From Sinimarinibacterium sp. NLF-5-8 (GTDB taxonomy: Bacteria; Pseudomonadota; Gammaproteobacteria; Nevskiales; Nevskiaceae), in the NCBI RefSeq assembly GCF_010092425.1, contig NZ_CP048030.1:2057501-2121500 (forward strand): a stretch of 64,000 nt of DNA, given 5' to 3'. The first letter of the stretch is position 1, and each line of letters begins with the position of its first letter. The notes beneath the pieces are model-generated. The model did not search any database, was not told the DNA's origin, and saw only the letters and a list, made by a program, of their open reading frames with translations. Both the position numbers and the translations under genes were made by a program. Positions 1 through 64,000 of this stretch are shown piece after piece.

Positions 1-8
1 GCTTGCAT
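1..8 (-). CDS. Start of a gene cut by the left edge, probably antitoxin BrnA
   Basis: Only the first codons are present (ATG CAA GC, read on the minus strand). The ATG follows the brnT stop codon by five bases, and the Shine-Dalgarno-like AAGGTGA overlaps that stop, a tight translational coupling. Known brnTA operons have the BrnA antitoxin directly after BrnT, so BrnA is the expected product. The sequence itself cannot confirm this. Confidence 0.35.
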
Positions 9-13
9 AAAAA

Positions 14-293
14 TCACCTTGGATAATGTTGACTTTCGGTCTTTGTCGCTTTGCGCGCAGAGATTATGCGAATAACGTTCCCGTCATCACGTTCGCAGTG
101 ACACACCAAGAGCCGCTGCGCACGATCGATCATACCGAGCATCAAAAAGCGATCTTCTTCGGCAGAATGGTTTTCGTCATAAAACTGCACTGCCAGTTCG
201 TCGTAAAAAAACCGTCTGTGCATCGTCAAACGAAACACCGTGCTTTTTTAGATTAAGCGCCGCTTTTACGGGATCCCATTCAAACGTAATCAT
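14..293 (-). pseudogene. brnT: BrnT-family ribonuclease toxin, frameshifted
   Basis: BrnT toxins are small RelE-fold ribonucleases that inhibit translation. From the ATG at 293 the reading frame gives a typical BrnT start (MITFEWDPVKAALNLKKHG, then VSFDDAQTVF). A run of seven A on the plus strand (205-211) then breaks the frame. One frame over, the reading continues YDELAVQFYDENHSAEEDR through ISARKATKTESQHY, the characteristic BrnT C-terminus, to TGA at 14. With six bases in the run the protein would be about 92 residues, the usual family length. The gene is therefore complete except for one extra base in a homopolymer. That could be a real inactivating mutation, a phase-variable tract, slippage or a sequencing error. 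The family call is firm; the functional state is not. Confidence 0.75.
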
Positions 294-299
294 ACGTAC

Positions 300-329
300 A
301 TTGTATTGACAATTTTCTTAATGAAACAA
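300..329 (-). promoter_or_regulatory. Possible promoter of brnT
   Basis: On the minus strand TTGTTT (324-329) and TACAAT (300-305) are separated by 18 bases. This places transcription start almost at the brnT ATG (293), so the mRNA would be leaderless or nearly so. The element overlaps the first codons of the divergent peptidase gene. Prediction from sequence only. Confidence 0.35.
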
Positions 330-842
330 CTCAACACAATTTTGCATGAACTGGGCATTGACCCCAACCTGCCCGCCGCGCGCGGGTTGCCGCTGTGCGA
401 GTCGGCGCAAACGCTGGTGTTTTGTGGTTTGGGCAGTGATGGCCGCGACAAGTTTTTAATCCCGGAGGCGGCGCGCGCGTGGCGGGCGATGTGCGCGGCG
501 GCGGCAACCGAAGGCGTGGCGCTGCGGCTGATTTCGGCCTTTCGCAGCATCGAGTTTCAAGCGGCCTTGATTCGCGCGCGCGTGAATCAAGGCATGTCGC
601 TGATCGATGCGCTGAAAATCAACGCGCCACCCGGTTACAGCGAGCATCACACCGGGCGCGCGGTGGACATCGGCACGCCCGGCTGTGCGGCGCTGGATGA
701 GGCGTTTGAGCACACCCCCGCATTTGCCTGGCTCAGCGCGCGCGCCGCAGCGTTTGGCTTTGCACTGAGTTACCCACGCAACAACCCGCAAGGGTTTTTA
801 TACGAGCCGTGGCATTGGTGTTTTGCGCGCGCGAGTCAGTGA
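321..842 (+). CDS. M15-family D-alanyl-D-alanine carboxypeptidase-like protein
   Basis: A protein of 173 residues of the VanY/M15B zinc peptidase family, which trims D-Ala from peptidoglycan stem peptides. Family signatures are the SAFRS motif, SEHHTGRAVDIG carrying the zinc-binding His and Asp, and EPWHW near the C-terminus carrying the last zinc His. I chose ATG at 321; a TTG at 306 in the same frame would add five residues, and neither has a good ribosome binding site. No signal peptide or lipobox is visible, unusual for an enzyme acting in the periplasm, so it may be cytoplasmic (recycling) or the start may be misjudged. It stands alone, convergent with mtnC. Confidence 0.8.
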   Translation: MKQLNTILHELGIDPNLPAARGLPLCESAQTLVFCGLGSDGRDKFLIPEAARAWRAMCAAAATEGVALRLISAFRSIEFQAALIRARVNQGMSLIDALKINAPPGYSEHHTGRAVDIGTPGCAALDEAFEHTPAFAWLSARAAAFGFALSYPRNNPQGFLYEPWHWCFARASQ

Positions 843-848
843 AAGGGC

Positions 849-1529
849 TTAAACCTTGACCCCGGCAAAGTCATGGGCGCTGGGATGGTGGGCAAAGGCG
901 ATGGCGCGGTCGTCACGCAGCAGTTGGCAGGTTTTAAGCCCCGCCTCGCGCGCGGCGTCGAGTTCTTCGCCGATGTCGGACAAAAACAGCACTTCTTCAC
1001 CGAGCAGCGCAAGGGACTCCAAAATCCGCTGATAAGACGCCACTTCGCGCTTGGCGCCGACGCGGGTATCAAAGTAGCCGCTGAACAGCGGGGTTAAATC
1101 GCCGTGTTCGGTATGCCCAAAGATGAGCTTTTGCGCGGCAACGGAGCCAGAGGAGTAGACGTAGAGCTTGAGCCCTTGCGCGTGCCATTGGCGCAGGTAT
1201 TTGGGCGTGTCGGGGTAGACGTGGCCTTTGAGTTCGCCGCTGGCATAGCCTTGCGCCCAGATCAGCCCTTGCAGGGATTTGAGCGGGGTGAGTTTGCGAT
1301 CTTCGCCAATCCACTGCTCCAGCACGGTGGCGGCTTGATCCGGAGTGAGTTCGCGCGCTTCGATTTGGGCAACGTCATGCAGGATTTGCTGCACCGCTTC
1401 GTCTTGTGCATGGGCGCTCAAAAACGCGCGCAAATGGGCTTTGGCGTAGGGGAACAGGGTTTGGTGAACAAAGTCGATCGACGAGGTGGTGCCTTCAATG
1501 TCGGTGACAATGGCCTTGATCGCGCTCAT
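849..1529 (-). CDS. mtnC: Enolase-phosphatase E1 (acireductone synthase)
   Basis: A bifunctional HAD-superfamily enzyme of methionine salvage. It enolises 2,3-diketo-5-methylthiopentyl-1-phosphate and then removes the phosphate to give acireductone, using Mg2+. The N-terminus reads IVTDIEGTTSSIDFV, holding the HAD motif I aspartate in the DIEGTT form diagnostic of MtnC. LYVYSSGSVAAQKL is motif II and FLSDIGEELDAAREAG is the acidic motif IV. At 226 residues it has normal length. Its ATG overlaps the mtnD stop by four bases, so it is translationally coupled as the last gene of mgtE-mtnB-mtnD-mtnC. Confidence 0.95.
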   Translation of the reverse strand: MSAIKAIVTDIEGTTSSIDFVHQTLFPYAKAHLRAFLSAHAQDEAVQQILHDVAQIEARELTPDQAATVLEQWIGEDRKLTPLKSLQGLIWAQGYASGELKGHVYPDTPKYLRQWHAQGLKLYVYSSGSVAAQKLIFGHTEHGDLTPLFSGYFDTRVGAKREVASYQRILESLALLGEEVLFLSDIGEELDAAREAGLKTCQLLRDDRAIAFAHHPSAHDFAGVKV

Positions 1530-2077
1530 GCCGCGGCCTCGTACAGCGGAAAGCGCTCGGCAATGGTATCGCCGGTAAAGTTACCCACCCAGCCGTCAGC
1601 AATGCGGAAAAAGCGAATGGCTTTGAAGGTGGGCTTGGGCCCCATGTCAAACCAATGCGTGGTGTTGGCGGGCAGGTTGATGAGATCCCCGCGCGTGCAA
1701 ACGGTCATGTAAACCTTGCCGCCGCTGCGGATGTAAAACGCGCCGGAGCCGTCCACAAAAAAGCGGGTTTCAAAGTCGCTGTGCGTGTGTTCGGCCAAAA
1801 ACTTGCCGCGCGCGACCTCGGCTTGTGGGTGATCGGGGTGCATTGACACCACGTCCACGGTGACAAAGCCGTATTTTTGCTTGAGCGCGTCAATCGCCTC
1901 TTGGTACGCGGCCATGACTTCTTCGGGCGTGGCGGTGGGCGATAGCGGCTGGTTGGCCTGCCAGCGTTCAAACTCAACGCCAATGCTGGCCAAAGCGTCG
2001 CGGATCGGCTCAAAGGTGTCGTGGTGCGCCAGCACGGTGTGGGGATCGTTGTCGGCGTAAATGGTGAGGGTGGTCAT
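1526..2077 (-). CDS. mtnD: Acireductone dioxygenase
   Basis: A cupin metalloenzyme (about 183 residues) that cleaves acireductone with O2. The Fe form yields formate and the methionine precursor 4-methylthio-2-oxobutanoate; the Ni form yields CO and methylthiopropionate. Metal ligands lie in the family motif HTHSDFETRFFVDGSG (two His and a Glu) and in PANTTHWFDMG (the later His). The ATG at 2077 is preceded by AAGGAG at good distance; the frame stays open upstream but that part overlaps mtnB and is not family-like. It lies five bases after mtnB and overlaps mtnC. Confidence 0.95.
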   Translation of the reverse strand: MTTLTIYADNDPHTVLAHHDTFEPIRDALASIGVEFERWQANQPLSPTATPEEVMAAYQEAIDALKQKYGFVTVDVVSMHPDHPQAEVARGKFLAEHTHSDFETRFFVDGSGAFYIRSGGKVYMTVCTRGDLINLPANTTHWFDMGPKPTFKAIRFFRIADGWVGNFTGDTIAERFPLYEAAA

Positions 2078-2081
2078 GGCA

Positions 2082-2693
2082 TTACTCCTTGAGCATCCGC
2101 GCGGATAGCTCGCATTCAAACATGAACTCCAGCGCTTCAACGCGCCAGCGCGCCTGGGCAACGGTTTGTCCCCAGGCATAAAGACCGTGGCCGGCAATCA
2201 GGTAGGCCGGGGTTTCGGGAAACGCGCGCAGGTGCTCATCCACCGTTTGCGCCAGTCGCGCGATGTTTTGATCGTTTTCAAACACCGGAATGCTGACGGC
2301 AGTGTCGTGGGTGTTGATCCCCGGCAGCAGCTTGAGCAACTCGTATCCGGCCAGACGAATCCCTTCATAGCGGCGCGACAGTACGGTGTTGGCAATCGAG
2401 TGCGTGTGCAACACCGCGCCAACCTCATCGCTCCAGCGGTAAAGCTGACAGTGCAGCAAGGTTTCGTAGCTGGCCTTGCGCGCGCCATTGAGCGGCTGGC
2501 CGTTGAAGTCAGCGATTAAAAAATCGTCCGCCGTCAGCTCGCCCTTGTGGCAGCCGGAAGCGGTGATCAACTGGGTCTGGGCATCGCGGCGCGCCGAAAA
2601 ATTGCCGCCGGTGGCCGGCACCCAGCCGCGCTGATGGAACAATTGCCCGGCCTGGATCAACTGCTGCGCGCGCTGCACGTCATCGTCATTCAT
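2082..2693 (-). CDS. mtnB: Methylthioribulose-1-phosphate dehydratase
   Basis: A class II aldolase/adducin-fold enzyme of 203 residues that dehydrates 5-methylthioribulose-1-phosphate, the step before MtnC. Signatures are PATGGNFSARRD near residue 27, the zinc-binding VLHTHSIANTVLS and the later AGHGLYAWG with the third zinc His. The upstream enzymes MtnA and MtnK or MtnP are not in the window. The start is three bases after the mgtE stop, so the gene belongs to the same operon. Confidence 0.94.
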   Translation of the reverse strand: MNDDDVQRAQQLIQAGQLFHQRGWVPATGGNFSARRDAQTQLITASGCHKGELTADDFLIADFNGQPLNGARKASYETLLHCQLYRWSDEVGAVLHTHSIANTVLSRRYEGIRLAGYELLKLLPGINTHDTAVSIPVFENDQNIARLAQTVDEHLRAFPETPAYLIAGHGLYAWGQTVAQARWRVEALEFMFECELSARMLKE

Positions 2694-2696
2694 GGA

Positions 2697-4151
2697 TCAC
2701 ACCAAAAACATCGCGGCCAGGCCGAGGAAGATGAAAAAACCCATGCTGTCGGTAGTGGCGGTCAGAATGATGCTGGCACCACGCGTCGGGTCTGAGCCGA
2801 GCCGCTGCAACACAAATGGCGCGAGTACGCCCACCGCAGCGGCCAGCGTCATGTTCAGCGCCAATGCGGCGGCGATCACCATCGCCAGCTTGACATCCAT
2901 ATAAAACAGCCACGTCACCACGCCCAGTGCCATGCCCCAGCCGAGGCCATTAAAAGCGTTGATGGCAACTTCACGAAACAGGATATGCCGAATCTGCGCA
3001 CCGCCCAAAGGGTTCAACGCCAACCCGCGAATCACCAGCGCAATGGCCTGATTGCCGATGTTGCCGCCGATACTGGCGACGATCGGCATCAGCGTTGCCA
3101 GCGCAACCAGGGTGGCGATTTCATCTTCAAACACGCTGATCACGCGCGTGGCCAAAAACGCGGTAAACAGGTTGAGCATCAGCCACGGCCAGCGCCGGCG
3201 CGCGCTGGGCAGCACGGGCGAGTACAGGTCTTCGTCGGCTTCGGACAACCCCACCTGATTAAAAGAATCGGCCTGCGCGCGCGCCTGGATTTCGTCCACC
3301 ACCGCATCCACCGTGAGCCGTCCGACCACTTGCCCATGCAGATTGACCACCGGCGAGGAGATCAGGTCGTACTTTTCAAAGGCATCGATCGCATCGCGGG
3401 TGCTGTCGCCGGTGTGAAAGAAGGTCGGCTGCGCATCCATGATCTCGCCCACCAGACTTTCGGGCTCGTTGACCAGCAGATCCGACAGCGACAGCACGCC
3501 GCGCAAAATATTGCGCCGATCGACGACGACGAGTTGTTGCGTGTGCTCCGGCAATGCCTTTTTGCGTCGCAGTAGACGCAGCACCGCTTCGAGCGTGGCC
3601 TCCTCGCGCACGGTGATGACATCCAGATCCATCATCGCGCCAACGCTGTCCTCGGGGAATGACAGCACCGAACGCACTTCGTCGCGCTCGACCTGATCCA
3701 GGCTGGCCAGCACGGCATTGCCGACGCTTTCCGGCAAGCTGCTGAGCAAATCCGCAATATCGTCCGCGTCCAGCGCGCGAATGACGCTGGAGATTTCCAG
3801 CGGCGCCATCGCCAGCACCAGTGACCGCCGCACCGTATCGGACGCCTCCAGCAGCACCGCGCCACGCCGGTCTTCCTGCACCAGCGTCCATGCATTGATG
3901 CGCGCCTCGGGCGCCAGGCTCTCCATGACAAACGCAATGTCGGCCGGATGCAGTGCCGCCAATCGCTGCGCCAGCACGGTCTGGTGCTGCTGCTCGATCT
4001 GCGCAACCACTTCATCCTGCTCCGGCGCATCGCCACGCCGGGCTTCTTCTTTTTCCTGCGCCTGCCGTGACAGCAGGCCAACGATTTCGGCCAGCACCTG
4101 CTCCAGATGCCGATGATAGGGCCGGTTGGGGTCCAGTTCCGTTTGGTTCAT
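2697..4151 (-). CDS. mgtE: Magnesium transporter MgtE
   Basis: An inner-membrane Mg2+ channel of 484 residues. Order of parts: an N-terminal superhelical MgtE_N domain (to about residue 140), two CBS domains (about 140-270; VGAMMDLDVITVREE and SSPVVNLHGQVVGRL), a connecting helix, and a C-terminal five-helix pore (about 300-484) with VASIGGNIGNQAIAL. The ATG at 4151 has GGAG eight bases upstream; the longer frame to 4253 would run into the rpmG terminator. It is the first gene of the mtnBDC operon. MtnC needs Mg2+, which may explain the link, but this is inference. CBS domains normally close the pore when cytoplasmic Mg2+ is high. Confidence 0.93.
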   Translation of the reverse strand: MNQTELDPNRPYHRHLEQVLAEIVGLLSRQAQEKEEARRGDAPEQDEVVAQIEQQHQTVLAQRLAALHPADIAFVMESLAPEARINAWTLVQEDRRGAVLLEASDTVRRSLVLAMAPLEISSVIRALDADDIADLLSSLPESVGNAVLASLDQVERDEVRSVLSFPEDSVGAMMDLDVITVREEATLEAVLRLLRRKKALPEHTQQLVVVDRRNILRGVLSLSDLLVNEPESLVGEIMDAQPTFFHTGDSTRDAIDAFEKYDLISSPVVNLHGQVVGRLTVDAVVDEIQARAQADSFNQVGLSEADEDLYSPVLPSARRRWPWLMLNLFTAFLATRVISVFEDEIATLVALATLMPIVASIGGNIGNQAIALVIRGLALNPLGGAQIRHILFREVAINAFNGLGWGMALGVVTWLFYMDVKLAMVIAAALALNMTLAAAVGVLAPFVLQRLGSDPTRGASIILTATTDSMGFFIFLGLAAMFLV

Positions 4152-4216
4152 CAGCGGCTCCAGCTCCTCAGCGTGGGGACACGCCCCGGATAGCGATGAT
4201 TGGCTCAATCCCAAAA

Positions 4217-4243
4217 ACAAAAAGGACCGCGGTCGCGGTCCTT
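4217..4243 (-). terminator. Rho-independent terminator of rpmB-rpmG
   Basis: AAGGACCGC and GCGGTCCTT (4222-4243) form a nine-base-pair stem with loop GGTC. On the minus strand it is followed by TTTTTGTTTTT. It lies about 50 bases after the rpmG stop and ahead of mgtE, separating the ribosomal protein genes from the mgtE-mtn operon. Confidence 0.88.
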
Positions 4244-4296
4244 CGGATGCCATCGTTGATCATGCAGCGCGCGCTGCACAACTTCACATCAAGCGT

Positions 4297-4470
4297 TCAC
4301 TTGATTTTGGCTTCCTTGAAGGCGACGTGCTTGCGTACCTTGGGATCGTACTTGTTCACTTCGAATTTATCGGGGGTGTTCTTACGATTTTTGGTCGTGG
4401 TGTAGAAATAACCCGTTCCTGCGGTCGAAACCAGGCGGATTTTTTCAACGTCTTTTTTCTTGCCAGCCAT
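4297..4470 (-). CDS. rpmG: 50S ribosomal protein L33
   Basis: Reads [20 protein letters not shown], then [20 protein letters not shown] and on to [11 protein letters not shown], 57 residues, typical for L33 of the large ribosomal subunit. The form lacks the CxxC pairs of zinc-type L33, i.e. it is the zinc-independent version. It lies 18 bases downstream of rpmB in the conserved rpmB-rpmG pair and is followed by a strong terminator. Confidence 0.97.
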
Positions 4471-4488
4471 GCTTATCTCTCCGCAGTC

Positions 4489-4725
4489 TTAGACTTTTTC
4501 GCCACGCTTGCGCAGCTCGGCAATCACGGCTTCCACGCCTTTCTTGTCGATGATGCGCATGCCGTTGGCCGAAACCCGCAATGAAACGAAACGCTTTTCC
4601 GACTCCAGCCAGAAGCGATGTTGATGCAGGTTCGGTTCGAACCGGCGGCGGCGTTTGTTATTGGCGTGCGAAACGGTGTTACCCGTGATCGGACGCTTGC
4701 CGGTGACCTGACAGACTTTGGACAT
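4489..4725 (-). CDS. rpmB: 50S ribosomal protein L28
   Basis: The product is 78 residues, starting [20 protein letters not shown] and followed by [19 protein letters not shown], the strongly conserved L28 N-terminal half. It binds 23S rRNA in the large subunit. The start at 4725 matches the family exactly; an in-frame extension upstream is not conserved. It is the first gene of rpmB-rpmG. CxxC zinc ligands are absent. Confidence 0.97.
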
Positions 4726-5078
4726 GACAACGAATCCCAAAAATGCCCGATTGGGCTTGTTATGGTCAGCCGCCAACAACTGTGGCGCACCGACCTACTG
4801 AAAAAAGGGGCGCAATTGTGCCAGTGCCGGGCCCGATGAGCAAGTACGGATTGCACTTTTTGCGCAAATGGCATCTGTTTGCTCTTTGCTCCGGCTCAAA
4901 TCCGCAGCCGATGACTGCCGCACAACGTCAAAAAATACAGATCAACAGTGGAGCTTGCGCGAACATGGCGCTACGCTGCGCCGCAATTGGCTCCCGATGT
5001 CTGCGCTGATCCTATGAATGACTGCCTGCCCGCTTCAACCCACACCCTCCGCTGCGATGCCGCTGGCAACGGACCGCT
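4726..5078. other. Non-coding stretch between rpmB and ppx
   Basis: These 353 bases separate divergent rpmB and ppx. They contain a probable rpmB promoter (4815-4843) and lower-GC patches around 4840-4950. I find no convincing gene, RNA or repeat in the rest. Confidence 0.6.
4815..4843 (-). promoter_or_regulatory. Possible sigma-70 promoter of rpmB-rpmG
   Basis: On the minus strand TTGCTC (4838-4843) is followed after 17 bases by CACAAT (4815-4820), giving a leader of about 80 bases before the rpmB start. This is the best minus-strand match I see in the gap and fits a ribosomal protein operon, but it is a pattern match only. Confidence 0.4.
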
Positions 5079-6599
5079 GTGACGGCCGCGCCCACCCGCG
5101 AAACCGCAGGCCATGGCGACACCATTGCCGTGGCCGACCTCGGCTCCAACAGCTTTCACCTGATGGTTGCCCGCGTCAGCGGTGACGATATCCAGGTGAT
5201 CGACCGCCTGCGCGAACCGATCCGCCTGGCCGCCGGACTCGACAGCGAGCGCCACCTGCAGCCTGCGGTTGCCGAGCGCGCGCTGCAATGCCTGCAACGG
5301 TTTGGACAGCGCATTCAGGAGATTCCTGCCCAGCATGTGCGCGCGGTGGGCACCAACACCCTGCGCAAACTGCGCAACGGCCAGGATTTTATGAGCCAGG
5401 CCGAGGCCGCGCTGGGACACCCGATTGAAATCATTTCCGGCATCGAAGAAGCGCGCCTGGTCTACGGCGGCATCACCCACGGCATGTCGACCGAACCGCG
5501 CCGGCTGGTGGTGGACATTGGCGGCGGCAGCACCGAGCTGATCATTGGCCGGGGCGCTGAGCCGCGCCTGATGGAATCGGTTTCGCTGGGCTGCGTCACC
5601 CACACCCAGCGTTTTTTTGCCGATGGCATCATCAATGCCAACCGTTTTTACCGCGCGCGCACCGCCGCCGGCGTAGAGCTGGAGTTTTTGCAGCGCCAGT
5701 ACCGCAAGGCCGGATGGGATCTAGCCGTGGGCAGCAGCGGCAGCATTCGCGGCGTGTGGCGGGTCATCGTGGCCCAGGGCTGGAGCAAGCAGTTGATCAC
5801 CCGCGAGGCACTGGATCAAACCATCGAACTGCTGCTGAGCCGCCGCCATATCAGCGAAATCGACTTTGAAGACCTGCGCGAAGACCGCCGCCCGATTTTT
5901 GCCGGCGGACTGGCGGTTCTCGCCGGCATTTTCGACACGCTGCACATCGAGTCGATGGAAGCTTCCGAGCGCAATCTGCGCGAAGGGCTGATCTACGACT
6001 TGCTGGGACGGCTCCAGCTCGGCGGCGGCGATGTGCGCAGCCAATCGGTGCGGGCAATGGCGCGCCGCTATGGAGTTGATCCACGCCACGCCGAAGACAT
6101 GGCGCGCACGGCGCTGGCGATCTTTGATCAGGTGGCTGATCCGTGGTCACTGGTGCCGCTGTGGCGACAACTGCTGTATTGGGCGGTTCAGCTGCATGAG
6201 GTGGGGCTGACCATCACCCACAACGGCTACCACAAACATGGCGACTACATCTTGCGCCACAGTGACTTGCAGGGCTTTTCGCAAACCGAGCAAAAACTTC
6301 TGGCAACCCTGGTGCGCCTGCATCGCGGACGTTTTGCGCTGGATGTGCTCAACGAGCTGCCGGTGGCCTGGGTCGAACCGATCAAACGCATGGCAATGAT
6401 CCTGCGCCTGAGCTACCTGCTCCATCGCTCGCGCGCGCCGGACACCCATCCGCCGATCCGCGTCAAAACCCTGCGGCGCGGCTATGAAGTCAGTTTTGAC
6501 AAGGCCAAGTGGCTGACCAAGCGCCCCCTGACCCGCGCCGACCTCGAATACGAGGCCGATTTACTCGATCGCGCACACTTGCAGCTCAAGATCAGCTGA
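5079..6599 (+). CDS. ppx: Exopolyphosphatase of the Ppx/GppA family
   Basis: Releases phosphate from the ends of inorganic polyphosphate; some family members also hydrolyse pppGpp. The ASKHA fold is shown by VADLGSNSFHLMVARV (about residues 18-33) and LVVDIGGGSTELIIG (the phosphate-binding loop). The C-terminal half has the HD-like helical domain with LHEVGLTITHNGYHKHGDY. At 506 residues it matches two-domain Ppx proteins. The start codon is GTG, placed just before the conserved region. It is convergent with ppk1, the opposing enzyme; only 13 bases separate the two stops and no terminator is visible between them. Confidence 0.92.
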   Translation: MTAAPTRETAGHGDTIAVADLGSNSFHLMVARVSGDDIQVIDRLREPIRLAAGLDSERHLQPAVAERALQCLQRFGQRIQEIPAQHVRAVGTNTLRKLRNGQDFMSQAEAALGHPIEIISGIEEARLVYGGITHGMSTEPRRLVVDIGGGSTELIIGRGAEPRLMESVSLGCVTHTQRFFADGIINANRFYRARTAAGVELEFLQRQYRKAGWDLAVGSSGSIRGVWRVIVAQGWSKQLITREALDQTIELLLSRRHISEIDFEDLREDRRPIFAGGLAVLAGIFDTLHIESMEASERNLREGLIYDLLGRLQLGGGDVRSQSVRAMARRYGVDPRHAEDMARTALAIFDQVADPWSLVPLWRQLLYWAVQLHEVGLTITHNGYHKHGDYILRHSDLQGFSQTEQKLLATLVRLHRGRFALDVLNELPVAWVEPIKRMAMILRLSYLLHRSRAPDTHPPIRVKTLRRGYEVSFDKAKWLTKRPLTRADLEYEADLLDRAHLQLKIS

Positions 6600-6612
6600 G
6601 CGCGCGCGTCAC

Positions 6613-8733
6613 TCAAACCGCCTCCATCAGTCGCAGCTGCACCGCGCGCTCACCATCGGCAGGCGGGCGCTGATAGCTGCCATCGGGCTGCAACACCCAG
6701 CTTTGCGCGGTATCACCCAGATAGGCCAGCAAATTGGCCTGCACGCGCGCGCGGATCGCATCATCCAGCAGCGGAAACGCCACTTCCACGCGCCGGTACA
6801 GGTTGCGCTCCATCCAATCGGCACTGGCCAGATACAGCTCCGGCGCGCCGCCGTTGGCAAAGCTGTAGCAGCGGTCGTGCTCCAAAAAGCGCCCCACAAT
6901 GGATCGCACCTGAATGTTTTCCGACAGTCCCGGTACGCCAGGGCGCAGCGAGCACATGCCGCGCACGATCAGATCCACCTGCACACCGGCCTGGGAAGCG
7001 CGATACAGCGCGGCAATCACCTTGGGATCGACCAGCGCATTCATCTTGGCAATGATCCGCGCCGGCTTGCCCGCCTGCGCATGCGCCATCTCGCGATCGA
7101 TCCGCGCCAGTAGCGCCTCGGCCAGCGTGAAAGGCGATTGCAGCAAATGCTGCAAGGGCGTCAGCCGCCCCAGACTGGTGAGCTGCAAAAACACCGCATG
7201 CACGTCCTGACACACCTGCGGATTGGCCGTGAACAAGCCGTAATCGGTATACAGCCGCGCAGTGCGCGGGTGGTAGTTGCCGGTGCCCAGATGTGCATAC
7301 GGATGCAGGCTGGCAACGTCGCCATCCCGTTTTTCCCGACGCACGACCAAGCACATCTTGGCGTGAGTCTTATAGCCAACCACGCCATAAACCACATGAG
7401 CACCGACGGCCTGCAGCTTTTCGGCCAGATCGATATTGGCCTCCTCATCAAAGCGCGCGCGCAGTTCCACCACCACGGTGACTTCCTTGCCGTTGCGCGC
7501 CGCCTCGATCAAAGCCTCCACCACCGCAGACTGGTCGCCCGTGCGGTACAGCGTTTGCTTGATCGCCAGCACCTTGGGGTCGCGCGCGGCGGCACGCAAA
7601 AAATCAACCACCGCCACAAACGATTCATACGGATGGTGCAACAGTTGGTCGCGCTCACGGATCGCCGCAAACATCTCCTTGGCAGAGCCGGAAAATGCCT
7701 TGGGAATCCGCGGCGTATGCGCCGGATATTTCAGATCAGGACGGTCAACCAGATCGGGGATCATCATCAGTCGATGCAGATTCACCGGCCCGGCCACGCG
7801 ATACACATCGTCGGGTGTCAGCTGCGCCACGCCCATCAAAAACTGCCACATCTCATCCGGACAGTTGTGCGCAACCTCCAGCCGTACGATATCGCCCCAT
7901 TGGCGCTGCGAAAGCTCCCCTTCGAGCGCCTCCAGCAGATCCTTGATTTCTTCAACATCCACCAGCAGATCAGAGTTGCGCGTCAGCCGGAACTGATAGC
8001 AGCCGGTGGCCTCCATGCCCGGAAACAGATCGTCGATATACGCGTGAATGACGCTGGACAAAAACACAAAATCATTCGGCCCGGCGCCACTGGCCTCCGG
8101 CGGCAGCTGAATCAGCCGCGGCAGCGCGCGCGGCGCCTGCACAATCGCAAAGCCGGTATTGCGACCAAACGCATCCTTGCCCGACAACGGAATAATGAAG
8201 TTCAGCGACTTGTTCAAAATCCGCGGAAACGGATGCGCCGGATCAAGCCCGATCGGCGACAACACCGGCGCCAGCTCATGCTGAAAATAGTTTTTCAGCC
8301 ACGCATTCATCTGCGGCGTCCACTCCGCGCGCCGCAAAAACCGCACCCGCTCCTGATCCAGCGCCGGTACGATCACATCATTGAACGCGCTGTATTGCGC
8401 ATCCACCAGCTCATGCGCGCGTCGGGAGATCAACGCCAGCGTCTCGGCCGGCGTCAAGCCGTCACTGCCGCGCTGTGTGGGCGACAGCTCCGCCATCTGC
8501 TGCAACCCAGCCACACGGATCTCAAAAAACTCATCCAGATTCGAGCTGGAAATGCACAAAAACTTGAGCCGCTCCAGCAGCGGCACCGACGCATCCAGCG
8601 CCTGTTCCAGCACCCGCTGATTGAACTCCAGCAGCGACAGCTCCCGATTCAGAAAAAGCTCGGTCGGCGCAAATTGCTGCGCCAGCTCGGAATCCCCTTC
8701 CAGAGTCGGCGCGTGCAACATCATTTCTGGCAT
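6613..8733 (-). CDS. ppk1: Polyphosphate kinase 1
   Basis: Makes polyphosphate from ATP reversibly through a phosphohistidine. The N-terminal domain begins FLNRELSLLEFNQRVLEQA (about residues 30-48), typical of PPK1. The catalytic phospholipase D-like half contains YAHLGTGNYHPRTARLYTDY, whose His is the autophosphorylated residue, and DRCYSFANGGAPELYLASAD near the end. About 706 residues, normal length. The ATG at 8733 is preceded by GAGGGGTGG; a GTG two codons upstream lies inside that ribosome binding site. It probably follows ndh on the same strand (gap about 90 bases). Confidence 0.95.
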   Translation of the reverse strand: MPEMMLHAPTLEGDSELAQQFAPTELFLNRELSLLEFNQRVLEQALDASVPLLERLKFLCISSSNLDEFFEIRVAGLQQMAELSPTQRGSDGLTPAETLALISRRAHELVDAQYSAFNDVIVPALDQERVRFLRRAEWTPQMNAWLKNYFQHELAPVLSPIGLDPAHPFPRILNKSLNFIIPLSGKDAFGRNTGFAIVQAPRALPRLIQLPPEASGAGPNDFVFLSSVIHAYIDDLFPGMEATGCYQFRLTRNSDLLVDVEEIKDLLEALEGELSQRQWGDIVRLEVAHNCPDEMWQFLMGVAQLTPDDVYRVAGPVNLHRLMMIPDLVDRPDLKYPAHTPRIPKAFSGSAKEMFAAIRERDQLLHHPYESFVAVVDFLRAAARDPKVLAIKQTLYRTGDQSAVVEALIEAARNGKEVTVVVELRARFDEEANIDLAEKLQAVGAHVVYGVVGYKTHAKMCLVVRREKRDGDVASLHPYAHLGTGNYHPRTARLYTDYGLFTANPQVCQDVHAVFLQLTSLGRLTPLQHLLQSPFTLAEALLARIDREMAHAQAGKPARIIAKMNALVDPKVIAALYRASQAGVQVDLIVRGMCSLRPGVPGLSENIQVRSIVGRFLEHDRCYSFANGGAPELYLASADWMERNLYRRVEVAFPLLDDAIRARVQANLLAYLGDTAQSWVLQPDGSYQRPPADGERAVQLRLMEAV

Positions 8734-8823
8734 AACCACCCCTCAAACCGTAGGTCACGCAGTGTATGCCAAGCACTCCGGCCTCGCCCCGCAAGCACCC
8801 ACCTGCCTGCGCAGCCGCAACCC

Positions 8824-10134
8824 TCACTCCACCGTGTGCGTTGCGCGCAGCTCGCGGGTCTTGGGCGGCGCGCCGGTGATCAGGCGATCACCCTCTTTGC
8901 GCGTCAGATATTTCCACCCCCACTGCATGAACACCCGCACCCGCTGCTCCATGTCAATCAGCGACATCACATGCACAAACGCCCAGACAAACCACGCAAA
9001 CACACCACTGACCTGCACCACCCGCAAATCGCCCACGGCCTTGTTCATGCCGATCACCGCCATCGACCCTTTATGAAAATAGGTAAACGGCCTGGCTGCC
9101 GGCTTGCCGCGCAAACGCCGGATGATCACCTCAGCCACATACTGCCCCTGCTGAATTGCAGCGGGCGCCAGACCGGGCACATCACGCCCGCGCGCATCGC
9201 GCAACTGCGCCAGGTCGCCAATGACAAAAAGCTCGGGATACCCGGGCAAGGTGCAGTCCGATTCAACCTTGACCCGCCCCGCCCGATCCAGTTGCGCACC
9301 GGTACGCCCGGCCAGAATCTCGCCAAAATACGACGCACGCACACCTGCAGCCCAGATGATCGTCTCAGCCTCAACACGCTCAACCACATCCCCTTGCCGC
9401 ATCTGCACAACACCCTGGGCAATATCCTCCACCTTGGTTGCCGTGCGCACCTCCACGCCCAGCTCCTCCAGATGCTTGCGCGCCTTGTTACGCAGCTTTT
9501 CGCTGTAGACCGGCAAGACGTGATCGGCCCCCTCAACCAGCAAAATCTGTGAATCGCGCGGATCAATGCGACGAAAATCCTTGACCATTGTTTTGTGCGC
9601 CAACTCACCGATCGCCCCGGCCAACTCCACCCCGGTAGGCCCTGCCCCCACAATCACAAAGCGCATCAGGCGCGCGCGCAGCGCCGCATCCTCGGTGGCC
9701 TCTGCCAGCTCAAATGCCTGAAATATCTTGCGGCGGATCGTCAGCGCGTGCTCCACCGTCTTCAGCCCCGGCGCAAACGGCGCCCAGGCATCCTGACCAA
9801 AATAATGATGCTTGACCCCGGTCGCCACGATCAGCGTGTCGTACTGCAAGCGCCCGTGCTCGTGATAAATCAGGCGCGCGGCCGGATCAATCTCATACAC
9901 CGCCGAAGCCAGACACGTCACACTGCGCTGCTTGCGCAGCACCACCCGATGCGGGATCGCAATATCCCCCGGCGGAATCGCCCCCGTTGCCACCTGATAC
10001 AGCAACGGCTGAAACAACTGAAAATTGCGTTTATCCAGCAACGTGACACGACACCCCGCCTTGCCCAGCTTGCGCGCTGCATACAACCCGGCAAAGCCAC
10101 CCCCCACAATCACCACATGATGCTGAGTATCCAC
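8824..10134 (-). CDS. ndh: Type II NADH dehydrogenase (non-proton-pumping)
   Basis: A membrane-attached flavoprotein of 436 residues that passes electrons from NADH to quinone. The N-terminal FAD fold reads VVIVGGGFAGLYAARKLG, with LFQPLLYQVATGAI just after. A second dinucleotide fold for NADH is VGAGPTGVELAGAIGEL (about residue 165). AAIQQGQYVAEVI is the conserved quinone-site region. The C-terminus has an amphipathic or membrane helix (VFAWFVWAFVHVMSLIDM). The start is GTG at 10134 with a near-perfect GGGAGG upstream. Confidence 0.93.
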   Translation of the reverse strand: MDTQHHVVIVGGGFAGLYAARKLGKAGCRVTLLDKRNFQLFQPLLYQVATGAIPPGDIAIPHRVVLRKQRSVTCLASAVYEIDPAARLIYHEHGRLQYDTLIVATGVKHHYFGQDAWAPFAPGLKTVEHALTIRRKIFQAFELAEATEDAALRARLMRFVIVGAGPTGVELAGAIGELAHKTMVKDFRRIDPRDSQILLVEGADHVLPVYSEKLRNKARKHLEELGVEVRTATKVEDIAQGVVQMRQGDVVERVEAETIIWAAGVRASYFGEILAGRTGAQLDRAGRVKVESDCTLPGYPELFVIGDLAQLRDARGRDVPGLAPAAIQQGQYVAEVIIRRLRGKPAARPFTYFHKGSMAVIGMNKAVGDLRVVQVSGVFAWFVWAFVHVMSLIDMEQRVRVFMQWGWKYLTRKEGDRLITGAPPKTRELRATHTVE

Positions 10135-10794
10135 TGCCCACCTCCCGATATTTTGTAATCATCCGATCAGCAAGGCGCGCACTCTAAAGGTCATCCATTT
10201 GCATGACAATCACTTAAACCTGTTAGAACCTGTTGCATTTTTGAAACAGTCGAATGCCCCAAACCATCACCAACCCATCGCAATAGCCGCAAAAAACTTC
10301 TCGCAAACAATCAACCGCCACAGAAATGACGGGTTTGGAGGCACTGACTGCCCCACACACACGAAAGCGAGCGCCCAGCGTCGATTGCTTTGCGGGAGCG
10401 GCTTTCGCCGCAAAGTTGTGGCTGATGCACGCGCAAGGCCCTCCAGCCGTCATCCTTGCGCAAGCAAGGATCCAGCACCCGGGCGCCGTCATTCACCGAA
10501 GGCTTTTCTGGATTGCGGCGTTCGCCGCAATGACGGGGGAGTTGAATGGCGGTTGTGGTTTGATTTGCGTGCCGGCTCGCGGCTAAAGCCGCTTGTATGG
10601 TTTTCCAGCAAGTCCAAAATCGACTTGTCAGGGCGGAGGGTCAGCCGCTCGCCCACAGGTGTTTCGTAAAGGCGCTTGCTGCACTATGTTCTTTTGGTAT
10701 TAAACGGCAGGGTTTTCAGTCAAAATCCACACAAGACTCAACCGCAATCGACGCTGCTCTTGCAACTCGGAAAAACCCCTAAAAATCACACGCC
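10135..10794. other. Long non-coding stretch between ndh and a beta-barrel gene
   Basis: These 660 bases lie between divergent genes. A patch of lower GC next to ndh (10140-10320) probably holds promoters. The middle holds copy A of a dispersed hairpin repeat (10431-10595). Short open frames here encode only translated repeat sequence, and I see no credible gene. Confidence 0.6.
10431..10595 (+). repeat. Dispersed hairpin repeat, copy A
   Basis: Contains ATCCTTGC-GCAA-GCAAGGAT (10452-10471, eight-base-pair stem, GNRA tetraloop), then TTGCGGCG-TT-CGCCGCAA (about 10513-10530), then the conserved block TTGAATGGCGGTTGTGGTT and a tail built around CGCGGCT. The same order recurs at 49736-49908 and inverted at 34865-35035. 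It resembles REP/BIME-type intergenic elements of proteobacteria. Confidence 0.85.
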
Positions 10795-11544
10795 ATGCCG
10801 TCCCGTCCTGCTTCGAAAGCTCTTTGCAGCCTCTTGCTGAGTCCGCTGCTCAGCGTCGGCATTGCGCACGCTTCCCCGTGGGAAGTTGGCAGCACCAGCC
10901 CCAGCAGTGAATACGGCATCCGCAGCCAGTTCGCACTCAAGCACAGCGCCAGCAAAAACAGCTGGACACACCCCGAACTCAAGTTCGATGCCCCGCTGAC
11001 ACCCGATCTGTCTTACGCCCTGTCATGGGGTTACGGCTCACAAACTGCCACAGCACAACCCAGCCAGGACGGCAGCATCGACGCCACCGCCAAGCTCAAA
11101 TGGCGCCTTGCGCACCATCAGCAACTGCGTCCGGATGTTCTCATCGAGCCCAAGCTCGGCATCAACACCGGCAACCGCAATGACAGCATCGGCAGCCACG
11201 CCCCCTCACTGAAGCTGCCGGTGCGCATCGGCTACCCCGCCGGCGCGTTCTACTGGACCGCAGAGGTTCGCTATACCCGCACCTTCACCCACCGCACCCA
11301 AGACCTGATCGGCTACGGCGTGCTGGCCGAATACAAACTCAGCCCTACGCTAAAAGTCGGCATCGACCTGTTCAACGACCAGCCCACAGACAACAGCAGC
11401 GCCCAGCACTGGCGCAGCAACGCCGGGTTCAAGCAACGCATCAGCCGCCACTGGCAATGGCGCGGACTGATCGGACGCTCCATCGACAATCAGCGCGGTG
11501 AGCTCACCACCAGCACAAAGCTGGATATCGGGTATGTGTTTTAA
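10795..11544 (+). CDS. Probable outer-membrane beta-barrel protein
   Basis: A protein of 249 residues with an N-terminal signal peptide (KALCSLLLSPLLSVGIAHA, cleavage near residue 26) and no recognisable enzyme motif. The mature part alternates polar and aromatic residues in short amphipathic strands (FDAPLTPDLSYALSWGYG, FYWTAEVRYTRTF) and ends in LDIGYVF; a C-terminal Phe after alternating hydrophobic residues is the usual barrel-assembly signal. About ten to twelve strands seem possible. It may be a small porin or transporter-like barrel. The specific function is unknown. The gene stands alone. Confidence 0.65.
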   Translation: MPSRPASKALCSLLLSPLLSVGIAHASPWEVGSTSPSSEYGIRSQFALKHSASKNSWTHPELKFDAPLTPDLSYALSWGYGSQTATAQPSQDGSIDATAKLKWRLAHHQQLRPDVLIEPKLGINTGNRNDSIGSHAPSLKLPVRIGYPAGAFYWTAEVRYTRTFTHRTQDLIGYGVLAEYKLSPTLKVGIDLFNDQPTDNSSAQHWRSNAGFKQRISRHWQWRGLIGRSIDNQRGELTTSTKLDIGYVF

Positions 11545-11619
11545 GCAAACCCAAGCCGGAGTCCGCCAGCGCCCCCTGGATAATGGCTACACTGGCAGAA
11601 CAAACTCCATGACGACTTC

Positions 11620-12576
11620 TCAGTCTTGGTCATTTGCTTTTGTTGTCTCGCCGGAAGTCATAGACTCAACGCCATACTCCAACTGCAACGCCTCAGCCAA
11701 CGCTTCCAACTGATCCTGACTGAGATCAACCGGGTTTTTAGGCGCAATCTCTGCCAGCCACTCGTTTGTCTTCCGGTTACGGTATTGGCCTTGTAACTTT
11801 TCAATGATGCGAGGCTTAACGTCCTCAAATGGCAATACCCCAGCTTCCTGGATGCCTAATACTTTTATGATGTGCCAGCCAAACCGACTTTCCACAACCT
11901 CACTGACTTCACCCACCTTCAGCTTAAATGCTGCACGCTCAAACTCCGGAACCATTTGCCCATTCTTGACAAAGCCCAGATCTCCTTTGGTGAACTTGGA
12001 GCCATCATCAGAATACTCTGAGGCCAACTCACCAAAGTCTTCCCCATTCTGAATCCTGAGCAAAAGTGCGTCGGCCTCTCCACGTCGCTTCTTTTTGACC
12101 TCAGCATCCGCCGCTTTGATCAAAATATGTGATAAATGCCATGTTGCCGGCAAGACAAACTCTTTCTGATGTGTATCGTAGTACTCCCGCGCAGCTTCCG
12201 ACTGATCCGGCACAATAACATCATCAAAATAAAGCTGTGCACTCATTTCGCCAAGTCTGGTTTCCCGATCACGCTGTAACTGCGCTTGCACCGTTGGCCG
12301 GTTTAAATAGCCCATTTCTTGAGCCGCTATTGTCATCCGCTTGCGGATATACAACGTTTCAAGAGTTCGCTTGAGACGCTCAACATCAGTCACGGTCGCT
12401 TCGACACCAGAAGGCCGCAGAAGGCCGAGTTCACGCCGTAAATCCTCGCTCGTCACCTGCGTTCCATGCGCCGCAACCAGCACCCGATCGTCTGAAGCAG
12501 ACTTTGCAAGCCCACCCGCACAGCCCACCAGAATGCCACTCATTCCAAGGGTCATAGCCAACATCATTAAACGCAT
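11620..12576 (-). CDS. PpiC/parvulin-type peptidyl-prolyl isomerase lipoprotein
   Basis: A periplasmic foldase of 318 residues. The N-terminus has a lipoprotein signal (GMSGILVGC, modified Cys near residue 19). A SurA-like helical region follows (residues 35-130), then a parvulin domain (about 140-245) with ATWHLSHILIK, GDLGFVKNGQMVPEFERAA and ESRFGWHIIKVL. The C-terminal tail has LAEIAPKNPVDLSQDQLEAL. The layout resembles EpsD-type isomerases found with exopolysaccharide loci and some PrsA-like foldases. The giant glycosyltransferase 2.7 kb away may be relevant, but the two are not in one operon. Confidence 0.82.
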   Translation of the reverse strand: MRLMMLAMTLGMSGILVGCAGGLAKSASDDRVLVAAHGTQVTSEDLRRELGLLRPSGVEATVTDVERLKRTLETLYIRKRMTIAAQEMGYLNRPTVQAQLQRDRETRLGEMSAQLYFDDVIVPDQSEAAREYYDTHQKEFVLPATWHLSHILIKAADAEVKKKRRGEADALLLRIQNGEDFGELASEYSDDGSKFTKGDLGFVKNGQMVPEFERAAFKLKVGEVSEVVESRFGWHIIKVLGIQEAGVLPFEDVKPRIIEKLQGQYRNRKTNEWLAEIAPKNPVDLSQDQLEALAEALQLEYGVESMTSGETTKANDQD

Positions 12577-12680
12577 TACATTCCCTCAATTGCAAAAGCC
12601 TGCACGGCACCTGTATCAACACAAAAAACAGTTACCACACACCAACAAGGCATATTAGAACTCTATTTTTTGCATTCGTT

Positions 12681-12714
12681 CACAAAAAAGCCACCGCCCG
12701 AAGGCGGTGGCTTT
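12681..12714 (-). terminator. Terminator of the exported 560-residue protein gene
   Basis: AAAGCCACCGCC (12687-12698) pairs with GGCGGTGGCTTT (12703-12714) around a four-base loop reading TTCG on the minus strand. The minus-strand stem is followed by further T residues. It lies about 55 bases after the stop at 12769 and is one of the strongest terminators in the window. Confidence 0.88.
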
Positions 12715-12768
12715 GTACTGCATGCATGGGCTTAAAGACCCATTTACCTCTACTTTACGAGCCGTGAA

Positions 12769-14451
12769 TTAACGCGTGTAAGCGTGTTCAGCAGCCTGAG
12801 CAAAGTTAACGGTTGCATCACCAAAATCACGGGTCTTCAGCATGAAGCCAGCAACCGGGTAAGCAGCGCCGGTGAAGTCAATCCGCAACCAGCCGGTTTC
12901 TGCACCAGGCAGATCGGAGGTGCTGAGCGCCAGAGCGTTCGGGCTACCCAGAACCGACGCCTTACTGCGCGCGTTAGGACCAATCTTGATCACGTTGGCT
13001 TCAAACGAGAGGTTGTCGGAATCGATCACGCCGGGAGGGAACGGTGACGGGACGGTGGTATCCGGAGCCGCAACAGCCGAGCGCTCTTCACGATCGTAGA
13101 AGGTGTATTCGAGCTCGATGTTGGAAACACCATCGTTGCCGTCCTGGAACTTCTCGGTAAACGGTGCGAGCGGGCAAACTACGCCGGCGGCAAGCTGCTC
13201 AGGCTGAGCCGGGAGCTTGGCAATCGGAGTAAAGCCTGCATAAGGGACACCCGCAGCGCCGTTAGCCACACCAGCTGCGCTGGTGCTGTTACGGTACTGG
13301 TTACAAGCCGACTGAATGTTGCGAGCATCTTCGTCAACGTGGTAACGCTTGGTGGGGAAGGTCACAACCCATTCAGCATCCGAGGTAACACCCGGCTCGG
13401 TACGGTTTTCAGCCCATTCGTTGGCAACCGAGTTCGCAGCAATACCGGCTTCGAGAACGCCCAGGTTCGTCGTGGTCCACAACCCTGCACTGGAAGCAAT
13501 CGCCGGCTCAAGGAAGTACGGGAACTGCTGAGCGGTCACAAGGTTTTGACCCACGGCATAGCCCGTGACGGAAAGCGCCGGAATCGACGTACCAAAACCT
13601 TTGCTGGTCTTGATCAAGCTGGCATTCACCTTCAGCTGTGCCGCTGCGGTAACAGGGCCATAACCAAACGGATTATTCGTGCCAGCAGCAACGCCACCAA
13701 CCGCCGTATTCAACGGCCAGCCAGCACGCGCCAGCGGGTTGCCTGAGCCATTAACGCCGGGGATGGCCACGCCATTGACTGCATCATTCGCCGTGAACGA
13801 AGGAATGTTCGAGGCACGTTGAAAATCACGGTCAACTTGAGCGCAATCGCGCGGTTGGCCATTAACGTGCTTGGCATAATACGCGGTGCTGCCGCGCGTC
13901 ACGCCTGCAACGCCAACGGAATCAACCAGCGTGGTGTTGACATCATCAACGCGATCATCTTCACCCATCACCAACAGAGTGATGTAGCCATCACGCAGAC
14001 GCTCGACGCTACCTTTGGTTGCATCATGGTCACGGAAAGTGGCTGCGCCGGCATCGGAGTAAGCCACTTCGTTGGCAGACAAACCAGCCGTGCGAACGCT
14101 GTCGGGGCTCGTGCAAGAGTTGTCAGCGGTGCTCAGGAAGGGGCGGCCATCTTTGATACGGATGGTTGCGGTCCAAACGTCGAACGGCGACAGCGCCAGG
14201 TTAAAGTCCAGCACGTCGCGCGAGTTGCGGCTTTCGTGCATGCGGAACTTGACTGCCAGTGATTTGTCGGACGTATTGGTCACGTTGACAAGAGTTTCCC
14301 AGCCGTCGTTGACGGTGTAGTAAGGGATAACCACAGCCGAGCCGGTGCCGGTCGTGGACACGGTTTGTGCCGATGCCGGCGACATTGCAAAACCAGCGGC
14401 GATCGCTGCGGACGCCCCCAGCACTCGCAATTTATTAAAAGTGCTACTCAT
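12769..14451 (-). CDS. Exported protein of unknown family, possibly abundant surface protein
   Basis: A protein of 560 residues whose family I do not recognise. The ATG at 14451 has GGAG eight bases upstream and is followed at once by a clear signal peptide (LGASAAIAAGFAMSPASAQ), so a longer frame to 14505 is unlikely. The mature start GSAVVIPYYTVNDGWETLVN, then VTNTSDKSLAVKFRMHESR, looks like a beta-sandwich or adhesin fold. There are several Cys (e.g. DNSCTSPDS, QSACNQYRN, VVCPLAPF) that could form disulfides. There is no barrel ending, lipobox or sorting signal. Base use is less GC-biased than its neighbours and the terminator is strong, which together suggest high expression. Monocistronic. 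Confidence 0.7.
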   Translation of the reverse strand: MSSTFNKLRVLGASAAIAAGFAMSPASAQTVSTTGTGSAVVIPYYTVNDGWETLVNVTNTSDKSLAVKFRMHESRNSRDVLDFNLALSPFDVWTATIRIKDGRPFLSTADNSCTSPDSVRTAGLSANEVAYSDAGAATFRDHDATKGSVERLRDGYITLLVMGEDDRVDDVNTTLVDSVGVAGVTRGSTAYYAKHVNGQPRDCAQVDRDFQRASNIPSFTANDAVNGVAIPGVNGSGNPLARAGWPLNTAVGGVAAGTNNPFGYGPVTAAAQLKVNASLIKTSKGFGTSIPALSVTGYAVGQNLVTAQQFPYFLEPAIASSAGLWTTTNLGVLEAGIAANSVANEWAENRTEPGVTSDAEWVVTFPTKRYHVDEDARNIQSACNQYRNSTSAAGVANGAAGVPYAGFTPIAKLPAQPEQLAAGVVCPLAPFTEKFQDGNDGVSNIELEYTFYDREERSAVAAPDTTVPSPFPPGVIDSDNLSFEANVIKIGPNARSKASVLGSPNALALSTSDLPGAETGWLRIDFTGAAYPVAGFMLKTRDFGDATVNFAQAAEHAYTR

Positions 14452-15253
14452 TAAAAAATCTCCATTGAAGAAGTCACAGAGGTACGAGCTGACAAAGTCT
14501 GACAATCGCCGCTCTTAAGTTGATAAACAACCGCAGACACGTCAAACCCGAAAGCGGGCAGGACGATCGCAGAAGTATACATCCGCTTTGAACAAATGGC
14601 GACCCCCAGAACACTCCCAACTACACGAACCTCTGGCAGGCCAGAGATTCCGCGAGCTGCACGCCCTCCCTTGAATTGCTCCGTGCGTTTTACGGCACAG
14701 AACCGCGCTTAGGAGCACGTTTGGGCATTGTGACTCACGCGATCACCGAGATCAAGCGTTGCAGCGCCATAAAAACACCCCCTGTTTGCGGGGGGCAAAA
14801 AGATTATGTTGTTGTTTTACTTGATATTTTAATTTTATCTTGGTTTTGTTTTCTTGACTTATCAAAAAAATATGTTCTGGTTGAACGTTGCTTTTATTCG
14901 GCTTAACGGTTGGCAAACAATGCTGCGATGGCGCTTGTGCCCGCCTCTGCCCAGCGGTTTTTGCAGCGCCCGCGACCACGACGCGGCCAAAGAATGAACG
15001 GATGCAGGGTTCCGATACCTGCAAAAAATGGAAGCCCCCCGCTTCCCCGACCATGCACTATTCAAAGGTTTGAATGTGCGCTACCTCACAAAACCTGCTG
15101 CAGATCTGCATCCTGGCAAAGGCGGCAAGCCCCGCGCGCGAGTCATTCCCACCCGCCGGTCCGGCGCAGAGGCAGACGCACCAATGGCCGCGTGAACTTC
15201 AGGCTCTTGTATCCTTTGCGGCTGTTAACGCGTCTGCCTTTTGAGTATTTGAA
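14452..15253. other. Long non-coding stretch with an AT-rich island
   Basis: About 800 bases between divergent genes. 14771-14796 is a GC hairpin, CCCCC and GGGGG around a seven-base loop, with a T run in the minus direction. 14797-14900 is strongly AT-rich, quite unlike the rest of the window. Short frames here lack a ribosome binding site and family features. The region must hold the promoters for both flanking genes. Confidence 0.6.
14771..14796 (-). terminator. Possible minus-strand terminator with no assigned gene
   Basis: A five- to six-base-pair G/C stem (14778-14782 with 14790-14795) is followed on the minus strand by GTTTTTA. No recognised minus-strand gene lies just upstream. It may end a small transcript from 14800-15100 or be a relic. 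Confidence 0.35.
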
Positions 15254-18200
15254 ATGTCTGCTCCGCCATCCGATGCCGCCGTTGCCGTGCCAAGTCCTGA
15301 TGTTGTCCCGCCAGATATTGTGTTGATTCTGGGAATGCATCGCAGTGGCACGTCAGCGGTGACGCGCGCGCTGAGCTTGCTGGGGGCGCGGTTGCCCAGT
15401 GATCTGATGCCCGCCGCCGAGGACAACGCGACAGGCTTTTGGGAGTCGGTTGCGGTTCAGCAGCTCAATGACCGGATTCTGACGGCGCTGGGTTCGCGCT
15501 GGGATGACTGGCGGGCGATTTCGCTTTCAACACTAAGCACAGCGCAATACGCAGCATTTGTGGATGAAATTGCAGCACTTCTGGATGCAAACCGTGGCGC
15601 GGCACCGCTGGTGTTGAAGGATCCGCGCATGTGCCGTCTGTTGCCGATCTGGCGCGCGGCGTTTGAAAAGCTGGGCTTGACGGTGGCGTGTGTGCTGGCG
15701 CTGCGCGATCCGTGGGCGGTGGCGGCTTCGCTGAACCGGCGCAATGGGTTGGCGATGGAGTACAGCCAGTTGTTGTGGCTGCGGCACATGCTGGACGCGG
15801 AGGCGGCAAGCCGTGATGTGCCGCGCGCGGTGGTGAATTACGACGCGATGCTGACGGACTGGCGCGCGGCGTTGCACCCTGCGCTTGCAGTGTTGGGACT
15901 GACGCCCGATGAGGCGTGCGCGCAACAGATTGATGCGTTTCTGGACAACGGGCTGCGCCACCACGGCAACGCACCCGCAAACCATACCCTTTTACCTTGG
16001 GTGACGACGGCAGGGTCGGCCTTGCAGGCGTTGACGCTGCCGGAATCTGTTGCGGCGCTGGATGTGCTCGCGCAGACGCTGGACAGGCTGACGCCCCAGG
16101 GCGCGGCGCTACTGGGCTGCACACCCGGCGTTGCGCATCCAATCGCCAAAAGTAACGGGATGTTGTTGGCACAACTCCCCGCAGACGGTCTTGCCACGCA
16201 GTCGCTGTACATGACGCCCGCCGTCGCCGCACAAGCACGCAAGGTGGTGGATGACGCAGCGGCGGAATCGCTGCCGCGTTTCAGCATCATCATGCCGACG
16301 TGGAACCGCGCGGCAACGTTGATGACGGCGGTGGATTCGGTGCTGGCGCAGTCGTATCCGCACTGGGAGCTGATTGTTTGCGATGACGGCAGTACGGACG
16401 ACAGCGCAGCGCAGTTTGCCGCGCGCCATGCCGATGCAATGGCGCGCGGACAGGTGCGCTATTTGCAGTTGCCCCACGCCGGCCCCAGCGCGGCGCGCAA
16501 TGCGGGGCTGGCGGTGGCGCAGGGCGATTGGGTGGCGTATCTGGATTCGGACAACACCTGGCACGCGGATTATTTGTTGATGGTGGCCGCCACGGCGCTG
16601 CGCCATCCAGCACGCGCCTGCACTTATACGGCGCAGTTGGTACACGACCGCGCGCGGAATCAGGATTACATCCGCTGGCTGGCATTCGACTGGGGGCGTT
16701 TGCTAATCGGTAACACGATCGACATCAACATTTTTGCGCACACGCGAGCGTTGTGGACGCAGTGCGGTGGGTTTGATGAGCACCTGCCCCGCGTGGAGGA
16801 TTGGGATTTGATCTTGCGCTACACGCGCGAGCACCCGCCGCAGCCGATTCCGTTTGTGCTGAGTGATTACTACCTTGCGCCAACGTTGAATAATTTGTCG
16901 CTGACTCGCCCGCAAGCAAATGCAGAGATGGTGGTGCGCCTGAAGATGGCGCTGGACTATCGCCCGTCTGCACAGGCGCCGTTTGCCGAGGACGCGGCCA
17001 CCTGGCAGTACACGCTGCAAACGGCGTGGCAGTTTGCGCAGAAGGCCAATGCCCGTGAGCGACGCGAGATCGTCGAGAAACTACGGCAGGAACGCGCGGA
17101 GCAAGCGCAGCATCACGCGCAGGAGCGTGAGCGGCTGGAACAACGGATCAAGGCGTTGAAGGCGCAAGCCGATGCGCTGGGCGCGCAGGTGACGCAAAAG
17201 CAGACGGCACTGCAAGCCGAGCAACAACACAACAAAGCACTCGATGCGCAGGCAAATACGTTGCGCAGACAGGTCAAGCAAGCACAGGCGGAAATCAAAG
17301 CCGGACAACAGCAGGTGACGGCGCTGCTCGCAGAGCGCGCAAGCAGCCGTCAGCGCACGCTCAAAATCCTGCACGCGCAGCGCAGTCACGCGCAGGCGTG
17401 CGTGCCGCCGCTAGGGCGCTTGGCGTTGCCGCCGCGCACCTTGTTGGGACAAACGCTCTCCCCACGCGCGCAACTGACGCTGCGCAAACAGGCGCGCGCG
17501 TTGATGACCAGCGGCTTGTTTGATCCGGTGTGGTATCTGCAAACCGCGCCCGACGTGGCGCGCAGCGGGATTCATCCGGTGTGGCACTGGCTGTTGCGCG
17601 GCTGGCAGGAGAAGCGCCAACCCAATGCGCTGTTCGATACCGGCTGGTACCTGCGCCGCTACGCCGACGTGGCACGCGCCAAGGCCGATCCGCTGCTGCA
17701 TTACCTGCACCACGGCGCGGGCGAAGGGCGCGATCCTTGCCCGTTGTTTTCAACCCACTGGTATCTGGAACAGAACCCCGACGTGGCCGCAGCCAAGGTC
17801 AATCCGCTGGGGCATTACTTGCAGTTTGGTCAGAATGAAGGCCGCTGGCCGTGCGCGTGGTTTGCGCCGCAGTGGTATTTGCAGCACAACGCGGATGTGG
17901 CGGCAGCGGGGATTCCGCCGCTGGAGCATTACCTGTTGGCGGGCGGTTTTGAGGGGCGCGATCCGTGTCCGGCGTTTGACAGTGACTGGTATCTGCAAAC
18001 CTACCCGGACATTGCGCGCGCAGGGCGGCATCCGTTGCTGCATTTTGTGATGCACGGGTTGGCAGAAGGACGCAAGCCAGCGCCCAACCAGCCGGTGACG
18101 GCGCGGGTGGCCGATGTGCCGATCACAGATCGCACGCTGTCTCTCAGCTCGCCGCGCGCGCGCGCGATGCAGGTGACTGAAGCACACACGCAGCACGCAC

Positions 18201-21200
18201 AAGCGCAGTTGAAACGCCGCCCCTGCGGGCTATTCAGCGTGGTCATGCCCAGCTGGAACCGCGCGCAGACGCTGGCGGCAGCGGTGGATTCGGTACTCGC
18301 GCAAACCCACACCGATTGGGAACTGCTGATTTGCGACGACGGCAGCACCGATGACACGGAGGCGATGCTGGCGCAACGCTACGCGGCGCAAATGGCGTCG
18401 GGAAAAATCCGTTATCTCAAGCTGCCGCACGGCGGCGTGTGCGCAGCGCGCAATGCGGGGCTGGCGGCGGCGCGCGGCGAGTGGATTGCCTATCTGGATT
18501 CCGACAACACTTGGCGGCCTGAATATCTGTTGATGATGGCGGCGGCGCTGTCCGCCGAACCGCAGCGGCGCACCGCGTATGCGGGGCTGCATGTGCATGA
18601 TCAGGCGGGCGAGCGCGAGTTCATCCGCTGCCGCTCGTTTGACTACGGCGAACTGCTGGCGCGCAATTACATTGATCTGAACGTGTTCGTCCATCATCGC
18701 GCGGTCTACGCGCAGTTGGGCGGTTTTGATGACGCGCTGCGGCGGCTGGTGGATTGGGATTTGATTCTGCGCTATACGCACCTGCAACCGGCGCTGTTCG
18801 TGCCGTATGTGCTGTGCGATTACTACATTGGCGCGGCGCTCAACAACATCACGCTCACCGAACCGCTGTCGGACAACGAAATCCGCGTGCGCCGCAAACA
18901 CGCCACCACCGTCATCAGCAGCGGCGCAGAACCGCTGCGGCTGGCCTATGTGCTGTGGGACTGGCCGGCGCTGTCGCAAACCTTCGTTCTGGAAGAACTG
19001 CACGAACTGCGGCGACGCAACGTGGACGTGCGCGTGTATTACGCAGTTGCGCCCGACCGCGCCGCCACCGAACTGCCCGATGTGGTGGCGACGCAGGTGG
19101 CCGACGTGGTGGAACTCACCCGCGCGCTCCAAACCGACCGCCGCAACTGGATGCACAGCCACTTTGCGATCCCCGCCGTGCGCAAGCTGGTGTGGCCTGC
19201 GGCGGAGCAACTCGGCATCGGCTTCAGCTTCATGCCCCATGCCATCGACATTTTTCCGCGCCGCACGCACGGCACCAATCAGATCGACCAAGTGGCGCAA
19301 AGCCCGCTGTGCGCGCGCGTGATGGTGCATGGCGCGTATCACCGCCAGTTTTTGATTGAACGCGGCGTGCCTGCCGAAAAAATCATCATGACGCCGCAGG
19401 CGGTCAACGTCGCCGACATCCGCGTGCCCGAAGTCACCGCGCGCGCGCGCAAACCCGGCGCACCGTTGCAGGTGTTGGCGATTGCGCGTTTTGTTGAGAA
19501 AAAAGGGCTGGAATACCTGATCGAAGCCGCCGCGCACCTGCCTGCGGGCAGTGTCGATATTCAGATTTACGGCTACGGCAGCCGCGAGGAGGCGTATCGC
19601 GCGCAAATCAAAACCCTCGGCGTGGCCGATCGCGTGCATCTGCTGGGCGCGTTTGAAGGCACCGAGCCGCTGCGCGCGGCGCTGGCACAGGCCGACGTGT
19701 TCTGCCTGCCCTGCGTGCAAGCCGAAGATGGCGACACCGACGGGATGCCCACGGTGTTCTTTGAAGCGATGGCCGCAGGCGTGCCCTGCGTCGGCACCAC
19801 GGTGGCAGCGATTCCCGACTTCATCACCCACGGCATCAATGGCTTTTTAGTGCCGCCGCGCGACGCGCAGGCACTGGCCGCAATGCTCACGCAGATTGCG
19901 CAGATGCCCGCCGCCGCGCTGGCAGGCATCGCGCGCGCCGCGCATCGCGGCGTGGATGCGCATCTGGGCGCAGCGCACACGGTGGATACCCTGCTCGACG
20001 TGTGCGCCAAACCGCCGCTTGATCTGTTCATGGTCACTTATCACCGCGACCGCTACGGCGAATGGGACGCCACCGAGCGCGCGATTCGCAGCGTGTTGGA
20101 TCGCACCACCACGCCGATGATGCTCACCATTGTTGATAACGCCAGCGAACCCGCGTTTCTGCAACGCCTGCACGCACTCGCGCAGGGCGACGCGCGCGTG
20201 CGTATCGTCGAACTGGCCGACAACCGCCTGTGCGGCCCCGCGTCCAACGTCGCACTGGAACTGGCGCGCTCCGAACAGGTGTTCTACGTCTGTAGCAACG
20301 AAGGCTATGTGACGCGCACCGGCTGGGAACGCCCCTGCCTGCGCCACATGCGCAACCATCCCGACGTGGCGATGGGCGGGCATCTGGTCGCCTCGCCCGC
20401 GTGGACGGACGGCGCGGGCTACCTCAAGCAACCGTGGTTCAGCGACTTTCGCAATCCCGAATTTGCGCAGCAACATCCGCAGCGCGAGTTCTTCCACGTT
20501 CAGGGCGGCTTTTATGTGCTGCGCCGCAGCGTGTTCCAGCAAGACGGCGGCTTCAGCACGCGCCGCCCACAGGCGCAGACCGATGTGGAATATTGCTACT
20601 ACCTCGAAAGCAAAGGGCACAAACTGGGCAGCATCCCCGAAATGGTCGTGCTCTCCAACAAAACCCGCCCCGGACTCGACGCGCTGATCGACGAAACCAC
20701 CACCGCCGTGCATCCGGTATTCACGCACAACGTCGCACAAATCGACGCCAGCACTGGCGCGGTCGAAGCCATCACCAGCCGCTGCAACCTGTGCAACTGG
20801 TCAGGCAACGCCGTGCGTGACGCAGACGCGGTGAGCTTCACCTGCCCGCAATGCGCCAGCAGCGCGCGCGACCGCGCCGTGTACCGCTGGCTGGCCGCAT
20901 CCAACCTGCACCATCGCGGCAAAACGCTCGATGGCCGTGGGCTGGGCAAAGCCGCGCAGCAAACGCTGGCGGGGATGTTCACGCTGGTGGACGGCGACGA
21001 TGCCGACGTGCGCGCCGCAGACATGCCAGAACCGCGTCCGAGCCGGATGCTGGGGATTGCGCCCAGCCCGCTGCCCGACCCGCTGCCTGACGATGGCGAC
21101 GACGCGCTGTCCACGATCTGCGTCATCGTCCGCAACGAAGCGCAGGGCATTGCGGAGTGGGTGGCGTACCAACGCGCCATCGGCTTTGACCGCGTGCTCG

Positions 21201-21925
21201 TGTATGACAACGGCAGCACCGATGGCACCCGCGAAATTCTGGAGCGCATCCGCGCCGTCGATCCGGTCATCACCGTCGTGCCGTGGCCGGACACGTCAGA
21301 CCTGCGTTCGCCACAGGAGCAGGCGTACAACGACGCGCTCACGCGCTGCAAGACCGAGTGGATCGCCTTCTTCGACGCCGACGAATTTCTGGTGCTGCAC
21401 GCAGCGCCGGACGTGAACACCATGCTTTCCGCGATGCCCGACGACGCGGGCGCCATCGCTGTCAACTGGCTGATCTTCGGCTCGTCAGGCCGGGAAGAAC
21501 CGGGCGAAGGTCTGGTGATCGAACGCTTCCTTCAATGCGCCCATGACCGCAATCCGCACCGAACCATCTGCAAAACCATCGTGCGCAGAAAAAACGTCCG
21601 CGCGATGCGCGTGCATACCGCCGATCTAAAGGAAGGCGTATACGTCAACGCCTCAGGACAACCCGCACCGCTGCTGAACCTGCACCGCACGGAGCAGTGC
21701 CAGTACGAACACGCCGTATTGAATCACTACCTCCTCAAAAGCCGCTCGGAGTTCCGCGAAAAAATCGCACGAGGCCGCGCCAGTCGGGCACGCAACGCAC
21801 CCGACAAATACGCCTCACGCGAAAATCCCCGCTATTGGGATGAGCATGACTACAACGACAAGGAAAACACCGACGCACTGCGTTGGAAAAATGCCGTTGT
21901 CGCGTACATGGAGAAAGCCGGGTAG
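15254..21925 (+). CDS. Giant modular sulfotransferase-glycosyltransferase fusion, 2223 residues
   Basis: Visible parts in order: sulfotransferase-like domain (about 20-300) with PAPS-loop motif LILGMHRSGTSAVTRAL; GT-A family 2 domain (343-565) with FSIIMPTWNRA, CDDGSTDDS and YLDSDNTW; coiled coil (597-703); five 38-residue repeats (755-944) of the form FDxxWYLxxxPDVAxAxxxP; second GT2 domain (994-1216), closely similar to the first; GT-B family 4 domain (about 1228-1573) with VLAIARFVEKKGLEYLIEAA and DGMPTVFFEAMAAGVPCVG; third, more divergent GT2-like domain (about 1590-1826); CxxC-CxxC ribbon (about 1841-1870; CNLCNWSG, FTCPQCASSARDR); and a C-terminal GT2/GT92-like domain (1950-2160) with CVIVRNEAQGIAEWVAYQRA and FFDADEFLVL. 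The frame is open throughout and codon use is uniform, so this is one gene. Probable role: assembly of a surface glycan or glycosylation of an envelope protein; substrates unknown. No signal peptide or membrane segment. No other polysaccharide genes adjoin it. Confidence 0.9.
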   Translation: MSAPPSDAAVAVPSPDVVPPDIVLILGMHRSGTSAVTRALSLLGARLPSDLMPAAEDNATGFWESVAVQQLNDRILTALGSRWDDWRAISLSTLSTAQYAAFVDEIAALLDANRGAAPLVLKDPRMCRLLPIWRAAFEKLGLTVACVLALRDPWAVAASLNRRNGLAMEYSQLLWLRHMLDAEAASRDVPRAVVNYDAMLTDWRAALHPALAVLGLTPDEACAQQIDAFLDNGLRHHGNAPANHTLLPWVTTAGSALQALTLPESVAALDVLAQTLDRLTPQGAALLGCTPGVAHPIAKSNGMLLAQLPADGLATQSLYMTPAVAAQARKVVDDAAAESLPRFSIIMPTWNRAATLMTAVDSVLAQSYPHWELIVCDDGSTDDSAAQFAARHADAMARGQVRYLQLPHAGPSAARNAGLAVAQGDWVAYLDSDNTWHADYLLMVAATALRHPARACTYTAQLVHDRARNQDYIRWLAFDWGRLLIGNTIDINIFAHTRALWTQCGGFDEHLPRVEDWDLILRYTREHPPQPIPFVLSDYYLAPTLNNLSLTRPQANAEMVVRLKMALDYRPSAQAPFAEDAATWQYTLQTAWQFAQKANARERREIVEKLRQERAEQAQHHAQERERLEQRIKALKAQADALGAQVTQKQTALQAEQQHNKALDAQANTLRRQVKQAQAEIKAGQQQVTALLAERASSRQRTLKILHAQRSHAQACVPPLGRLALPPRTLLGQTLSPRAQLTLRKQARALMTSGLFDPVWYLQTAPDVARSGIHPVWHWLLRGWQEKRQPNALFDTGWYLRRYADVARAKADPLLHYLHHGAGEGRDPCPLFSTHWYLEQNPDVAAAKVNPLGHYLQFGQNEGRWPCAWFAPQWYLQHNADVAAAGIPPLEHYLLAGGFEGRDPCPAFDSDWYLQTYPDIARAGRHPLLHFVMHGLAEGRKPAPNQPVTARVADVPITDRTLSLSSPRARAMQVTEAHTQHAQAQLKRRPCGLFSVVMPSWNRAQTLAAAVDSVLAQTHTDWELLICDDGSTDDTEAMLAQRYAAQMASGKIRYLKLPHGGVCAARNAGLAAARGEWIAYLDSDNTWRPEYLLMMAAALSAEPQRRTAYAGLHVHDQAGEREFIRCRSFDYGELLARNYIDLNVFVHHRAVYAQLGGFDDALRRLVDWDLILRYTHLQPALFVPYVLCDYYIGAALNNITLTEPLSDNEIRVRRKHATTVISSGAEPLRLAYVLWDWPALSQTFVLEELHELRRRNVDVRVYYAVAPDRAATELPDVVATQVADVVELTRALQTDRRNWMHSHFAIPAVRKLVWPAAEQLGIGFSFMPHAIDIFPRRTHGTNQIDQVAQSPLCARVMVHGAYHRQFLIERGVPAEKIIMTPQAVNVADIRVPEVTARARKPGAPLQVLAIARFVEKKGLEYLIEAAAHLPAGSVDIQIYGYGSREEAYRAQIKTLGVADRVHLLGAFEGTEPLRAALAQADVFCLPCVQAEDGDTDGMPTVFFEAMAAGVPCVGTTVAAIPDFITHGINGFLVPPRDAQALAAMLTQIAQMPAAALAGIARAAHRGVDAHLGAAHTVDTLLDVCAKPPLDLFMVTYHRDRYGEWDATERAIRSVLDRTTTPMMLTIVDNASEPAFLQRLHALAQGDARVRIVELADNRLCGPASNVALELARSEQVFYVCSNEGYVTRTGWERPCLRHMRNHPDVAMGGHLVASPAWTDGAGYLKQPWFSDFRNPEFAQQHPQREFFHVQGGFYVLRRSVFQQDGGFSTRRPQAQTDVEYCYYLESKGHKLGSIPEMVVLSNKTRPGLDALIDETTTAVHPVFTHNVAQIDASTGAVEAITSRCNLCNWSGNAVRDADAVSFTCPQCASSARDRAVYRWLAASNLHHRGKTLDGRGLGKAAQQTLAGMFTLVDGDDADVRAADMPEPRPSRMLGIAPSPLPDPLPDDGDDALSTICVIVRNEAQGIAEWVAYQRAIGFDRVLVYDNGSTDGTREILERIRAVDPVITVVPWPDTSDLRSPQEQAYNDALTRCKTEWIAFFDADEFLVLHAAPDVNTMLSAMPDDAGAIAVNWLIFGSSGREEPGEGLVIERFLQCAHDRNPHRTICKTIVRRKNVRAMRVHTADLKEGVYVNASGQPAPLLNLHRTEQCQYEHAVLNHYLLKSRSEFREKIARGRASRARNAPDKYASRENPRYWDEHDYNDKENTDALRWKNAVVAYMEKAG
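17516..18085 (+). repeat. Five tandem 38-codon repeats inside the giant glycosyltransferase
   Basis: Five units of exactly 38 residues, each with WYL near position 6, a D-V/I-A core (DVARSG, DVARAK, DVAAAK, DVAAAG, DIARAG), H-Y/W/F-L/V and a closing EGR-x-P-like turn. The DNA copies have diverged but the length is invariant, implying a selected structural unit, perhaps a helical scaffold between glycosyltransferase domains. Confidence 0.88.
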
Positions 21926-21936
21926 GCGCACAGCCG

Positions 21937-21956
21937 TTCGCGGCTGAAGCCGCGAA
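21937..21956. other. Hairpin between convergent genes
   Basis: TTCGCGGC-TGAA-GCCGCGAA is a perfect eight-base-pair stem between the stop of the giant gene and the end of rluF. It lacks a T run, so termination is uncertain. It resembles the CGCGGCT tail module of the dispersed repeats. Confidence 0.5.
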
Positions 21957-21992
21957 GGCCAAGCTGTTTTGCGCGCGCCGTAGCCTGATCCC

Positions 21993-22715
21993 CTACCAAA
22001 CCGTCCGCTGCGGCAACAGTTCGCGCAGTTCATCCTCACTCAAATTGCGCCAATAGCCCGACTTGAGTGCGCCGAGTTTGATGTTGTCGATACGCACCCG
22101 TTGCAGGCGCCGCACTTTGCAGCCAAAGGCTTCGCACATGCGGCGGATTTGTCGGTTCAGCCCTTGGGTGAGGACGATGCGAAAGGTGTTGCCGGAGATT
22201 TTTTCGACGCGGCATTTTTTGGTGGTGGCGCCCAGTTCCGGCAGGCGCACGCCGCTCGACATGCCGTGGAGGAATTGCGGCGTGACCGGGCGGTCGATGG
22301 TGACGATGTATTCCTTTTCGTGATTGTTTTCGGAACGCAGGATTTCGTTGACGATGTCGCCGTTGCTGGTGAGCAAAATCAAGCCTTCGGAATCCTTGTC
22401 GAGCCGGCCAATCGGAAAGATGCGTTGCGGGTGGTTGATGTAATCAACGATGTTGCCGGGGATGTGCCGTTCGGTGGTGCAGGTGATGCCCACCGGCTTG
22501 TTGAGGGCGATATAGACCCGCTGTGTCACATGCGCTGCGCCGCGCGTGCGGCCGATGACGGGTTTGCCGTCCACGCGCACGTCGTCGTGTTCACCCACCT
22601 GCTGGCCGAGTTCCACCGGCTTGCCGTTGATGGTGACGCGCCCTTCTGCAATCAAGGCATCGGCCACGCGGCGTGAGCACAGGCCGGTTTCGCTGATGTA
22701 TTTGTTGAGTCTCAT
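21993..22715 (-). CDS. rluF: 23S rRNA pseudouridine synthase of the RluF/RsuA type
   Basis: Converts a uridine of 23S rRNA to pseudouridine (U2604 for RluF). 240 residues: an S4 RNA-binding domain at the N-terminus (MRLNKYISETGLCSRRVADA) and a catalytic domain with IFPIGRLDKDSEGLILLTS, whose Asp is the nucleophile. EILRSENNHEKEYIVTIDRP and LTQGLNRQIRRMCEAFGCKV fit RluF best within the RsuA family. The ATG at 22715 matches the family start; an upstream in-frame extension enters purL antisense sequence. Shorter than E. coli RluF (290), mainly at the C-terminal tail. Confidence 0.88.
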   Translation of the reverse strand: MRLNKYISETGLCSRRVADALIAEGRVTINGKPVELGQQVGEHDDVRVDGKPVIGRTRGAAHVTQRVYIALNKPVGITCTTERHIPGNIVDYINHPQRIFPIGRLDKDSEGLILLTSNGDIVNEILRSENNHEKEYIVTIDRPVTPQFLHGMSSGVRLPELGATTKKCRVEKISGNTFRIVLTQGLNRQIRRMCEAFGCKVRRLQRVRIDNIKLGALKSGYWRNLSEDELRELLPQRTVW

Positions 22716-22806
22716 GGTCGTGAATGAGGGCGCAGAGCAGCGGGGCGCGCATCGTAGCGGGAACCCGGCCTGCCAGTCACCGCAGTGGTCACCCCCGCCC
22801 CAGCCG

Positions 22807-25800
22807 CTATCCCACCCATTGACGCGCGTTCTGGAACAGGCGCAGCCACGGGGTTTTGCTGGCGTGCCGATCCGGCCACCAGGAGCCGACGACGCCGTGG
22901 ACGGTGCGCTCCGGGTGCGGCATGAGGATGGTGATGCGGCCATCGTCATTGCAGATGGCGGTGGTGCCATGCTCGGCGCCGTTGGGGTTGGCCGGGTAGG
23001 TTTGGGCGGGATTGCCTTGGGCATCAACAAAGCGCATGGCGATTTGCCCGCGCGCTTGCAGGGCGGCGTGGTCGCCGGGCTGGGCAAACTCGGGGCGGCC
23101 TTCGCCGTGCGAAACGGCAATCGGCAAGCGCGCGCCTTCCATGCCGGTGAAGAACAGCGAGTGGCTTTTGAGGATTTCCACCTGCGCCCAGCGCGCTTCA
23201 AATTGTTCGCTGCGGTTGCGGCGGAACATCGGCCAGTGCGCGCTGCCGGGGACGATGGATTGCAGCGCGCCAAACATCTGGCAGCCGTTGCAAACGCCCA
23301 GCGCAAAACGGTCTTTTTGCGCTAAAAATCCGCCGATTTCGGCGCGCGCGCGCTCGTTGAACAAAATCGTTTTGGCCCAGCCCTGACCGGCGCCGAGCAC
23401 GTCGCCATAGGAAAAACCGCCGCAGGCCACCAGCCCGGCAAAGTCATTCAGACCCACGCGACCACTGAGAATGTCGGTCATGTGCACGTCAACCGATTCA
23501 AAGCCCGCGGCATCAAACGCCCAGGCCATTTCAGCGTGGCTGTTGACGCCTTGCTCGCGCAGGATGGCGACTTTGGGGCGGCGCGCCAGATGCGGCGCGG
23601 CGGGCAGCAGTTCAAAGCTGTAATCCACCTGCAAACCGGCGTCATCACTGCGGCCAACGGCGGCAAACTCTTCGCGCGCGCAGTCGGGGTTGTCGCGGCG
23701 CACGGCGATTTCAAAACTGGTGCGGCTCCAGGCTTTGTGCAGCGCCTCGCGCGCGTCGGCAAACACGGTTTGGCCGTGGTGGGCGATGGCAATGCGATCG
23801 TCGGCGCTGACCTGACCAATGGCGTGCGCGTGCAGATCGGCCGCGCGCAGGCTGGCTAACACGGCGTCGGCATCGTGCGCGCGCACTTGAATGACAAAGC
23901 CGAGTTCTTCGTTGAACAGGCTGGCGATGGCGTCATCCCCCAGCGCGTCCAGCGTCAGCGCCACGCCGCAGTGTCCGGCAAACGCCATCTCCGCCACGGT
24001 GACAAACAAACCGCCGTCGGAACGGTCGTGGTAGGCCAGCAGCTTGCCGTCGGCATTGAGTTGCTGGATTTGCGCAAAGGCGGCTTTGAGGCGCGCGGCG
24101 TCGTCCAGATCGGGGGCGACATCGCCCACCTGGGCATACACCTGCGCCAGCGCCGAGCCGCCAAGGCGGTTTTGGCCGTTGCCCAGGTCCACCAGAATCA
24201 ACTGGGTTTGGGTGTCGGCGCGCAGTTGCGGCGTGAGCACGTTGCGCACGTCAACCACTGGCGCAAAGGCGGAGACGATCAGCGACAGCGGCGCGGTTTG
24301 CGCGCGCGCGCTGCCGTCGTGCTGCCACACGCTTTTCATCGACAGCGAATCCTTGCCCACCGGAATGGCAATGCCCAGCGCCGGGCACAGTTCGGCACCT
24401 ACGGCCTTGACGGTATCGAACAGGCGCGCGTCCTCATCAAACTGGCCGCAGGCGGCCATCCAGTTGGCCGACAGGCGAATGTCGCCCAGCTTGGCAATCG
24501 GCGCGGCGGCGATGTTGAGCAGCGCCTCGGCCACGGCCATGCGGCCGGAGGCGGGGCCGTCGAGCAGCGCCACCGGCGTGCGTTCGCCCATCGCCATTGC
24601 CTCACCCGTGATGGCTTCAAAGCCGGTGGCGGTGACGGCGCAATCGGCCACCGGCACCTGCCACGGGCCGACGTACTGATCGCGCACGGTCAGCCCGCCC
24701 ACGCTGCGATCGCCAATGCTGATGAGAAAACTCTTGGAAGCCACCGTGGGCAGCGCCAGCAAGCGTTGCACGGCGTCGTCAATGGCGATGCGCGCGGTAT
24801 CGACGGCGGCAAACGCGGTTTTGGCGCGCGCGCTGCTGCGCTTCATTTGCGGTGCCTTGCCCAGCAAAACCGGCATTGGCATATCCACCGCCGGAGCGCC
24901 CAGCTGGGCATCTTCCACCAGCAAACGCGGCTCGGCGGTGGCGGTGCCAACAACGGCATAAGGGCAGCGTTCGCGCGCGCACAGTTCGGCAAAGCGAGCG
25001 ACGTCGGCCTCGCTAATGGCCAGCACATAGCGTTCCTGCGATTCGTTGCACCAGATTTCCATCGGCGACAGCGCCGGATCGGCGCTCAGCACATCGCGCA
25101 GTTGAAAGCGGCCACCACGCCCGTCGGCGTCCACCAGTTCGGGCAGGGCGTTGGAAATACCGCCTGCGCCAACGTCGTGAATCGACAAAATCGGGTTGGC
25201 ATCGCCCTGTGCCCAGCAGGCGTTGACGACTTCCTGACAGCGCCGTTCCAGCTCCGGGTTGGCGCGCTGCACCGAGGCAAAGTCCAGCTCGGCAGAACTG
25301 CTGCCGGTGGCCACCGAACTCGCCGCGCCGCCGCCCAAACCAATCAGCATCGCCGGGCCTCCCAGCACGATCAGCTTGGCGCCGACGGCCACCGGCAGCT
25401 TTTCAACGTGACCGGCGCGGATGTTGCCGTAGCCACCGGCGATCATGATTGGCTTGTGATAACCGCGATTGCGGCCATCGGCGGTGACTTGCTCAAAGCT
25501 GCGGAAGTAGCCGTTGAGGTTGGGACGGCCAAACTCGTTGTTGTAGGCCGCTGCGCCCAGCGGCGCCTGAATCATGATGTCCAGCGCGCTGGCCATGCGC
25601 TCGGGTGTGCCCTGCGCGCGCAGTTCGGCCTGCGCTTCCCACGGCTGTTCTGCGCCGGGAATCCGCAGATTGGACACCGAAAAACCAGCCAGACCGGCCT
25701 TGGGCTGACCGCCACGGCCGGTGGCGGCCTCGTCACGGATCTCCCCGCCCGCGCCGGTGCCTGCGCCCGGATGCGGCGAGATGCCGGTGGGGTGATTGTG

Positions 25801-26667
25801 GGTTTCGACCTTCATCAGGATGTGCACCGGCTCCTCATGCTGGCGCCAGACCTGATCGGCATCGGCAAACCAGCGCCGCGCGCGCGGGCCTTCGATGACT
25901 GCGGCATTGTCCTTGTAGGCCGACAGCACGCCCTGCGGCGCGGCGGCGTGGGTCATGCGAATCATCTGAAACAGCGAGTGCGGCTGCACTTCGCCATCGA
26001 CGGTGAACTCGGCATTGAAGATTTTGTGACGGCAGTGCTCGCTGTTGACCTGGGCAAACATCATCAGCTCAGCGTCGGTGGGGTTGCGCCCGGCCTGGCT
26101 GAAGTGCTGCGCCAGATAGCGGATTTCATCGGCAGACAAGGCCAAGCCCCAGTTTTGGTTGGCCTCAATCAGGGCGTTTTCACCGCCGCCGAGCACATCC
26201 ACGCTGCGCAGCGGGCGCGCGCTGTGGGTGTCAAAAACATGGGTGAGCGCGCGCGCGTCGGTCAGCACCGATTCCATCATTGGGTCGTGCAACAGCGCCA
26301 GCGCCGCCGCTGGCAGCGCGCGCGCGCCGTGCAGGCGAATCACCCGCCCCAGCTCGATCCGGCGCACGTTGCTCAGGCCGCAAACGTGGGCAATGTCGGT
26401 GGCCTTGCTCGACCACGGCGAAGTGGTGCCGACGCGCGGCACGATGTAGAGCAGGGTTTCATCGGCCTGCGCCGGCGCAATCGCCTCCGGGCCGTCGCCC
26501 AGCAAGCGGCGCAGATCGGCCACGCTGACATCCTGCGCATCCACCAGATACAAATCGCGCACGCTCAGCGCGGTGAGTTGCGGCGCGTGCGCGCGCAGCT
26601 CGGTGAGTAAACGATCAATGCGAAAAGCAGACAGGCTTTCCAAACCGGGGAGAACGGTCAGCGACAT
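22807..26667 (-). CDS. purL: Phosphoribosylformylglycinamidine synthase
   Basis: Fourth step of purine synthesis: FGAR, ATP and glutamine give FGAM. At 1286 residues it is the large single-chain form of gamma- and betaproteobacteria. It has an N-terminal PurS-like domain, two AIRS-like ATP-binding halves ([31 protein letters not shown]) and a C-terminal class I glutaminase with the catalytic Cys in [14 protein letters not shown], plus [18 protein letters not shown]. The start [16 protein letters not shown] at 26667 matches the family; an upstream frame to 26889 does not. No other purine genes are nearby. Confidence 0.97.
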
Positions 26668-26808
26668 GATGGGATGAGCCTCAGATATCAGCGCAGCGCG
26701 CGCAAAAAATGCAGGGGCGCTATTTTCGCATGAGTGGGATTTTTGGGGGCTGCGCTGCCCACCTGCCAACCCCCTTCCAATAATCATCGTTACCACTACA
26801 TTGCCGGT

Positions 26809-27702
26809 ATGGCTTACTTCACTGCTCGCGACGGCGCCCGTCTGCACTACCACGACATCGGTCGTGGCGATCCCATCATGCTGCTGCATGGCTTTGCGAT
26901 GCCGGCGTTTTTATGGCTGCCGCTGGTGCTGCCACTGGCGCATCGCGCGCGCTTCATCCTCCCGGATCTGCGCGGCTTTGGGGGTTCTCACCACGCCGGT
27001 TTGTCGCAGCCGCGCCTGCTCAACCAGCACGCCGACGATGTGGCCGACCTGCTGCGCGCGCTCGACCTGCGTGATGTCCGCCTCGGCGGCCTTTCCATGG
27101 GCGCCTGTACCGGCCTGCAATATCACCGCCGTTACGGTTTTGAGCGCGTGCGCAGTTATCTGCATATGGATCAAGCCCCGTGCACGCTCAACGGCGCTGA
27201 TTGGCAAATGGGTTTGCTCGGCGCGCAGCAAGCGCAAAAACTGTCCCAATGGAAAACCCTGCTGCGCGCGCTCGAACCGTATCGCGGTCAGCCCTTCGAT
27301 CGCGTGCCCAAAGTCGCGCGCCAAAAAATGTGGGCCACGCTCAACGACTTTCTCCACTTTGCCTTTCACAACAAAGGCTGGCGCGCGGTCTCCTATCTCG
27401 CGCGCTTTGAGCGGATGATCCGCCTCGCCGCGCCGGTGAGTAACTGGACGATTTATCTGGACGTGATGCGTTCCTACTTTGAAGACGATTACGACTGGCG
27501 CCCCACCCTGCCGCAAATCGACATCCCGGTGACGGTGATGATCGGCAACGACTCCGCCATGTATCCCGCCGAAGGCCAACGCATGATCGGCGCGCTGGTG
27601 CCTCACGCGCGCGTCGTCAACGTTGCCAACTGCGGCCACGTCATCCCCTTTGAAGCCCCGCGCGTGTTCGAACGGGAGTTGCGGCGGTTTATTGCGGCGT
27701 AA
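26809..27702 (+). CDS. Alpha/beta-fold hydrolase
   Basis: A protein of 297 residues of the alpha/beta hydrolase superfamily. The oxyanion region reads [13 protein letters not shown], the strand before it [11 protein letters not shown], the nucleophile elbow [10 protein letters not shown] (Ser near residue 103), the acid in [17 protein letters not shown] and the His in [13 protein letters not shown]. The triad is therefore complete, but the substrate cannot be told. It points toward the PhaC-like gene at 27814, so a role in polyester or acyl ester metabolism is possible but not shown. Start at 26809 ([14 protein letters not shown]), the usual start of such proteins. Confidence 0.82.
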
Positions 27703-27813
27703 GGCGCGCAGTCAAATCAGGCGACAAAATCGCGATGATGGCGTCGCTACCACAAGTTCGGCCACCTTGATCTGGCTGTACTCATTCAGCCTGAAAGTGC
27801 GCGATAACCGCGT

Positions 27814-29016
27814 TTAATCCGACCGTCCGGCCAGCCACTCCGCCGCATACGTCCAGGTGGTTTGTGGCGCGCGTGAGCCGCCAAACACGCCGGCGTGGCC
27901 ACCGGCGGCGACTTTGAAGGTTTTATCGCAGCTGCCGACGATATCCAGCACCTTGCGCGCGGCATCGACGCTGACGATTTTGTCGTTATCACCGGCAATC
28001 GCCAGCAATGAGCATTCAATGCAATCCAGCAGGGCCTTTTCGTCACGGGTAATGTTGATCTTGCCCTTGGCGAGTTGATTGCCCAGCCCGACCTTGAGCA
28101 CAAAATCCTGAACAATCCCGCCGGGATACGCGCTCATCTGGTTAAACCAGCGCGACATGGTCTGGTAGTGGGTCACATAGTCGCGATCCCACAGGTTCAT
28201 CAGCAAATCCAGATAACCCTGAACCACCCCCACCGGATTGGTCAGCTTGAACATCCACGAATTGGCCCAGCCGGGAATCTGTAACCAGCGCGCGTCCAGC
28301 GGCAAGCCATGAAAGCGATTGATCCCCGGCACCGCGCGCTGCAAGGTGCGCAGTGGTGCATCCATCATCTGCACCAGCTTGCCCGCCACGCCAATCTGGT
28401 GGCTGTCAATCGGTGCGGCCACGGTGATGATGTTGCGGATCTGCGCATCGTGCGACCACGCCGCGTAAATCAGGCTGAACAGCCCGCCCATGCAATAGCC
28501 CAGCAAGCTCAGCTCCGGCTCTGCACTGTGCGCGCGGATCACCTTGAGCGCCTCCGGCAACATCCGGGTGGTGTAATGCTGCAAGCCCAGATGATGATGC
28601 TCCGCTTGCGGATCGCCCCAATCGACCAGATACACGCGGTGCCCATGTGCCAGCAAAAACTTGACCAAGCTGCGCTCCGGCAGCAGATCAAAGTTCAGGC
28701 TCGTCGCCGCCAGCGGCGGCACCAGCACCACGGGAATCCGATGCTGCGTTGGGCTTACTGCCAGCGTGTCCCGCCCCACGGTAATCTCGGCCTCCGTCAG
28801 CGGCATGTAATAGCGCACGCTCATCAAGCCATCGCTAAAAACCGTCTCGAACGGCGTCTGCCCCGCCACCACAAAGTTTTCGCCATGCAAGCGCCGCTCG
28901 ATGGCGTTATGCACCCAGTGCAAGCCGGTTTCACTGGCCTGCGCGGCGCGGTCTTTGATGGATTCCAGCCATTGCGTAGTGCTCACCTTTTCCATTGCGT
29001 TTGTATGCGCGGTCAT
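27814..29016 (-). CDS. PhaC-like polyhydroxyalkanoate synthase (class III-like)
   Basis: A 400-residue alpha/beta protein. The lipase-like box is GYCMGG, with Cys (residue 175) as nucleophile in place of Ser, the hallmark of PHA synthases. RVYLVDWGDPQ, AAPIDSHQIG and NLWDRDYVTHYQTMSRWFNQ are synthase-like; the acid lies in AIAGDNDKIV and the His in AAGGHAGVFGG. Length fits class III PhaC better than the 560-residue class I/II enzymes. Class III needs a PhaE partner, and none is in the window, so this may be a stand-alone PhaC homologue rather than a proven polymer synthase. Confidence 0.8.
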   Translation of the reverse strand: MTAHTNAMEKVSTTQWLESIKDRAAQASETGLHWVHNAIERRLHGENFVVAGQTPFETVFSDGLMSVRYYMPLTEAEITVGRDTLAVSPTQHRIPVVLVPPLAATSLNFDLLPERSLVKFLLAHGHRVYLVDWGDPQAEHHHLGLQHYTTRMLPEALKVIRAHSAEPELSLLGYCMGGLFSLIYAAWSHDAQIRNIITVAAPIDSHQIGVAGKLVQMMDAPLRTLQRAVPGINRFHGLPLDARWLQIPGWANSWMFKLTNPVGVVQGYLDLLMNLWDRDYVTHYQTMSRWFNQMSAYPGGIVQDFVLKVGLGNQLAKGKINITRDEKALLDCIECSLLAIAGDNDKIVSVDAARKVLDIVGSCDKTFKVAAGGHAGVFGGSRAPQTTWTYAAEWLAGRSD

Positions 29017-29067
29017 GCTGCGATTTTGGGGTTCGGTTTCGATCTTTACGAATGCACGCTGAAGGAT

Positions 29068-30981
29068 TTACCCGCCCAAATAGGTATAGCCGGTCAGCCC
29101 CGCGCGCAGTTCTTCGAGCAGCTCGGCGGCTTCAGCCTGCGGCAAGGCCGCGCGCGCGATTTTTTCTTCGTAGGCGGCGGCGAGGCGTTCGGGCTCCAGG
29201 TGAACGTAGCGCAAGAGTTCATCGGTGCGATCACCGAGTTCGTGGCCTTCGAGCTGCCAGCCGCCGTTTTGATTGAGTACGACGTTGACGGCGTTGGTGT
29301 CGCCAAACAGGTTGTGCATGTCGCCCAAAATCTCCTGATAGGCGCCGACCATGAAAAAGCCGATCAGGTAAGGCTCATTTTCACGCAGGGCGTGCAGGGC
29401 GAGGTTGGGCATCAGCCCTTCGCGATCGACGTATTGATCGAGGCGACCGTCAGAATCGCAGGTGAGATCGCACAGGCGCGCGCGCACGTCGGGGCGTTCG
29501 GTCAGGCGATGGATCGGCATGATCGGAAACACCTGATCGATCGCCCAGGCATCCGGCACCGATTGGAATACGGAAAAATTGCAGAAGTATTTGGCAGCGA
29601 GTTTGTCGCGCACTTCGTCGATGGCTTCGCGCTGGACACGGATGCCGGGGTCAAGCTTGGGCAGCACGGCGTGCGCCAGCGCGTAGTAGGCGCGTTCGGC
29701 GTAGGCGCGTTGCACCAAGTCCAGATGACCGAGGGTGTATTCGGTTTGCGCTTCGCCAAACCAGTGGGCAGCGTCGTGCAGGGTTTCGATTGCACCTTGT
29801 TCGTCGATCTGGGCAAACAGGGCATGCAGTTGTTGCAGCACTTCGGGAGCGTCGGGCGCGGGGGCGTCGAGCAAGTCGGTGGGCAGCGCGTCCTGGTCGA
29901 TCACATCGGCAATCAACACGGCGTGATGGGCGGTGAGCGCGCGCCCGGATTCGGAAAACACGCTGGGCTGCGGCTCGCCGTATTCGGCGCAAACGCTTTG
30001 CAGCGTGCGCAAAATGGTGCGCGCGTATTCACGCATGGAGTAGTTCATGGAGCAAAACGAGCGCGAGCGCGTGCCTTCGTAGTCCACGCCGAGGCCGCCG
30101 CCCACATCCACCACCTGCACCGGCGCGCCGAGCCGCCGCAGCTCCACATAAAAGCGCGCGGCTTCACGCAGGCCACGCGCAACGTCCTGGACGTTGGCGA
30201 CTTGTGAGCCCAGGTGAAAATGCACCATCTGCACGGCGCTGAGCAGATCGGCCGCGCGCAGCATGTCGAGTGCCTCCAGAACCTGCGGCGAGGTGAGGCC
30301 AAACTTGGCTTTTTCGCCGCCGGTGTTTTGCTGGGTGCTGGCCGACTTGGCCGACAGCCGCACGCGCAGCCCCACCAGCGGCGCGACGCCGAGCGCGCGC
30401 GATTCGCTGATCACCAGCGGCAATTCGGAGAGCTTTTCAACAACGATGTAAACCTGATGGCCGAGCTTTTGCCCGATCAGCGCGCGGCGGATATAGGCGC
30501 GATCCTTGTAGCCGTTGCAGACGATGATGCTGCCCGCGCGCGCCATGCCCAGCACGGCGGCCAGTTCGGGTTTGGAACCGGCTTCCAGCCCCACGCGCGC
30601 GCCGCCGTGGCTGACGATGTTTTCCACCACATCGCCTTGCTGATTGACCTTGATCGGGAATACGGCGGTGTAGCGCCCCTGGTAATCCAGCTCGGCAATG
30701 GCCTCGGCAAACGCGCCGGTGAGCGCGTCCACACGGTCGTGCAGGATGTTGGTAAAACGCACCAGCACCGGCAGTTGCAAGCCCTGCTGCGGCAGGTCGC
30801 GCGCGAGTTGGTACAGATCGATGGCGGGCGTGTCGGCACGTCGAAAGGGCCGCACCCAAACGTGACCATTTTCAGCCACATCAAAATAGCCCTCGCCCCA
30901 CTGCGGCATGTTGTACAGTGCGCGCGCTTGGGCGGCCGACCAGGTCGATTGTTCCGCCAATTGCGCCGTGTTGTTGCTCAC
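29068..30981 (-). CDS. speA: Biosynthetic arginine decarboxylase
   Basis: A PLP enzyme that converts arginine to agmatine, the first step of the ADC route to putrescine. The PLP lysine is K111 in AVFPIKVNQQGDV. VDVGGGLGVDYEGT and FSESGRAL are the barrel phosphate and PLP sites, and CDLTCDSDGRLDQYVD holds the conserved active-site Cys at the C-terminal end. About 637 residues. I chose GTG at 30981 with AAAGGTG eight bases upstream; an ATG at 31035 would overlap the divergent speE leader. Agmatine must be processed by enzymes outside the window. Confidence 0.92.
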   Translation of the reverse strand: MSNNTAQLAEQSTWSAAQARALYNMPQWGEGYFDVAENGHVWVRPFRRADTPAIDLYQLARDLPQQGLQLPVLVRFTNILHDRVDALTGAFAEAIAELDYQGRYTAVFPIKVNQQGDVVENIVSHGGARVGLEAGSKPELAAVLGMARAGSIIVCNGYKDRAYIRRALIGQKLGHQVYIVVEKLSELPLVISESRALGVAPLVGLRVRLSAKSASTQQNTGGEKAKFGLTSPQVLEALDMLRAADLLSAVQMVHFHLGSQVANVQDVARGLREAARFYVELRRLGAPVQVVDVGGGLGVDYEGTRSRSFCSMNYSMREYARTILRTLQSVCAEYGEPQPSVFSESGRALTAHHAVLIADVIDQDALPTDLLDAPAPDAPEVLQQLHALFAQIDEQGAIETLHDAAHWFGEAQTEYTLGHLDLVQRAYAERAYYALAHAVLPKLDPGIRVQREAIDEVRDKLAAKYFCNFSVFQSVPDAWAIDQVFPIMPIHRLTERPDVRARLCDLTCDSDGRLDQYVDREGLMPNLALHALRENEPYLIGFFMVGAYQEILGDMHNLFGDTNAVNVVLNQNGGWQLEGHELGDRTDELLRYVHLEPERLAAAYEEKIARAALPQAEAAELLEELRAGLTGYTYLGG

Positions 30982-31064
30982 CTTGTTTTCACCTTTTGTA
31001 GAATTGCCCGTTGAACCTTTCAGCGAGCGCGCCAACGCGCGCCGCGATTTTAGAGGATTGTGTA

Positions 31065-31916
31065 ATGGCCTTAGATGCGCACTGGTTTACCGAAGTCATG
31101 GCGTCCACCGGAACGGCGTTTTCGCTCAAGGCGCGCAAGCTGCATGAGGAACAAACGCCGTATCAAAAAATTGAGATTTGGGACACCGAAACCTTTGGCA
31201 AGCTGATGACCATCGATGGCTGCACGATGGTCTCCACGCGCGATAACTTCTTGTATCACGAGATGATGTCGCACCCGGCGCTCAACGCCCACCCCCATCC
31301 CAAAACCGTGGTGATCGTTGGCGGCGGCGACTGCGGCACCCTGCGCGAAGTGCTCAAGCACCCGGAAGTGCAATCGGCCACGCAGGTGGAAATCGACGAG
31401 CGCGTCACCCGCCTGTCCGAGCAATATTTCCCGGAGCTGTGCGACAAAAACGACGACCCGCGCGCAACCCTGTTTTTTGGCGACGGCATTCAGTGGATGA
31501 AAGACGCCACCCCCGGCTCGATTGACCTGATCATCATCGACTCCACCGATCCCGTTGGCCCCGCCGAAGGGCTGTTTGGCAAAAAGTTTTATCTGGACTG
31601 CATCCGCGCACTGGCGCCCAACGGCATGTTGGTGCAGCAATCCGAATCGCCGCTGCTGCATCTGGAACTCATCCAGGAAATGCACCAGGCCATGCGCGAC
31701 GCCGGTTTTGCGCAAACCCATCTGCTGCACTTTCCGCAGGTGATCTACCCCTCCGGCTGGTGGTCAGGCTCCATTGCCTGCAAACAGGCCGGCGCACTGG
31801 CCGCGCGCCTGGATGATGCGGCCATCGACGCGCTCGATGCCAAGTTCTACAACGCCGAAACCCACCGCGCCGCGTTTGCGCTGCCCACTTATGTGAAAAA
31901 GGCGCTGGCGGTTTAA
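31065..31916 (+). CDS. speE: Spermidine synthase
   Basis: Transfers aminopropyl from decarboxylated SAM to putrescine, giving spermidine and methylthioadenosine. 283 residues. The Rossmann-like nucleotide site is VIVGGGDCGTLREVLKH; the catalytic Asp region is IIIDSTDPVGPAEGLF; SEQYFPELCDKND is also characteristic. The ATG at 31065 follows AGAGGA; a longer frame exists but overlaps the divergent speA start. Divergent from speA, so the 80-base gap must hold both promoters. The by-product feeds the mtnBDC salvage genes at 849-2693. speD is not seen. Confidence 0.95.
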   Translation: MALDAHWFTEVMASTGTAFSLKARKLHEEQTPYQKIEIWDTETFGKLMTIDGCTMVSTRDNFLYHEMMSHPALNAHPHPKTVVIVGGGDCGTLREVLKHPEVQSATQVEIDERVTRLSEQYFPELCDKNDDPRATLFFGDGIQWMKDATPGSIDLIIIDSTDPVGPAEGLFGKKFYLDCIRALAPNGMLVQQSESPLLHLELIQEMHQAMRDAGFAQTHLLHFPQVIYPSGWWSGSIACKQAGALAARLDDAAIDALDAKFYNAETHRAAFALPTYVKKALAV

Positions 31917-31940
31917 CCCCCGCCGGGCGGCCAACAAAAT

Positions 31941-31973
31941 GCCGCGCGCTCACTCAAGCGCGCGGCGTTTTTG
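31941..31973 (+). terminator. Terminator of speE
   Basis: GCCGCGCGCT and AGCGCGCGGC form a ten-base-pair stem with loop CACTCA, followed by GTTTTTGGTTTT. It lies 25 bases after the speE stop. Confidence 0.88.
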
Positions 31974-31993
31974 GTTTTAAAACCCTCGGGTTT

Positions 31994-32401
31994 TTACGAC
32001 TCGGCGCCGCACAGCTCCGCGACTTGTCGTTGGGTTTGCTCAATCAGCCTCAACCGCTCGGTTTCGGACAGCACGCGCTCGCTGCCCAGCACATCGCGCG
32101 TCACCACTTGCGAAGCGTTTTGATAGGTCTCGAGCTGCTCGCGGCGGCGCGCGCATTGTTCGATGCGCAGCTGAGCCTGAACCTCATCCACAGCAGGCGC
32201 CGGGGTGCGGGCGGCAGCGCCCGGCGCAGGCGCCGCGCGATCGACCCGCGTCCAGCCGGGTTTGGGCGTATCGCCGTAATGCACCTGCCCCTGCGCATCC
32301 ACCCATTTGTAAACCGGCGCCGCAGCCAGTGGCGCAACAACCCCCATCAGCAGCACCGCGCCAGCAACGGCAGATTCAATCATCGAGCGCATTGGCATCA
32401 C
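31994..32401 (-). CDS. DUF4124-domain exported protein
   Basis: 135 residues with a signal peptide (SAVAGAVLLMGVVAPLAAA) followed by the DUF4124 signature VYKWVDAQGQVHYGDTPKPG (residues 30-49). The C-terminal half is helical and charged (LRIEQCARRREQLETYQNAS) and may form a coiled coil. DUF4124 proteins are common small periplasmic proteins of unknown function. It is convergent with speE and lies downstream of the P-II terminator, so it is separately transcribed. Confidence 0.78.
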   Translation of the reverse strand: MMPMRSMIESAVAGAVLLMGVVAPLAAAPVYKWVDAQGQVHYGDTPKPGWTRVDRAAPAPGAAARTPAPAVDEVQAQLRIEQCARRREQLETYQNASQVVTRDVLGSERVLSETERLRLIEQTQRQVAELCGAES

Positions 32402-32473
32402 CGCTTTTCCATCTCAGGGGTTGCCAGCATAGCCACAACGCGCGCGCGCAGGCCAGCCAAAGACGCGCCCATG

Positions 32474-32508
32474 AAAAAAACCCGCCCCCGGTGCCGGGAG
32501 GCGGGTTT
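32474..32508 (-). terminator. Terminator of the P-II gene
   Basis: AAACCCGCC (32478-32486) pairs with GGCGGGTTT (32500-32508) around an inner GC hairpin. On the minus strand it runs into seven T residues. It lies about 25 bases after the P-II stop. Confidence 0.88.
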
Positions 32509-32531
32509 GACGGCATTCAGACCCGTCGCGC

Positions 32532-32870
32532 TCAGACCGCATCGATCCCCGATTCGCCGGTGCGGATTCGCACGGTCTGGGTCAGGTCATAGACAAAAAT
32601 CTTGCCATCGCCGATCTGCCCGGTTTTGGCGGCCTTGAGGATGGCCTCCACCGCAGCTTCGACCTGATCCGAGGGCAGCGCCACCTCGATCTTGATCTTC
32701 GGCAGCAGATCCACGGTGTACTCGGCACCGCGATAAAGCTCGGTATGGCCTTTTTGACGACCAAACCCGCGCACCTCAGTGACCGTCATCCCCTGCACAC
32801 CAATATCAGCCAGCGCCTCACGCACCGCATCGAGTTTGAAAGGCTTGATGACCGCAATCAGCATTTTCAT
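32532..32870 (-). CDS. glnK: P-II nitrogen regulatory protein
   Basis: 112 residues, starting MKMLIAVIKPFKLDAVREAL. P-II trimers sense 2-oxoglutarate, ATP/ADP and, through uridylylation, glutamine. The T-loop reads HTELYRGAEYTVDLLPK, with the modified Tyr at residue 51. IGDGKIFVYDLTQTVRIRTG is the conserved C-terminal signature. The ATG at 32870 has GGAG seven bases upstream. No amtB lies beside it, so glnB is an equally possible name; the pair cannot be told apart by sequence alone. Confidence 0.9.
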   Translation of the reverse strand: MKMLIAVIKPFKLDAVREALADIGVQGMTVTEVRGFGRQKGHTELYRGAEYTVDLLPKIKIEVALPSDQVEAAVEAILKAAKTGQIGDGKIFVYDLTQTVRIRTGESGIDAV

Positions 32871-33046
32871 AAGGGGACTCCAAAAAACGAAGGGCATATT
32901 TTAACAGCACATCGACCCGGCGGCGATTTTTCTGCGGCGCAGCCGATACAAACCCATCCCGCACAGCATTTTTTTGGCACGATGTACGCCCCATTGTGCG
33001 CGCCTTGCATCGCGTTCGTATTTTCTGCCCTGCCGACGACCCCGCC

Positions 33047-33298
33047 ATGACCCAGCCCCACCAGCTTGAAGACCTCGCCGCCGCCCTCAGCCAACTCTTG
33101 CCGCAAAGCCTCAGCGGCCTGCGCACCGAGCTGGAAAACAACTTTCGCGCGGTGCTGCGTGCCAATCTGGAAAAATGGGATCTGGTCTCGCGCGAACGCT
33201 TTGATGCCCAGGCCGAACTGCTGGCGCGCGCGCAAACCCAGCTCAAAACGCTGGAACAACGCCTCGCCGATCTCGAAGCGCGGCTCAGCGCGCGCTGA
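33047..33298 (+). CDS. ubiK: Ubiquinone biosynthesis accessory factor UbiK
   Basis: 83 residues of the BMFP family (formerly YqiC). UbiK is a helical coiled-coil factor that assists the ubiquinone biosynthetic complex with UbiJ. LRTELENNFRAVLRANLEKW and VSRERFDAQAELLARAQTQL match the family closely, and the C-terminal coil ends RLADLEARLSAR. The ATG at 33047 begins the conserved part. It is 13 bases ahead of comM and is probably cotranscribed, an arrangement common in gammaproteobacteria. Confidence 0.9.
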   Translation: MTQPHQLEDLAAALSQLLPQSLSGLRTELENNFRAVLRANLEKWDLVSRERFDAQAELLARAQTQLKTLEQRLADLEARLSAR

Positions 33299-33310
33299 CA
33301 AAAACCGGCC

Positions 33311-34825
33311 ATGTCGCAGCTCGCCACGCTCTACTCGCGCGCGCAAAACGGCCTGACGGCCGATCTGGTGACGGTCGAAGTCCACCTCGCACCGGGACTG
33401 CCGGGGCTCAACATCGTCGGCCTGCCCGAAGCCGCCGTGCGCGAAGCCAAAGATCGCGTCAAAGCCGCCATCACCACCTGCGGCTACAGCTTTCCGCTGC
33501 AACGCATCACCTGCAATCTCGCCCCCGCCGATCTGCCCAAGGAAGGCAGTCGCTTTGATTTGGCCATCGCCCTTGGCATCTTGCTCGCCTCCGAACAAAT
33601 CCCCGTTCACGCGCTGCAAAACATTGAAATCCTTGGCGAACTGTCCCTCTCCGGCGCGCTGCGACCGATCCCCGGCGTGCTCCCCGCCGCCATCAAAGCC
33701 GCCCAGGCCGAGCGCGCGCTGCTGGTGCCCGCTGCCAACGCCCCGGAAGCCGCACTGGCGCCCAACGCGCGCGTATTTGCCGCCAATAACCTTTCTGAAC
33801 TGTGCCAGGCCCTGCACCGCAACACGCTTGAAGCCGTACCGCGCGCGCTGCCCGCCAGCACCAACAGCAACAACACCCCCGATCTGGCCGACGTGCGCGG
33901 GCAACCGCTGGCACGGCGCGCGCTCGAAGTCGCCGCCGCCGGCGGTCACTCCCTGCTGCTGGTCGGCACCCCCGGCGCCGGCAAATCCATGCTCGCCAAA
34001 CGGCTGCCCGGCATCCTGCCGCCGCTGACCGACGCCGAAGCGCTGGAAGTGGCCACCGTCGCCTCCATCGCCCAAGGCGGATTCGACAGCCGCCAATGGG
34101 GGCAACGCCCGCTGCGCGCACCGCACCACACCGCCTCCGGCGTCGCCCTCGTCGGCGGTGGCGGCACCCCGCGCCCCGGCGAAATCACCCTTGCCCATCA
34201 CGGCGTGCTGTTTTTGGACGAACTGCCCGAGTTTGACCGGCGCACGCTGGAGGTGCTGCGCGAACCGCTGGAATCCGGCCACATCACCATCTCCCGCGCC
34301 GCCCGCCAGGCCGACTTCCCCGCCCAATTCCAGCTCATCGCCGCAATGAACCCTTGCCCCTGCGGCTGGCTGGGCGACAGCAGCGCGCGCTGCCGCTGCA
34401 CCCCCGATCAAGTCGCCCGCTACCGCGCGCGCATCTCCGGCCCGCTGCTGGATCGGATTGATTTACAAGTGCTGGTGCCGCGCGCTGACGCCAGCCAACT
34501 CGCCGTTGGCGCCGCCCCCGGCGAATCCAGCCAGGCCGTGCGCGCGCGCGTCATCACCGCCCGCCAGCGCCAGCTTGATCGTCAGGGCATGGCCAACGCC
34601 CAGCTCACCGGCCAAGCCCTCGACCAACACGCCCGCCCCGACGACGCCGGTGCCGCCCTGCTGCAAAAAGCCCTGGAAAAACAAATCCTCACCGCGCGCG
34701 CCTACCACCGCTGCCTGCGTGTTGCCCGCACCCTGGCCGATTTGGCCGGGCTTGAAGTCGCCAGCACCGCCCAGGTCGCCGAAGCCCTGCGCTACCGCGC
34801 GCTGGAAGGCAGCAGCGGCGGGTGA
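33311..34825 (+). CDS. comM: ComM/YifB family AAA+ helicase (Mg-chelatase-like)
   Basis: 504 residues. ComM is a hexameric branch-migration helicase that aids integration of incoming DNA in natural transformation. The N-terminal ChlI/Lon-like domain has NIVGLPEAAVREAKDRVKAA. The AAA+ core has Walker A LLVGTPGAGKSMLAKRLPG and Walker B GVLFLDELPEFDRRTLEVLR. AAMNPCPCGWLGD is a Cys-rich insert typical of the family. The C-terminus is the usual helical domain. The stop codon lies in the first unit of a GGGTGAT tandem repeat. Confidence 0.93.
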   Translation: MSQLATLYSRAQNGLTADLVTVEVHLAPGLPGLNIVGLPEAAVREAKDRVKAAITTCGYSFPLQRITCNLAPADLPKEGSRFDLAIALGILLASEQIPVHALQNIEILGELSLSGALRPIPGVLPAAIKAAQAERALLVPAANAPEAALAPNARVFAANNLSELCQALHRNTLEAVPRALPASTNSNNTPDLADVRGQPLARRALEVAAAGGHSLLLVGTPGAGKSMLAKRLPGILPPLTDAEALEVATVASIAQGGFDSRQWGQRPLRAPHHTASGVALVGGGGTPRPGEITLAHHGVLFLDELPEFDRRTLEVLREPLESGHITISRAARQADFPAQFQLIAAMNPCPCGWLGDSSARCRCTPDQVARYRARISGPLLDRIDLQVLVPRADASQLAVGAAPGESSQAVRARVITARQRQLDRQGMANAQLTGQALDQHARPDDAGAALLQKALEKQILTARAYHRCLRVARTLADLAGLEVASTAQVAEALRYRALEGSSGG

Positions 34826-34847
34826 TGGGTGATGGGTGATGGGTGAT
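34820..34847 (+). repeat. Four tandem copies of GGGTGAT
   Basis: GGGTGAT occurs four times without interruption (34820-34847). The comM stop codon TGA is within the first copy, so changes in copy number would not alter the protein. Confidence 0.92.
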
Positions 34848-34864
34848 TTTCAAAATGATCCGTA

Positions 34865-35035
34865 CCGATTCGCGCGCAAATCGAACCGCAACCGCCATTC
34901 AAGTCCGCCGTCATTGTGGCGAAAGCCGCAATCCAGAAAAGCCCTCGGTGAATGGCCGAACCCTGGGGCTGGATCCTTGCTTGCGCAAGGATGACGACCC
35001 TTTTCGTCATTCCGGCGAATGCCGGAATCCATACA
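34865..35035 (-). repeat. Dispersed hairpin repeat, copy B (inverted, composite)
   Basis: The reverse complement matches copy A: the CGAACCGCAACCGCCATTCAA block, the GCCGCAATCCAGAAAAGCCC hairpin half, and ATCCTTGC-TTGC-GCAAGGAT (34973-34992, shown on plus). An extra module TCATTCCGGCGAATGCCGGAAT follows (about 35005-35030), the widespread VIPAFAGMT-type intergenic repeat of proteobacteria. A CGGCTTGAGCCG hairpin is near 35068. Confidence 0.85.
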
Positions 35036-35113
35036 AGCCTCCCACAGAGGACACCGATCGTAGACACGGCTTGAGCCGCGAATGGCTGTGGTTGTTTAGC
35101 GCGCCAGCGCGCG

Positions 35114-36298
35114 CTAAACCGCCATGCCCGCAGCCACGGCGGATGCCCATGCCCATTGGAAGTTGAAGCCGCCGAGGTGGCCGGTGACATCGACCACTTC
35201 GCCAATCAGATGCAGCCCCGGTTGCAGGCGGGATTCCAGGGTTTTGGATGAGATTTCATCGGTATCGACGCCGCCCAGGGTGACTTCGGCGGTGCGGTAG
35301 CCTTCGGTGCCGCTGGGGGTGATCGGCCAGTTTTGCAGTTGGGCGGCGATGCGCGCGAGGTCGGCGGTTTGCAGTTGCCGCAGCGGGCGGTTGCCCAGCG
35401 CCAGATCACACAGCCTTTGCGCAAAGCGTTTGGAAAAGCGTTCGGCCAGTACGGTTTTGAGTTCGGCATCGGCGCGCGTTTGGCGCTGTTGGTGTAGCCA
35501 ATCCATGCCGTCATCGCCCGCAAGCCAGTCCACGGTCAGCGCATCGCCTGGCTGCCAGTAGGAAGAGATTTGCAGCATCGCCGGACCGGAGAGACCGCGA
35601 TGGGTGATCAGCAGCGCATTGCGAAAAGCCTGGCCGTTGCAGCGGGCGATAACGGGGGTGGAGACACCGGCCAAATCGGCAAAAGCGTCTTTGTGACTGC
35701 CGCTCAGTGTGAACGGCACCAGCCCGGCGCGGGTGGGCAAAACGCGATGCCCGAACTGGCGCGCGAGGGTGTAGCCAAAGCCGCTGGCGCCCATGCTGGG
35801 GATGGACAGCCCGCCACTGGCAATGACCAGCTTGGGCGCGGTGAAAACGCCGTGCGCGGTGGCCAGTGCAAAGCCGCCGTTTTGCGCGCGCACGTCGCTG
35901 ACGCTGCAATCGGTGTGGATGGTCACGCCAGCGTCGGCACATTCTTCCAGCAACATGCGCACGATGAGCTTGGAGGATTCATCGCAAAACAATTGGCCAA
36001 GTTCTTTTTCGTGGTAGGCGATGCGGTGGCGTTCCACCAGCTCAATGAAATCCTGCGGGGTGAAGCGCGCGAGTGCGGATTTGCAAAAGTGCGGATTGCC
36101 GCACAGGTAGTTGGCGGGAGTGGTGTAAAGGTTGGTGAAATTGCAGCGGCCACCGCCGGACATGAGGATTTTTTTGCCAACGCGATTGGCATGTTCCAGC
36201 ACCCGCGCGCGCAGGCCGCGCTGACCGGCGACGCGCGCGCACATCAGCCCTGCGGCGCCGCCGCCGAGGATGAGAACGTCATCGGTAAATCTACTCAT
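35114..36298 (-). CDS. HI0933/BaiN-family flavoprotein oxidoreductase
   Basis: 394 residues. The N-terminal FAD Rossmann motif is LILGGGAAGLMCARVAGQRG and the family signature RVGKKILMSGGGRCNFTN (about residue 42). VIASGGLSIPSMGASGFGY is the second FAD contact. The C-terminal HLIGEVVDVTGHLGGFNFQW is conserved in YhiN/HI0933 proteins. Members include BaiN and proteins of unknown reaction in many bacteria; a substrate cannot be assigned. The stop overlaps the dispersed repeat tail closely. Its ATG overlaps the end of the DUF2062 gene, so they are cotranscribed. Confidence 0.87.
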   Translation of the reverse strand: MSRFTDDVLILGGGAAGLMCARVAGQRGLRARVLEHANRVGKKILMSGGGRCNFTNLYTTPANYLCGNPHFCKSALARFTPQDFIELVERHRIAYHEKELGQLFCDESSKLIVRMLLEECADAGVTIHTDCSVSDVRAQNGGFALATAHGVFTAPKLVIASGGLSIPSMGASGFGYTLARQFGHRVLPTRAGLVPFTLSGSHKDAFADLAGVSTPVIARCNGQAFRNALLITHRGLSGPAMLQISSYWQPGDALTVDWLAGDDGMDWLHQQRQTRADAELKTVLAERFSKRFAQRLCDLALGNRPLRQLQTADLARIAAQLQNWPITPSGTEGYRTAEVTLGGVDTDEISSKTLESRLQPGLHLIGEVVDVTGHLGGFNFQWAWASAVAAGMAV

Positions 36299-36801
36299 GG
36301 CGCGGCCTCGGTTTGCTGCACCAGCGCGCGCAGCAGCGGGCGCGCGATCAGGTAGATCAGCCCCGCCAAAACGGGGGCGACGAGCGCCCAGACGCCAATG
36401 CCGCTGGCGATGGCGCGGCTGTAATCCAGCACGAATTGCCCCGGCGCGGCTTCAAAGCGCGCGATCAGCTCGCCCACCGCCAGCAGCGGCAGATGTTCCT
36501 GCCCAAACAGGCTCTCGCCCGCGCGCCAAAACGGCAGCATCAGCAAAAAATGCACGGGCGACATGGCGTAGTTGACCAACTGGATCACCGGCTGATTGAG
36601 CCGCAACCACAGCGCGGCCACGGCGCACAGCACGGTGGTGGCGCCAAACACCGGAAAAATCCCCAGCACGATCCCCAGCGCCACGGTGAGCGCGATTTTT
36701 TGCGGGGTGATGCCTTGCCTGAGTTGCGCCAGCAGCGGCGCAACCACGCGGCGCTGCCAAAAAGAGGCAAAAACAGGGGCGGGAATCGGCTCAAGACTCA
36801 T
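36295..36801 (-). CDS. DUF2062 membrane protein
   Basis: 168 residues. GITPQKIALTVALGIVLGIF and PVFGATTVLCAVAALWLRLN form the conserved N-terminal hydrophobic part of DUF2062, followed by NQPVIQLVNYAMSPVHFLLM. A further membrane segment (ASGIGVWALVAPVLAGLIYL) lies near the C-terminus. About three to four helices. Function unknown; often found beside envelope or glycosyltransferase genes. It overlaps the flavoprotein gene by four bases. Confidence 0.78.
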   Translation of the reverse strand: MSLEPIPAPVFASFWQRRVVAPLLAQLRQGITPQKIALTVALGIVLGIFPVFGATTVLCAVAALWLRLNQPVIQLVNYAMSPVHFLLMLPFWRAGESLFGQEHLPLLAVGELIARFEAAPGQFVLDYSRAIASGIGVWALVAPVLAGLIYLIARPLLRALVQQTEAAP

Positions 36802-36868
36802 GCGGGCGGCAGTGGTGAAAGGAGGGACTCATGCGAGAATCGCGCATCTTCTCAAAACCACCGCTGCC

Positions 36869-37834
36869 ATGCTTGATCGAACTGGGTTGATTGTGACCGC
36901 CAACACCCCCGCGCCGCTGACGTTTTTGGATAGCGTTTTGCGCGGCATCGGTCAGGTGATGCTGCAAAACAATGCCTACGCCGGCGTGCTGTTTTTAATC
37001 GGCATTTTCTTGAACTCGGCGCTGTTTGGCGGCGGCGTGATCGTCGGCACCGTGGTCAGCACGCTCACCGCGCAGGCGCTGGGCGCCAAAACCAGCGACG
37101 TGCGCGCGGGTCTGTTTGGCTTTAACGGCGCACTGGTGGCCATTGCGCTGCTGTATTTTTTGGAACCCAACGCGCTGACCTGGGGCTGCGTGGTGCTGGC
37201 CAGTGCTTGCTCCACGGTGCTGATGGCGGCGCTGATGCAGTTGTTCAAGGTGTTCAACCTGCCGGTTTTGACCGCGCCGTTTGTATTCACCTCGCTGGGC
37301 TTTTTTCTCGCCATCGCGCGCTTTGGACGGCTGCAATCCACCCAGCAATTGCCCACGGCGGGTCTGCCCCAGTCCACGGCGGTGGAAGGCATCGTCACCC
37401 ACACCACGGTGATCGAGGGCTTGCTGGGCGGTGTCGCCCAGGTGTTTTTTCAGGCCAGCGTGCTCACCGGCGTGATTTTTGTCGCCGCGCTGTTGATCAG
37501 CTCTTGGCGCGCCTGCGTGATGGCCTTGCTCGGCTCACTTTTGGGCGTGCTGATTGCCTGGGGCATGGGCGCGGCAGAGCCGGCGATCCGCGCCGGCGCG
37601 TTTGGCTTTAACAGTGTGCTCACCGCCATTGCGCTGGGCAGTGTGTTTTTGCGCCCCGGCCTTGGCGCGCTGGTTTATACCGCGCTCGGCTGCGCGGCGA
37701 CCACGGTGGTTTACGCCGGACTCTCGGCGGCACTGGAGCCCATCGGCATGCCGGCAATGACGTTGCCGTTTGTGCTGGTGACGTGGGTGTTTGTCGCCGC
37801 CACGCCGCTGTTTGCGCGGCTGCGTGCGGCATGA
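36869..37834 (+). CDS. Urea transporter (UT family)
   Basis: 321 residues, about ten membrane helices in two homologous halves. Each half carries a family signature: GLFGFNGALVAIALLYFLEP (about residue 75) and GAFGFNSVLTAIALGSVFLR (about 235). UT proteins are trimeric channels for passive urea entry. No urease or urea carboxylase gene lies in the window, so the metabolic partner is elsewhere. The last codon and stop overlap the start of the MFS gene (ATGA), showing translational coupling. The ATG at 36869 begins just before the conserved part. Confidence 0.88.
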   Translation: MLDRTGLIVTANTPAPLTFLDSVLRGIGQVMLQNNAYAGVLFLIGIFLNSALFGGGVIVGTVVSTLTAQALGAKTSDVRAGLFGFNGALVAIALLYFLEPNALTWGCVVLASACSTVLMAALMQLFKVFNLPVLTAPFVFTSLGFFLAIARFGRLQSTQQLPTAGLPQSTAVEGIVTHTTVIEGLLGGVAQVFFQASVLTGVIFVAALLISSWRACVMALLGSLLGVLIAWGMGAAEPAIRAGAFGFNSVLTAIALGSVFLRPGLGALVYTALGCAATTVVYAGLSAALEPIGMPAMTLPFVLVTWVFVAATPLFARLRAA

Positions 37835-39210
37835 GCGCGCCCCAGCAAGAGAGCTGGGGCGATCTGCTCAGTGGTCGCCATCTGGCCATCGTGCTGGTCA
37901 TGGCCAGCGGCGTGCTGCTGTATGCGATGAACCTGTTTTTTACCTCGGCGCTGATGCCGTCGATTGTGGCGCAGATCGGCGGGCAATCCATGTATGCCTG
38001 GGTCACCACGGCATTTGTCAGCTTTGCCATCGTCGCATCGCTGGCGGTGAGCCGCCTGCTGGCCTGGCAAGGCTCGGCGCGCGCTTATGCCGCAGCATTG
38101 CTGGTGTTTGCCGTCGGCGCTGTGGGCATGGCCGCCAGCCCCAACATGCCGGTGCTGATTCTCACCCGCGCGGTACAGGGCTTGGGCGGCGGCATGCTGG
38201 TGGGCTTGGGCTATGCGGTGATTCGCACCGCCCTGCCCGCCCGCCACTGGGCGCGCGCAATTGGCGTGATTTCAGCGATGTGGGGCGTGGGCACGCTGTT
38301 TGGCCCGGCGCTGGGCGGCGCCTTTGCCGAACTCGGCTGGTGGCGCGAGGCCTATCTGGGATTGGCCGGGGTGGCGGTGCTGCTCAGCGTGCTGGCGCAG
38401 CGCTCGTTTGTTGCAGCGCCGCAGTCTGCCCGCGCGCGCAGCCCGATGCCGCTGGCCTCGCTTGCGCCGCTGATGCTGGCCATCGTGGCGATCAGCGCCA
38501 GCGCCGTGGTACCGATGGGCGCGCCGACGATCGGCATGATCGCACTCGGCATCGCCCTGCTGATTTACTTTGTCAAAGTCGAAGCGCGCGCGGATAACAC
38601 CCTGCTGCCGCACAGCACTTACCACGCGGGCGATGCGCTCAAATGGGTGTACCTCACCGTCGCCGCCTTGAGCGCGGGCGTGACCCTGGAAAACTTCATC
38701 CCCCTGTTTGCCCAGCACTTGGCGGGAACGCCGCCGCTGTGGGCGGGGATTTTGGGCGCGGGGATGTCGGTGGGCTGGGTCAGTTCCCAGCTTTTTGTGG
38801 TGTCGATCGACAACCCCCACTGGCAACGGCGGCTGATCCGCACCGGCCCGGTATTGCTGTGCACCGGACTGGCGCTGTACGGCAGCCTGCAAAGCGTGAA
38901 TCTGGGCGGGGTGAGCGTGGCGCTGTGGGGCGGCGCGCTGGTGCTGGCCGGCATTGGCATTGGCATTGCCTGGCCGCTGCTGGGCGTAGCCGCCATGCGC
39001 GGAGCCCACGACGACGTTGAAGGCGGCAAAGCCGCTGCGGCGATCAGCACCACCCAGCTCATCGCCTTTTCGATGGCCTCGGCGCTGGCCGGCACCTTCA
39101 TGGCGGCTGGCGGCGAGGTGATTCTGGCGCAGGCGCATTGGGTCAGCTTTGGGCTGGCGGCACTGGCCGCGCCGGGGATTTGGGTTGCACGCCGCACCAC
39201 CAACATCTGA
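37831..39210 (+). CDS. MFS transporter
   Basis: 459 residues with about 14 hydrophobic segments, fitting the DHA2 drug/H+ antiporter branch of the major facilitator superfamily. ILTRAVQGLGGGMLVGLGYA and GVGTLFGPALGGAFAELGWW match motifs C/D of that branch; the first helices read LFFTSALMPSIVAQIG. The substrate cannot be predicted. The start ATG overlaps the urea transporter stop by four bases, a stable pairing worth noting because drug-type carriers are not usual partners of urea channels. Confidence 0.83.
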   Translation: MSAPQQESWGDLLSGRHLAIVLVMASGVLLYAMNLFFTSALMPSIVAQIGGQSMYAWVTTAFVSFAIVASLAVSRLLAWQGSARAYAAALLVFAVGAVGMAASPNMPVLILTRAVQGLGGGMLVGLGYAVIRTALPARHWARAIGVISAMWGVGTLFGPALGGAFAELGWWREAYLGLAGVAVLLSVLAQRSFVAAPQSARARSPMPLASLAPLMLAIVAISASAVVPMGAPTIGMIALGIALLIYFVKVEARADNTLLPHSTYHAGDALKWVYLTVAALSAGVTLENFIPLFAQHLAGTPPLWAGILGAGMSVGWVSSQLFVVSIDNPHWQRRLIRTGPVLLCTGLALYGSLQSVNLGGVSVALWGGALVLAGIGIGIAWPLLGVAAMRGAHDDVEGGKAAAAISTTQLIAFSMASALAGTFMAAGGEVILAQAHWVSFGLAALAAPGIWVARRTTNI

Positions 39211-39273
39211 TCATTTCTGTAACAGACGGCGCTATACTCGCGCCCTGATTTTTTCTCACGCGGAGCAAACGCC

Positions 39274-39774
39274 ATGGATTCTCAAGAACAAGACAAGGCC
39301 TTCTTCAAAGCCTTTGGCAAAGTTGGTGCCGGACTGGTGGCCCTGGCTGTGATGTGCGTCACCCTGGCAGTCATCGTCAACGACAAGACCGAACACAAAA
39401 ATCACGACAACGCCGAAGCCTTGGCGCTCGTTGCCGAACGTCTGGCGCCGATCGGCAAAGTCATCACCGATCCTTCGGCGCTGGCGCCGGTTGCCACGGC
39501 CACCGCAGCCGATGAAAAACCGGCGCAGTCTGGCGATCAGGTCTACAACGGTCTGTGCGCGGCCTGCCACGCTGCCGGCGTGATGAATGCCCCCAAGACC
39601 GGCGACAAGGATCACTGGAAAAAGCTGCTGGATGAAGCCGGCGGTGTCGATGGCCTGACCAAAATCGCCATCAGCGGCAAAAACGCCATGCCCCCGCGCG
39701 GCGGCAATGCGGCACTGAGCGATGCCGAAATCCACGCCGCGGTCGAGCACATGCTCAAAGCCAGCGGCCTGTAA
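39274..39774 (+). CDS. Cytochrome c5-family protein, membrane-anchored
   Basis: 166 residues. An uncleaved N-terminal helix (GAGLVALAVMCVTLAVIV, residues 18-35) anchors a periplasmic domain. Heme is bound at CAACH (95-99), with the distal Met in GKNAMPPRGG. AVEHMLKASGL closes the domain as in cytochrome c5/c555 proteins. Probable electron carrier to a terminal oxidase. A linker of about 45 residues rich in Ala and Glu lies between anchor and heme domain. TATACT near 39230 may be its -10 element. Own terminator downstream. Confidence 0.9.
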   Translation: MDSQEQDKAFFKAFGKVGAGLVALAVMCVTLAVIVNDKTEHKNHDNAEALALVAERLAPIGKVITDPSALAPVATATAADEKPAQSGDQVYNGLCAACHAAGVMNAPKTGDKDHWKKLLDEAGGVDGLTKIAISGKNAMPPRGGNAALSDAEIHAAVEHMLKASGL

Positions 39775-39801
39775 TTTCAGCGATCACCCTGCTGCTCCCA
39801 G

Positions 39802-39832
39802 CGCCCCGCCCTTGCGGGGCGTTGGTGTTTTT
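39802..39832 (+). terminator. Terminator of the cytochrome c5 gene
   Basis: CGCCCCGC (39802-39809) pairs with GCGGGGCG (39814-39821), loop CCTT, followed by TTGGTGTTTTT. About 28 bases after the stop. Confidence 0.82.
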
Positions 39833-39899
39833 ACGCGGATTCAAACGCGCCCGCCGCTGTTTAGCCCGATTGTTCGATCCTTAAGCCAACGATCCTGTC

Positions 39900-42056
39900 A
39901 TGAAAAAACCACCTTCCAGCGGCACACCGCGCCCCGGCGCGCGCGGTAAATCCTTCGGCGCCCCGCGCAAACCCTACGACGGCAAGCCACGGCCACCGCG
40001 CGCGCGCGGTGACGGTGAGGCGCGTTCAGATTTTCGATCTGACGCGCGTCCACCGCGCGGCGAAGGCGCCTGGCGTAGCCGCGATGGGGATGCCCGTCCG
40101 CCACGCAAATCATTTGACGGCACCCCGCACCCGCCGCGCGGCGAAGGGGCCTGGCGTAGCCGCGACGGCGACGCCCGGCCGCCACGCAAGTCGTTTGATG
40201 GCAATCCGCGCCCACCGCGTGAGGAAGGCGCCTGGCGCAGCCGCGACGGGGATGCCCGTCCGCCACGCAAGTCGTTTGATGGCAATCCGCGCCCACCGCG
40301 CGCGCGCTTTGATGGCGATTCCCGTTCAGACTTTCGTGCCGATGCCCGTCCGCCACGCAAATCATTTGACGGCAGTCCGCGCCCACCGCGCGCGCGCTTT
40401 GATGGCGATTCCCGTTCCGACTCTCGTGCCGACTCGCGCCCACCGCGTGGGGAAGACGCTTGGCGCAGTCGCGACGGGGATGCCCGTCTGCCACGCAAGT
40501 CGTTTGATGGCAACCCGCGCCCACCGCGCGCGCGCTTTGATGGCGATTCGCGTTCAGACTCTCGTTCCGATGTCCGTCCACCGCGCGGCGAAGGGGCCTG
40601 GCGCGGCCGCGATGGGGATGCCCGTCCACCGCGTAAGTCATTTGACGGCAGTCCGCGCCCGCCGCGCGCGCGCTTTGATGGTGAGGCGCGTCCACGCCCG
40701 CGAGGTGATTTCAAACCCCGCAGCGGGCCTCGCAGCAGCGACGGGGGCGGCGGTGCGATCCATCGCGCCAATGTGCGCGCGGTGGCCGCGCGCAGCATCA
40801 GCCGTGTGATGCGCGGCCGCAGCCTCGACGATGCCCTTGCGCCCACCGCGCAAATGCGGGTCGCGGCAGATGCGGCCATGGTCAAGGCGCTGGCGTTTGG
40901 GGTTTTGCGTGAGCTGTCCATCCTCAAGTGGCTGGCGGCGCAACTGCTGGACAAGCCCCTGGAGGCGCAGGACGACGAAGTCGCCGCACTGATCTGGGTG
41001 GGGCTGTACCAGTTGCGCACGCTCAAGACTCCGCCGCACGCGGCGATCAACGAAACCGTGGATGCGATCAAGCTGCTCAAGCACGATTACGCGCGCGGCA
41101 TGATCAACGCCATTTTGCGCCGCTACACGCGCGAGGCCGAAGCCCTGGAAGAACGCCTGCCCAGCGAGCCGAGCCTGCGCACCTCACACCCCGGCTGGCT
41201 GGTGGAAAAGCTCTATCACGACTGGCCAGCGCAATGGGAGGCGTTGCTGGACGCCAACAACGTGCAGGCACCGCTGACGCTGCGGGTGAATCGCCGCCGT
41301 ATCAGTCGTGAGGATTACCTCGCGCGCTTGGCTGAAATGCAGATTGGCGCCGAAGCGCATCCGCACGCAACCGATGCCGTGGTGCTGGAAGTCGCGCGCG
41401 CGGTGGACAAAATCCCCGGCTTTGTGGGGGGTCAGGTTTCGGTGCAAGACGCCTCGGCGCAGTTGGCCGTGCAATTGCTGGCCGTGGCCGACGGCCAACG
41501 TATTCTGGACGCCTGCGCCGCCCCCGGGGGCAAGACCGCGCACATTCTGGAACACGCCGACGCGCGCGTGACCGCGCTGGACGTTGACGGCGCGCGCCTG
41601 ACCCGCGTGGATGAAAACCTGCGCCGCTTGAACCTCAGCGCCGAGATGATCGCCGCCGATGCCGCGCAGCCGGATCGCTGGTGGAACGGTCAAGCGTTTG
41701 ACCGGATCCTGCTCGACGCGCCCTGCTCCGGCACCGGCGTTATCCGCCGTCATCCCGACATCAAATGGCTGCGTCGCACCACCGACATTGCCACGCTGCA
41801 ACAAACCCAGCTGGGCCTGCTCAAGGCGCTGTGGCCGCTGCTCAAAGTGGGCGGGCGCATGGTGTACGCGACCTGCTCGCTGCTGCGCGACGAAGGCGAC
41901 GAGGTGCTGTCGCGCTTCAAACGGCTGGCCGATGACGTCACCATCACCGCCATCGACGCCGAATGGGGCGAGGCCACCGAGTATGGTCGCCGCATCGCCC
42001 CCGGCGGCACCCACGACGGCTTTTATTACGCCGTTTTGGAAAAGCGCGCGCCATAA
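39900..42056 (+). CDS. rsmB: 16S rRNA m5C967 methyltransferase with long repetitive N-terminal extension
   Basis: 718 residues against about 430 for usual RsmB. The first ~285 residues are a low-complexity, Arg/Asp/Pro/Gly-rich tail built from repeats such as ARPPRKSFDG and GAWRSRDGDA. Normal RsmB starts at about residue 286 (AIHRANVRAVAARSISRVM) with the NusB-like RNA-binding domain, followed by the SAM-dependent domain: LDACAAPGGKTAHILE, ILLDAPCSGTGVIRRHPD (motif IV Cys) and MVYATCSLLRDEGDEV (catalytic motif VI Cys). All catalytic features are intact. The tail is probably disordered and cationic/anionic mixed, suggesting RNA binding or condensate behaviour; this is inference. No usual partners (fmt, def) adjoin it. 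Confidence 0.92.
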   Translation: MKKPPSSGTPRPGARGKSFGAPRKPYDGKPRPPRARGDGEARSDFRSDARPPRGEGAWRSRDGDARPPRKSFDGTPHPPRGEGAWRSRDGDARPPRKSFDGNPRPPREEGAWRSRDGDARPPRKSFDGNPRPPRARFDGDSRSDFRADARPPRKSFDGSPRPPRARFDGDSRSDSRADSRPPRGEDAWRSRDGDARLPRKSFDGNPRPPRARFDGDSRSDSRSDVRPPRGEGAWRGRDGDARPPRKSFDGSPRPPRARFDGEARPRPRGDFKPRSGPRSSDGGGGAIHRANVRAVAARSISRVMRGRSLDDALAPTAQMRVAADAAMVKALAFGVLRELSILKWLAAQLLDKPLEAQDDEVAALIWVGLYQLRTLKTPPHAAINETVDAIKLLKHDYARGMINAILRRYTREAEALEERLPSEPSLRTSHPGWLVEKLYHDWPAQWEALLDANNVQAPLTLRVNRRRISREDYLARLAEMQIGAEAHPHATDAVVLEVARAVDKIPGFVGGQVSVQDASAQLAVQLLAVADGQRILDACAAPGGKTAHILEHADARVTALDVDGARLTRVDENLRRLNLSAEMIAADAAQPDRWWNGQAFDRILLDAPCSGTGVIRRHPDIKWLRRTTDIATLQQTQLGLLKALWPLLKVGGRMVYATCSLLRDEGDEVLSRFKRLADDVTITAIDAEWGEATEYGRRIAPGGTHDGFYYAVLEKRAP
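40040..40690 (+). repeat. Imperfect coding tandem repeats in rsmB
   Basis: Units combining GEGAWRSRDGDARPPRKSFDG and PRPPRARFDGDSRSDSR recur; KSFDG appears six times and AWR-S/G-RDGDAR five times. DNA copies are close to identical over tens of bases, so recent expansion or contraction is likely. All unit lengths keep the frame. Confidence 0.9.
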
Positions 42057-42081
42057 GCGGACGCTGCGCGCGCGCAGATCA

Positions 42082-42122
42082 GCGGTGGCTTTGCACCGTT
42101 AAAACACATGCAAAGCCACCGC
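42082..42122. other. Perfect 14-base inverted repeat between rsmB and metK
   Basis: GCGGTGGCTTTGCA (42082-42095) and TGCAAAGCCACCGC (42109-42122) are separated by 13 bases. No T run follows on either strand. It could stop rsmB transcription by hairpin alone, protect its 3' end, or be a protein-binding site upstream of metK. Confidence 0.75.
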
Positions 42123-42130
42123 CGCACCAT

Positions 42131-42222
42131 TACAATATCCGCCTATCCGCATAAACAGATTTGCGGGCAACGTGCCGCCGCTGGCGGCGTTTTTCGTTTG
42201 TTGTGTTGCTTGAGGGTTTGCC
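42131..42222 (+). promoter_or_regulatory. metK leader with an internal terminator-like hairpin
   Basis: TACAAT (42131-42136) may be a -10 element; I see no clear -35. A small stem CCGCA/TGCGG (about 42147-42165) is followed by GCCGCC-GCT-GGCGGC (42174-42188) and GTTTTT, i.e. an intrinsic terminator about 30 bases before the metK start codon. This order is what a transcription attenuator looks like. I cannot match it to a known SAM riboswitch by eye. Confidence 0.45.
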
Positions 42223-43416
42223 GTGAGCCAATTCCTGTTTACTTCTGAGTCTGTATCCGAAGGCCATCCCGACAAAGTCGCGGATCAGATCTCCGATGCC
42301 GTGCTCGACGCCATTTTGTCCACCGACAAGCACGCGCGCGTGGCCTGCGAAACCATGGTCAAAACCGGCGTCGCCATCGTCGCTGGCGAAATCACCACCA
42401 GCGCCTGGATCGACCTGGAAGCTCTGGTGCGCAAAGTCATTCTCGACATTGGCTACAACTCCTCCGACGTGGGCTTTGACGGCGCCACCTGCGCGGTGAT
42501 GAACCTCATCGGCAAGCAATCGCCCGACATCGCCATGGGCGTGGATCGCGGCAACCCCGAAGACCAGGGCGCTGGAGACCAGGGGCTGATGTTTGGCTAT
42601 GCCAGCAACGAAACCGACGTGCTGATGCCTGCACCGATTTTCTACTCACACCGTCTGGTTGAGCAGCAAACCAAAGCCCGCAAAGGTGCCGACGCCAAAC
42701 TGCCGTGGCTGCGCCCCGACGCCAAAAGCCAGGTCACCTTCCGCTACGACGGCGACCGCATCATCGGCATCGACGCCGTGGTGCTCTCCACCCAGCACGC
42801 CCCCGAGGTCAAACTCACCGACCTGCGCGAAGCGGTGATGGAAGAAATCATCAAACCCGTGCTCCCCGCCGAGTGGATTAGCGCCAACACCCGGTTCCAC
42901 ATCAACCCCACCGGCAACTTCGTCATCGGCGGCCCCGTCGGTGACTGCGGCTTGACCGGCCGCAAAATCATTGTGGACACCTATGGCGGCTGGGCGCGCC
43001 ACGGCGGTGGTGCCTTCTCCGGCAAAGACCCTTCCAAAGTGGATCGCTCCGCGGCCTACGCCGCGCGCTACGTTGCCAAAAACATCGTCGCCGCCGGCCT
43101 TGCCGACCGCTGCGAAGTGCAAGTCAGCTACGCCATCGGCGTTGCCGAACCCACCTCGATCATGGTCACCACCTTCGGCACCGGCAAAATCAGCGACGAA
43201 GCCTTGGAAAAACTGGTGCGCCGCCACTTTGACCTGCGCCCCTACGCCATTTCCAAAATGCTCGACCTGGTACACCCCATGTACCAAGCCACCGCAGCTT
43301 ATGGCCACTTTGGTCGCCAACCCGTCGCCACCCAACTGGCCAACGGCGAAACCTTCACCACTTTTTCGTGGGAAAAAACCGACAAAGCCGAAGTCCTCGC
43401 CGCCGACGCGCGCTAA
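42223..43416 (+). CDS. metK: S-adenosylmethionine synthetase
   Basis: Makes SAM from methionine and ATP. 397 residues, with [20 protein letters not shown] (ATP site) at the N-terminus, [14 protein letters not shown] (the loop over the active site), and [21 protein letters not shown], the conserved P-loop-like signature. Start is GTG, preceded by TTGAGGG. A leader with a possible attenuator lies upstream and a strong terminator downstream. Functionally linked to speE and mtnBDC. Confidence 0.97.
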
Positions 43417-43452
43417 GGCCCTTTTCAGGCTTGCGGCCACAGCCCGCCGTCA

Positions 43453-43486
43453 GACAAAACCCCGCTATGGCGGGGTTTTGTCTTTT
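43453..43486 (+). terminator. Terminator of metK
   Basis: GACAAAACCCCGC (43453-43465) and GCGGGGTTTTGTC (43470-43482) form a 13-base-pair stem with loop TATG, followed by TTTT. It begins about 36 bases after the metK stop. Confidence 0.88.
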
Positions 43487-43519
43487 GCGCGCGCAAAACA
43501 ACCACAGCCGCCATTCAAA
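43483..43519 (-). repeat. Palindrome and short fragment of the dispersed repeat, copy D
   Basis: TTTTGCGCGCGCAAAA (43483-43498) is a perfect palindrome. It adjoins ACCACAGCCGCCATTCAAA, the reverse complement of the TTGAATGGCGGTTGTGGTT block of copies A-C. The rest of the element is missing here. Confidence 0.65.
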
Positions 43520-43600
43520 ACTGTTCCCACAAGGGGTTTATGGCTTCGCCGCGCGAGTCTGGCCGGTTCATCATCGCCACCATCCTCAGCATCACCCAAT

Positions 43601-43630
43601 TCAAAAGCCGCTGCGATCAGCGGCTTTTGA
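43601..43630 (-). terminator. Hairpin downstream of yajQ, possible terminator
   Basis: TCAAAAGCCGCTG (43601-43613) and CAGCGGCTTTTGA (43618-43630) are perfectly complementary with loop CGAT. The stem itself ends in TTTT on both strands but no longer T run follows, so it may act in either direction weakly. Confidence 0.55.
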
Positions 43631-43663
43631 GCATGCGGCTTCAAGGTTTGTGATTGCGCGCGG

Positions 43664-44146
43664 TCAATCCCTGAAGTTTTCAAACTGCAGGGGCAGTTCA
43701 AACTCGGTTTTGCGCAGCAGTGCGATGGTGTCTTGCAGGTCGTCACGCTTTTTGCCGCTGACCTTGAGTTTGTCACCGTGGATTTGCGCTTCTACCTTGA
43801 TCTTGCTGGCTTTGATCGCGGCGATGATTTTTTTGCCGAGTGCTTGTTCGATCCCTTGCTTGACGCTGATGCGTTGGCGCGCGCGCGAAAGGTTGATTTC
43901 GGGGTCGGCGGCGTCGAGGCAGCGCAGGTCGATTTTGCGCGCGGCCAGACGCGGATAGAGGATGTCGGTCATCTGCTGCAACTGAAATTCGCTGGGCGCG
44001 GTGAGCACGATGACACTGTCTTCAAGCTCAAAGCTGGCTTCGACGCCACGAAAGTCAAAGCGGTTGGTCAGTTCGCGTTTGGCCTGATCCACGGCGTTGG
44101 TGAGTTCGTGCTGATTGACTTCGGAAACCACGTCAAATGAGGGCAT
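43664..44146 (-). CDS. yajQ: YajQ-family nucleotide-binding protein
   Basis: 160 residues. MPSFDVVSEVNQHELTNAVD, RELTNRFDFRGVEASFE and KVSGKKRDDLQDTIALLRK are the family's most conserved segments. YajQ proteins have two ferredoxin-like domains and bind nucleotides; some bind cyclic di-GMP and affect transcription and virulence in Xanthomonas. Whether this one binds cyclic di-GMP cannot be told. It lies 17 bases after the SNF2 helicase gene and is probably its operon partner. Confidence 0.93.
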   Translation of the reverse strand: MPSFDVVSEVNQHELTNAVDQAKRELTNRFDFRGVEASFELEDSVIVLTAPSEFQLQQMTDILYPRLAARKIDLRCLDAADPEINLSRARQRISVKQGIEQALGKKIIAAIKASKIKVEAQIHGDKLKVSGKKRDDLQDTIALLRKTEFELPLQFENFRD

Positions 44147-44163
44147 GAAAACGCTCCATTGGG

Positions 44164-46818
44164 TTAAATCGCGGACAGCAGCGCCTGCATGTCTTCAACG
44201 CTGAATCCGGCTTGCTGTGAGGTGCCGCCGTCGAGCAGGGCCTGGGCGAGTGCGGCTTTGCGCGCTTGCAGCGCCTGGATTTTTTCTTCAACGGTGTCGC
44301 TGCAAATGAGTTTGTAGACAAACACCGGTTTTTGCTGGCCGATCCGGTGGGCGCGATCGCTGGCCTGGTCTTCTACCGCCGGATTCCACCACGGATCGTA
44401 GTGGATGACGGTATCGGCTGCGGTGAGGTTGAGGCCGGTGCCGCCAGCTTTGAGGCTGATCAAAAATACCGGGACCTGGCCGTTCTGGAAGCGATCAACC
44501 AAGGCTCCGCGATCCTGGGTGGCGCCGGTGAGCATCAAGTGCTCGATGTTGCGCGCGCGCAGGGTGGCGCTGATCAGATCCAGCATTTCGGTAAATTGCG
44601 AGAACACCAGCACGCGGTGTTCTTCGGCGATCAATTCATCCAGCAGTTCGAGCAGGTGTTCGAGCTTGGCGGATTCGCGCACGGCGGCCGCGCCATCGAG
44701 CTTGACCAGGCGCGGATCGCAGCAGGCCTGGCGCAGTTTGAGCAAGGCATCGAGGACGACGATGCCGGCCTGATGCAGGCCACGGGCGCTGACGGCGCTT
44801 TGCACGCGGGTTTCTTGTGCCGCACGCAGGGCTTCGTACAAATCGCGCTGGGTATTGCCCAGGTCAATGCTGCGGATGATTTCGGTGCGGGGCGGCAGGT
44901 CGGGGGCAACGTCGATTTTGCGACGCCGCAAAATCAGCGGTGCCACCCGGCGATTGAGCCGTTGCTGGCGCGCCGCGTCGCCACGTTTTTCGATGGGCGT
45001 GCGGTACAGCGTGGCAAAGCCACGCTCGGTGCCCAGCAGCCCCGGTTCCACCGCGTCGATTTGCGCCCACAGTTCGCCCAGATGGTTTTCAACCGGGGTG
45101 CCGGTCATCGCCAGACGGCGTTCGGCAAACAACTGGCGCACGACAACGGCGGCCTGGGTATGGGCGTTTTTGATGGTTTGGGCTTCATCCATCACCAGCA
45201 GGCCAAAAAAGCGGCGCTTGAGGTGGGCGTGATCGCGGCTGAGCAGGGGGTAGGTGGTGATGACCAGGTCGGTGTGGTCGATCTGGGCAAACAGCTCATG
45301 GCGGTCGGCACCATGCAAGACCAGCAACTTGAGATCGGGCACAAAACGCCGGGCTTCGTTGCGCCAGTTGGCGACCAGACTGGTGGGAACGACGATCAGC
45401 ACCGGCTTGGTCAGCCGTCCGCTTTTGCGCTCATTCCAGATATGCGCAAGCACCTGTACGGTTTTGCCCAGCCCCATGTCGTCGGCCAGAATGCCGCCGA
45501 GTCCGCTGTCGGCCAAAAACTTCAGCCAGGCCAGCCCTTGTTTCTGGTAGGGCCGCAGGGTGGCACCAAAACCTTCGGCGGCATCGACGCTGTCGGCGGA
45601 CGTTCCCAGCGTAGACAGGCGCGCGCGCAGGGTTTCCACGCCGGTGGCGCGCAGCGGCAATTCGTCGAGAATCGCCACCTGCGGCAGACGCATCCGCAAT
45701 GGCAGGCCGTCTTCGTCATCTTTGCGCGCGCTCGGATGCTCGCGCGGCTGCACCAGCCATTCGAGCAAGGGTTCGATCATGGCGCGCAGACGCTTGACCG
45801 GCAGTTCAACCCGGCGGCGATCATCCAGCGCCACTAGCCAGGTGGCATCGTCACGCTCGTTGGGCGCCGCTTCAAACGGAAACTCCGGTTCATTGAGGAT
45901 GCCGCGCAAGATCGGCACCAGATCAATGCGTTGCCCGCTGACGGTCACGCCCAACCTGACGTCGAACCACGCACCGCTCTTGGCGCGCACGTCCAGATGC
46001 CAGTCCTGTGGCGGGGCGACCAGTTCGATCGGAAAATCATCCCCGGAATCCAGTGCAAATCCTGCGGCCATCAGCCGTGGCAGGATGTTGCCCAAATGCT
46101 CCGGCGATGCGGGTTTGCTGCCGCCGCGCGCCAGCACATAATCCTCCGGCGCAAATCGCGCCAGACGAAGATCACTGGCATACAGGCCGATCACTTCACT
46201 GGCGGGAACCAGATTGAACGCCCGCAGCTGATCCAGCACGTCACTTTCATAGCCGCGCTGACGCTGTACGGCACTGCCGGCAGTGGCATACATCACCGCG
46301 GGCGGCAGGCGCACACCGTCGTACTCGAACAACACCCGCACCACGCCCACCCACTGCTCACCGAGGCGGCGGCCAGGATCGTCGATACGCTCACGGCGCA
46401 GGTGCAATACGACTCTGGGCGGCGGGTTTTCCGACGCCGGCATGTCCATATCAACGTGAAGACGAATCGGATCGGGAGCGTCCATCAGTAGCGGTACCGG
46501 CGATTGATTTTGAGCCACGGCCTGCATCAACGTGGCAGCAGAATGGGCGCAGGGTTCGGCACTGCCGCAACTGCATTGCAAGGCCAGCGCGTAATCATGC
46601 GGCTGCTGCTGCCTGACCGTAATGCGGCAGGTAAACGGATGAAGGGTGCCGTTGAGCACATGGGCATGAATCCCCAGCGTATCTTTGCGTTGGTCGAGAT
46701 CAAACAGCGTCACTGCACCACGTTTGGCAAATGTGCTGCCCTGACGCGCAACCCGCCTGTCAAATAAAGCCGGCCAATTGGATCCGGCTAATAAAGCAAG
46801 CAATGGCGTTTCAGACAT
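44164..46818 (-). CDS. SNF2-family helicase with SWIM zinc finger
   Basis: 884 residues. An N-terminal SWIM finger (LQCSCGSAEPCAHSAATLM, about residues 75-93; CxC and CxH ligands) precedes a middle region (about 110-430) and a two-lobed SNF2/Rad54-like ATPase: Walker A ILADDMGLGKTVQVLAHIW, motif II LLVMDEAQTIKN, and motif VI SDRAHRIGQQKPVFVYKL. Such bacterial proteins translocate on double-stranded DNA; roles in RNA polymerase recycling or repair have been proposed for relatives. The ATG at 46818 (MSETPLLALLAGSNW) is chosen; the frame is open further upstream but that stretch is antisense to the neighbouring gene. Confidence 0.9.
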   Translation of the reverse strand: MSETPLLALLAGSNWPALFDRRVARQGSTFAKRGAVTLFDLDQRKDTLGIHAHVLNGTLHPFTCRITVRQQQPHDYALALQCSCGSAEPCAHSAATLMQAVAQNQSPVPLLMDAPDPIRLHVDMDMPASENPPPRVVLHLRRERIDDPGRRLGEQWVGVVRVLFEYDGVRLPPAVMYATAGSAVQRQRGYESDVLDQLRAFNLVPASEVIGLYASDLRLARFAPEDYVLARGGSKPASPEHLGNILPRLMAAGFALDSGDDFPIELVAPPQDWHLDVRAKSGAWFDVRLGVTVSGQRIDLVPILRGILNEPEFPFEAAPNERDDATWLVALDDRRRVELPVKRLRAMIEPLLEWLVQPREHPSARKDDEDGLPLRMRLPQVAILDELPLRATGVETLRARLSTLGTSADSVDAAEGFGATLRPYQKQGLAWLKFLADSGLGGILADDMGLGKTVQVLAHIWNERKSGRLTKPVLIVVPTSLVANWRNEARRFVPDLKLLVLHGADRHELFAQIDHTDLVITTYPLLSRDHAHLKRRFFGLLVMDEAQTIKNAHTQAAVVVRQLFAERRLAMTGTPVENHLGELWAQIDAVEPGLLGTERGFATLYRTPIEKRGDAARQQRLNRRVAPLILRRRKIDVAPDLPPRTEIIRSIDLGNTQRDLYEALRAAQETRVQSAVSARGLHQAGIVVLDALLKLRQACCDPRLVKLDGAAAVRESAKLEHLLELLDELIAEEHRVLVFSQFTEMLDLISATLRARNIEHLMLTGATQDRGALVDRFQNGQVPVFLISLKAGGTGLNLTAADTVIHYDPWWNPAVEDQASDRAHRIGQQKPVFVYKLICSDTVEEKIQALQARKAALAQALLDGGTSQQAGFSVEDMQALLSAI

Positions 46819-46974
46819 GGGCACAGCTTCGGCAAATTGAAAGTAAGCCCAAGAGCGTAGCAAAAAGCACGCAGCGGATGCACTACCTGATCTCGCATAC
46901 CATGACGCCAAGGCGGTTTCGCCGTATCCAAGACCTTTTGCCCTGCCCTGATCATGACCGTGAGGGTTTTCCAC

Positions 46975-47373
46975 ATGCGCCGTAACCCTGACACCCCTCG
47001 CCCCGCCTGCCCTTGCGACAGCGGCCTGCCCTATGCCAGCTGCTGCGCGCGGTATCACCACGGATTGGCAGCACCGACGCCCGAGGCACTGATGCGCTCA
47101 CGCTACAGCGCCTATGCCCTGAACCTGCACGATTACGTCTTGCAAACCTGGCACCACAGCACCCGTCCGGAGCCGGCATCGCTATGCGATGAGCCGCCTG
47201 CAACCTGGCTGGGGCTGAAGATATACCAGGCACAGGCCGACACCGTGCATTTTTGCGCGCGCCTGCGCCACGGCGGCGGGCGCGCGCAGCGTCTGGATGA
47301 AATCAGCCGTTTTGTGTTTGAAGACGGGCGCTGGTGGTATGTGAACGGCGTCATTGCGGATGAGCCAAGATGA
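46975..47373 (+). CDS. YchJ-family SEC-C motif protein
   Basis: 132 residues from ATG 46975, which has GAGGG eight bases upstream; ATG 46954 would add seven residues without a binding site. A SEC-C zinc motif opens the protein (PACPCDSGLPYASCCARYHHG), followed by the YchJ/NTF2-like domain (APTPEALMRSRYSAYAL, FVFEDGRWWYVNG). Family function is unknown (UPF0225). A single SEC-C motif is present, whereas some YchJ have two. Divergent from the helicase gene. Confidence 0.85.
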   Translation: MRRNPDTPRPACPCDSGLPYASCCARYHHGLAAPTPEALMRSRYSAYALNLHDYVLQTWHHSTRPEPASLCDEPPATWLGLKIYQAQADTVHFCARLRHGGGRAQRLDEISRFVFEDGRWWYVNGVIADEPR

Positions 47374-47406
47374 CATCTCCGGCGCCCACTCAAGCCGTGC
47401 AGCCGC

Positions 47407-48366
47407 TCACAACAATCGCCGCCGCCTGAAATAAACCAGCATCGCCACCACGATCACCGCCATCAGCCCCAGCACACCGGCATAGCCATAGCGCCAATGC
47501 AGTTCAGGCATGTGCTCAAAATTCATGCCGTAGACACCGGCGATGAACGTCAGCGGAAAAAATATCGCAGACAGCACCGTGAGCACCTGCATCACCTTGT
47601 TGGTGCGATGTGCCATGACTGAAAAATGCAGTTGAATCGCGGCTTCCAGATCGCGCTCCTGGCCTGCGGCGTGGTGCATGACACGATCGACATGCTCATA
47701 GACATCGCGCAGGCGCACTTCGGTTTTGCTGTTCCAATCAAAGCGCGAGCCACGCCGCCAGGCATCCAGTGCCTCCAGCTGATCCTGACAAAGCGCCTCC
47801 AGGCGACGCGCCTCGCGCCGTCCGCGCATCAGTTCACGCCAGTCGCGGCTGGTCTGATCGGTTTCAAACAGATCATCCTGGAGCTGGGTGAAGTAGCGGT
47901 CGAGCGATTCGCGAATGCCCAGAAAGCGGTCAACCATGGCATCGACAATCAGCAAGGCCAGCATCAAGGGCGTGGGCGGCGGCTTGAGCCGGCCATCGAG
48001 CAGACGCTGCCGCGTTTGCGACAGGCTGATGCTATCCGGCGCGCGCACACTGACGAGCACCCGGCGAAACATGAAAAACGTGGAGGTTCGGGTGGCCAGT
48101 GGCAGCGGCTCGGCGCGCGGCCCCAGCCCTTCAAACACCAGCATGTCGTAATCGGCTGTGCCGTCAAAAAACGAGGGATGGGTGGGATTCAAGCTGTCGG
48201 CAACGTGCTCGGCATCGATCGGCACGCCCAGCAACGGCTCGACCCAGGCATCCCAGTTCTGGGCGTTGTCACGCTCGATATCGACCCAGATCAGGCCGTT
48301 GTCGGGCAAGGGCTCCTGGGCTTCCAGCGCGCGCACCTTGCCGTTGTTGAAATGCAGGATATACAT
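47407..48366 (-). CDS. corA: CorA-family divalent metal transporter
   Basis: 319 residues. A cytoplasmic alpha/beta domain and long helix precede two C-terminal membrane helices. The pore signature is GVYGMNFEHMPELHWRYG, containing GMN and the loop of the family. VLTVLSAIFFPLTFIAGVYG is the first helix and VLGLMAVIVVAMLVYF the second. It ends in RRRRLL, the usual basic tail. Most such proteins import Mg2+; ZntB-type members export or import Zn2+ and cannot be fully excluded. Together with mgtE this gives two Mg2+ systems in the window. Confidence 0.87.
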   Translation of the reverse strand: MYILHFNNGKVRALEAQEPLPDNGLIWVDIERDNAQNWDAWVEPLLGVPIDAEHVADSLNPTHPSFFDGTADYDMLVFEGLGPRAEPLPLATRTSTFFMFRRVLVSVRAPDSISLSQTRQRLLDGRLKPPPTPLMLALLIVDAMVDRFLGIRESLDRYFTQLQDDLFETDQTSRDWRELMRGRREARRLEALCQDQLEALDAWRRGSRFDWNSKTEVRLRDVYEHVDRVMHHAAGQERDLEAAIQLHFSVMAHRTNKVMQVLTVLSAIFFPLTFIAGVYGMNFEHMPELHWRYGYAGVLGLMAVIVVAMLVYFRRRRLL

Positions 48367-48408
48367 GGCGCAAACATAGCAAGCACGCGCGCCGACGCAT
48401 AGCGGCGT

Positions 48409-49626
48409 TCAGTGGTACTGGTCTTGAATCAACCGTGGCGTCTGCTGACCAAACAGCACCCTCAAATACGCCTGTTGCTGACGCTGGCCTTGCCGCTCCA
48501 GGCGCGCGCGGCCACCGGGCAGCACGCGGTTGGCCATATGCCAACTGATTCGCGGAGCAAAACTAATCAAGGGATACCACGGCAATACGCCATCGGGCAG
48601 ACCCAGCGCGCGCATGCCGCTCTTCCCCAAAAACGTGCGCTCGATGGACAGGTGCAGGGCACGATTCCAGCGGCCACGCAGCCAGCCAAGGTTTTTGTAT
48701 TGGCGATACAGCGGCTCCTCCATCAGCGCCCGCCCCAGTTCGCGGCTGCTGTCATCGGGCGGCGCCTGCGCCAGCAGATTCTGATACAGCGCAACCCGGC
48801 CTTGCTGTTCGCTATCGACCAGCCAGCGCGCCTCCACGCCCATCAGCCAGCCGATGTATTTCCACAGATGCATCACATCACGACCTTCGCGAGCGCTCAG
48901 CGGCACGCCCAGCAGGCGCTGGCCAAACAAGAAAATCACGCTGAAGGCGAGCCAGGTGGCGTGCATATCGCACTGGTTGATGGGCAGGCCATATTCGCGC
49001 GAGTCCCAGCGCGCATCGGCACTGAGCGCGCGCCGCACCAGCGCATGAATCAGGCGCACCTGCAAGGTGCTGTTCCAGCCCGGAGCGCCGCGTGCCATGC
49101 CGCCGGGGCGCGTCGCGTCCAGCCACCATTTGGTTGTTTCGGCGACACGCCGCTGGGCGCCTTTTTTGAGCGTGCCGGTCAACACCAGCGTGCGGTTGAT
49201 GGCGCTGGCCTGATAGCCGGCCATCAACCCAAGATCGCGCAGCGCGCGCAGTCCGGTCAGTCCCGAAATGCCGCAGGCGCGCGCGCCGGCAGCCAGCCGC
49301 TTTTGATCCACCCATGCCGGCGTGTTTTCCACCTGCTCAAAAAACTGCCGCAGCGGCTGCGGTGGATCGTCAATGCTGGCAATGCCCTGCACCACCGCCT
49401 GATCAAACAGACGCCGTGCCGGGCCCATGCCGTGTGTCACCATCCACGCCACCAGCGCATCCATTGCCGGATCACCGTGATTGAGCGACTCGCCAATGGC
49501 CTGCCATTGCTGCGCCGTAGGCTCAGGATCGCCCTTGATCAAGGGCTTGAGCGCGCGCGCCATGCGCCGCCCGCGTTCAACATCGGCACCATGACGGCGT
49601 GGAATGTCGGGAGAGGACTGGCTCAT
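48409..49626 (-). CDS. Oxygenase MpaB-family / DUF2236 protein
   Basis: 405 residues, all-helical, of the DUF2236 family that includes fungal MpaB and the latex-clearing protein Lcp, a b-type-heme oxygenase cleaving polyisoprene. Family features are MVTHGMGPARRLFDQAVVQG, QCDMHATWLAFSVIFLFGQR and DVMHLWKYIGWLMGVEARWL. No signal peptide is visible, unlike secreted Lcp. Substrate unknown; an unsaturated hydrocarbon or isoprenoid is one possibility. The ATG at 49626 has AGGAG eight bases upstream. Confidence 0.8.
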   Translation of the reverse strand: MSQSSPDIPRRHGADVERGRRMARALKPLIKGDPEPTAQQWQAIGESLNHGDPAMDALVAWMVTHGMGPARRLFDQAVVQGIASIDDPPQPLRQFFEQVENTPAWVDQKRLAAGARACGISGLTGLRALRDLGLMAGYQASAINRTLVLTGTLKKGAQRRVAETTKWWLDATRPGGMARGAPGWNSTLQVRLIHALVRRALSADARWDSREYGLPINQCDMHATWLAFSVIFLFGQRLLGVPLSAREGRDVMHLWKYIGWLMGVEARWLVDSEQQGRVALYQNLLAQAPPDDSSRELGRALMEEPLYRQYKNLGWLRGRWNRALHLSIERTFLGKSGMRALGLPDGVLPWYPLISFAPRISWHMANRVLPGGRARLERQGQRQQQAYLRVLFGQQTPRLIQDQYH

Positions 49627-49735
49627 GCGTGGCTCCTGTGGCTCCTTTTGATGGCGCTCCCAAGCTATCGCCCGCCGCAAGGCTCCGCAACTCGGTTTTG
49701 TGGGCGCGGCTTTAAGCCACGAAGCTGTGCTTGAT

Positions 49736-49908
49736 GCGCGCGCAAAGCCCTCCAGCCGCCATCCTTGCCAAAGCAAGGATCCAGTTCCGTAGCTGCGGTC
49801 ATCACCGAAGGCTTGGATGGATTCTGAGCGTTCGCCGGAATGACGGGGGATTTGAATGGCGGTTGTCGTTCGATTTGCGCATCGATTCGCGGCTTGAAGT
49901 CGCGAAAG
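49736..49908 (+). repeat. Dispersed hairpin repeat, copy C
   Basis: Same order as copy A: CCTCCAGCCGCCATCCTTG, ATCCAG, a TCACCGAAGGCTT segment, TTGAATGGCGGTTGTCGTT and a CGCGGCTTGAAGTCGCG hairpin tail. Both internal stems have mismatches compared with copy A, so copy C is older or less constrained. Confidence 0.85.
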
Positions 49909-49937
49909 AGGGTGCCAGTGCCAAGGACGCACCAACG

Positions 49938-49963
49938 ACGAAGCCGCCCTTAGGCGGCTTCGT
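49938..49963 (-). terminator. Terminator of mdh
   Basis: ACGAAGCCGCC (49938-49948) and GGCGGCTTCGT (49953-49963), loop CTTA, 11 base pairs, 20 bases after the mdh stop. The T run is short, so efficiency is uncertain. Confidence 0.7.
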
Positions 49964-49983
49964 TTGCAGCGTAAAACCTGCGC

Positions 49984-50973
49984 TTACTTGAGCAAGTCTT
50001 CGATCGCCGCGCGCTCTTCGCGCAGTTCTTTTTCGGTGGCATCCATCTTGCCGCGCGAGAAGTCGTCAACCGACAAGCCCTGGACGATTTCGTATTGACC
50101 GTCTTTGCAGATGCAGGGGTAGCCGTAAACGATGCCGGGGGCAATGCCGTAGCTGCCGTCAGACGGCACGCCCATGCTGACGACCTTGCCGTTGGTTCCC
50201 AGCGCCCAGTCGCGCATGTGATCAATGGCGGCGGAGGCGGCAGAAGCGGCAGAGGACAGCCCGCGCGCCTTGATGATGGCGGCGCCGCGCTGTTGCACGG
50301 TGGGGATGAACTCGCTTTCGACCCAGGCTTGGTCAACCAGGGTGTTCGCCGCTTTGCCACCGATGGTGCAGTGGCTGATGTCGGGATATTGGGTGGAGCT
50401 GTGGTTGCCCCAGATGATGACGTTTTCGATGTCGTTGCCGTGAACGCCGGTTTTGCTGGCGAGCTGGCTGATGGCGCGGTTGTGATCCAGACGCACCATC
50501 GCGTGGATTTGTTTGGGATCAAGACCGCCTTTGGCGGCAGCGGTGGCGGCGATCAGGGCATTGGTGTTGGCAGGGTTGCCCACCACCAGCACACGCACGT
50601 TTTTGCTGGCTTTGGCGGCCAGTGCCGCGCCTTGCGGGCCAAAGATGCCGCCGTTGGCGGTGAGCAGGTCTTTGCGCTCCATGCCGGGGCCGCGCGGACG
50701 CGCGCCCACCAGCAGGGCGTAGTCGGTGCCTTCAAAGCCGGTCATCGGGTCGGAGTGGATTTCGATGCTGTGCACCAGCGGGAAGGCGCAGTCTTCGATT
50801 TCCATCACAGTGCCCTTGAGCTTTTCCAGCACCTCGGGCACCGGCACTTCGAGCAATTGCAGGATCACTGGCTGATCAGGGCCAAGCATGGAGCCGGATG
50901 CAATGCGGAAAATCAGCGAATAAGCAATCTGGCCAGCGGCGCCCGTGATGGCGACCTTGACGGGTTTTTTCAT
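49984..50973 (-). CDS. mdh: Malate dehydrogenase
   Basis: Oxidises malate to oxaloacetate with NAD in the TCA cycle. 329 residues. [20 protein letters not shown] is the NAD loop. [16 protein letters not shown] (substrate-binding Arg), [12 protein letters not shown] and [14 protein letters not shown] (catalytic His) follow. It is the MDH class with the extended N-terminal strand common in beta- and many gammaproteobacteria, not the E. coli class. The start at 50973 matches the family; the frame is open to 51111 but the extra part is unrelated. Confidence 0.96.
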
Positions 50974-51070
50974 CGAAACAGCTCCTGAAGCGAGTCTTGG
51001 GAACACGGCCAGATGGCCGAAAGGGGGTGCAATTCTAACCGCTGATGGCGTCAATCGCGTAGTGATCGTG

Positions 51071-51619
51071 TCATTCGCGCCCCGGCAGCATTCGCCGCAA
51101 AGTGTTATCACGCATCATAAAATGATGTAACAGCGCCGCCGACGCGTGCAGCCCGATCAGCGCATAGCCCACCGTACCGACCGTGGCGTGAATCTCTTCA
51201 AGCTGCTTGGCGACGGCCTTGTCAACTTCCAGCAACGACGGCAGCTCCAACCCCCAAAACGGAATCACCGCCCCCTTAGCGCTGAGTGTGAGCCAGCCCA
51301 AAAACGGCATACCGATCAAAAACGCATATAAAACAAAGTGTGCCGCACGTCCAAGGGTATCCATCCATCCCGGTGGCGGCGGCGAGATCATCGGCATGGT
51401 CACACGCGCACGCGCAACCAAACGTACAAATGTCAGCGCAAAAATCGTTAGCCCCAATACAAAATGCCAATACTTCATCGCATCCCGTCCCGGGGTGCCT
51501 TTCGGATAAATATCACGGAACTCGATCAACACATACACGGCGACGATCAACAACAACGTCAACCAGTGCAGCGCAATCAAGGTTTTTGGATACCGCGTGG
51601 GGGTCGGTAATGTCGCCAT
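51071..51619 (-). CDS. Cytochrome b561
   Basis: 182 residues with four membrane helices ([75 protein letters not shown]). His residues in helices 1, 2 and 4 (ALHW, YWHF, LHASALL-HH region) are heme ligands. These proteins pass electrons from ubiquinol to periplasmic acceptors. The ATG at 51619 has GGAG six bases upstream. It lies 97 bases before mdh in the same direction but may be separately transcribed. Confidence 0.9.
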
Positions 51620-51775
51620 AAGAATCTCCAAAAGGGAGGCCAGATACCTGCCAAGGGTGTGCAGTGTGTCTACACGCGTATGAATTATCTGTGAATGTGG
51701 GGCATTTTTTCTCATCCAGATATGCGATCACTTGCTATCGTTGGATCCCTAATTTTGTTCATCAAGATAGATACC

Positions 51776-53218
51776 ATGACCCCACCTCTGACCCGCCGCG
51801 AGTTCTTAGCTGCTGCCGCCGCAACTGCCGCCAACCCGTTTGTGTTAAGCGGCTGTGACAGCGCGCGCGCGCCGCTGCCCGATCCACAGGACAGCGAGAT
51901 TGATCATGTGGTGGTGGTGATGATGGAAAACCGCTCGTTTGATCACTTCTTGGGCTGGGTACCGGGCGCAGACGGCATTCAAGACGGGCTGACGTTCATC
52001 GACCGCAAAGGCCAGGCACAAAGCACTCGCGACCTGGCGCCCAACTTTCAAAGCTGCGACAGCGCCGACCCGGAACACAGCTTTGAAGCCGCGCGCACAC
52101 ACTTCAACAACGGGCGCATGGACGGCTTTTTGCTGACCCAGGCGGCCGGGGATCAGTTTCCGATCGGCTATTACGGCGCCGACAGCCTGCCGTTTTATAA
52201 AGGCTGCGCCGATCACTGGACGATTTGTGACCGCTATTTCAGCGGCTTTATGGGGCCGACCACCCCTAACCGGATTTACATGCATGCCGGACAAACCGAC
52301 CGCATCAGCAATACCGTGGATTTATCCACCCTGCCGACGGTATGGGATCGCATGCTGGCGGCAGGACAGACCGTGGCGCATTACTACACCGATGTGTCGT
52401 ACTTGACGTTTTGGGGCGACCAATACAAAGCCATTTCCCACAAATACACGCTGGATTCATTTGCCGATGACATTGCCCGCAATGGCCTGGCCAATCTGAC
52501 CTATATCGACAACGTCGGCAATGTGCTCAATGCCGCACTGGCACTGTCGATGGATGATCACCCCTACGCCGACATTCGCAACGGCCAGTCGTTTTTAAAC
52601 CACATTTATGAGGTGCTGCGCGCGCACCCGCAATGGCAGCGCACGCTGCTGATCATCAACTACGACGAATGGGGTGGGTTTTACGATCACGTCACACCGC
52701 CGCTGGCGCCGATTTCAGAAGCCGAGGCAGCGCTGGGCAATGATGGCCGGCTCGGCTTTCGCGTGCCCTGTGTGCTGATCGGCCCGCGCGCGCGCCGGGG
52801 TTACGTTGAACACACGCAGTTTGATCCCAACTCGATTCTGAATTTTTTGGCGTGGCGCTTCGGTTTTGAGCCGCTGGGCGCGCGCGCGGATTCCAACAAC
52901 CTCGCACTCGCACTGGATTTTGACAGCCCGGCGCGACGTGACGCCCCTGCTTTTAATGTCCCCGACGGTCGCTTCGGCGGCGTTTGCCTGCCCACCTCGC
53001 TGCTTGGTAACAGCCAAAGCCCGCTGCCCCTGCCGATTGGTCAACTGCCGTTGCCGCCGCTGCCGATCCGCTTGCCGCAACTGCCGCCGATCCCCGGCTT
53101 TGATATCCCCCTGCCCGGCCTGATGCCCAGCGCCGAAGAAGAAGCCGCGCGCCGCCAGCTGTATCACGATCACGACCTGAACCTGATCCGCGCACTGGGA
53201 CAGCGTTTTGGGTTTTAA
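51776..53218 (+). CDS. Exported phosphoesterase (acid phosphatase/phospholipase C type)
   Basis: 480 residues of the alkaline-phosphatase-like superfamily, phosphoesterase (PLC/AcpA) branch. VVVVMMENRSFDHFLGWVPG has the metal-binding E-N and the nucleophile-region Ser; MGPTTPNRIYMHAGQTD and IINYDEWGGFYDHVTPP hold further metal ligands. The N-terminus has a twin-arginine-like RREFLAAAAATAANPF followed by a lipobox VLSGC, so it may be exported folded and lipidated. A Pro/Leu-rich segment (about residues 418-455) precedes the last helix. Substrate: phosphomonoesters or phospholipids. Confidence 0.85.
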   Translation: MTPPLTRREFLAAAAATAANPFVLSGCDSARAPLPDPQDSEIDHVVVVMMENRSFDHFLGWVPGADGIQDGLTFIDRKGQAQSTRDLAPNFQSCDSADPEHSFEAARTHFNNGRMDGFLLTQAAGDQFPIGYYGADSLPFYKGCADHWTICDRYFSGFMGPTTPNRIYMHAGQTDRISNTVDLSTLPTVWDRMLAAGQTVAHYYTDVSYLTFWGDQYKAISHKYTLDSFADDIARNGLANLTYIDNVGNVLNAALALSMDDHPYADIRNGQSFLNHIYEVLRAHPQWQRTLLIINYDEWGGFYDHVTPPLAPISEAEAALGNDGRLGFRVPCVLIGPRARRGYVEHTQFDPNSILNFLAWRFGFEPLGARADSNNLALALDFDSPARRDAPAFNVPDGRFGGVCLPTSLLGNSQSPLPLPIGQLPLPPLPIRLPQLPPIPGFDIPLPGLMPSAEEEAARRQLYHDHDLNLIRALGQRFGF

Positions 53219-53227
53219 GAAACCGGA

Positions 53228-55804
53228 TCAAAACTGCACTTTGAAGAAAAAGCCGATGTTGGAGCGGTCGCGATAGACGTTATTGCTGCCCGCGCCCCAG
53301 TAGTTGTTGTAGGCGATGGTGAACGAAAATGCTTTTTCGTAACTGGTTTCAAGCAAGAAGTTGAACTGCTTGCGACCACCGACAAAATTACCCGCAGGCC
53401 CCGGTGAGTTGCCGTTGATGTCATGCCAAAAAATGAACAGCGGGCGAATGCTGACGCCCGGCAACACGGATTCGTAAAGGATGCGCCCGACCACGCGATA
53501 CCCCCAGGAAAAAGCATCAGCAAATGCCCGACGCGATGCCTGGGTGGGATTGAAGCGCAACCCATCGGCGCCAAAGGAACACGCCGGGTTGGTCGAACAG
53601 GCCAGCCGCGAGCCGTCAGCGCCGGTTCCATCGGCACCGGCGCTGGCGTGGGTGGTGGCGGCCATCGGGCCTTCGATTTGCAGCTCATCAAATTTGGGCA
53701 TGTTCAGCACATGGGTTGCCGCCACTTCATAGATCAGAGCAACCTGATCGGCAGCAATCCAGTTTTCGGAAGCGCCGAGCACGCGGGTGGCGCCGAGGTT
53801 GTATTGCAACACCTTGCCGGGAATCCAGCCCTGGATGTAACTCTTGGGCGCGGTTTCGCCGACGGCCACCCCACGGTACGGCATGATGAAGTTGGGGAAA
53901 GACCGCGCCGATCCGGGCGCTGCGCCAATGGCAAGGCTGACGGTATCGGCATACGGATTGTTGCCACTGGCATCAACAAAGTCGTTGTCGTGATAAAACT
54001 CATAAGTACCCGCCTCGGTAAATCCGATCGTGGTTTGCGCCCCTTGGCACCCGGTACTTGCATCGTGGCAGCGCGTCAGCGTCGGTCCAAATGAAGCAAA
54101 AGCAAGATCAATCAACGACACTTGCAGGGGTACATTGGGGCGATACGAGATTTCGCCCTGATACGAGTAATCACCAAAAGTCGTGGTGAAGTCGATCCCG
54201 ACCATGTGAATGTCTTCGGGATATTCCAAGCGTAACCGCGCGCTGTCGAATGGCACCGCGCTGGATTTCGGCTGGCTTGCATTGGGCAATAGGGCATTGA
54301 ACAAGCCCGGCAGATTGGCAGGATTGATCACCCCAAATTCATTGAGCCGGGTTGGCGATGCCGCGATCACACGAGCAAAATCCACCAGAATCTGTGACCC
54401 ATTGACTTGCAGATTGGGGTTTACACCGCCCAGCAGGCTCTGCGTCAGCGCATCGAGCAACCCGCTCAGCAGTGGACTATTGCCGACCTGGCCGGTGGTT
54501 TGCGCCACCGGCATGTTGGGACAGGCTTTCAGGAATTCCAGTGTATTACTGGCATCAAGCCCAAAAGGATTGCCCTCTGCGCGCGCGCAACTGGCCTCCG
54601 TGGCAAAAAAACTGGCATACGGCAGTTTGGAGTGGTAGTTCATGGCGTAAAAGCCAAACTCGGTGCCGTTGTTGATTTCATCCGAATAAAACTTGAACGA
54701 CACGCCGTATTGCCCGGAATTACGCGCTTGCTTGTCTTCCAGTCGCGGCACGTTCAGCGTGGTGTAAGTGATCAGCGTCAGCGGATTATCCAGCGGCCGC
54801 GCAACCCGGTCGGGGTCATCGGGCGAGCCGCCAAACGCAGCATTGACATTCATCCGCTTGTTGTCGGTACCAACGTCCACAAACGACATGAAACTGCCGG
54901 GCGTCGGAATCTCGATCGGCGCCCATTCAAACTGGTAGTACGCCTCCATCGTCAGCCCTTCAAGAATCTCGGTGCTGGCCGAAACCATGCCCACCGGCAC
55001 AAACAATTCTTCAAGCAGGCCAAACCCAAGGCGATACAGCGAGTTGGCGTTGACCGGCTGCGCCTGGTTGACGCTGTTGACCACGGCCACCGTGCTCTGC
55101 CCCCAGTTCACCACCTGGCGGCCAATGCGGAACATCAGCTCTTTATCGCCGTCGGCGTAGGGAATGCGGCCAAAAAAATTGGCGTCGAGCAGGTCATAGC
55201 GCAGACCGATTTCGCGCGCTTCACGGCCATCGCGAATCTCACGAAGATCCGCCCCTGCTCCGTAAACACGTTCCACATAGCGGTTGGACACTTCAGGGTC
55301 GTCGGTGATCCCCACCTGCCCGACATTGGCCGCAGTGACCTTGTTTGGACTGTGCGTTTTGAAATGGTTGTAGTTGAGCGGATCGTAAATACCGATGCCG
55401 CGTACAAAAACACCGTAGTTACCCCACTGGACGCGGATGTCCTGGCTCAGCTTGAGCGGCGCCTGGGTCATGTCCCATTGATCGTAGTTGAGGTTGCCGT
55501 CATCAAAGTTGATTGACGGCGCACCGGGTGCCGCAGCCAGCTTTTGTGCCGGGTAAACCTGTGTGCGCTGCAAACCCTGGCAGGACTGATAAACCCCGGC
55601 ACAGACCGTTGGATCAAGATTACCCTTGCCAATCAAATCATTGGCAGGTTTTTCCATCCGCCACGAGGCGCCGAAAGTCACGGTGTTGTTGAACACCATG
55701 TCGGCGCGCTCGCCAAAAACATCAAACGAACGCTCGATCGCCGATGCCGGAACACTGGCGATCATCCCCACCACAACCACACCCCAATGACTGAGCTTGT
55801 GCAT
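53228..55804 (-). CDS. DUF1302 outer-membrane protein, copy 1
   Basis: 858 residues with a signal peptide (GMIASVPASA). The mature protein opens IERSFDVFGERADMVFNNTV, typical of DUF1302, and the final SNIGFFFKVQF with terminal Phe is an outer-membrane barrel ending. It is close to the protein at 56951-59530 along the whole length, with the most variable part in the middle (about residues 390-540). DUF1302 proteins are barrels found in hydrocarbon and steroid degraders, often next to DUF1329 and RND proteins, as here. Last gene of the operon. The reaction or cargo is not known. Confidence 0.85.
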   Translation of the reverse strand: MHKLSHWGVVVVGMIASVPASAIERSFDVFGERADMVFNNTVTFGASWRMEKPANDLIGKGNLDPTVCAGVYQSCQGLQRTQVYPAQKLAAAPGAPSINFDDGNLNYDQWDMTQAPLKLSQDIRVQWGNYGVFVRGIGIYDPLNYNHFKTHSPNKVTAANVGQVGITDDPEVSNRYVERVYGAGADLREIRDGREAREIGLRYDLLDANFFGRIPYADGDKELMFRIGRQVVNWGQSTVAVVNSVNQAQPVNANSLYRLGFGLLEELFVPVGMVSASTEILEGLTMEAYYQFEWAPIEIPTPGSFMSFVDVGTDNKRMNVNAAFGGSPDDPDRVARPLDNPLTLITYTTLNVPRLEDKQARNSGQYGVSFKFYSDEINNGTEFGFYAMNYHSKLPYASFFATEASCARAEGNPFGLDASNTLEFLKACPNMPVAQTTGQVGNSPLLSGLLDALTQSLLGGVNPNLQVNGSQILVDFARVIAASPTRLNEFGVINPANLPGLFNALLPNASQPKSSAVPFDSARLRLEYPEDIHMVGIDFTTTFGDYSYQGEISYRPNVPLQVSLIDLAFASFGPTLTRCHDASTGCQGAQTTIGFTEAGTYEFYHDNDFVDASGNNPYADTVSLAIGAAPGSARSFPNFIMPYRGVAVGETAPKSYIQGWIPGKVLQYNLGATRVLGASENWIAADQVALIYEVAATHVLNMPKFDELQIEGPMAATTHASAGADGTGADGSRLACSTNPACSFGADGLRFNPTQASRRAFADAFSWGYRVVGRILYESVLPGVSIRPLFIFWHDINGNSPGPAGNFVGGRKQFNFLLETSYEKAFSFTIAYNNYWGAGSNNVYRDRSNIGFFFKVQF

Positions 55805-55931
55805 CGCTGTTCTCCTCCAGCGCAGAAGACCGACTGAATTCTGTTTTCAGTTCTATGGCCTTGGTTTTTCAACAATAATCTTTCGTTTCAGCGTCCCTTC
55901 TGTAGCCCATTCAATTCGTACGGACTCTGCG

Positions 55932-56924
55932 TCAACGCACGGCCCAGTGCCGCACGCCTTCATCGCCGACGGTAATGATGCGATCGTTGAGCACCAGTAC
56001 ATCGGCAAAAGCAGCGTCTTCACGGCTTTGTGCGGGCGCGGCTTCATCGGCCTGCGGCGTCAGCGTAAGCGTGGTGATTTTGCCGCGCGCGTCGATGCGC
56101 TGCGCCGATGAATTCAGTCCCACCATCAAATAGCCCTGCTGGTAAGGACGAATGCTGAAAATGGATTGTTCCTCAGCCACGTCAAACGGCTTCCAATCGG
56201 CATGTCCGGCATTGCTGGAAACAAAAACATGGCCGCGCAACCCGGCGATCAATGCGCCGTGTGCGCCGTGCGGCTGAATCGCAAACAAGGAGCCTTCGTA
56301 GTCCAGCTCAGAGCGCTGCCAGGTCTCGCCCCCATCGCTGGATACGGCAATCAACCCGGCCTCACCCACCAGCAGCAAACGGCCATCATTCAGGCGCGTG
56401 AGCTTATTCAAATGCAGACCTTCGTCGGTGATCTCATTTTCCATGTCCTCCCAACTGGTGCCGCCGTCATGGCTGCGCATGAGCTTGCCGTAAGCGCCGA
56501 TGGCAAAGCCATTTTCGGCATCGGTGAACATCACATCCAGCAGCGCATCCTGCTCAGGCTCAAATTGCAGCAGCGCCCAGCTCTGGCCCCCATCGGTGGT
56601 TTTCAGGATCACCGCATCATGACCAACGGCCCAGCCGGTTTGAGCATCCACAAAACTCACCGCAGTCAGCAGGCTATTGACCGGCACTTCAACCTGACGC
56701 CAACTTTTACCGGCGTCGTCCGAGAGCAAAATATCGCCATGGGCACCGATCACCACCAAACGCTGATCTCCGACAGGGGTGATTGCCGTCAGCAGACTGC
56801 TGACCGCCCGTGGCGCCATTTCGGCGGCAATCGGCTGTGTATCCGGTTGCGCTTGCGCGGGCAACGCCAGGCTCAGTCCGCCCAGCAACAGCGCCTTGGC
56901 CAGAGTAGATCGTAGGGTTTGCAT
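55932..56924 (-). CDS. YCF48-like beta-propeller exported protein
   Basis: 330 residues with a signal peptide (LLLGGLSLALPAQA). Repeated Asp-box/BNR motifs are visible: SDDAGKSW, TDGGQSW, HDGGTSW, SDGGETW, at about 45-residue spacing, indicating a multi-bladed propeller of the YCF48/photosystem II assembly-factor-like family. In non-phototrophs these proteins accompany DUF1302/RND clusters and are presumed scaffolds or assembly factors. Lies between the two DUF1302 genes with short gaps. Confidence 0.85.
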   Translation of the reverse strand: MQTLRSTLAKALLLGGLSLALPAQAQPDTQPIAAEMAPRAVSSLLTAITPVGDQRLVVIGAHGDILLSDDAGKSWRQVEVPVNSLLTAVSFVDAQTGWAVGHDAVILKTTDGGQSWALLQFEPEQDALLDVMFTDAENGFAIGAYGKLMRSHDGGTSWEDMENEITDEGLHLNKLTRLNDGRLLLVGEAGLIAVSSDGGETWQRSELDYEGSLFAIQPHGAHGALIAGLRGHVFVSSNAGHADWKPFDVAEEQSIFSIRPYQQGYLMVGLNSSAQRIDARGKITTLTLTPQADEAAPAQSREDAAFADVLVLNDRIITVGDEGVRHWAVR

Positions 56925-56950
56925 AAAAAAGTCCTCTTGCCGTGCGCTGT

Positions 56951-59530
56951 TTAGAACTGCACTTTGAAGAAAAAGCCGATGTTGGAACGGTCGCGATAGA
57001 CGTTATTGCTGCCCGCGCCCCAGTAGTTGTTGTAGGCGATGGTGAACGAAAACGCCTTTTCATAGCTGGTTTCGAGCAGGAAATTGAACTGCTTGCGACC
57101 ACCGACAAAGTTGCCCGCAGGCCCCGGTGAGTTGCCGTTGATGTCATGCCAGAAGATGAAGATCGGGCGAACGCTGATCCCCGGCAAAATGGACTCATAC
57201 AAAATCCGGCTGACGATGCGGTAACCCCATGAAAACTCATCGGCAAACTGACTGCGCGACGCCTGGAACGGGTTGAAGCGCAAACCATCCGGGCCAATCG
57301 AGCAGGTCGGGTTGGTGGAGCAGGCCAGCCGCGAGCCATCGGCACCACTGCCATCGGCACCGGCGCTGGCGTGGGTGGTGGCGGCCATCGGGCCTTCGAT
57401 TTGCAGCTCATCAAACTTGGGCATGTTCAGCACATGGGTTGCGGCCAGCTCATAGATCAACACCACCTGATCAGCGGCAATCCAGTTTTCAGACCCCCCG
57501 AGTACGCGGGTAGCACCGAGGTTGTATTGCAGCACCTTGCCGGGAATCCAGCCCTGGATGTAACTCTTGGGCGCGGTTTCGCCGACGGCCACCCCACGGT
57601 ACGGCATGATGAAGTTGGGGAAAGACCGCGCCGATCCGGGCGGCGCACCAACGAACAGGTTGATGGTGTCGGGGTACGGGTTGTTGCCGTTGGCATCGAC
57701 AAAATCATTGTCATGGTAAAAATCGTAGCTGCCATCAGGCGTAAAGCCGATGGTGGTTTGCGCACCCTGACAGCCGACTTTCGGATCATGGCAGCGCGTC
57801 AGCGTCGGGCCAAACGAGGCAAATGCCAGGTCAATCAGGGACACCTGCAACGGCACGTTCGGGCGATAGGAGATTTCACCCTGATACGAGTAGTCCCCGT
57901 ACGTGGTGGTGAAATCAAAACCAAACATATGCAGGTCTTCAGGGTACTCAAGGCGCAGCTTTGCAGTCTGGAACGGCACGGCGTCGGTGGCATCCTTGCC
58001 CGCTTGCGGCAGCAGTGCACTCAGAATGCTCAGCGGTGAGCCAATCAGACCAAACTCGTTGAGATTGCCCAGAGAATTGGTGATAACACGGGTAGCATCA
58101 ACGGCAATCTGAGTGCCCAGCAAAGCTCTATCTCCCGTCAGCCCCGGAAGCAAACCGAGTGAGCCTAGCAAGTCCGTTAATGGGTTGAGCACACCCAGCC
58201 CCGGAATCTGACCCGTGGTGCGGGTCACCGGCAGGTTGGGGCATACCTTGAAAAATTCGCTGGTATTACGCGCGTTGATTCCGAGGCTGTTGCCTTCGGC
58301 GCGCGCACAACTGGCGTCGGTGGCAAAAAAGCTTACATACGGCAGTTTGGAGTGGTAATTCATTGCGTAGAGGCCAAACTCGGTGCCGTTGTTGATTTCA
58401 TCCGAGTAAAACTTCAGCGAGATTCCGTACTGACCTTGGCTGCGCGCTTCCTTGTCAGGATCGCGGCCAATGGTGAGCGCCGTGGGCGTGATCAGCGTGA
58501 GTGGATTATCCAGCGGATTGCCCACCATATCGGGATCATCGGCGGAGCCACCAAAAGCGGCGTTGACGCTCATGCGTTTGTTATCGGTACCAACGTCCAC
58601 AAACGACATGAAACTGCCGGGTGTCGGAATCTCGATCGGCGCCCATTCAAACTGGTAGTACGCCTCCATCGTCAGCCCTTCAAGAATCTCGGTGCTGGCC
58701 GAAACCATGCCCACCGGCACAAACAATTCTTCAAGCAGGCCAAACCCAAGGCGATACAGTGAGTTGGCGTTGACCGGCTGCGCCTGGTTGACGCTGTTGA
58801 CCACGGCCACCGTGCTCTGCCCCCAGTTCACCACCTGGCGGCCAATGCGGAACATCAGCTCTTTATCGCCGTCGGCGTAGGGAATGCGGCCAAAAAAATT
58901 GGCGTCGAGCAGGTCATAGCGCAGACCGATTTCGCGCGCTTCACGGCCATCGCGCGCTTCTTCCATCGCCGCACCATTGCCGTAGACGCGGTCGTAATAG
59001 CGATTGGAAATATTGCCGCCATTGGTAATGCCGACTTCTCCGGCATTGCCCCTGGTAATCTTGTTGGGGTGAAAATCCTTGAAATTATGGTAATTGATCG
59101 GATCGTAAATCCCCATGCCGCGCACAAACAGACCATAGTTACCCCATTGAATGCGGATGTCCTGGCTCAGTTTGAGTGGCGCCTGGGTAATGTCCCATTG
59201 GTCGTAATTGAGATTGCCATCGTCAAAGTTGATTGACGGCGCACCGGGTGCCGCAGCCAACCGTTCTGCCGGATGCGTCTGCGTGCGATGCAAGCCCTGG
59301 CAGGACTGAAACGCACCCGCGCACACGCTTGGATCAAGGCTGGATTTGCCAATCAGATCGTTGGCCGGCTTTTCCATGCGCCATGAAGCACCAAAGGTCA
59401 CGGTGTTGTTGAACACCATGTCGGCGCGTTCGCCGAAAAAATCGAATGAACGGTCAATCGCCAAGGATGGCGTGCTCGCCAACAACGCGGCAAAAGCAAG
59501 ACCGGCTACCGCAATATTCCTTGTTTTCAT
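56951..59530 (-). CDS. DUF1302 outer-membrane protein, copy 2
   Basis: 859 residues from ATG 59530 with a signal peptide (IAVAGLAFAALLASTPSLA). It shares start (DRSFDFFGERADMVFNNTV), end (SNIGFFFKVQF) and most segments with copy 1. One 374-base tract (58581-58954) differs from copy 1 (54861-55234) at only three positions, while other parts are clearly diverged. The middle region again differs, and may set substrate choice or an extracellular loop. Follows DUF1329 after a 90-base gap that contains an inverted repeat. Confidence 0.86.
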   Translation of the reverse strand: MKTRNIAVAGLAFAALLASTPSLAIDRSFDFFGERADMVFNNTVTFGASWRMEKPANDLIGKSSLDPSVCAGAFQSCQGLHRTQTHPAERLAAAPGAPSINFDDGNLNYDQWDITQAPLKLSQDIRIQWGNYGLFVRGMGIYDPINYHNFKDFHPNKITRGNAGEVGITNGGNISNRYYDRVYGNGAAMEEARDGREAREIGLRYDLLDANFFGRIPYADGDKELMFRIGRQVVNWGQSTVAVVNSVNQAQPVNANSLYRLGFGLLEELFVPVGMVSASTEILEGLTMEAYYQFEWAPIEIPTPGSFMSFVDVGTDNKRMSVNAAFGGSADDPDMVGNPLDNPLTLITPTALTIGRDPDKEARSQGQYGISLKFYSDEINNGTEFGLYAMNYHSKLPYVSFFATDASCARAEGNSLGINARNTSEFFKVCPNLPVTRTTGQIPGLGVLNPLTDLLGSLGLLPGLTGDRALLGTQIAVDATRVITNSLGNLNEFGLIGSPLSILSALLPQAGKDATDAVPFQTAKLRLEYPEDLHMFGFDFTTTYGDYSYQGEISYRPNVPLQVSLIDLAFASFGPTLTRCHDPKVGCQGAQTTIGFTPDGSYDFYHDNDFVDANGNNPYPDTINLFVGAPPGSARSFPNFIMPYRGVAVGETAPKSYIQGWIPGKVLQYNLGATRVLGGSENWIAADQVVLIYELAATHVLNMPKFDELQIEGPMAATTHASAGADGSGADGSRLACSTNPTCSIGPDGLRFNPFQASRSQFADEFSWGYRIVSRILYESILPGISVRPIFIFWHDINGNSPGPAGNFVGGRKQFNFLLETSYEKAFSFTIAYNNYWGAGSNNVYRDRSNIGFFFKVQF

Positions 59531-59569
59531 TGTGATCCCCCACAAACCTCTTATTGCACTGACCTGTGA

Positions 59570-59599
59570 CCGATGCGGATCGGATCTGATCCGCATCGG
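59570..59599. other. Inverted repeat between DUF1329 and DUF1302 genes
   Basis: CCGATGCGGATC and GATCCGCATCGG, 12 bases each with a six-base centre, a perfect match. There is no T run. As RNA it forms a stable hairpin between two cistrons, which could set different mRNA levels; as DNA it could be an operator. Confidence 0.75.
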
Positions 59600-59620
59600 C
59601 CTGATGGATAACAGCCGGCG

Positions 59621-60985
59621 TTACTTGGAGGTGCGTTTTTGCACGGTATTGGCTTCAAAGAAGTTGGCCGGGTAGCTCACAGTGGAGTCATACGGCTCGT
59701 CTTCGTTGATCAGCGCAGTCACAAAATAACGTCCCGAGTTCAGGTGATAGATCACTTCAGGCTGCGTGGTTGCTGACAGCATGTTGTAATAAATCACCAG
59801 GTGACCTTCCTGGAACTGCATCAGCTTGTCCTGATGATCGTAGTCATCAATGGCAATCACGTTCCAGGTATCTTCGTCGATGTACAGGCGGCGCTTCTTG
59901 AAGGTGTGCCGCGTTTCCGGCTTGTTGTCCGCTTCAACCACCCAGACGCGATGCAGCTCATAGCGCGGCAGATCGGTATTCAGGTGGTTGGGCTTGGCCA
60001 GATCCGCATATTTGACCTTGGGGCTGACCATGCCATTGGCGTTGTACGGGATATACATCTCGCGCTTGCCCACCAGCTTCCAGGTAAAGCGTTCGAGCAC
60101 ACCGTTGTACATATCCACCTGGTCATAGAACTGGTGACCGTCGGTGCCTTCATAGGGGTTGTCGCAGCACACCGCAGGCGCGCGGCGGATACGCTTGAGC
60201 GCGGGCAGATACAGCCATGCCGAACGTCCTTCAGGGCCAAATCCGGCCTTTTCGTGCACGAGGATATAGGTGCCGGCGATACGCGGCGGTGACAGGGTTT
60301 CCGACAAATAGCGCAAGAACTCGGTGCCCGGCTTGAGCTCGTCCGGCGGGTTTTTGTCCAGATTGGCGTAGTTGAACGTCACATCCTCAACGATCTTGGT
60401 CAGCGAGAACTTGCCGTCCTGCTGCACGATCATCTGGTTGTTGTAGCGCCGCAGATCGGAGCCACGATATTTGACGCGGTGGTTCCAGATCGGCTCGGCA
60501 CCGGTCTTGGGAATCGGGAACGGAAAACCGACAAACGCCCCGCGCGGATTATCGACACCGTCAATACTGGCGCGCGTGGCGTTTTTGATCGTCTCATCCA
60601 GAATCTTTTGCGGGAAATTGGCAAACCGATGAGACGGATACACGTTCATCTTGTACGAATTGGGATAGCGCTTGAGCAGCTCCTTGTGCCCTTCGGTGAG
60701 CTTACCCTCGTACTGCCCCATGTTGGCGGCGGTGATCGTGAACAGCGGCTTTTCGCCATCAATATCGGGATTGTTGGGAAACACGCCTTTTTTGGCGCCG
60801 CGCTGCGCCGCGGGCTTCCATTCGGGGATGCTGCCATCGGCGTTACCCGCGCGCTCAGCACCCACCGGCGTCAGCTCTTTGCCAAGCTTGGCGGCTTCAT
60901 CGGCGGAAACACCGGCCATGGCCCAACTGCTGGCCAATCCCAGCGCCAGCGCCAGTGCGCTCCGCTTGAAAATACGTTTGTTCAT
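59621..60985 (-). CDS. DUF1329 (LolA/LolB-fold-like) exported protein
   Basis: 454 residues with a signal peptide (SALALALGLASSWAMAG). GVSADEAAKLGKELTPVGAE is the DUF1329 start, and RVWVVEADNKPETRHTFKKR and RRLYIDEDTWNVIAIDDYD are its conserved C-terminal strands. The fold is predicted to resemble the lipoprotein carriers LolA/LolB, i.e. a periplasmic binder of a hydrophobic ligand. There is no lipobox, so it is soluble. Start at 60985 with AGAGGA upstream. It lies between the RND transporter and DUF1302 copy 2 in the operon. Confidence 0.85.
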   Translation of the reverse strand: MNKRIFKRSALALALGLASSWAMAGVSADEAAKLGKELTPVGAERAGNADGSIPEWKPAAQRGAKKGVFPNNPDIDGEKPLFTITAANMGQYEGKLTEGHKELLKRYPNSYKMNVYPSHRFANFPQKILDETIKNATRASIDGVDNPRGAFVGFPFPIPKTGAEPIWNHRVKYRGSDLRRYNNQMIVQQDGKFSLTKIVEDVTFNYANLDKNPPDELKPGTEFLRYLSETLSPPRIAGTYILVHEKAGFGPEGRSAWLYLPALKRIRRAPAVCCDNPYEGTDGHQFYDQVDMYNGVLERFTWKLVGKREMYIPYNANGMVSPKVKYADLAKPNHLNTDLPRYELHRVWVVEADNKPETRHTFKKRRLYIDEDTWNVIAIDDYDHQDKLMQFQEGHLVIYYNMLSATTQPEVIYHLNSGRYFVTALINEDEPYDSTVSYPANFFEANTVQKRTSK

Positions 60986-61028
60986 AGGTCCTCTCCGTTC
61001 TTTGGGGTCAAGATATACAGCGTAAAAA

Positions 61029-63635
61029 TCAACCAAAGACCTGACCGCGTTTTTCCGGGTCAAAAGTCTTGACAAGCGGGCCGTCCTTCGGGGCTTTGAG
61101 CAAGAACGCCGCAAATGCTGGCAACAGAATCGCCGCAGCGAAAGCGTTGGCGATGAACATCAGCGTCAGCAAAATGCCCATGTCCACCTGGAACTGGAGT
61201 TCGGAGAACATCCAGGTGCACACCGTCGCCGCCAGCGTCAGCGCAGTCACGATCACCGCCTTGCCGGTCTGGTGCAACGTATCCACATAGGCGTCGTACA
61301 GCTTCATGCCTTTTTGCAGGACGTTTTCTTCCAGCACGCTGTAGATGTAAATGCCGTAGTCCACCCCGATACCCGCGGCAAACGCAGCCACGGCGATATT
61401 GGAGAACTTGACGCCGATGCCCAGCCAGACCATCACGGCGTAGGACACGACGTGCACCAGCGCCAGCGGCACCAATACACTGATCAATCCGGCAACACTG
61501 CGGAACGACAGTGCAATACACACGCCAATGCCGAGGAACAGCCACAGCAATACGGTGTATTCGGTGTCCTTGATCACGTCGTTGACGGCGGCCATCACCC
61601 CGACGTTACCGGTGGCCAGCTTGAACTGCGCCGGCGAATCCTGCGGCTGTTCGGCAATGAACTGGTTGATCGCAGCAATGATGTGATCAATGGTTTCGGC
61701 CTTGTGATCCTGGGTGAACAAGATCACCGGCATCGCACTGCAGTCCTCGTTCAGCAAGCCCGTGGAGCTGGGGAACGGCTGTACCGTGATTGCCAGCACC
61801 CCGGCTTCGCGCGGCAGGGTGTTGAACTTGGGATTGGTTTCGTTGTGCATGCTGTAAATCAGCTGCTGCAACTTGGGCAGCGACAGCGTGGACTGCACGC
61901 CTTCGGTGTTTTCCATCCGCCAGGCAAAGCGCTCCATCTGCGAGATGATGGCGTGATTGATACAACCATCCGCTTCGCCTTCGGCCACGATCTTGAGCTG
62001 ATCCACACCGATGGAGAAATCCTTGACGATGCGCGCAGAATCCTGGTTATAGCGCGCGTCCGGGCGCAGCTCCGGCACCCCATCGTGCAGTTCACCGATC
62101 TTCAGCTCGCGCGATTCCATATAGCCGTAAAACCACAGCGCCGCGCCACACAGCAGCACCACGGCAGCGACCGGCTTTTTGGTGATATTGGCCAAAAAAT
62201 TCCAGATCGGACGCAGCTTGGCATCACGGCGGCGCTGATATTCGCGAAAACCTTCAGGGTTTTTCAGGTGCGCAAACGTCAGCAAACACGGCAGCAGCAC
62301 TTTCTTGCACAAGACGATGGCAATCAACCCGAGCATGGCGTTGATGGCCATTTCCTGGATGATGTCGATCGGAATGAACAGCAGCGTGCCAAAGCCGACA
62401 AAGTTGGTACCCAGTGCCGACAGCGCCGGGATCACCAGACGGCGATAAGTGGCGACCGAGGCATCAAACGCATTCAGACCGTAGTCGGCTGATTCATACA
62501 GCCAGAAGTTGGTGATCTGAATCCCGTGCGAAGTACTCACCGCCAGCACGATGAACGGAATCAGCACCGCAAACGGATCAAGGCCATAGCCGAGCAGGTG
62601 CAGCAGCCCCAACTCCCAGATGACCGCAAGAATCCCGCAAAGCGTCGGCAGCGTAGCCACCTTGAACGAGCCGCAATACCAGGCCAGCAGCAGCCAGACC
62701 AGAAACACGGTCAGCCCAAAGAAGCTGAACACCTCGACGGTGCTGTCGGCGATATCACCCACGGCCTTGGTAAAGCCGATGATGAGCACATCCACGTCCG
62801 GGTTGTAATCGGCATTGTCTTGCTCGACCACTTCCAGCTGCGAGCCTTTGAGCGTGATCATGCCATCGCCCGACCCCGCTTCCGGCACCTGAAAGCTGCG
62901 GAAGTTGAACAGCGGCCCACGCTCATCGTGGTACAGCGTTTGCACGATGTCGCCCGCTTCGTATCCCTGGGTCGCTTCTTTGAGCTTGAATTGATACAGC
63001 TTGGGGTTGGTGAAGTGCTGGCGGATGTCTTCCAGCCGATGCGCAGTGGCGATGTAATCCAGCTTTTTGCCGGTGACCGGATCGCGTTCCAGCAATTCGG
63101 AGAACACCATCGCACCGCTTTGATCGTTGGCGACCAGACGACCAATGATGCCGGCTTTGGAAACATTGGATCTGACGCGCGCGATCATCTCGGGGGAGCC
63201 ATCAAACTCTGCCGGGACGACGTTACCGCCCTGAAAACCACCCTCGATGACTTCCAGATAACGCACATCGGGCGTAAAGATCGAGCTGACCCGCGAGCGG
63301 TCGATCCCCGGCGTGTAATACACCGCATCCGTGAGCTTGCGCAGCGTTGCCATGAAACCGGGGTCGTAGATATCGCCGCTCTTGCGCGTCAATGCGACCA
63401 GCGTCGTGTTGGCGCCGCCAAACTCCTTTTCATATTGCTTGTAAACCTGGATGTAGGGGTGCTGAAGCGGGATTTGTTTTTCAAACCCGGCATCAATCTT
63501 CAAATGGCTGGCCTGCCAGCCCAGCAATGCGGTGATCACAGCCATCACCGTCAACGTGATCCAGCGCTTGCTGAAAATCAGCGGCTCGGTCACACGAATA
63601 AATGCGTTGGCAAATCTGCTACGCGAATCAGCCAT
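61029..63635 (-). CDS. RND-superfamily transporter, MMPL/HAE3-like
   Basis: 868 residues: two homologous halves, each with one N-terminal helix, a large periplasmic loop and five further helices. TMs include LFFVWLLLA-like VFLVWLLLAWYCGSF and, in the second half, FAAGIGVDYGIYIYSVLEEN with the GxDYxI signature of RND helix 4. Size and halves resemble HAE3/MMPL transporters for lipids or hopanoids rather than three-component drug pumps; no membrane-fusion partner is here. First complete gene of the operon in the window. In this setting it may drive import or export of a hydrophobic compound. Confidence 0.88.
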   Translation of the reverse strand: MADSRSRFANAFIRVTEPLIFSKRWITLTVMAVITALLGWQASHLKIDAGFEKQIPLQHPYIQVYKQYEKEFGGANTTLVALTRKSGDIYDPGFMATLRKLTDAVYYTPGIDRSRVSSIFTPDVRYLEVIEGGFQGGNVVPAEFDGSPEMIARVRSNVSKAGIIGRLVANDQSGAMVFSELLERDPVTGKKLDYIATAHRLEDIRQHFTNPKLYQFKLKEATQGYEAGDIVQTLYHDERGPLFNFRSFQVPEAGSGDGMITLKGSQLEVVEQDNADYNPDVDVLIIGFTKAVGDIADSTVEVFSFFGLTVFLVWLLLAWYCGSFKVATLPTLCGILAVIWELGLLHLLGYGLDPFAVLIPFIVLAVSTSHGIQITNFWLYESADYGLNAFDASVATYRRLVIPALSALGTNFVGFGTLLFIPIDIIQEMAINAMLGLIAIVLCKKVLLPCLLTFAHLKNPEGFREYQRRRDAKLRPIWNFLANITKKPVAAVVLLCGAALWFYGYMESRELKIGELHDGVPELRPDARYNQDSARIVKDFSIGVDQLKIVAEGEADGCINHAIISQMERFAWRMENTEGVQSTLSLPKLQQLIYSMHNETNPKFNTLPREAGVLAITVQPFPSSTGLLNEDCSAMPVILFTQDHKAETIDHIIAAINQFIAEQPQDSPAQFKLATGNVGVMAAVNDVIKDTEYTVLLWLFLGIGVCIALSFRSVAGLISVLVPLALVHVVSYAVMVWLGIGVKFSNIAVAAFAAGIGVDYGIYIYSVLEENVLQKGMKLYDAYVDTLHQTGKAVIVTALTLAATVCTWMFSELQFQVDMGILLTLMFIANAFAAAILLPAFAAFLLKAPKDGPLVKTFDPEKRGQVFG

Positions 63636-63725
63636 GAAAAATACTCCCCCAAATCAACTCAAGCACTGCAAAAAAAACACCATAACGCGGAACCGCCTGT
63701 ACGCGCCCCACCCGTCAAAAACCCT

Positions 63726-64000
63726 TTAAAGCAGTGCAGTGAAATCCACTTTTTCACGCACCGCGCAATGGGGGCACGGCCAATCGGCAGGCAATGCGCG
63801 CCACCGCGTGCCGGCGACGTAACCCTCCTCCGGGCAGCCTTGCGCTTCGTCATAGATGTACTGACAGTTAGGGCACTGATAACGACTTGCTTCGACCGTC
63901 GCCGGCACTGCCGCAGCCGGCTGCGGCGCATCCGCCGTCGCCACTGGCGCATCACTGCGCGCCATCCAGCGTTGCAGCAGCCGTGCGCGCGCACTGGGCT
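63726..64000 (-). CDS. Rubredoxin domain, partial at the right edge
   Basis: The C-terminal 50 residues are a rubredoxin: YQCPNCQYIYDEAQGCPEEG and WPCPHCAVREKVDF provide the four Cys ligands of the iron. Before it is an Ala/Pro-rich linker. An ATG at 63965 would give a 79-residue protein, but the frame remains open to the window end (reading RARLLQRWMARSDAP), so this may be the tail of a larger protein such as an oxygenase-rubredoxin fusion. Probable first gene of the envelope operon; gap to the RND gene is 90 bases. Confidence 0.85.
   Translation of the reverse strand, partial: PSARARLLQRWMARSDAPVATADAPQPAAAVPATVEASRYQCPNCQYIYDEAQGCPEEGYVAGTRWRALPADWPCPHCAVREKVDFTALL

Follow-up and report, generated by a model that had tools for sequence, protein, structure and literature searches.

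A 2223-residue multi-domain glycosyltransferase protein with a sulfotransferase-like head, a candidate single-chain polymerase-terminator for an ABC-exported polysaccharide

A terminator, coiled-coil ruler and polymerase design is known for ABC-exported O antigens, with WbbB, WbdD and Klebsiella O7 given as examples in the available part of PMC11231755. The same part describes a carbohydrate-binding module on the ATPase for terminated O antigens, and an H. influenzae b capsule that is ABC-exported and has no terminator. In Aeromonas salmonicida, an extra glycosyltransferase (GT) domain of WbbB accompanies an extra sugar, and the available part of PMC4483657 reports no sulfate in the O antigen despite an adjoining sulfotransferase-domain gene. 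We found that a giant protein encoded in a 64,000-nucleotide stretch of the Sinimarinibacterium sp. NLF-5-8 genome (the whole stretch analysed, referred to here as the window) has a domain order that fits the published terminator-ruler-polymerase layout. The gene and its domains, from the N to the C terminus, are as follows.

15254..21925, + strand: whole gene, 2223 aa (open reading frame, Pfam and own-genome search)
15317..16099, + strand: sulfotransferase-like head, residues 22-282, with LGMHRSGTSA, KDPR and RDPxxxAAS; proposed chain terminator
16274..16951, + strand: GT2 domain A (GT2-A), residues 341-566, DSDN and VEDWDLILRYT intact (Pfam, alignment)
17021..17368, + strand: coiled coil, roughly residues 590-705, with 626-681 as its best heptad window (coil score); proposed ruler
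17507..18097, + strand: five 38-residue repeats, about residues 752-948, WYLxxxPDVAxAxxxPLxHYLxxGxxEGR (exact spacing)
18230..18898, + strand: GT2 domain B (GT2-B), residues 993-1215, DSDN and LVDWDLILRYT intact (Pfam, alignment)
18935..19978, + strand: GT4 domain, residues 1228-1575, DGMPTVFFEAMA (Pfam, alignment)
20015..20758, + strand: divergent GT-A domain, residues 1588-1835, with DNAS, YVCSNEG for DxD, HVQGG, GGF and DVEYCYY (alignment, model)
20783..20854, + strand: four-cysteine zinc ribbon, residues 1844-1867, cysteines 1844/1847/1864/1867 (alignment)
21125..21922, + strand: GT2_4/GT92-like C-terminal domain, residues 1958-2223, FFDADEF intact (Pfam)

The frame starts with ATG and runs for 2223 codons without an internal stop. 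Within its own genome, a single contig of 3,200,809 bases, a full-length copy was found once (G000:C1:2072754-2079422, inside a 2226-codon open frame), which agrees with the single intact frame given in a preliminary description of this DNA. The GC content of the gene (0.61-0.66) resembles that of the right flank and is higher than that of the left flank, and composition gave no clear genomic island around the gene. The preliminary description also raised the possibility of an assembly chimera, which we rejected because fused relatives of 1288-2056 aa have been sequenced independently in several phyla; that of genome G046, for example, is 47% identical over residues 636-1911. The succession of head, coiled coil, repeats and GTs is seen in the window protein and in relatives. 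A full-length protein query against genome contigs returned 13 pattern matches, none of them a relative.

Pfam matched GT2 (PF00535, 4.9e-87) in four stretches of the protein, together with GT4 (PF13692, 1.1e-32), Glyco_tranf_2_4 (1.4e-28) and GT92 (PF01697, 1.2e-17). The DSDN motifs lie at residues 431 and 1082, and DADE lies at 2041. GT2-A and GT2-B are 56% identical; since GT2-B is nearer to the GT2 domain of the relative in genome G011 (66%), a recent tandem duplication was rejected. Among the proteins compared, only the window protein has a GT2 domain at the place of GT2-A, which sits on the head side of the coil, while GT2-B, GT4, the divergent GT-A domain and the GT92-like domain all lie C-terminal to the coil. 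GT4 enzymes usually carry Glu as the first residue of the E-x7-E motif; Asp occupies this position in all 6 GT4 domains aligned. The divergent domain has a GT-A fold (Foldseek E 2.2e-10) and no DxD, with an invariant Glu at that site in 17/17 aligned rows, window included (L048 was included; L052 and L054-L056 were left out). Because it is common to all of these rows, the change is ancestral.

After the zinc ribbon comes a remnant of a tail that, in relatives G046, L041 and L043, runs on into a methyltransferase domain; the GT92-like C-terminal domain was not found in the giant relatives compared. The best match in a search of PDB sequences was 2z87, the E. coli K4 chondroitin polymerase, at GT2-B (2.2e-26). 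Pfam found no lipid-initiating domain in the protein. Overall, these data agree with the preliminary account of two similar GT2 domains, a divergent GT2-like domain, a GT4 domain, a terminal GT92-like domain and a zinc ribbon (Pfam, alignments). The loss of catalytic motifs in most domains that it had considered was not seen: the GT modules keep their conserved motifs, the divergent GT-A domain with a conserved Glu rather than DxD.

The Sulfotransfer_3 match of the head is sub-threshold in Pfam (E 0.012, 16.3 bits against a cut-off of 27), and neither the window protein nor the relatives scanned reached the curated cut-off, with 24.4 bits for the best relative. Four of the five relatives scanned gave weak, near full-length matches (E 4.1e-5 to 1.8e-3), which start at profile position 2 or 3 and end at 208-215 of 216; the G043 head gave no match at 0.01. 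Across seven heads 48 columns are invariant, including LGMHRSGTSA, KxPR and RxPxxxAxS. We take the first and last of these motifs, kept unchanged in 7/7 heads, to be the 5'-phosphosulfate loop and 3'-phosphate block of PAPS sulfotransferases. A profile of the heads matched flanking sulfotransferases weakly (hhalign E 5e-4, probability 31), in favour of the assignment; that it reached PDB sulfotransferases only at E 0.03 speaks against it. The near full-length matches of relatives and the invariant motifs indicate that a sulfotransferase-like domain is indeed present, as first described. One APS kinase, for PAPS, is encoded in the genome; 11/14 control genomes also have one.

We compared the N-terminal slot in 20 proteins, namely the window protein, six relatives from G genomes and 13 from a 20-locus set. 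Eight of them carry a sulfotransferase there, 3 a methyltransferase (Methyltransf_24) and 9 neither, where "neither" stands for no match to either profile and whole-protein Pfam covered 11/20. The methyltransferases (L040, L041 and L043) take the same N-terminal place as the sulfotransferase. Left out of this count, and of the 16 loci considered below, were L048 (600 aa, starting within GT4), L054 (255 aa) and two weak matches, L055 (1204 aa) and L056 (310 aa); L037, L049 and L051 represent genes already included as G046, G049 and G006 and were not counted again. The sample contains two near pairs, G043/G049 and L050/L052. A strict coiled coil was found in 9/11 proteins with a slot enzyme versus 1/9 without (Fisher p 0.0055, kinship ignored), by a home-made coil score whose cut-off was chosen following a first look. 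In the window protein, none of 200 shuffles scored as high as residues 626-681. The coiled coil first described is therefore borne out, as is the repeat scaffold, whose five units start at residues 760, 798, 836, 874 and 912, exactly 38 residues apart. The predicted model of the repeats is all-helical; a repeat profile found no match among PDB sequences, and the best Foldseek match of the model, an S-layer entry, was not significant (E 2.4).

The ten window ORFs scanned between 2697 and 27702 include no polysaccharide gene, and six further matches resembling the window protein in its genome all lie outside the window. The preliminary remark that no such genes flank the giant therefore holds locally. 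It is misleading beyond that, given that many relatives lie near ABC exporters. Genes with ABC2_membrane and ABC_tran domains stand immediately upstream of the giant in L039 and L040; in L038 they lie 2.9 kb upstream of it and in L043 nearby, with Wzt_C found in the L038 and L039 loci; exporter homologues are close to the giants of G006, G011, G039 and G043. In 9/16 loci there was no ATPase match at 1e-30 in the available flank, several contigs being short. A KpsE-type gene is present in 7/7 near genomes with a giant and in 13/61 genomes overall (hypergeometric 3.9e-6, kinship ignored); six of these 13 have no giant at E 1e-40.

At a distance of about 149 kb from the giant gene, the own genome has a KpsMTED-like cluster with a KpsM-like permease, KpsE (BexC/CtrB/KpsE, 1.2e-83), an ATPase, an SLBB exporter, GT2 (×2) and sulfotransferases, and a WecA-like gene adjoins it. 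Genes of the KpsM, KpsT, KpsE and KpsD types are thus all present, the KpsD-type assignment being based on Poly_export/SLBB matches and the NCBIfam scores for KpsE and KpsM being below their curated cut-offs. The cluster genes are 46-76% identical to genes beside the giant of Sinimarinibacterium flocculans, a comparison that excludes the KpsM counterpart. Furthermore, the G011 giant consists of a head, repeats and GT2 like those of the window protein fused to the C half of a 947-aa protein of the own cluster (45% over 396-941). The cluster ATPase (246 aa) has no Wzt_C match, that is, no carbohydrate-binding module was found. PF05159, which we take to represent the Kdo-linker enzymes KpsC/KpsS, was matched in 5/7 genomes with a giant and had no match in G000 and G006, so a KpsC/KpsS-primed capsule was rejected for the own genome.

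From the exporter-adjacent relatives, KpsE in 7/7 and the own-genome cluster, the giant is most likely part of an ABC-transporter-dependent polysaccharide pathway. Since many relatives lie near export pumps, its probable role is to build, measure and cap a surface polysaccharide. In our favoured reading, the window protein would be a cytoplasmic single-chain polymerase-terminator that places a sulfate cap, at a measured length, on an ABC-exported surface polysaccharide, a reading that in our estimate stands evenly balanced between right and wrong. On one side of the coil, repeat sugars would be added to a lipid-linked chain by GT2-B, GT4 and the divergent GT-A domain, and the 38-residue repeats would dock the protein to partners or to the glycan. 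We propose that, because the coiled coil would hold the N-terminal sulfotransferase a set distance away, the cap would reach only chains of sufficient length; GT2-A perhaps adds the final sugar before it. The capped chain would leave through the distant KpsMTED-like exporter, an assignment that is putative, as are all activities, the sugars and the cap. Several observations count against this reading: the own ATPase without Wzt_C, the head-side position of GT2-A, the sub-threshold sulfotransferase match, the 9/20 proteins without a slot enzyme and the distance of the gene from the cluster. So do the six KpsE-bearing genomes in which no giant was found, the loci with no ATPase match in the flank, the ABC-exported H. 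influenzae b capsule that has no terminator, the A. salmonicida O antigen with no reported sulfate, and the home-made nature of the coil score.

A rival reading is a capsule polymerase whose sulfotransferase would sulfate a sugar within each repeat unit, with the coil as a mere spacer or oligomerisation element. The ATPase without Wzt_C and the additional sulfotransferases of the own cluster are consistent with it, as is the reported sulfated capsule of Vibrio sp. KMM 8419, which is attributed to a cluster of KpsDMET and free-standing sulfotransferases (available part of PMC11641403). We consider it rather unlikely, since the slot is swapped for methyltransferases at the same end, the slot enzyme accompanies the coil as terminators would, and an enzyme acting on repeat units needs no place at the coil's far end. 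The preliminary description had the protein build a complete short glycan alone. A chain that unites a sulfotransferase-like domain with five GT modules, and no polysaccharide gene among the ten flanking ORFs scanned, would suit such a machine; exporters near many relatives, KpsE in 7/7, the matching own-genome cluster with its WecA-like neighbour and the lack of a lipid-initiating domain in the protein leave it unsupported and, in our view, improbable. It is very improbable that the GTs decorate a lipid, a protein or the flagellum instead of making an exported chain: the isolated location of the gene and the weak similarity of the GT92-like tail to GmaR (E 0.0034) point that way, against the exporter linkage in distant phyla and the absence of flagellar or protein-glycosylation genes among the flanking ORFs scanned. 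Least credible is a decaying relic displaced about 149 kb from its cluster, with a shortened, replaced tail past the zinc ribbon and a GT-A domain without DxD, since the frame is fully open, GT2-A, GT2-B and the GT92-like tail all retain DxD, and the GT-A change, found in 17/17 rows, is ancestral.

Returning to the sulfate-capping polymerase-terminator, the preliminary description considered the protein a candidate undescribed system. This does not hold for the whole, given the layout published in PMC11231755 (available part). Several parts look new, namely the occupation of the N-terminal slot by a sulfotransferase, the module of 38-residue repeats and the GT-A domain that lacks DxD. Among titles and abstract openings we found no giant or fused GT and no GT-sulfotransferase fusion, and among the matches listed there was no sulfate chain terminator; novelty of a sulfotransferase terminator is not established. 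No title in the literature under the genus name concerns this protein. We suggest, tentatively and with somewhat less conviction than the reading above, a one-polypeptide length machine for sulfate capping (head as terminator, coil as ruler, repeats for docking), in which the GT4, DxD-less GT-A and zinc-ribbon block would be a new mobile GT pair spanning several phyla and the 38-residue module, not described before, would occur both in the giant and in further GT proteins that act in its pathway. If true, this would add sulfate to the methyl, phospho-methyl and Kdo caps that the polymerase-terminator model covers, have one polypeptide polymerise, measure and sulfate, make coil-based chain-length control testable within a single gene and offer a compact route towards end-sulfated polysaccharides. 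Both the repeat module, which matched nothing significantly in the PDB, and the GT-A domain lacking DxD offer fresh targets for structural study.

Among known systems, the E. coli K4 chondroitin polymerase, the best PDB match, is similar in having two GT2 domains; it is not known to carry a terminator, a ruler or a sulfotransferase. Both the H. influenzae b polymerase (Bcs3) and the TagF-like enzymes Cps1B, Cps3D and Cps7D are multi-domain polymerases of ABC-export capsules (available parts of PMC11231755 and PMC5974469, respectively), and differ in having TagF-type or ribosyl/ribitol-phosphate transfer domains, none of which Pfam matched in the window protein. The cluster of Vibrio sp. KMM 8419 likewise joins KpsDMET export genes with sulfotransferase genes, which are separate genes in the available part of PMC11641403. 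According to the available part of PMC4483657, A. salmonicida WbbB is similar as a 1122-aa multi-domain protein for an ABC-exported O antigen, and differs in that the sulfotransferase is a separate 216-aa gene between wzt and wbbB. The remaining comparisons follow the available part of PMC11231755. In Klebsiella O7 ORF6 and E. coli O9a/O8 WbdD, a coiled-coil ruler comes after the methyltransferase(-kinase) terminator, a layout that relatives L040, L041 and L043 resemble, and ORF6 has two GT2 modules as well; both differ in their phospho-methyl or methyl cap and in that other proteins carry part of the polymerase. WbbB of Klebsiella pneumoniae O12, compared by description, differs in its Kdo transferase terminator, two polymerase GTs and a Wzt with a carbohydrate-binding module, and resembles the window protein in being a single chain for an ABC-exported glycan that has a terminator at its N terminus, a coiled-coil ruler and polymerase GTs at its C terminus.

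We found that the giant gene at window 15254-21925 (+) is a single open frame of 2223 codons, with one full-length copy returned by a search of its own genome (one contig, 3,200,809 bases). The preliminary description had placed a sulfotransferase-like head, a GT2 pair, a divergent glycosyltransferase (GT), a GT4, a GT2/GT92-like tail, a coil, repeats and a ribbon in this frame, and each was located domain by domain:

residues 22-282, sulfotransferase-like head
residues 341-566, GT2-A
residues ~590-705, coiled coil
residues ~752-948, five 38-residue repeats
residues 993-1215, GT2-B
residues 1228-1575, GT4
residues 1588-1835, divergent GT-A
residues 1844-1867, zinc ribbon
residues 1958-2223, GT92-like tail

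Segment by segment, the Pfam profiles GT2, GT4 and GT92/GT2_4 matched far above the cut-off, and the sulfotransferase match of the head was sub-threshold only. Loss of catalytic motifs in most domains, named in the preliminary description as an outcome against it, was not found: GT2-A and GT2-B both keep DSDN and xxDWDLILRYT, and the tail retains DADEF. The two GT2 domains are 56% identical, while GT2-B shares 66% identity with the first GT2 of the relative in near genome G011. The GT4 motif is D-x7-E, its Asp common to 6/6 aligned sequences. The divergent domain is without DxD and has Y-x-C-x-x-E at that place in 17/17 aligned rows, together with HxQGG, GGF and DVEYxYY. Since Foldseek aligned its AlphaFold model (mean pLDDT 89.1) with SpsA and other GT-A enzymes (E 2.2e-10), the domain is, on this model, a GT-A domain carrying a conserved change, and we rejected the reading that it has decayed.

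The head of the window protein and of 4/5 scanned relatives gave a sub-threshold Pfam sulfotransferase match spanning nearly the whole profile each time; that of G043 gave none at 0.01. Across seven heads 48 columns are invariant. A head profile reached PDB sulfotransferases at E 0.03 only, and aligned with flanking sulfotransferases at hhalign E 5e-4 (probability 31). We take the head to be a predicted sulfotransferase-fold domain with its motifs intact.

Matches to the giant at E 1e-40 or better occurred in 8/61 near genomes, own included, and long fused proteins in seven of those eight (own 2223 aa, G046 1934, G011 1589, Sinimarinibacterium flocculans G006 1944, G039 2056, the Oceanococcus MAG G049 2045, G043 2038); G031 holds a 411-codon frame matching the head alone. 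The core block was found at E 1e-20 in 2/369 genomes, one of them the own genome, of an even draw from the class Gammaproteobacteria. A named collection gave 20 loci, among others from Proteobacteria, Leptolyngbya, Phycisphaerales, Tepidibacter, Sulfurovum and Sulfurimonas. The GT4 / GT-A / ribbon block lies inside fused proteins of 1288-2045 aa in 16/20 named loci, a count that includes the genes of G046, G049 and G006 again (three), with locus L047 cut by a contig end. The proposed survey of domain order found this block constant across these 16 (among near genomes it is absent from G011) and the part ahead of it variable, with or without head, coil or repeats, and with GT2 or GT4.

The four ribbon cysteines are complete in 16/17 rows; in the Leptolyngbya protein (L038:7634-11968) the ribbon reads CNIS...CPVS, two of the four being replaced and the remaining domain conserved. 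A methyltransferase match follows the ribbon in G046 and in loci L041 and L043. In the G046 protein (L026:7199-13003, -) the first ribbon is followed by another zinc ribbon with a methyltransferase, giving it an additional ribbon-methyltransferase tail. In the window protein the tail after the ribbon is shortened and the GT92-like domain follows, which was found in none of the giant relatives compared; a search of 60 other near genomes gave a single match, 29% identical, within a frame of 339 codons.

The 38-residue repeats had no match in Pfam or in a PDB sequence search, and their all-helical model (mean pLDDT 90.2) had no significant PDB structure match (the best of 8 Foldseek matches within an E limit of 10 was at 2.4). 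The same module reappears in proteins neighbouring giants in the related genomes G043 and G049, as a 1058-aa repeat and GT2 protein (L031:13665-16841; L030:13906-17082 (-)). The Sphingobium protein (L050:5765-11239) has an N-terminal part built from repeats of another kind, GWVWxxDxPDxxLxVEAVLD..., which differ from the 38-residue ones and match nothing in Pfam.

The claim that no polysaccharide genes flank the giant held among the neighbours scanned (a PpiC-type foldase, an RNA pseudouridine synthase and a 578-aa protein that matched no Pfam profile are among them), but an exporter cluster lies in the same genome. The 578-aa protein, beside the giant gene at window 12769-14505 (-), has a signal-peptide-like stretch near its start and is perhaps a surface protein; at window 5079-8739 a Ppx/GppA phosphatase gene and a polyphosphate kinase gene converge, an ordinary arrangement.

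G000:C1:2228130-2238098, own exporter cluster (G000, own genome), ~149 kb from the window gene
G000:C1:2235255-2238098 (L033:13255-16098), -, 947-aa protein in this cluster

The cluster encodes an SLBB/Poly_export protein, a BexC/CtrB/KpsE-family protein, an ATPase, a KpsM-like permease, a double GT2, a sulfotransferase and the 947-aa sulfotransferase-repeat-GT2 protein, and a WecA-like gene adjoins it. The 947-aa protein starts with Sulfotransfer_3 (6.4e-18), followed by giant-like repeats, which escape the motif pattern and were detected by BLAST (50-54% identity), and a GT2 domain; by its predicted domains it is, besides the giant, another sulfotransferase-GT fusion encoded in the own genome. 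The S. flocculans counterparts (SLBB 68% identity, KpsE 58%, ATPase 76%, double GT2 53%, sulfotransferase 46%) lead straight into a giant of the same family. The G011 giant, which fuses parts of both, ties the window gene to this cluster: its head, repeats and GT2-B resemble those of the window protein and are joined to a counterpart of the 947-aa protein's C-terminal half (45% identity over 396-941).

A KpsE gene lies at most 11 kb from the giant in 5/6 near relatives, and on a separate contig in G049. All 7/7 near genomes with a giant have a KpsE gene, against 13/61 overall (hypergeometric 3.9e-6, genomes counted regardless of kinship); the giant is absent from 6/13 genomes with the gene. 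In L039 and L040 the giant is immediately preceded by ABC2_membrane and ABC_tran genes; in L038 such genes lie 2.9 kb upstream of it, and in L043 they are nearby on the opposite strand. Wzt_C was found in L038 and L039. At L050 a permease gene lies 3.9 kb downstream of the giant, and there is an ATPase match as well. By tblastn, an ATPase was matched at E 1e-30 or below in 7/16 named loci, several of the others being on short contigs; of 13 control stretches of 20 kb or less, none reached 1e-30 and one gave 2e-11.

The available portion of Kelly et al. 2024 (PMC11231755) describes ABC-exported O antigens with a coiled-coil molecular ruler and a terminator at the far end from the polymerase GTs. 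O12 has all three in a single chain, WbbB, and the O7 chain combines a methyltransferase-kinase, a coil and two GT2 modules; the giant family has the same module order. We found an N-terminal Methyltransf_24 in 3/5 head-less relatives scanned whole (L040, L041, L043; E 2.6e-10 to 3.5e-15), and no such domain in L046 and L050. Across 20 proteins, the N-terminal position holds a sulfotransferase in 8 and a methyltransferase in 3, and matches neither profile in 9. A strict coil (equalled by no more than 1/200 shuffles, with polar or charged residues making up 35% or more; a home-made score with its cut-off set after the first run) occurs in 9/11 proteins with such an enzyme and 1/9 without (L047; Fisher p 0.0055, near pairs counted); the two failing are G011 (4/200) and G049 (2/200). 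Given the module order, this enzyme swap and the association of enzyme with coil, the giant is most likely a putative sulfotransferase terminator, coil ruler and GT polymerase. The head would act as chain terminator, the coil would serve as ruler and the GT modules would form the polymerase. The own genome encodes an APS kinase that could supply PAPS, but so do 11/14 control genomes.

The sulfotransferase might act on each repeat unit of the sugar chain rather than on the chain end, a rival to be taken seriously though a less likely one. Some observations count against a terminator: the own-cluster ATPase has no carbohydrate-binding module, unlike the ATPases of the terminated systems in the available text of PMC11231755; the H. 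influenzae b capsule is, in that text, ABC-exported without one; and GT2-A sits between head and coil in the window protein only. Exporter type does not decide the question, since neither the own genome nor S. flocculans has a KpsC/KpsS family match. A sulfotransferase in a WbbB-type locus is no guarantee of a sulfated product, because in A. salmonicida a sulfotransferase-domain gene adjoins WbbB and the accessible sections of PMC4483657 do not report sulfate in that O antigen.

The terminator, ruler and polymerase layout is already known. As far as title-level literature goes, a sulfotransferase in the terminator slot is new (the key 2019 survey lies outside that literature), as are the 38-residue repeat module, a GT-A domain without DxD that keeps its place beside GT4 in different phyla, and how many modules a single chain combines.
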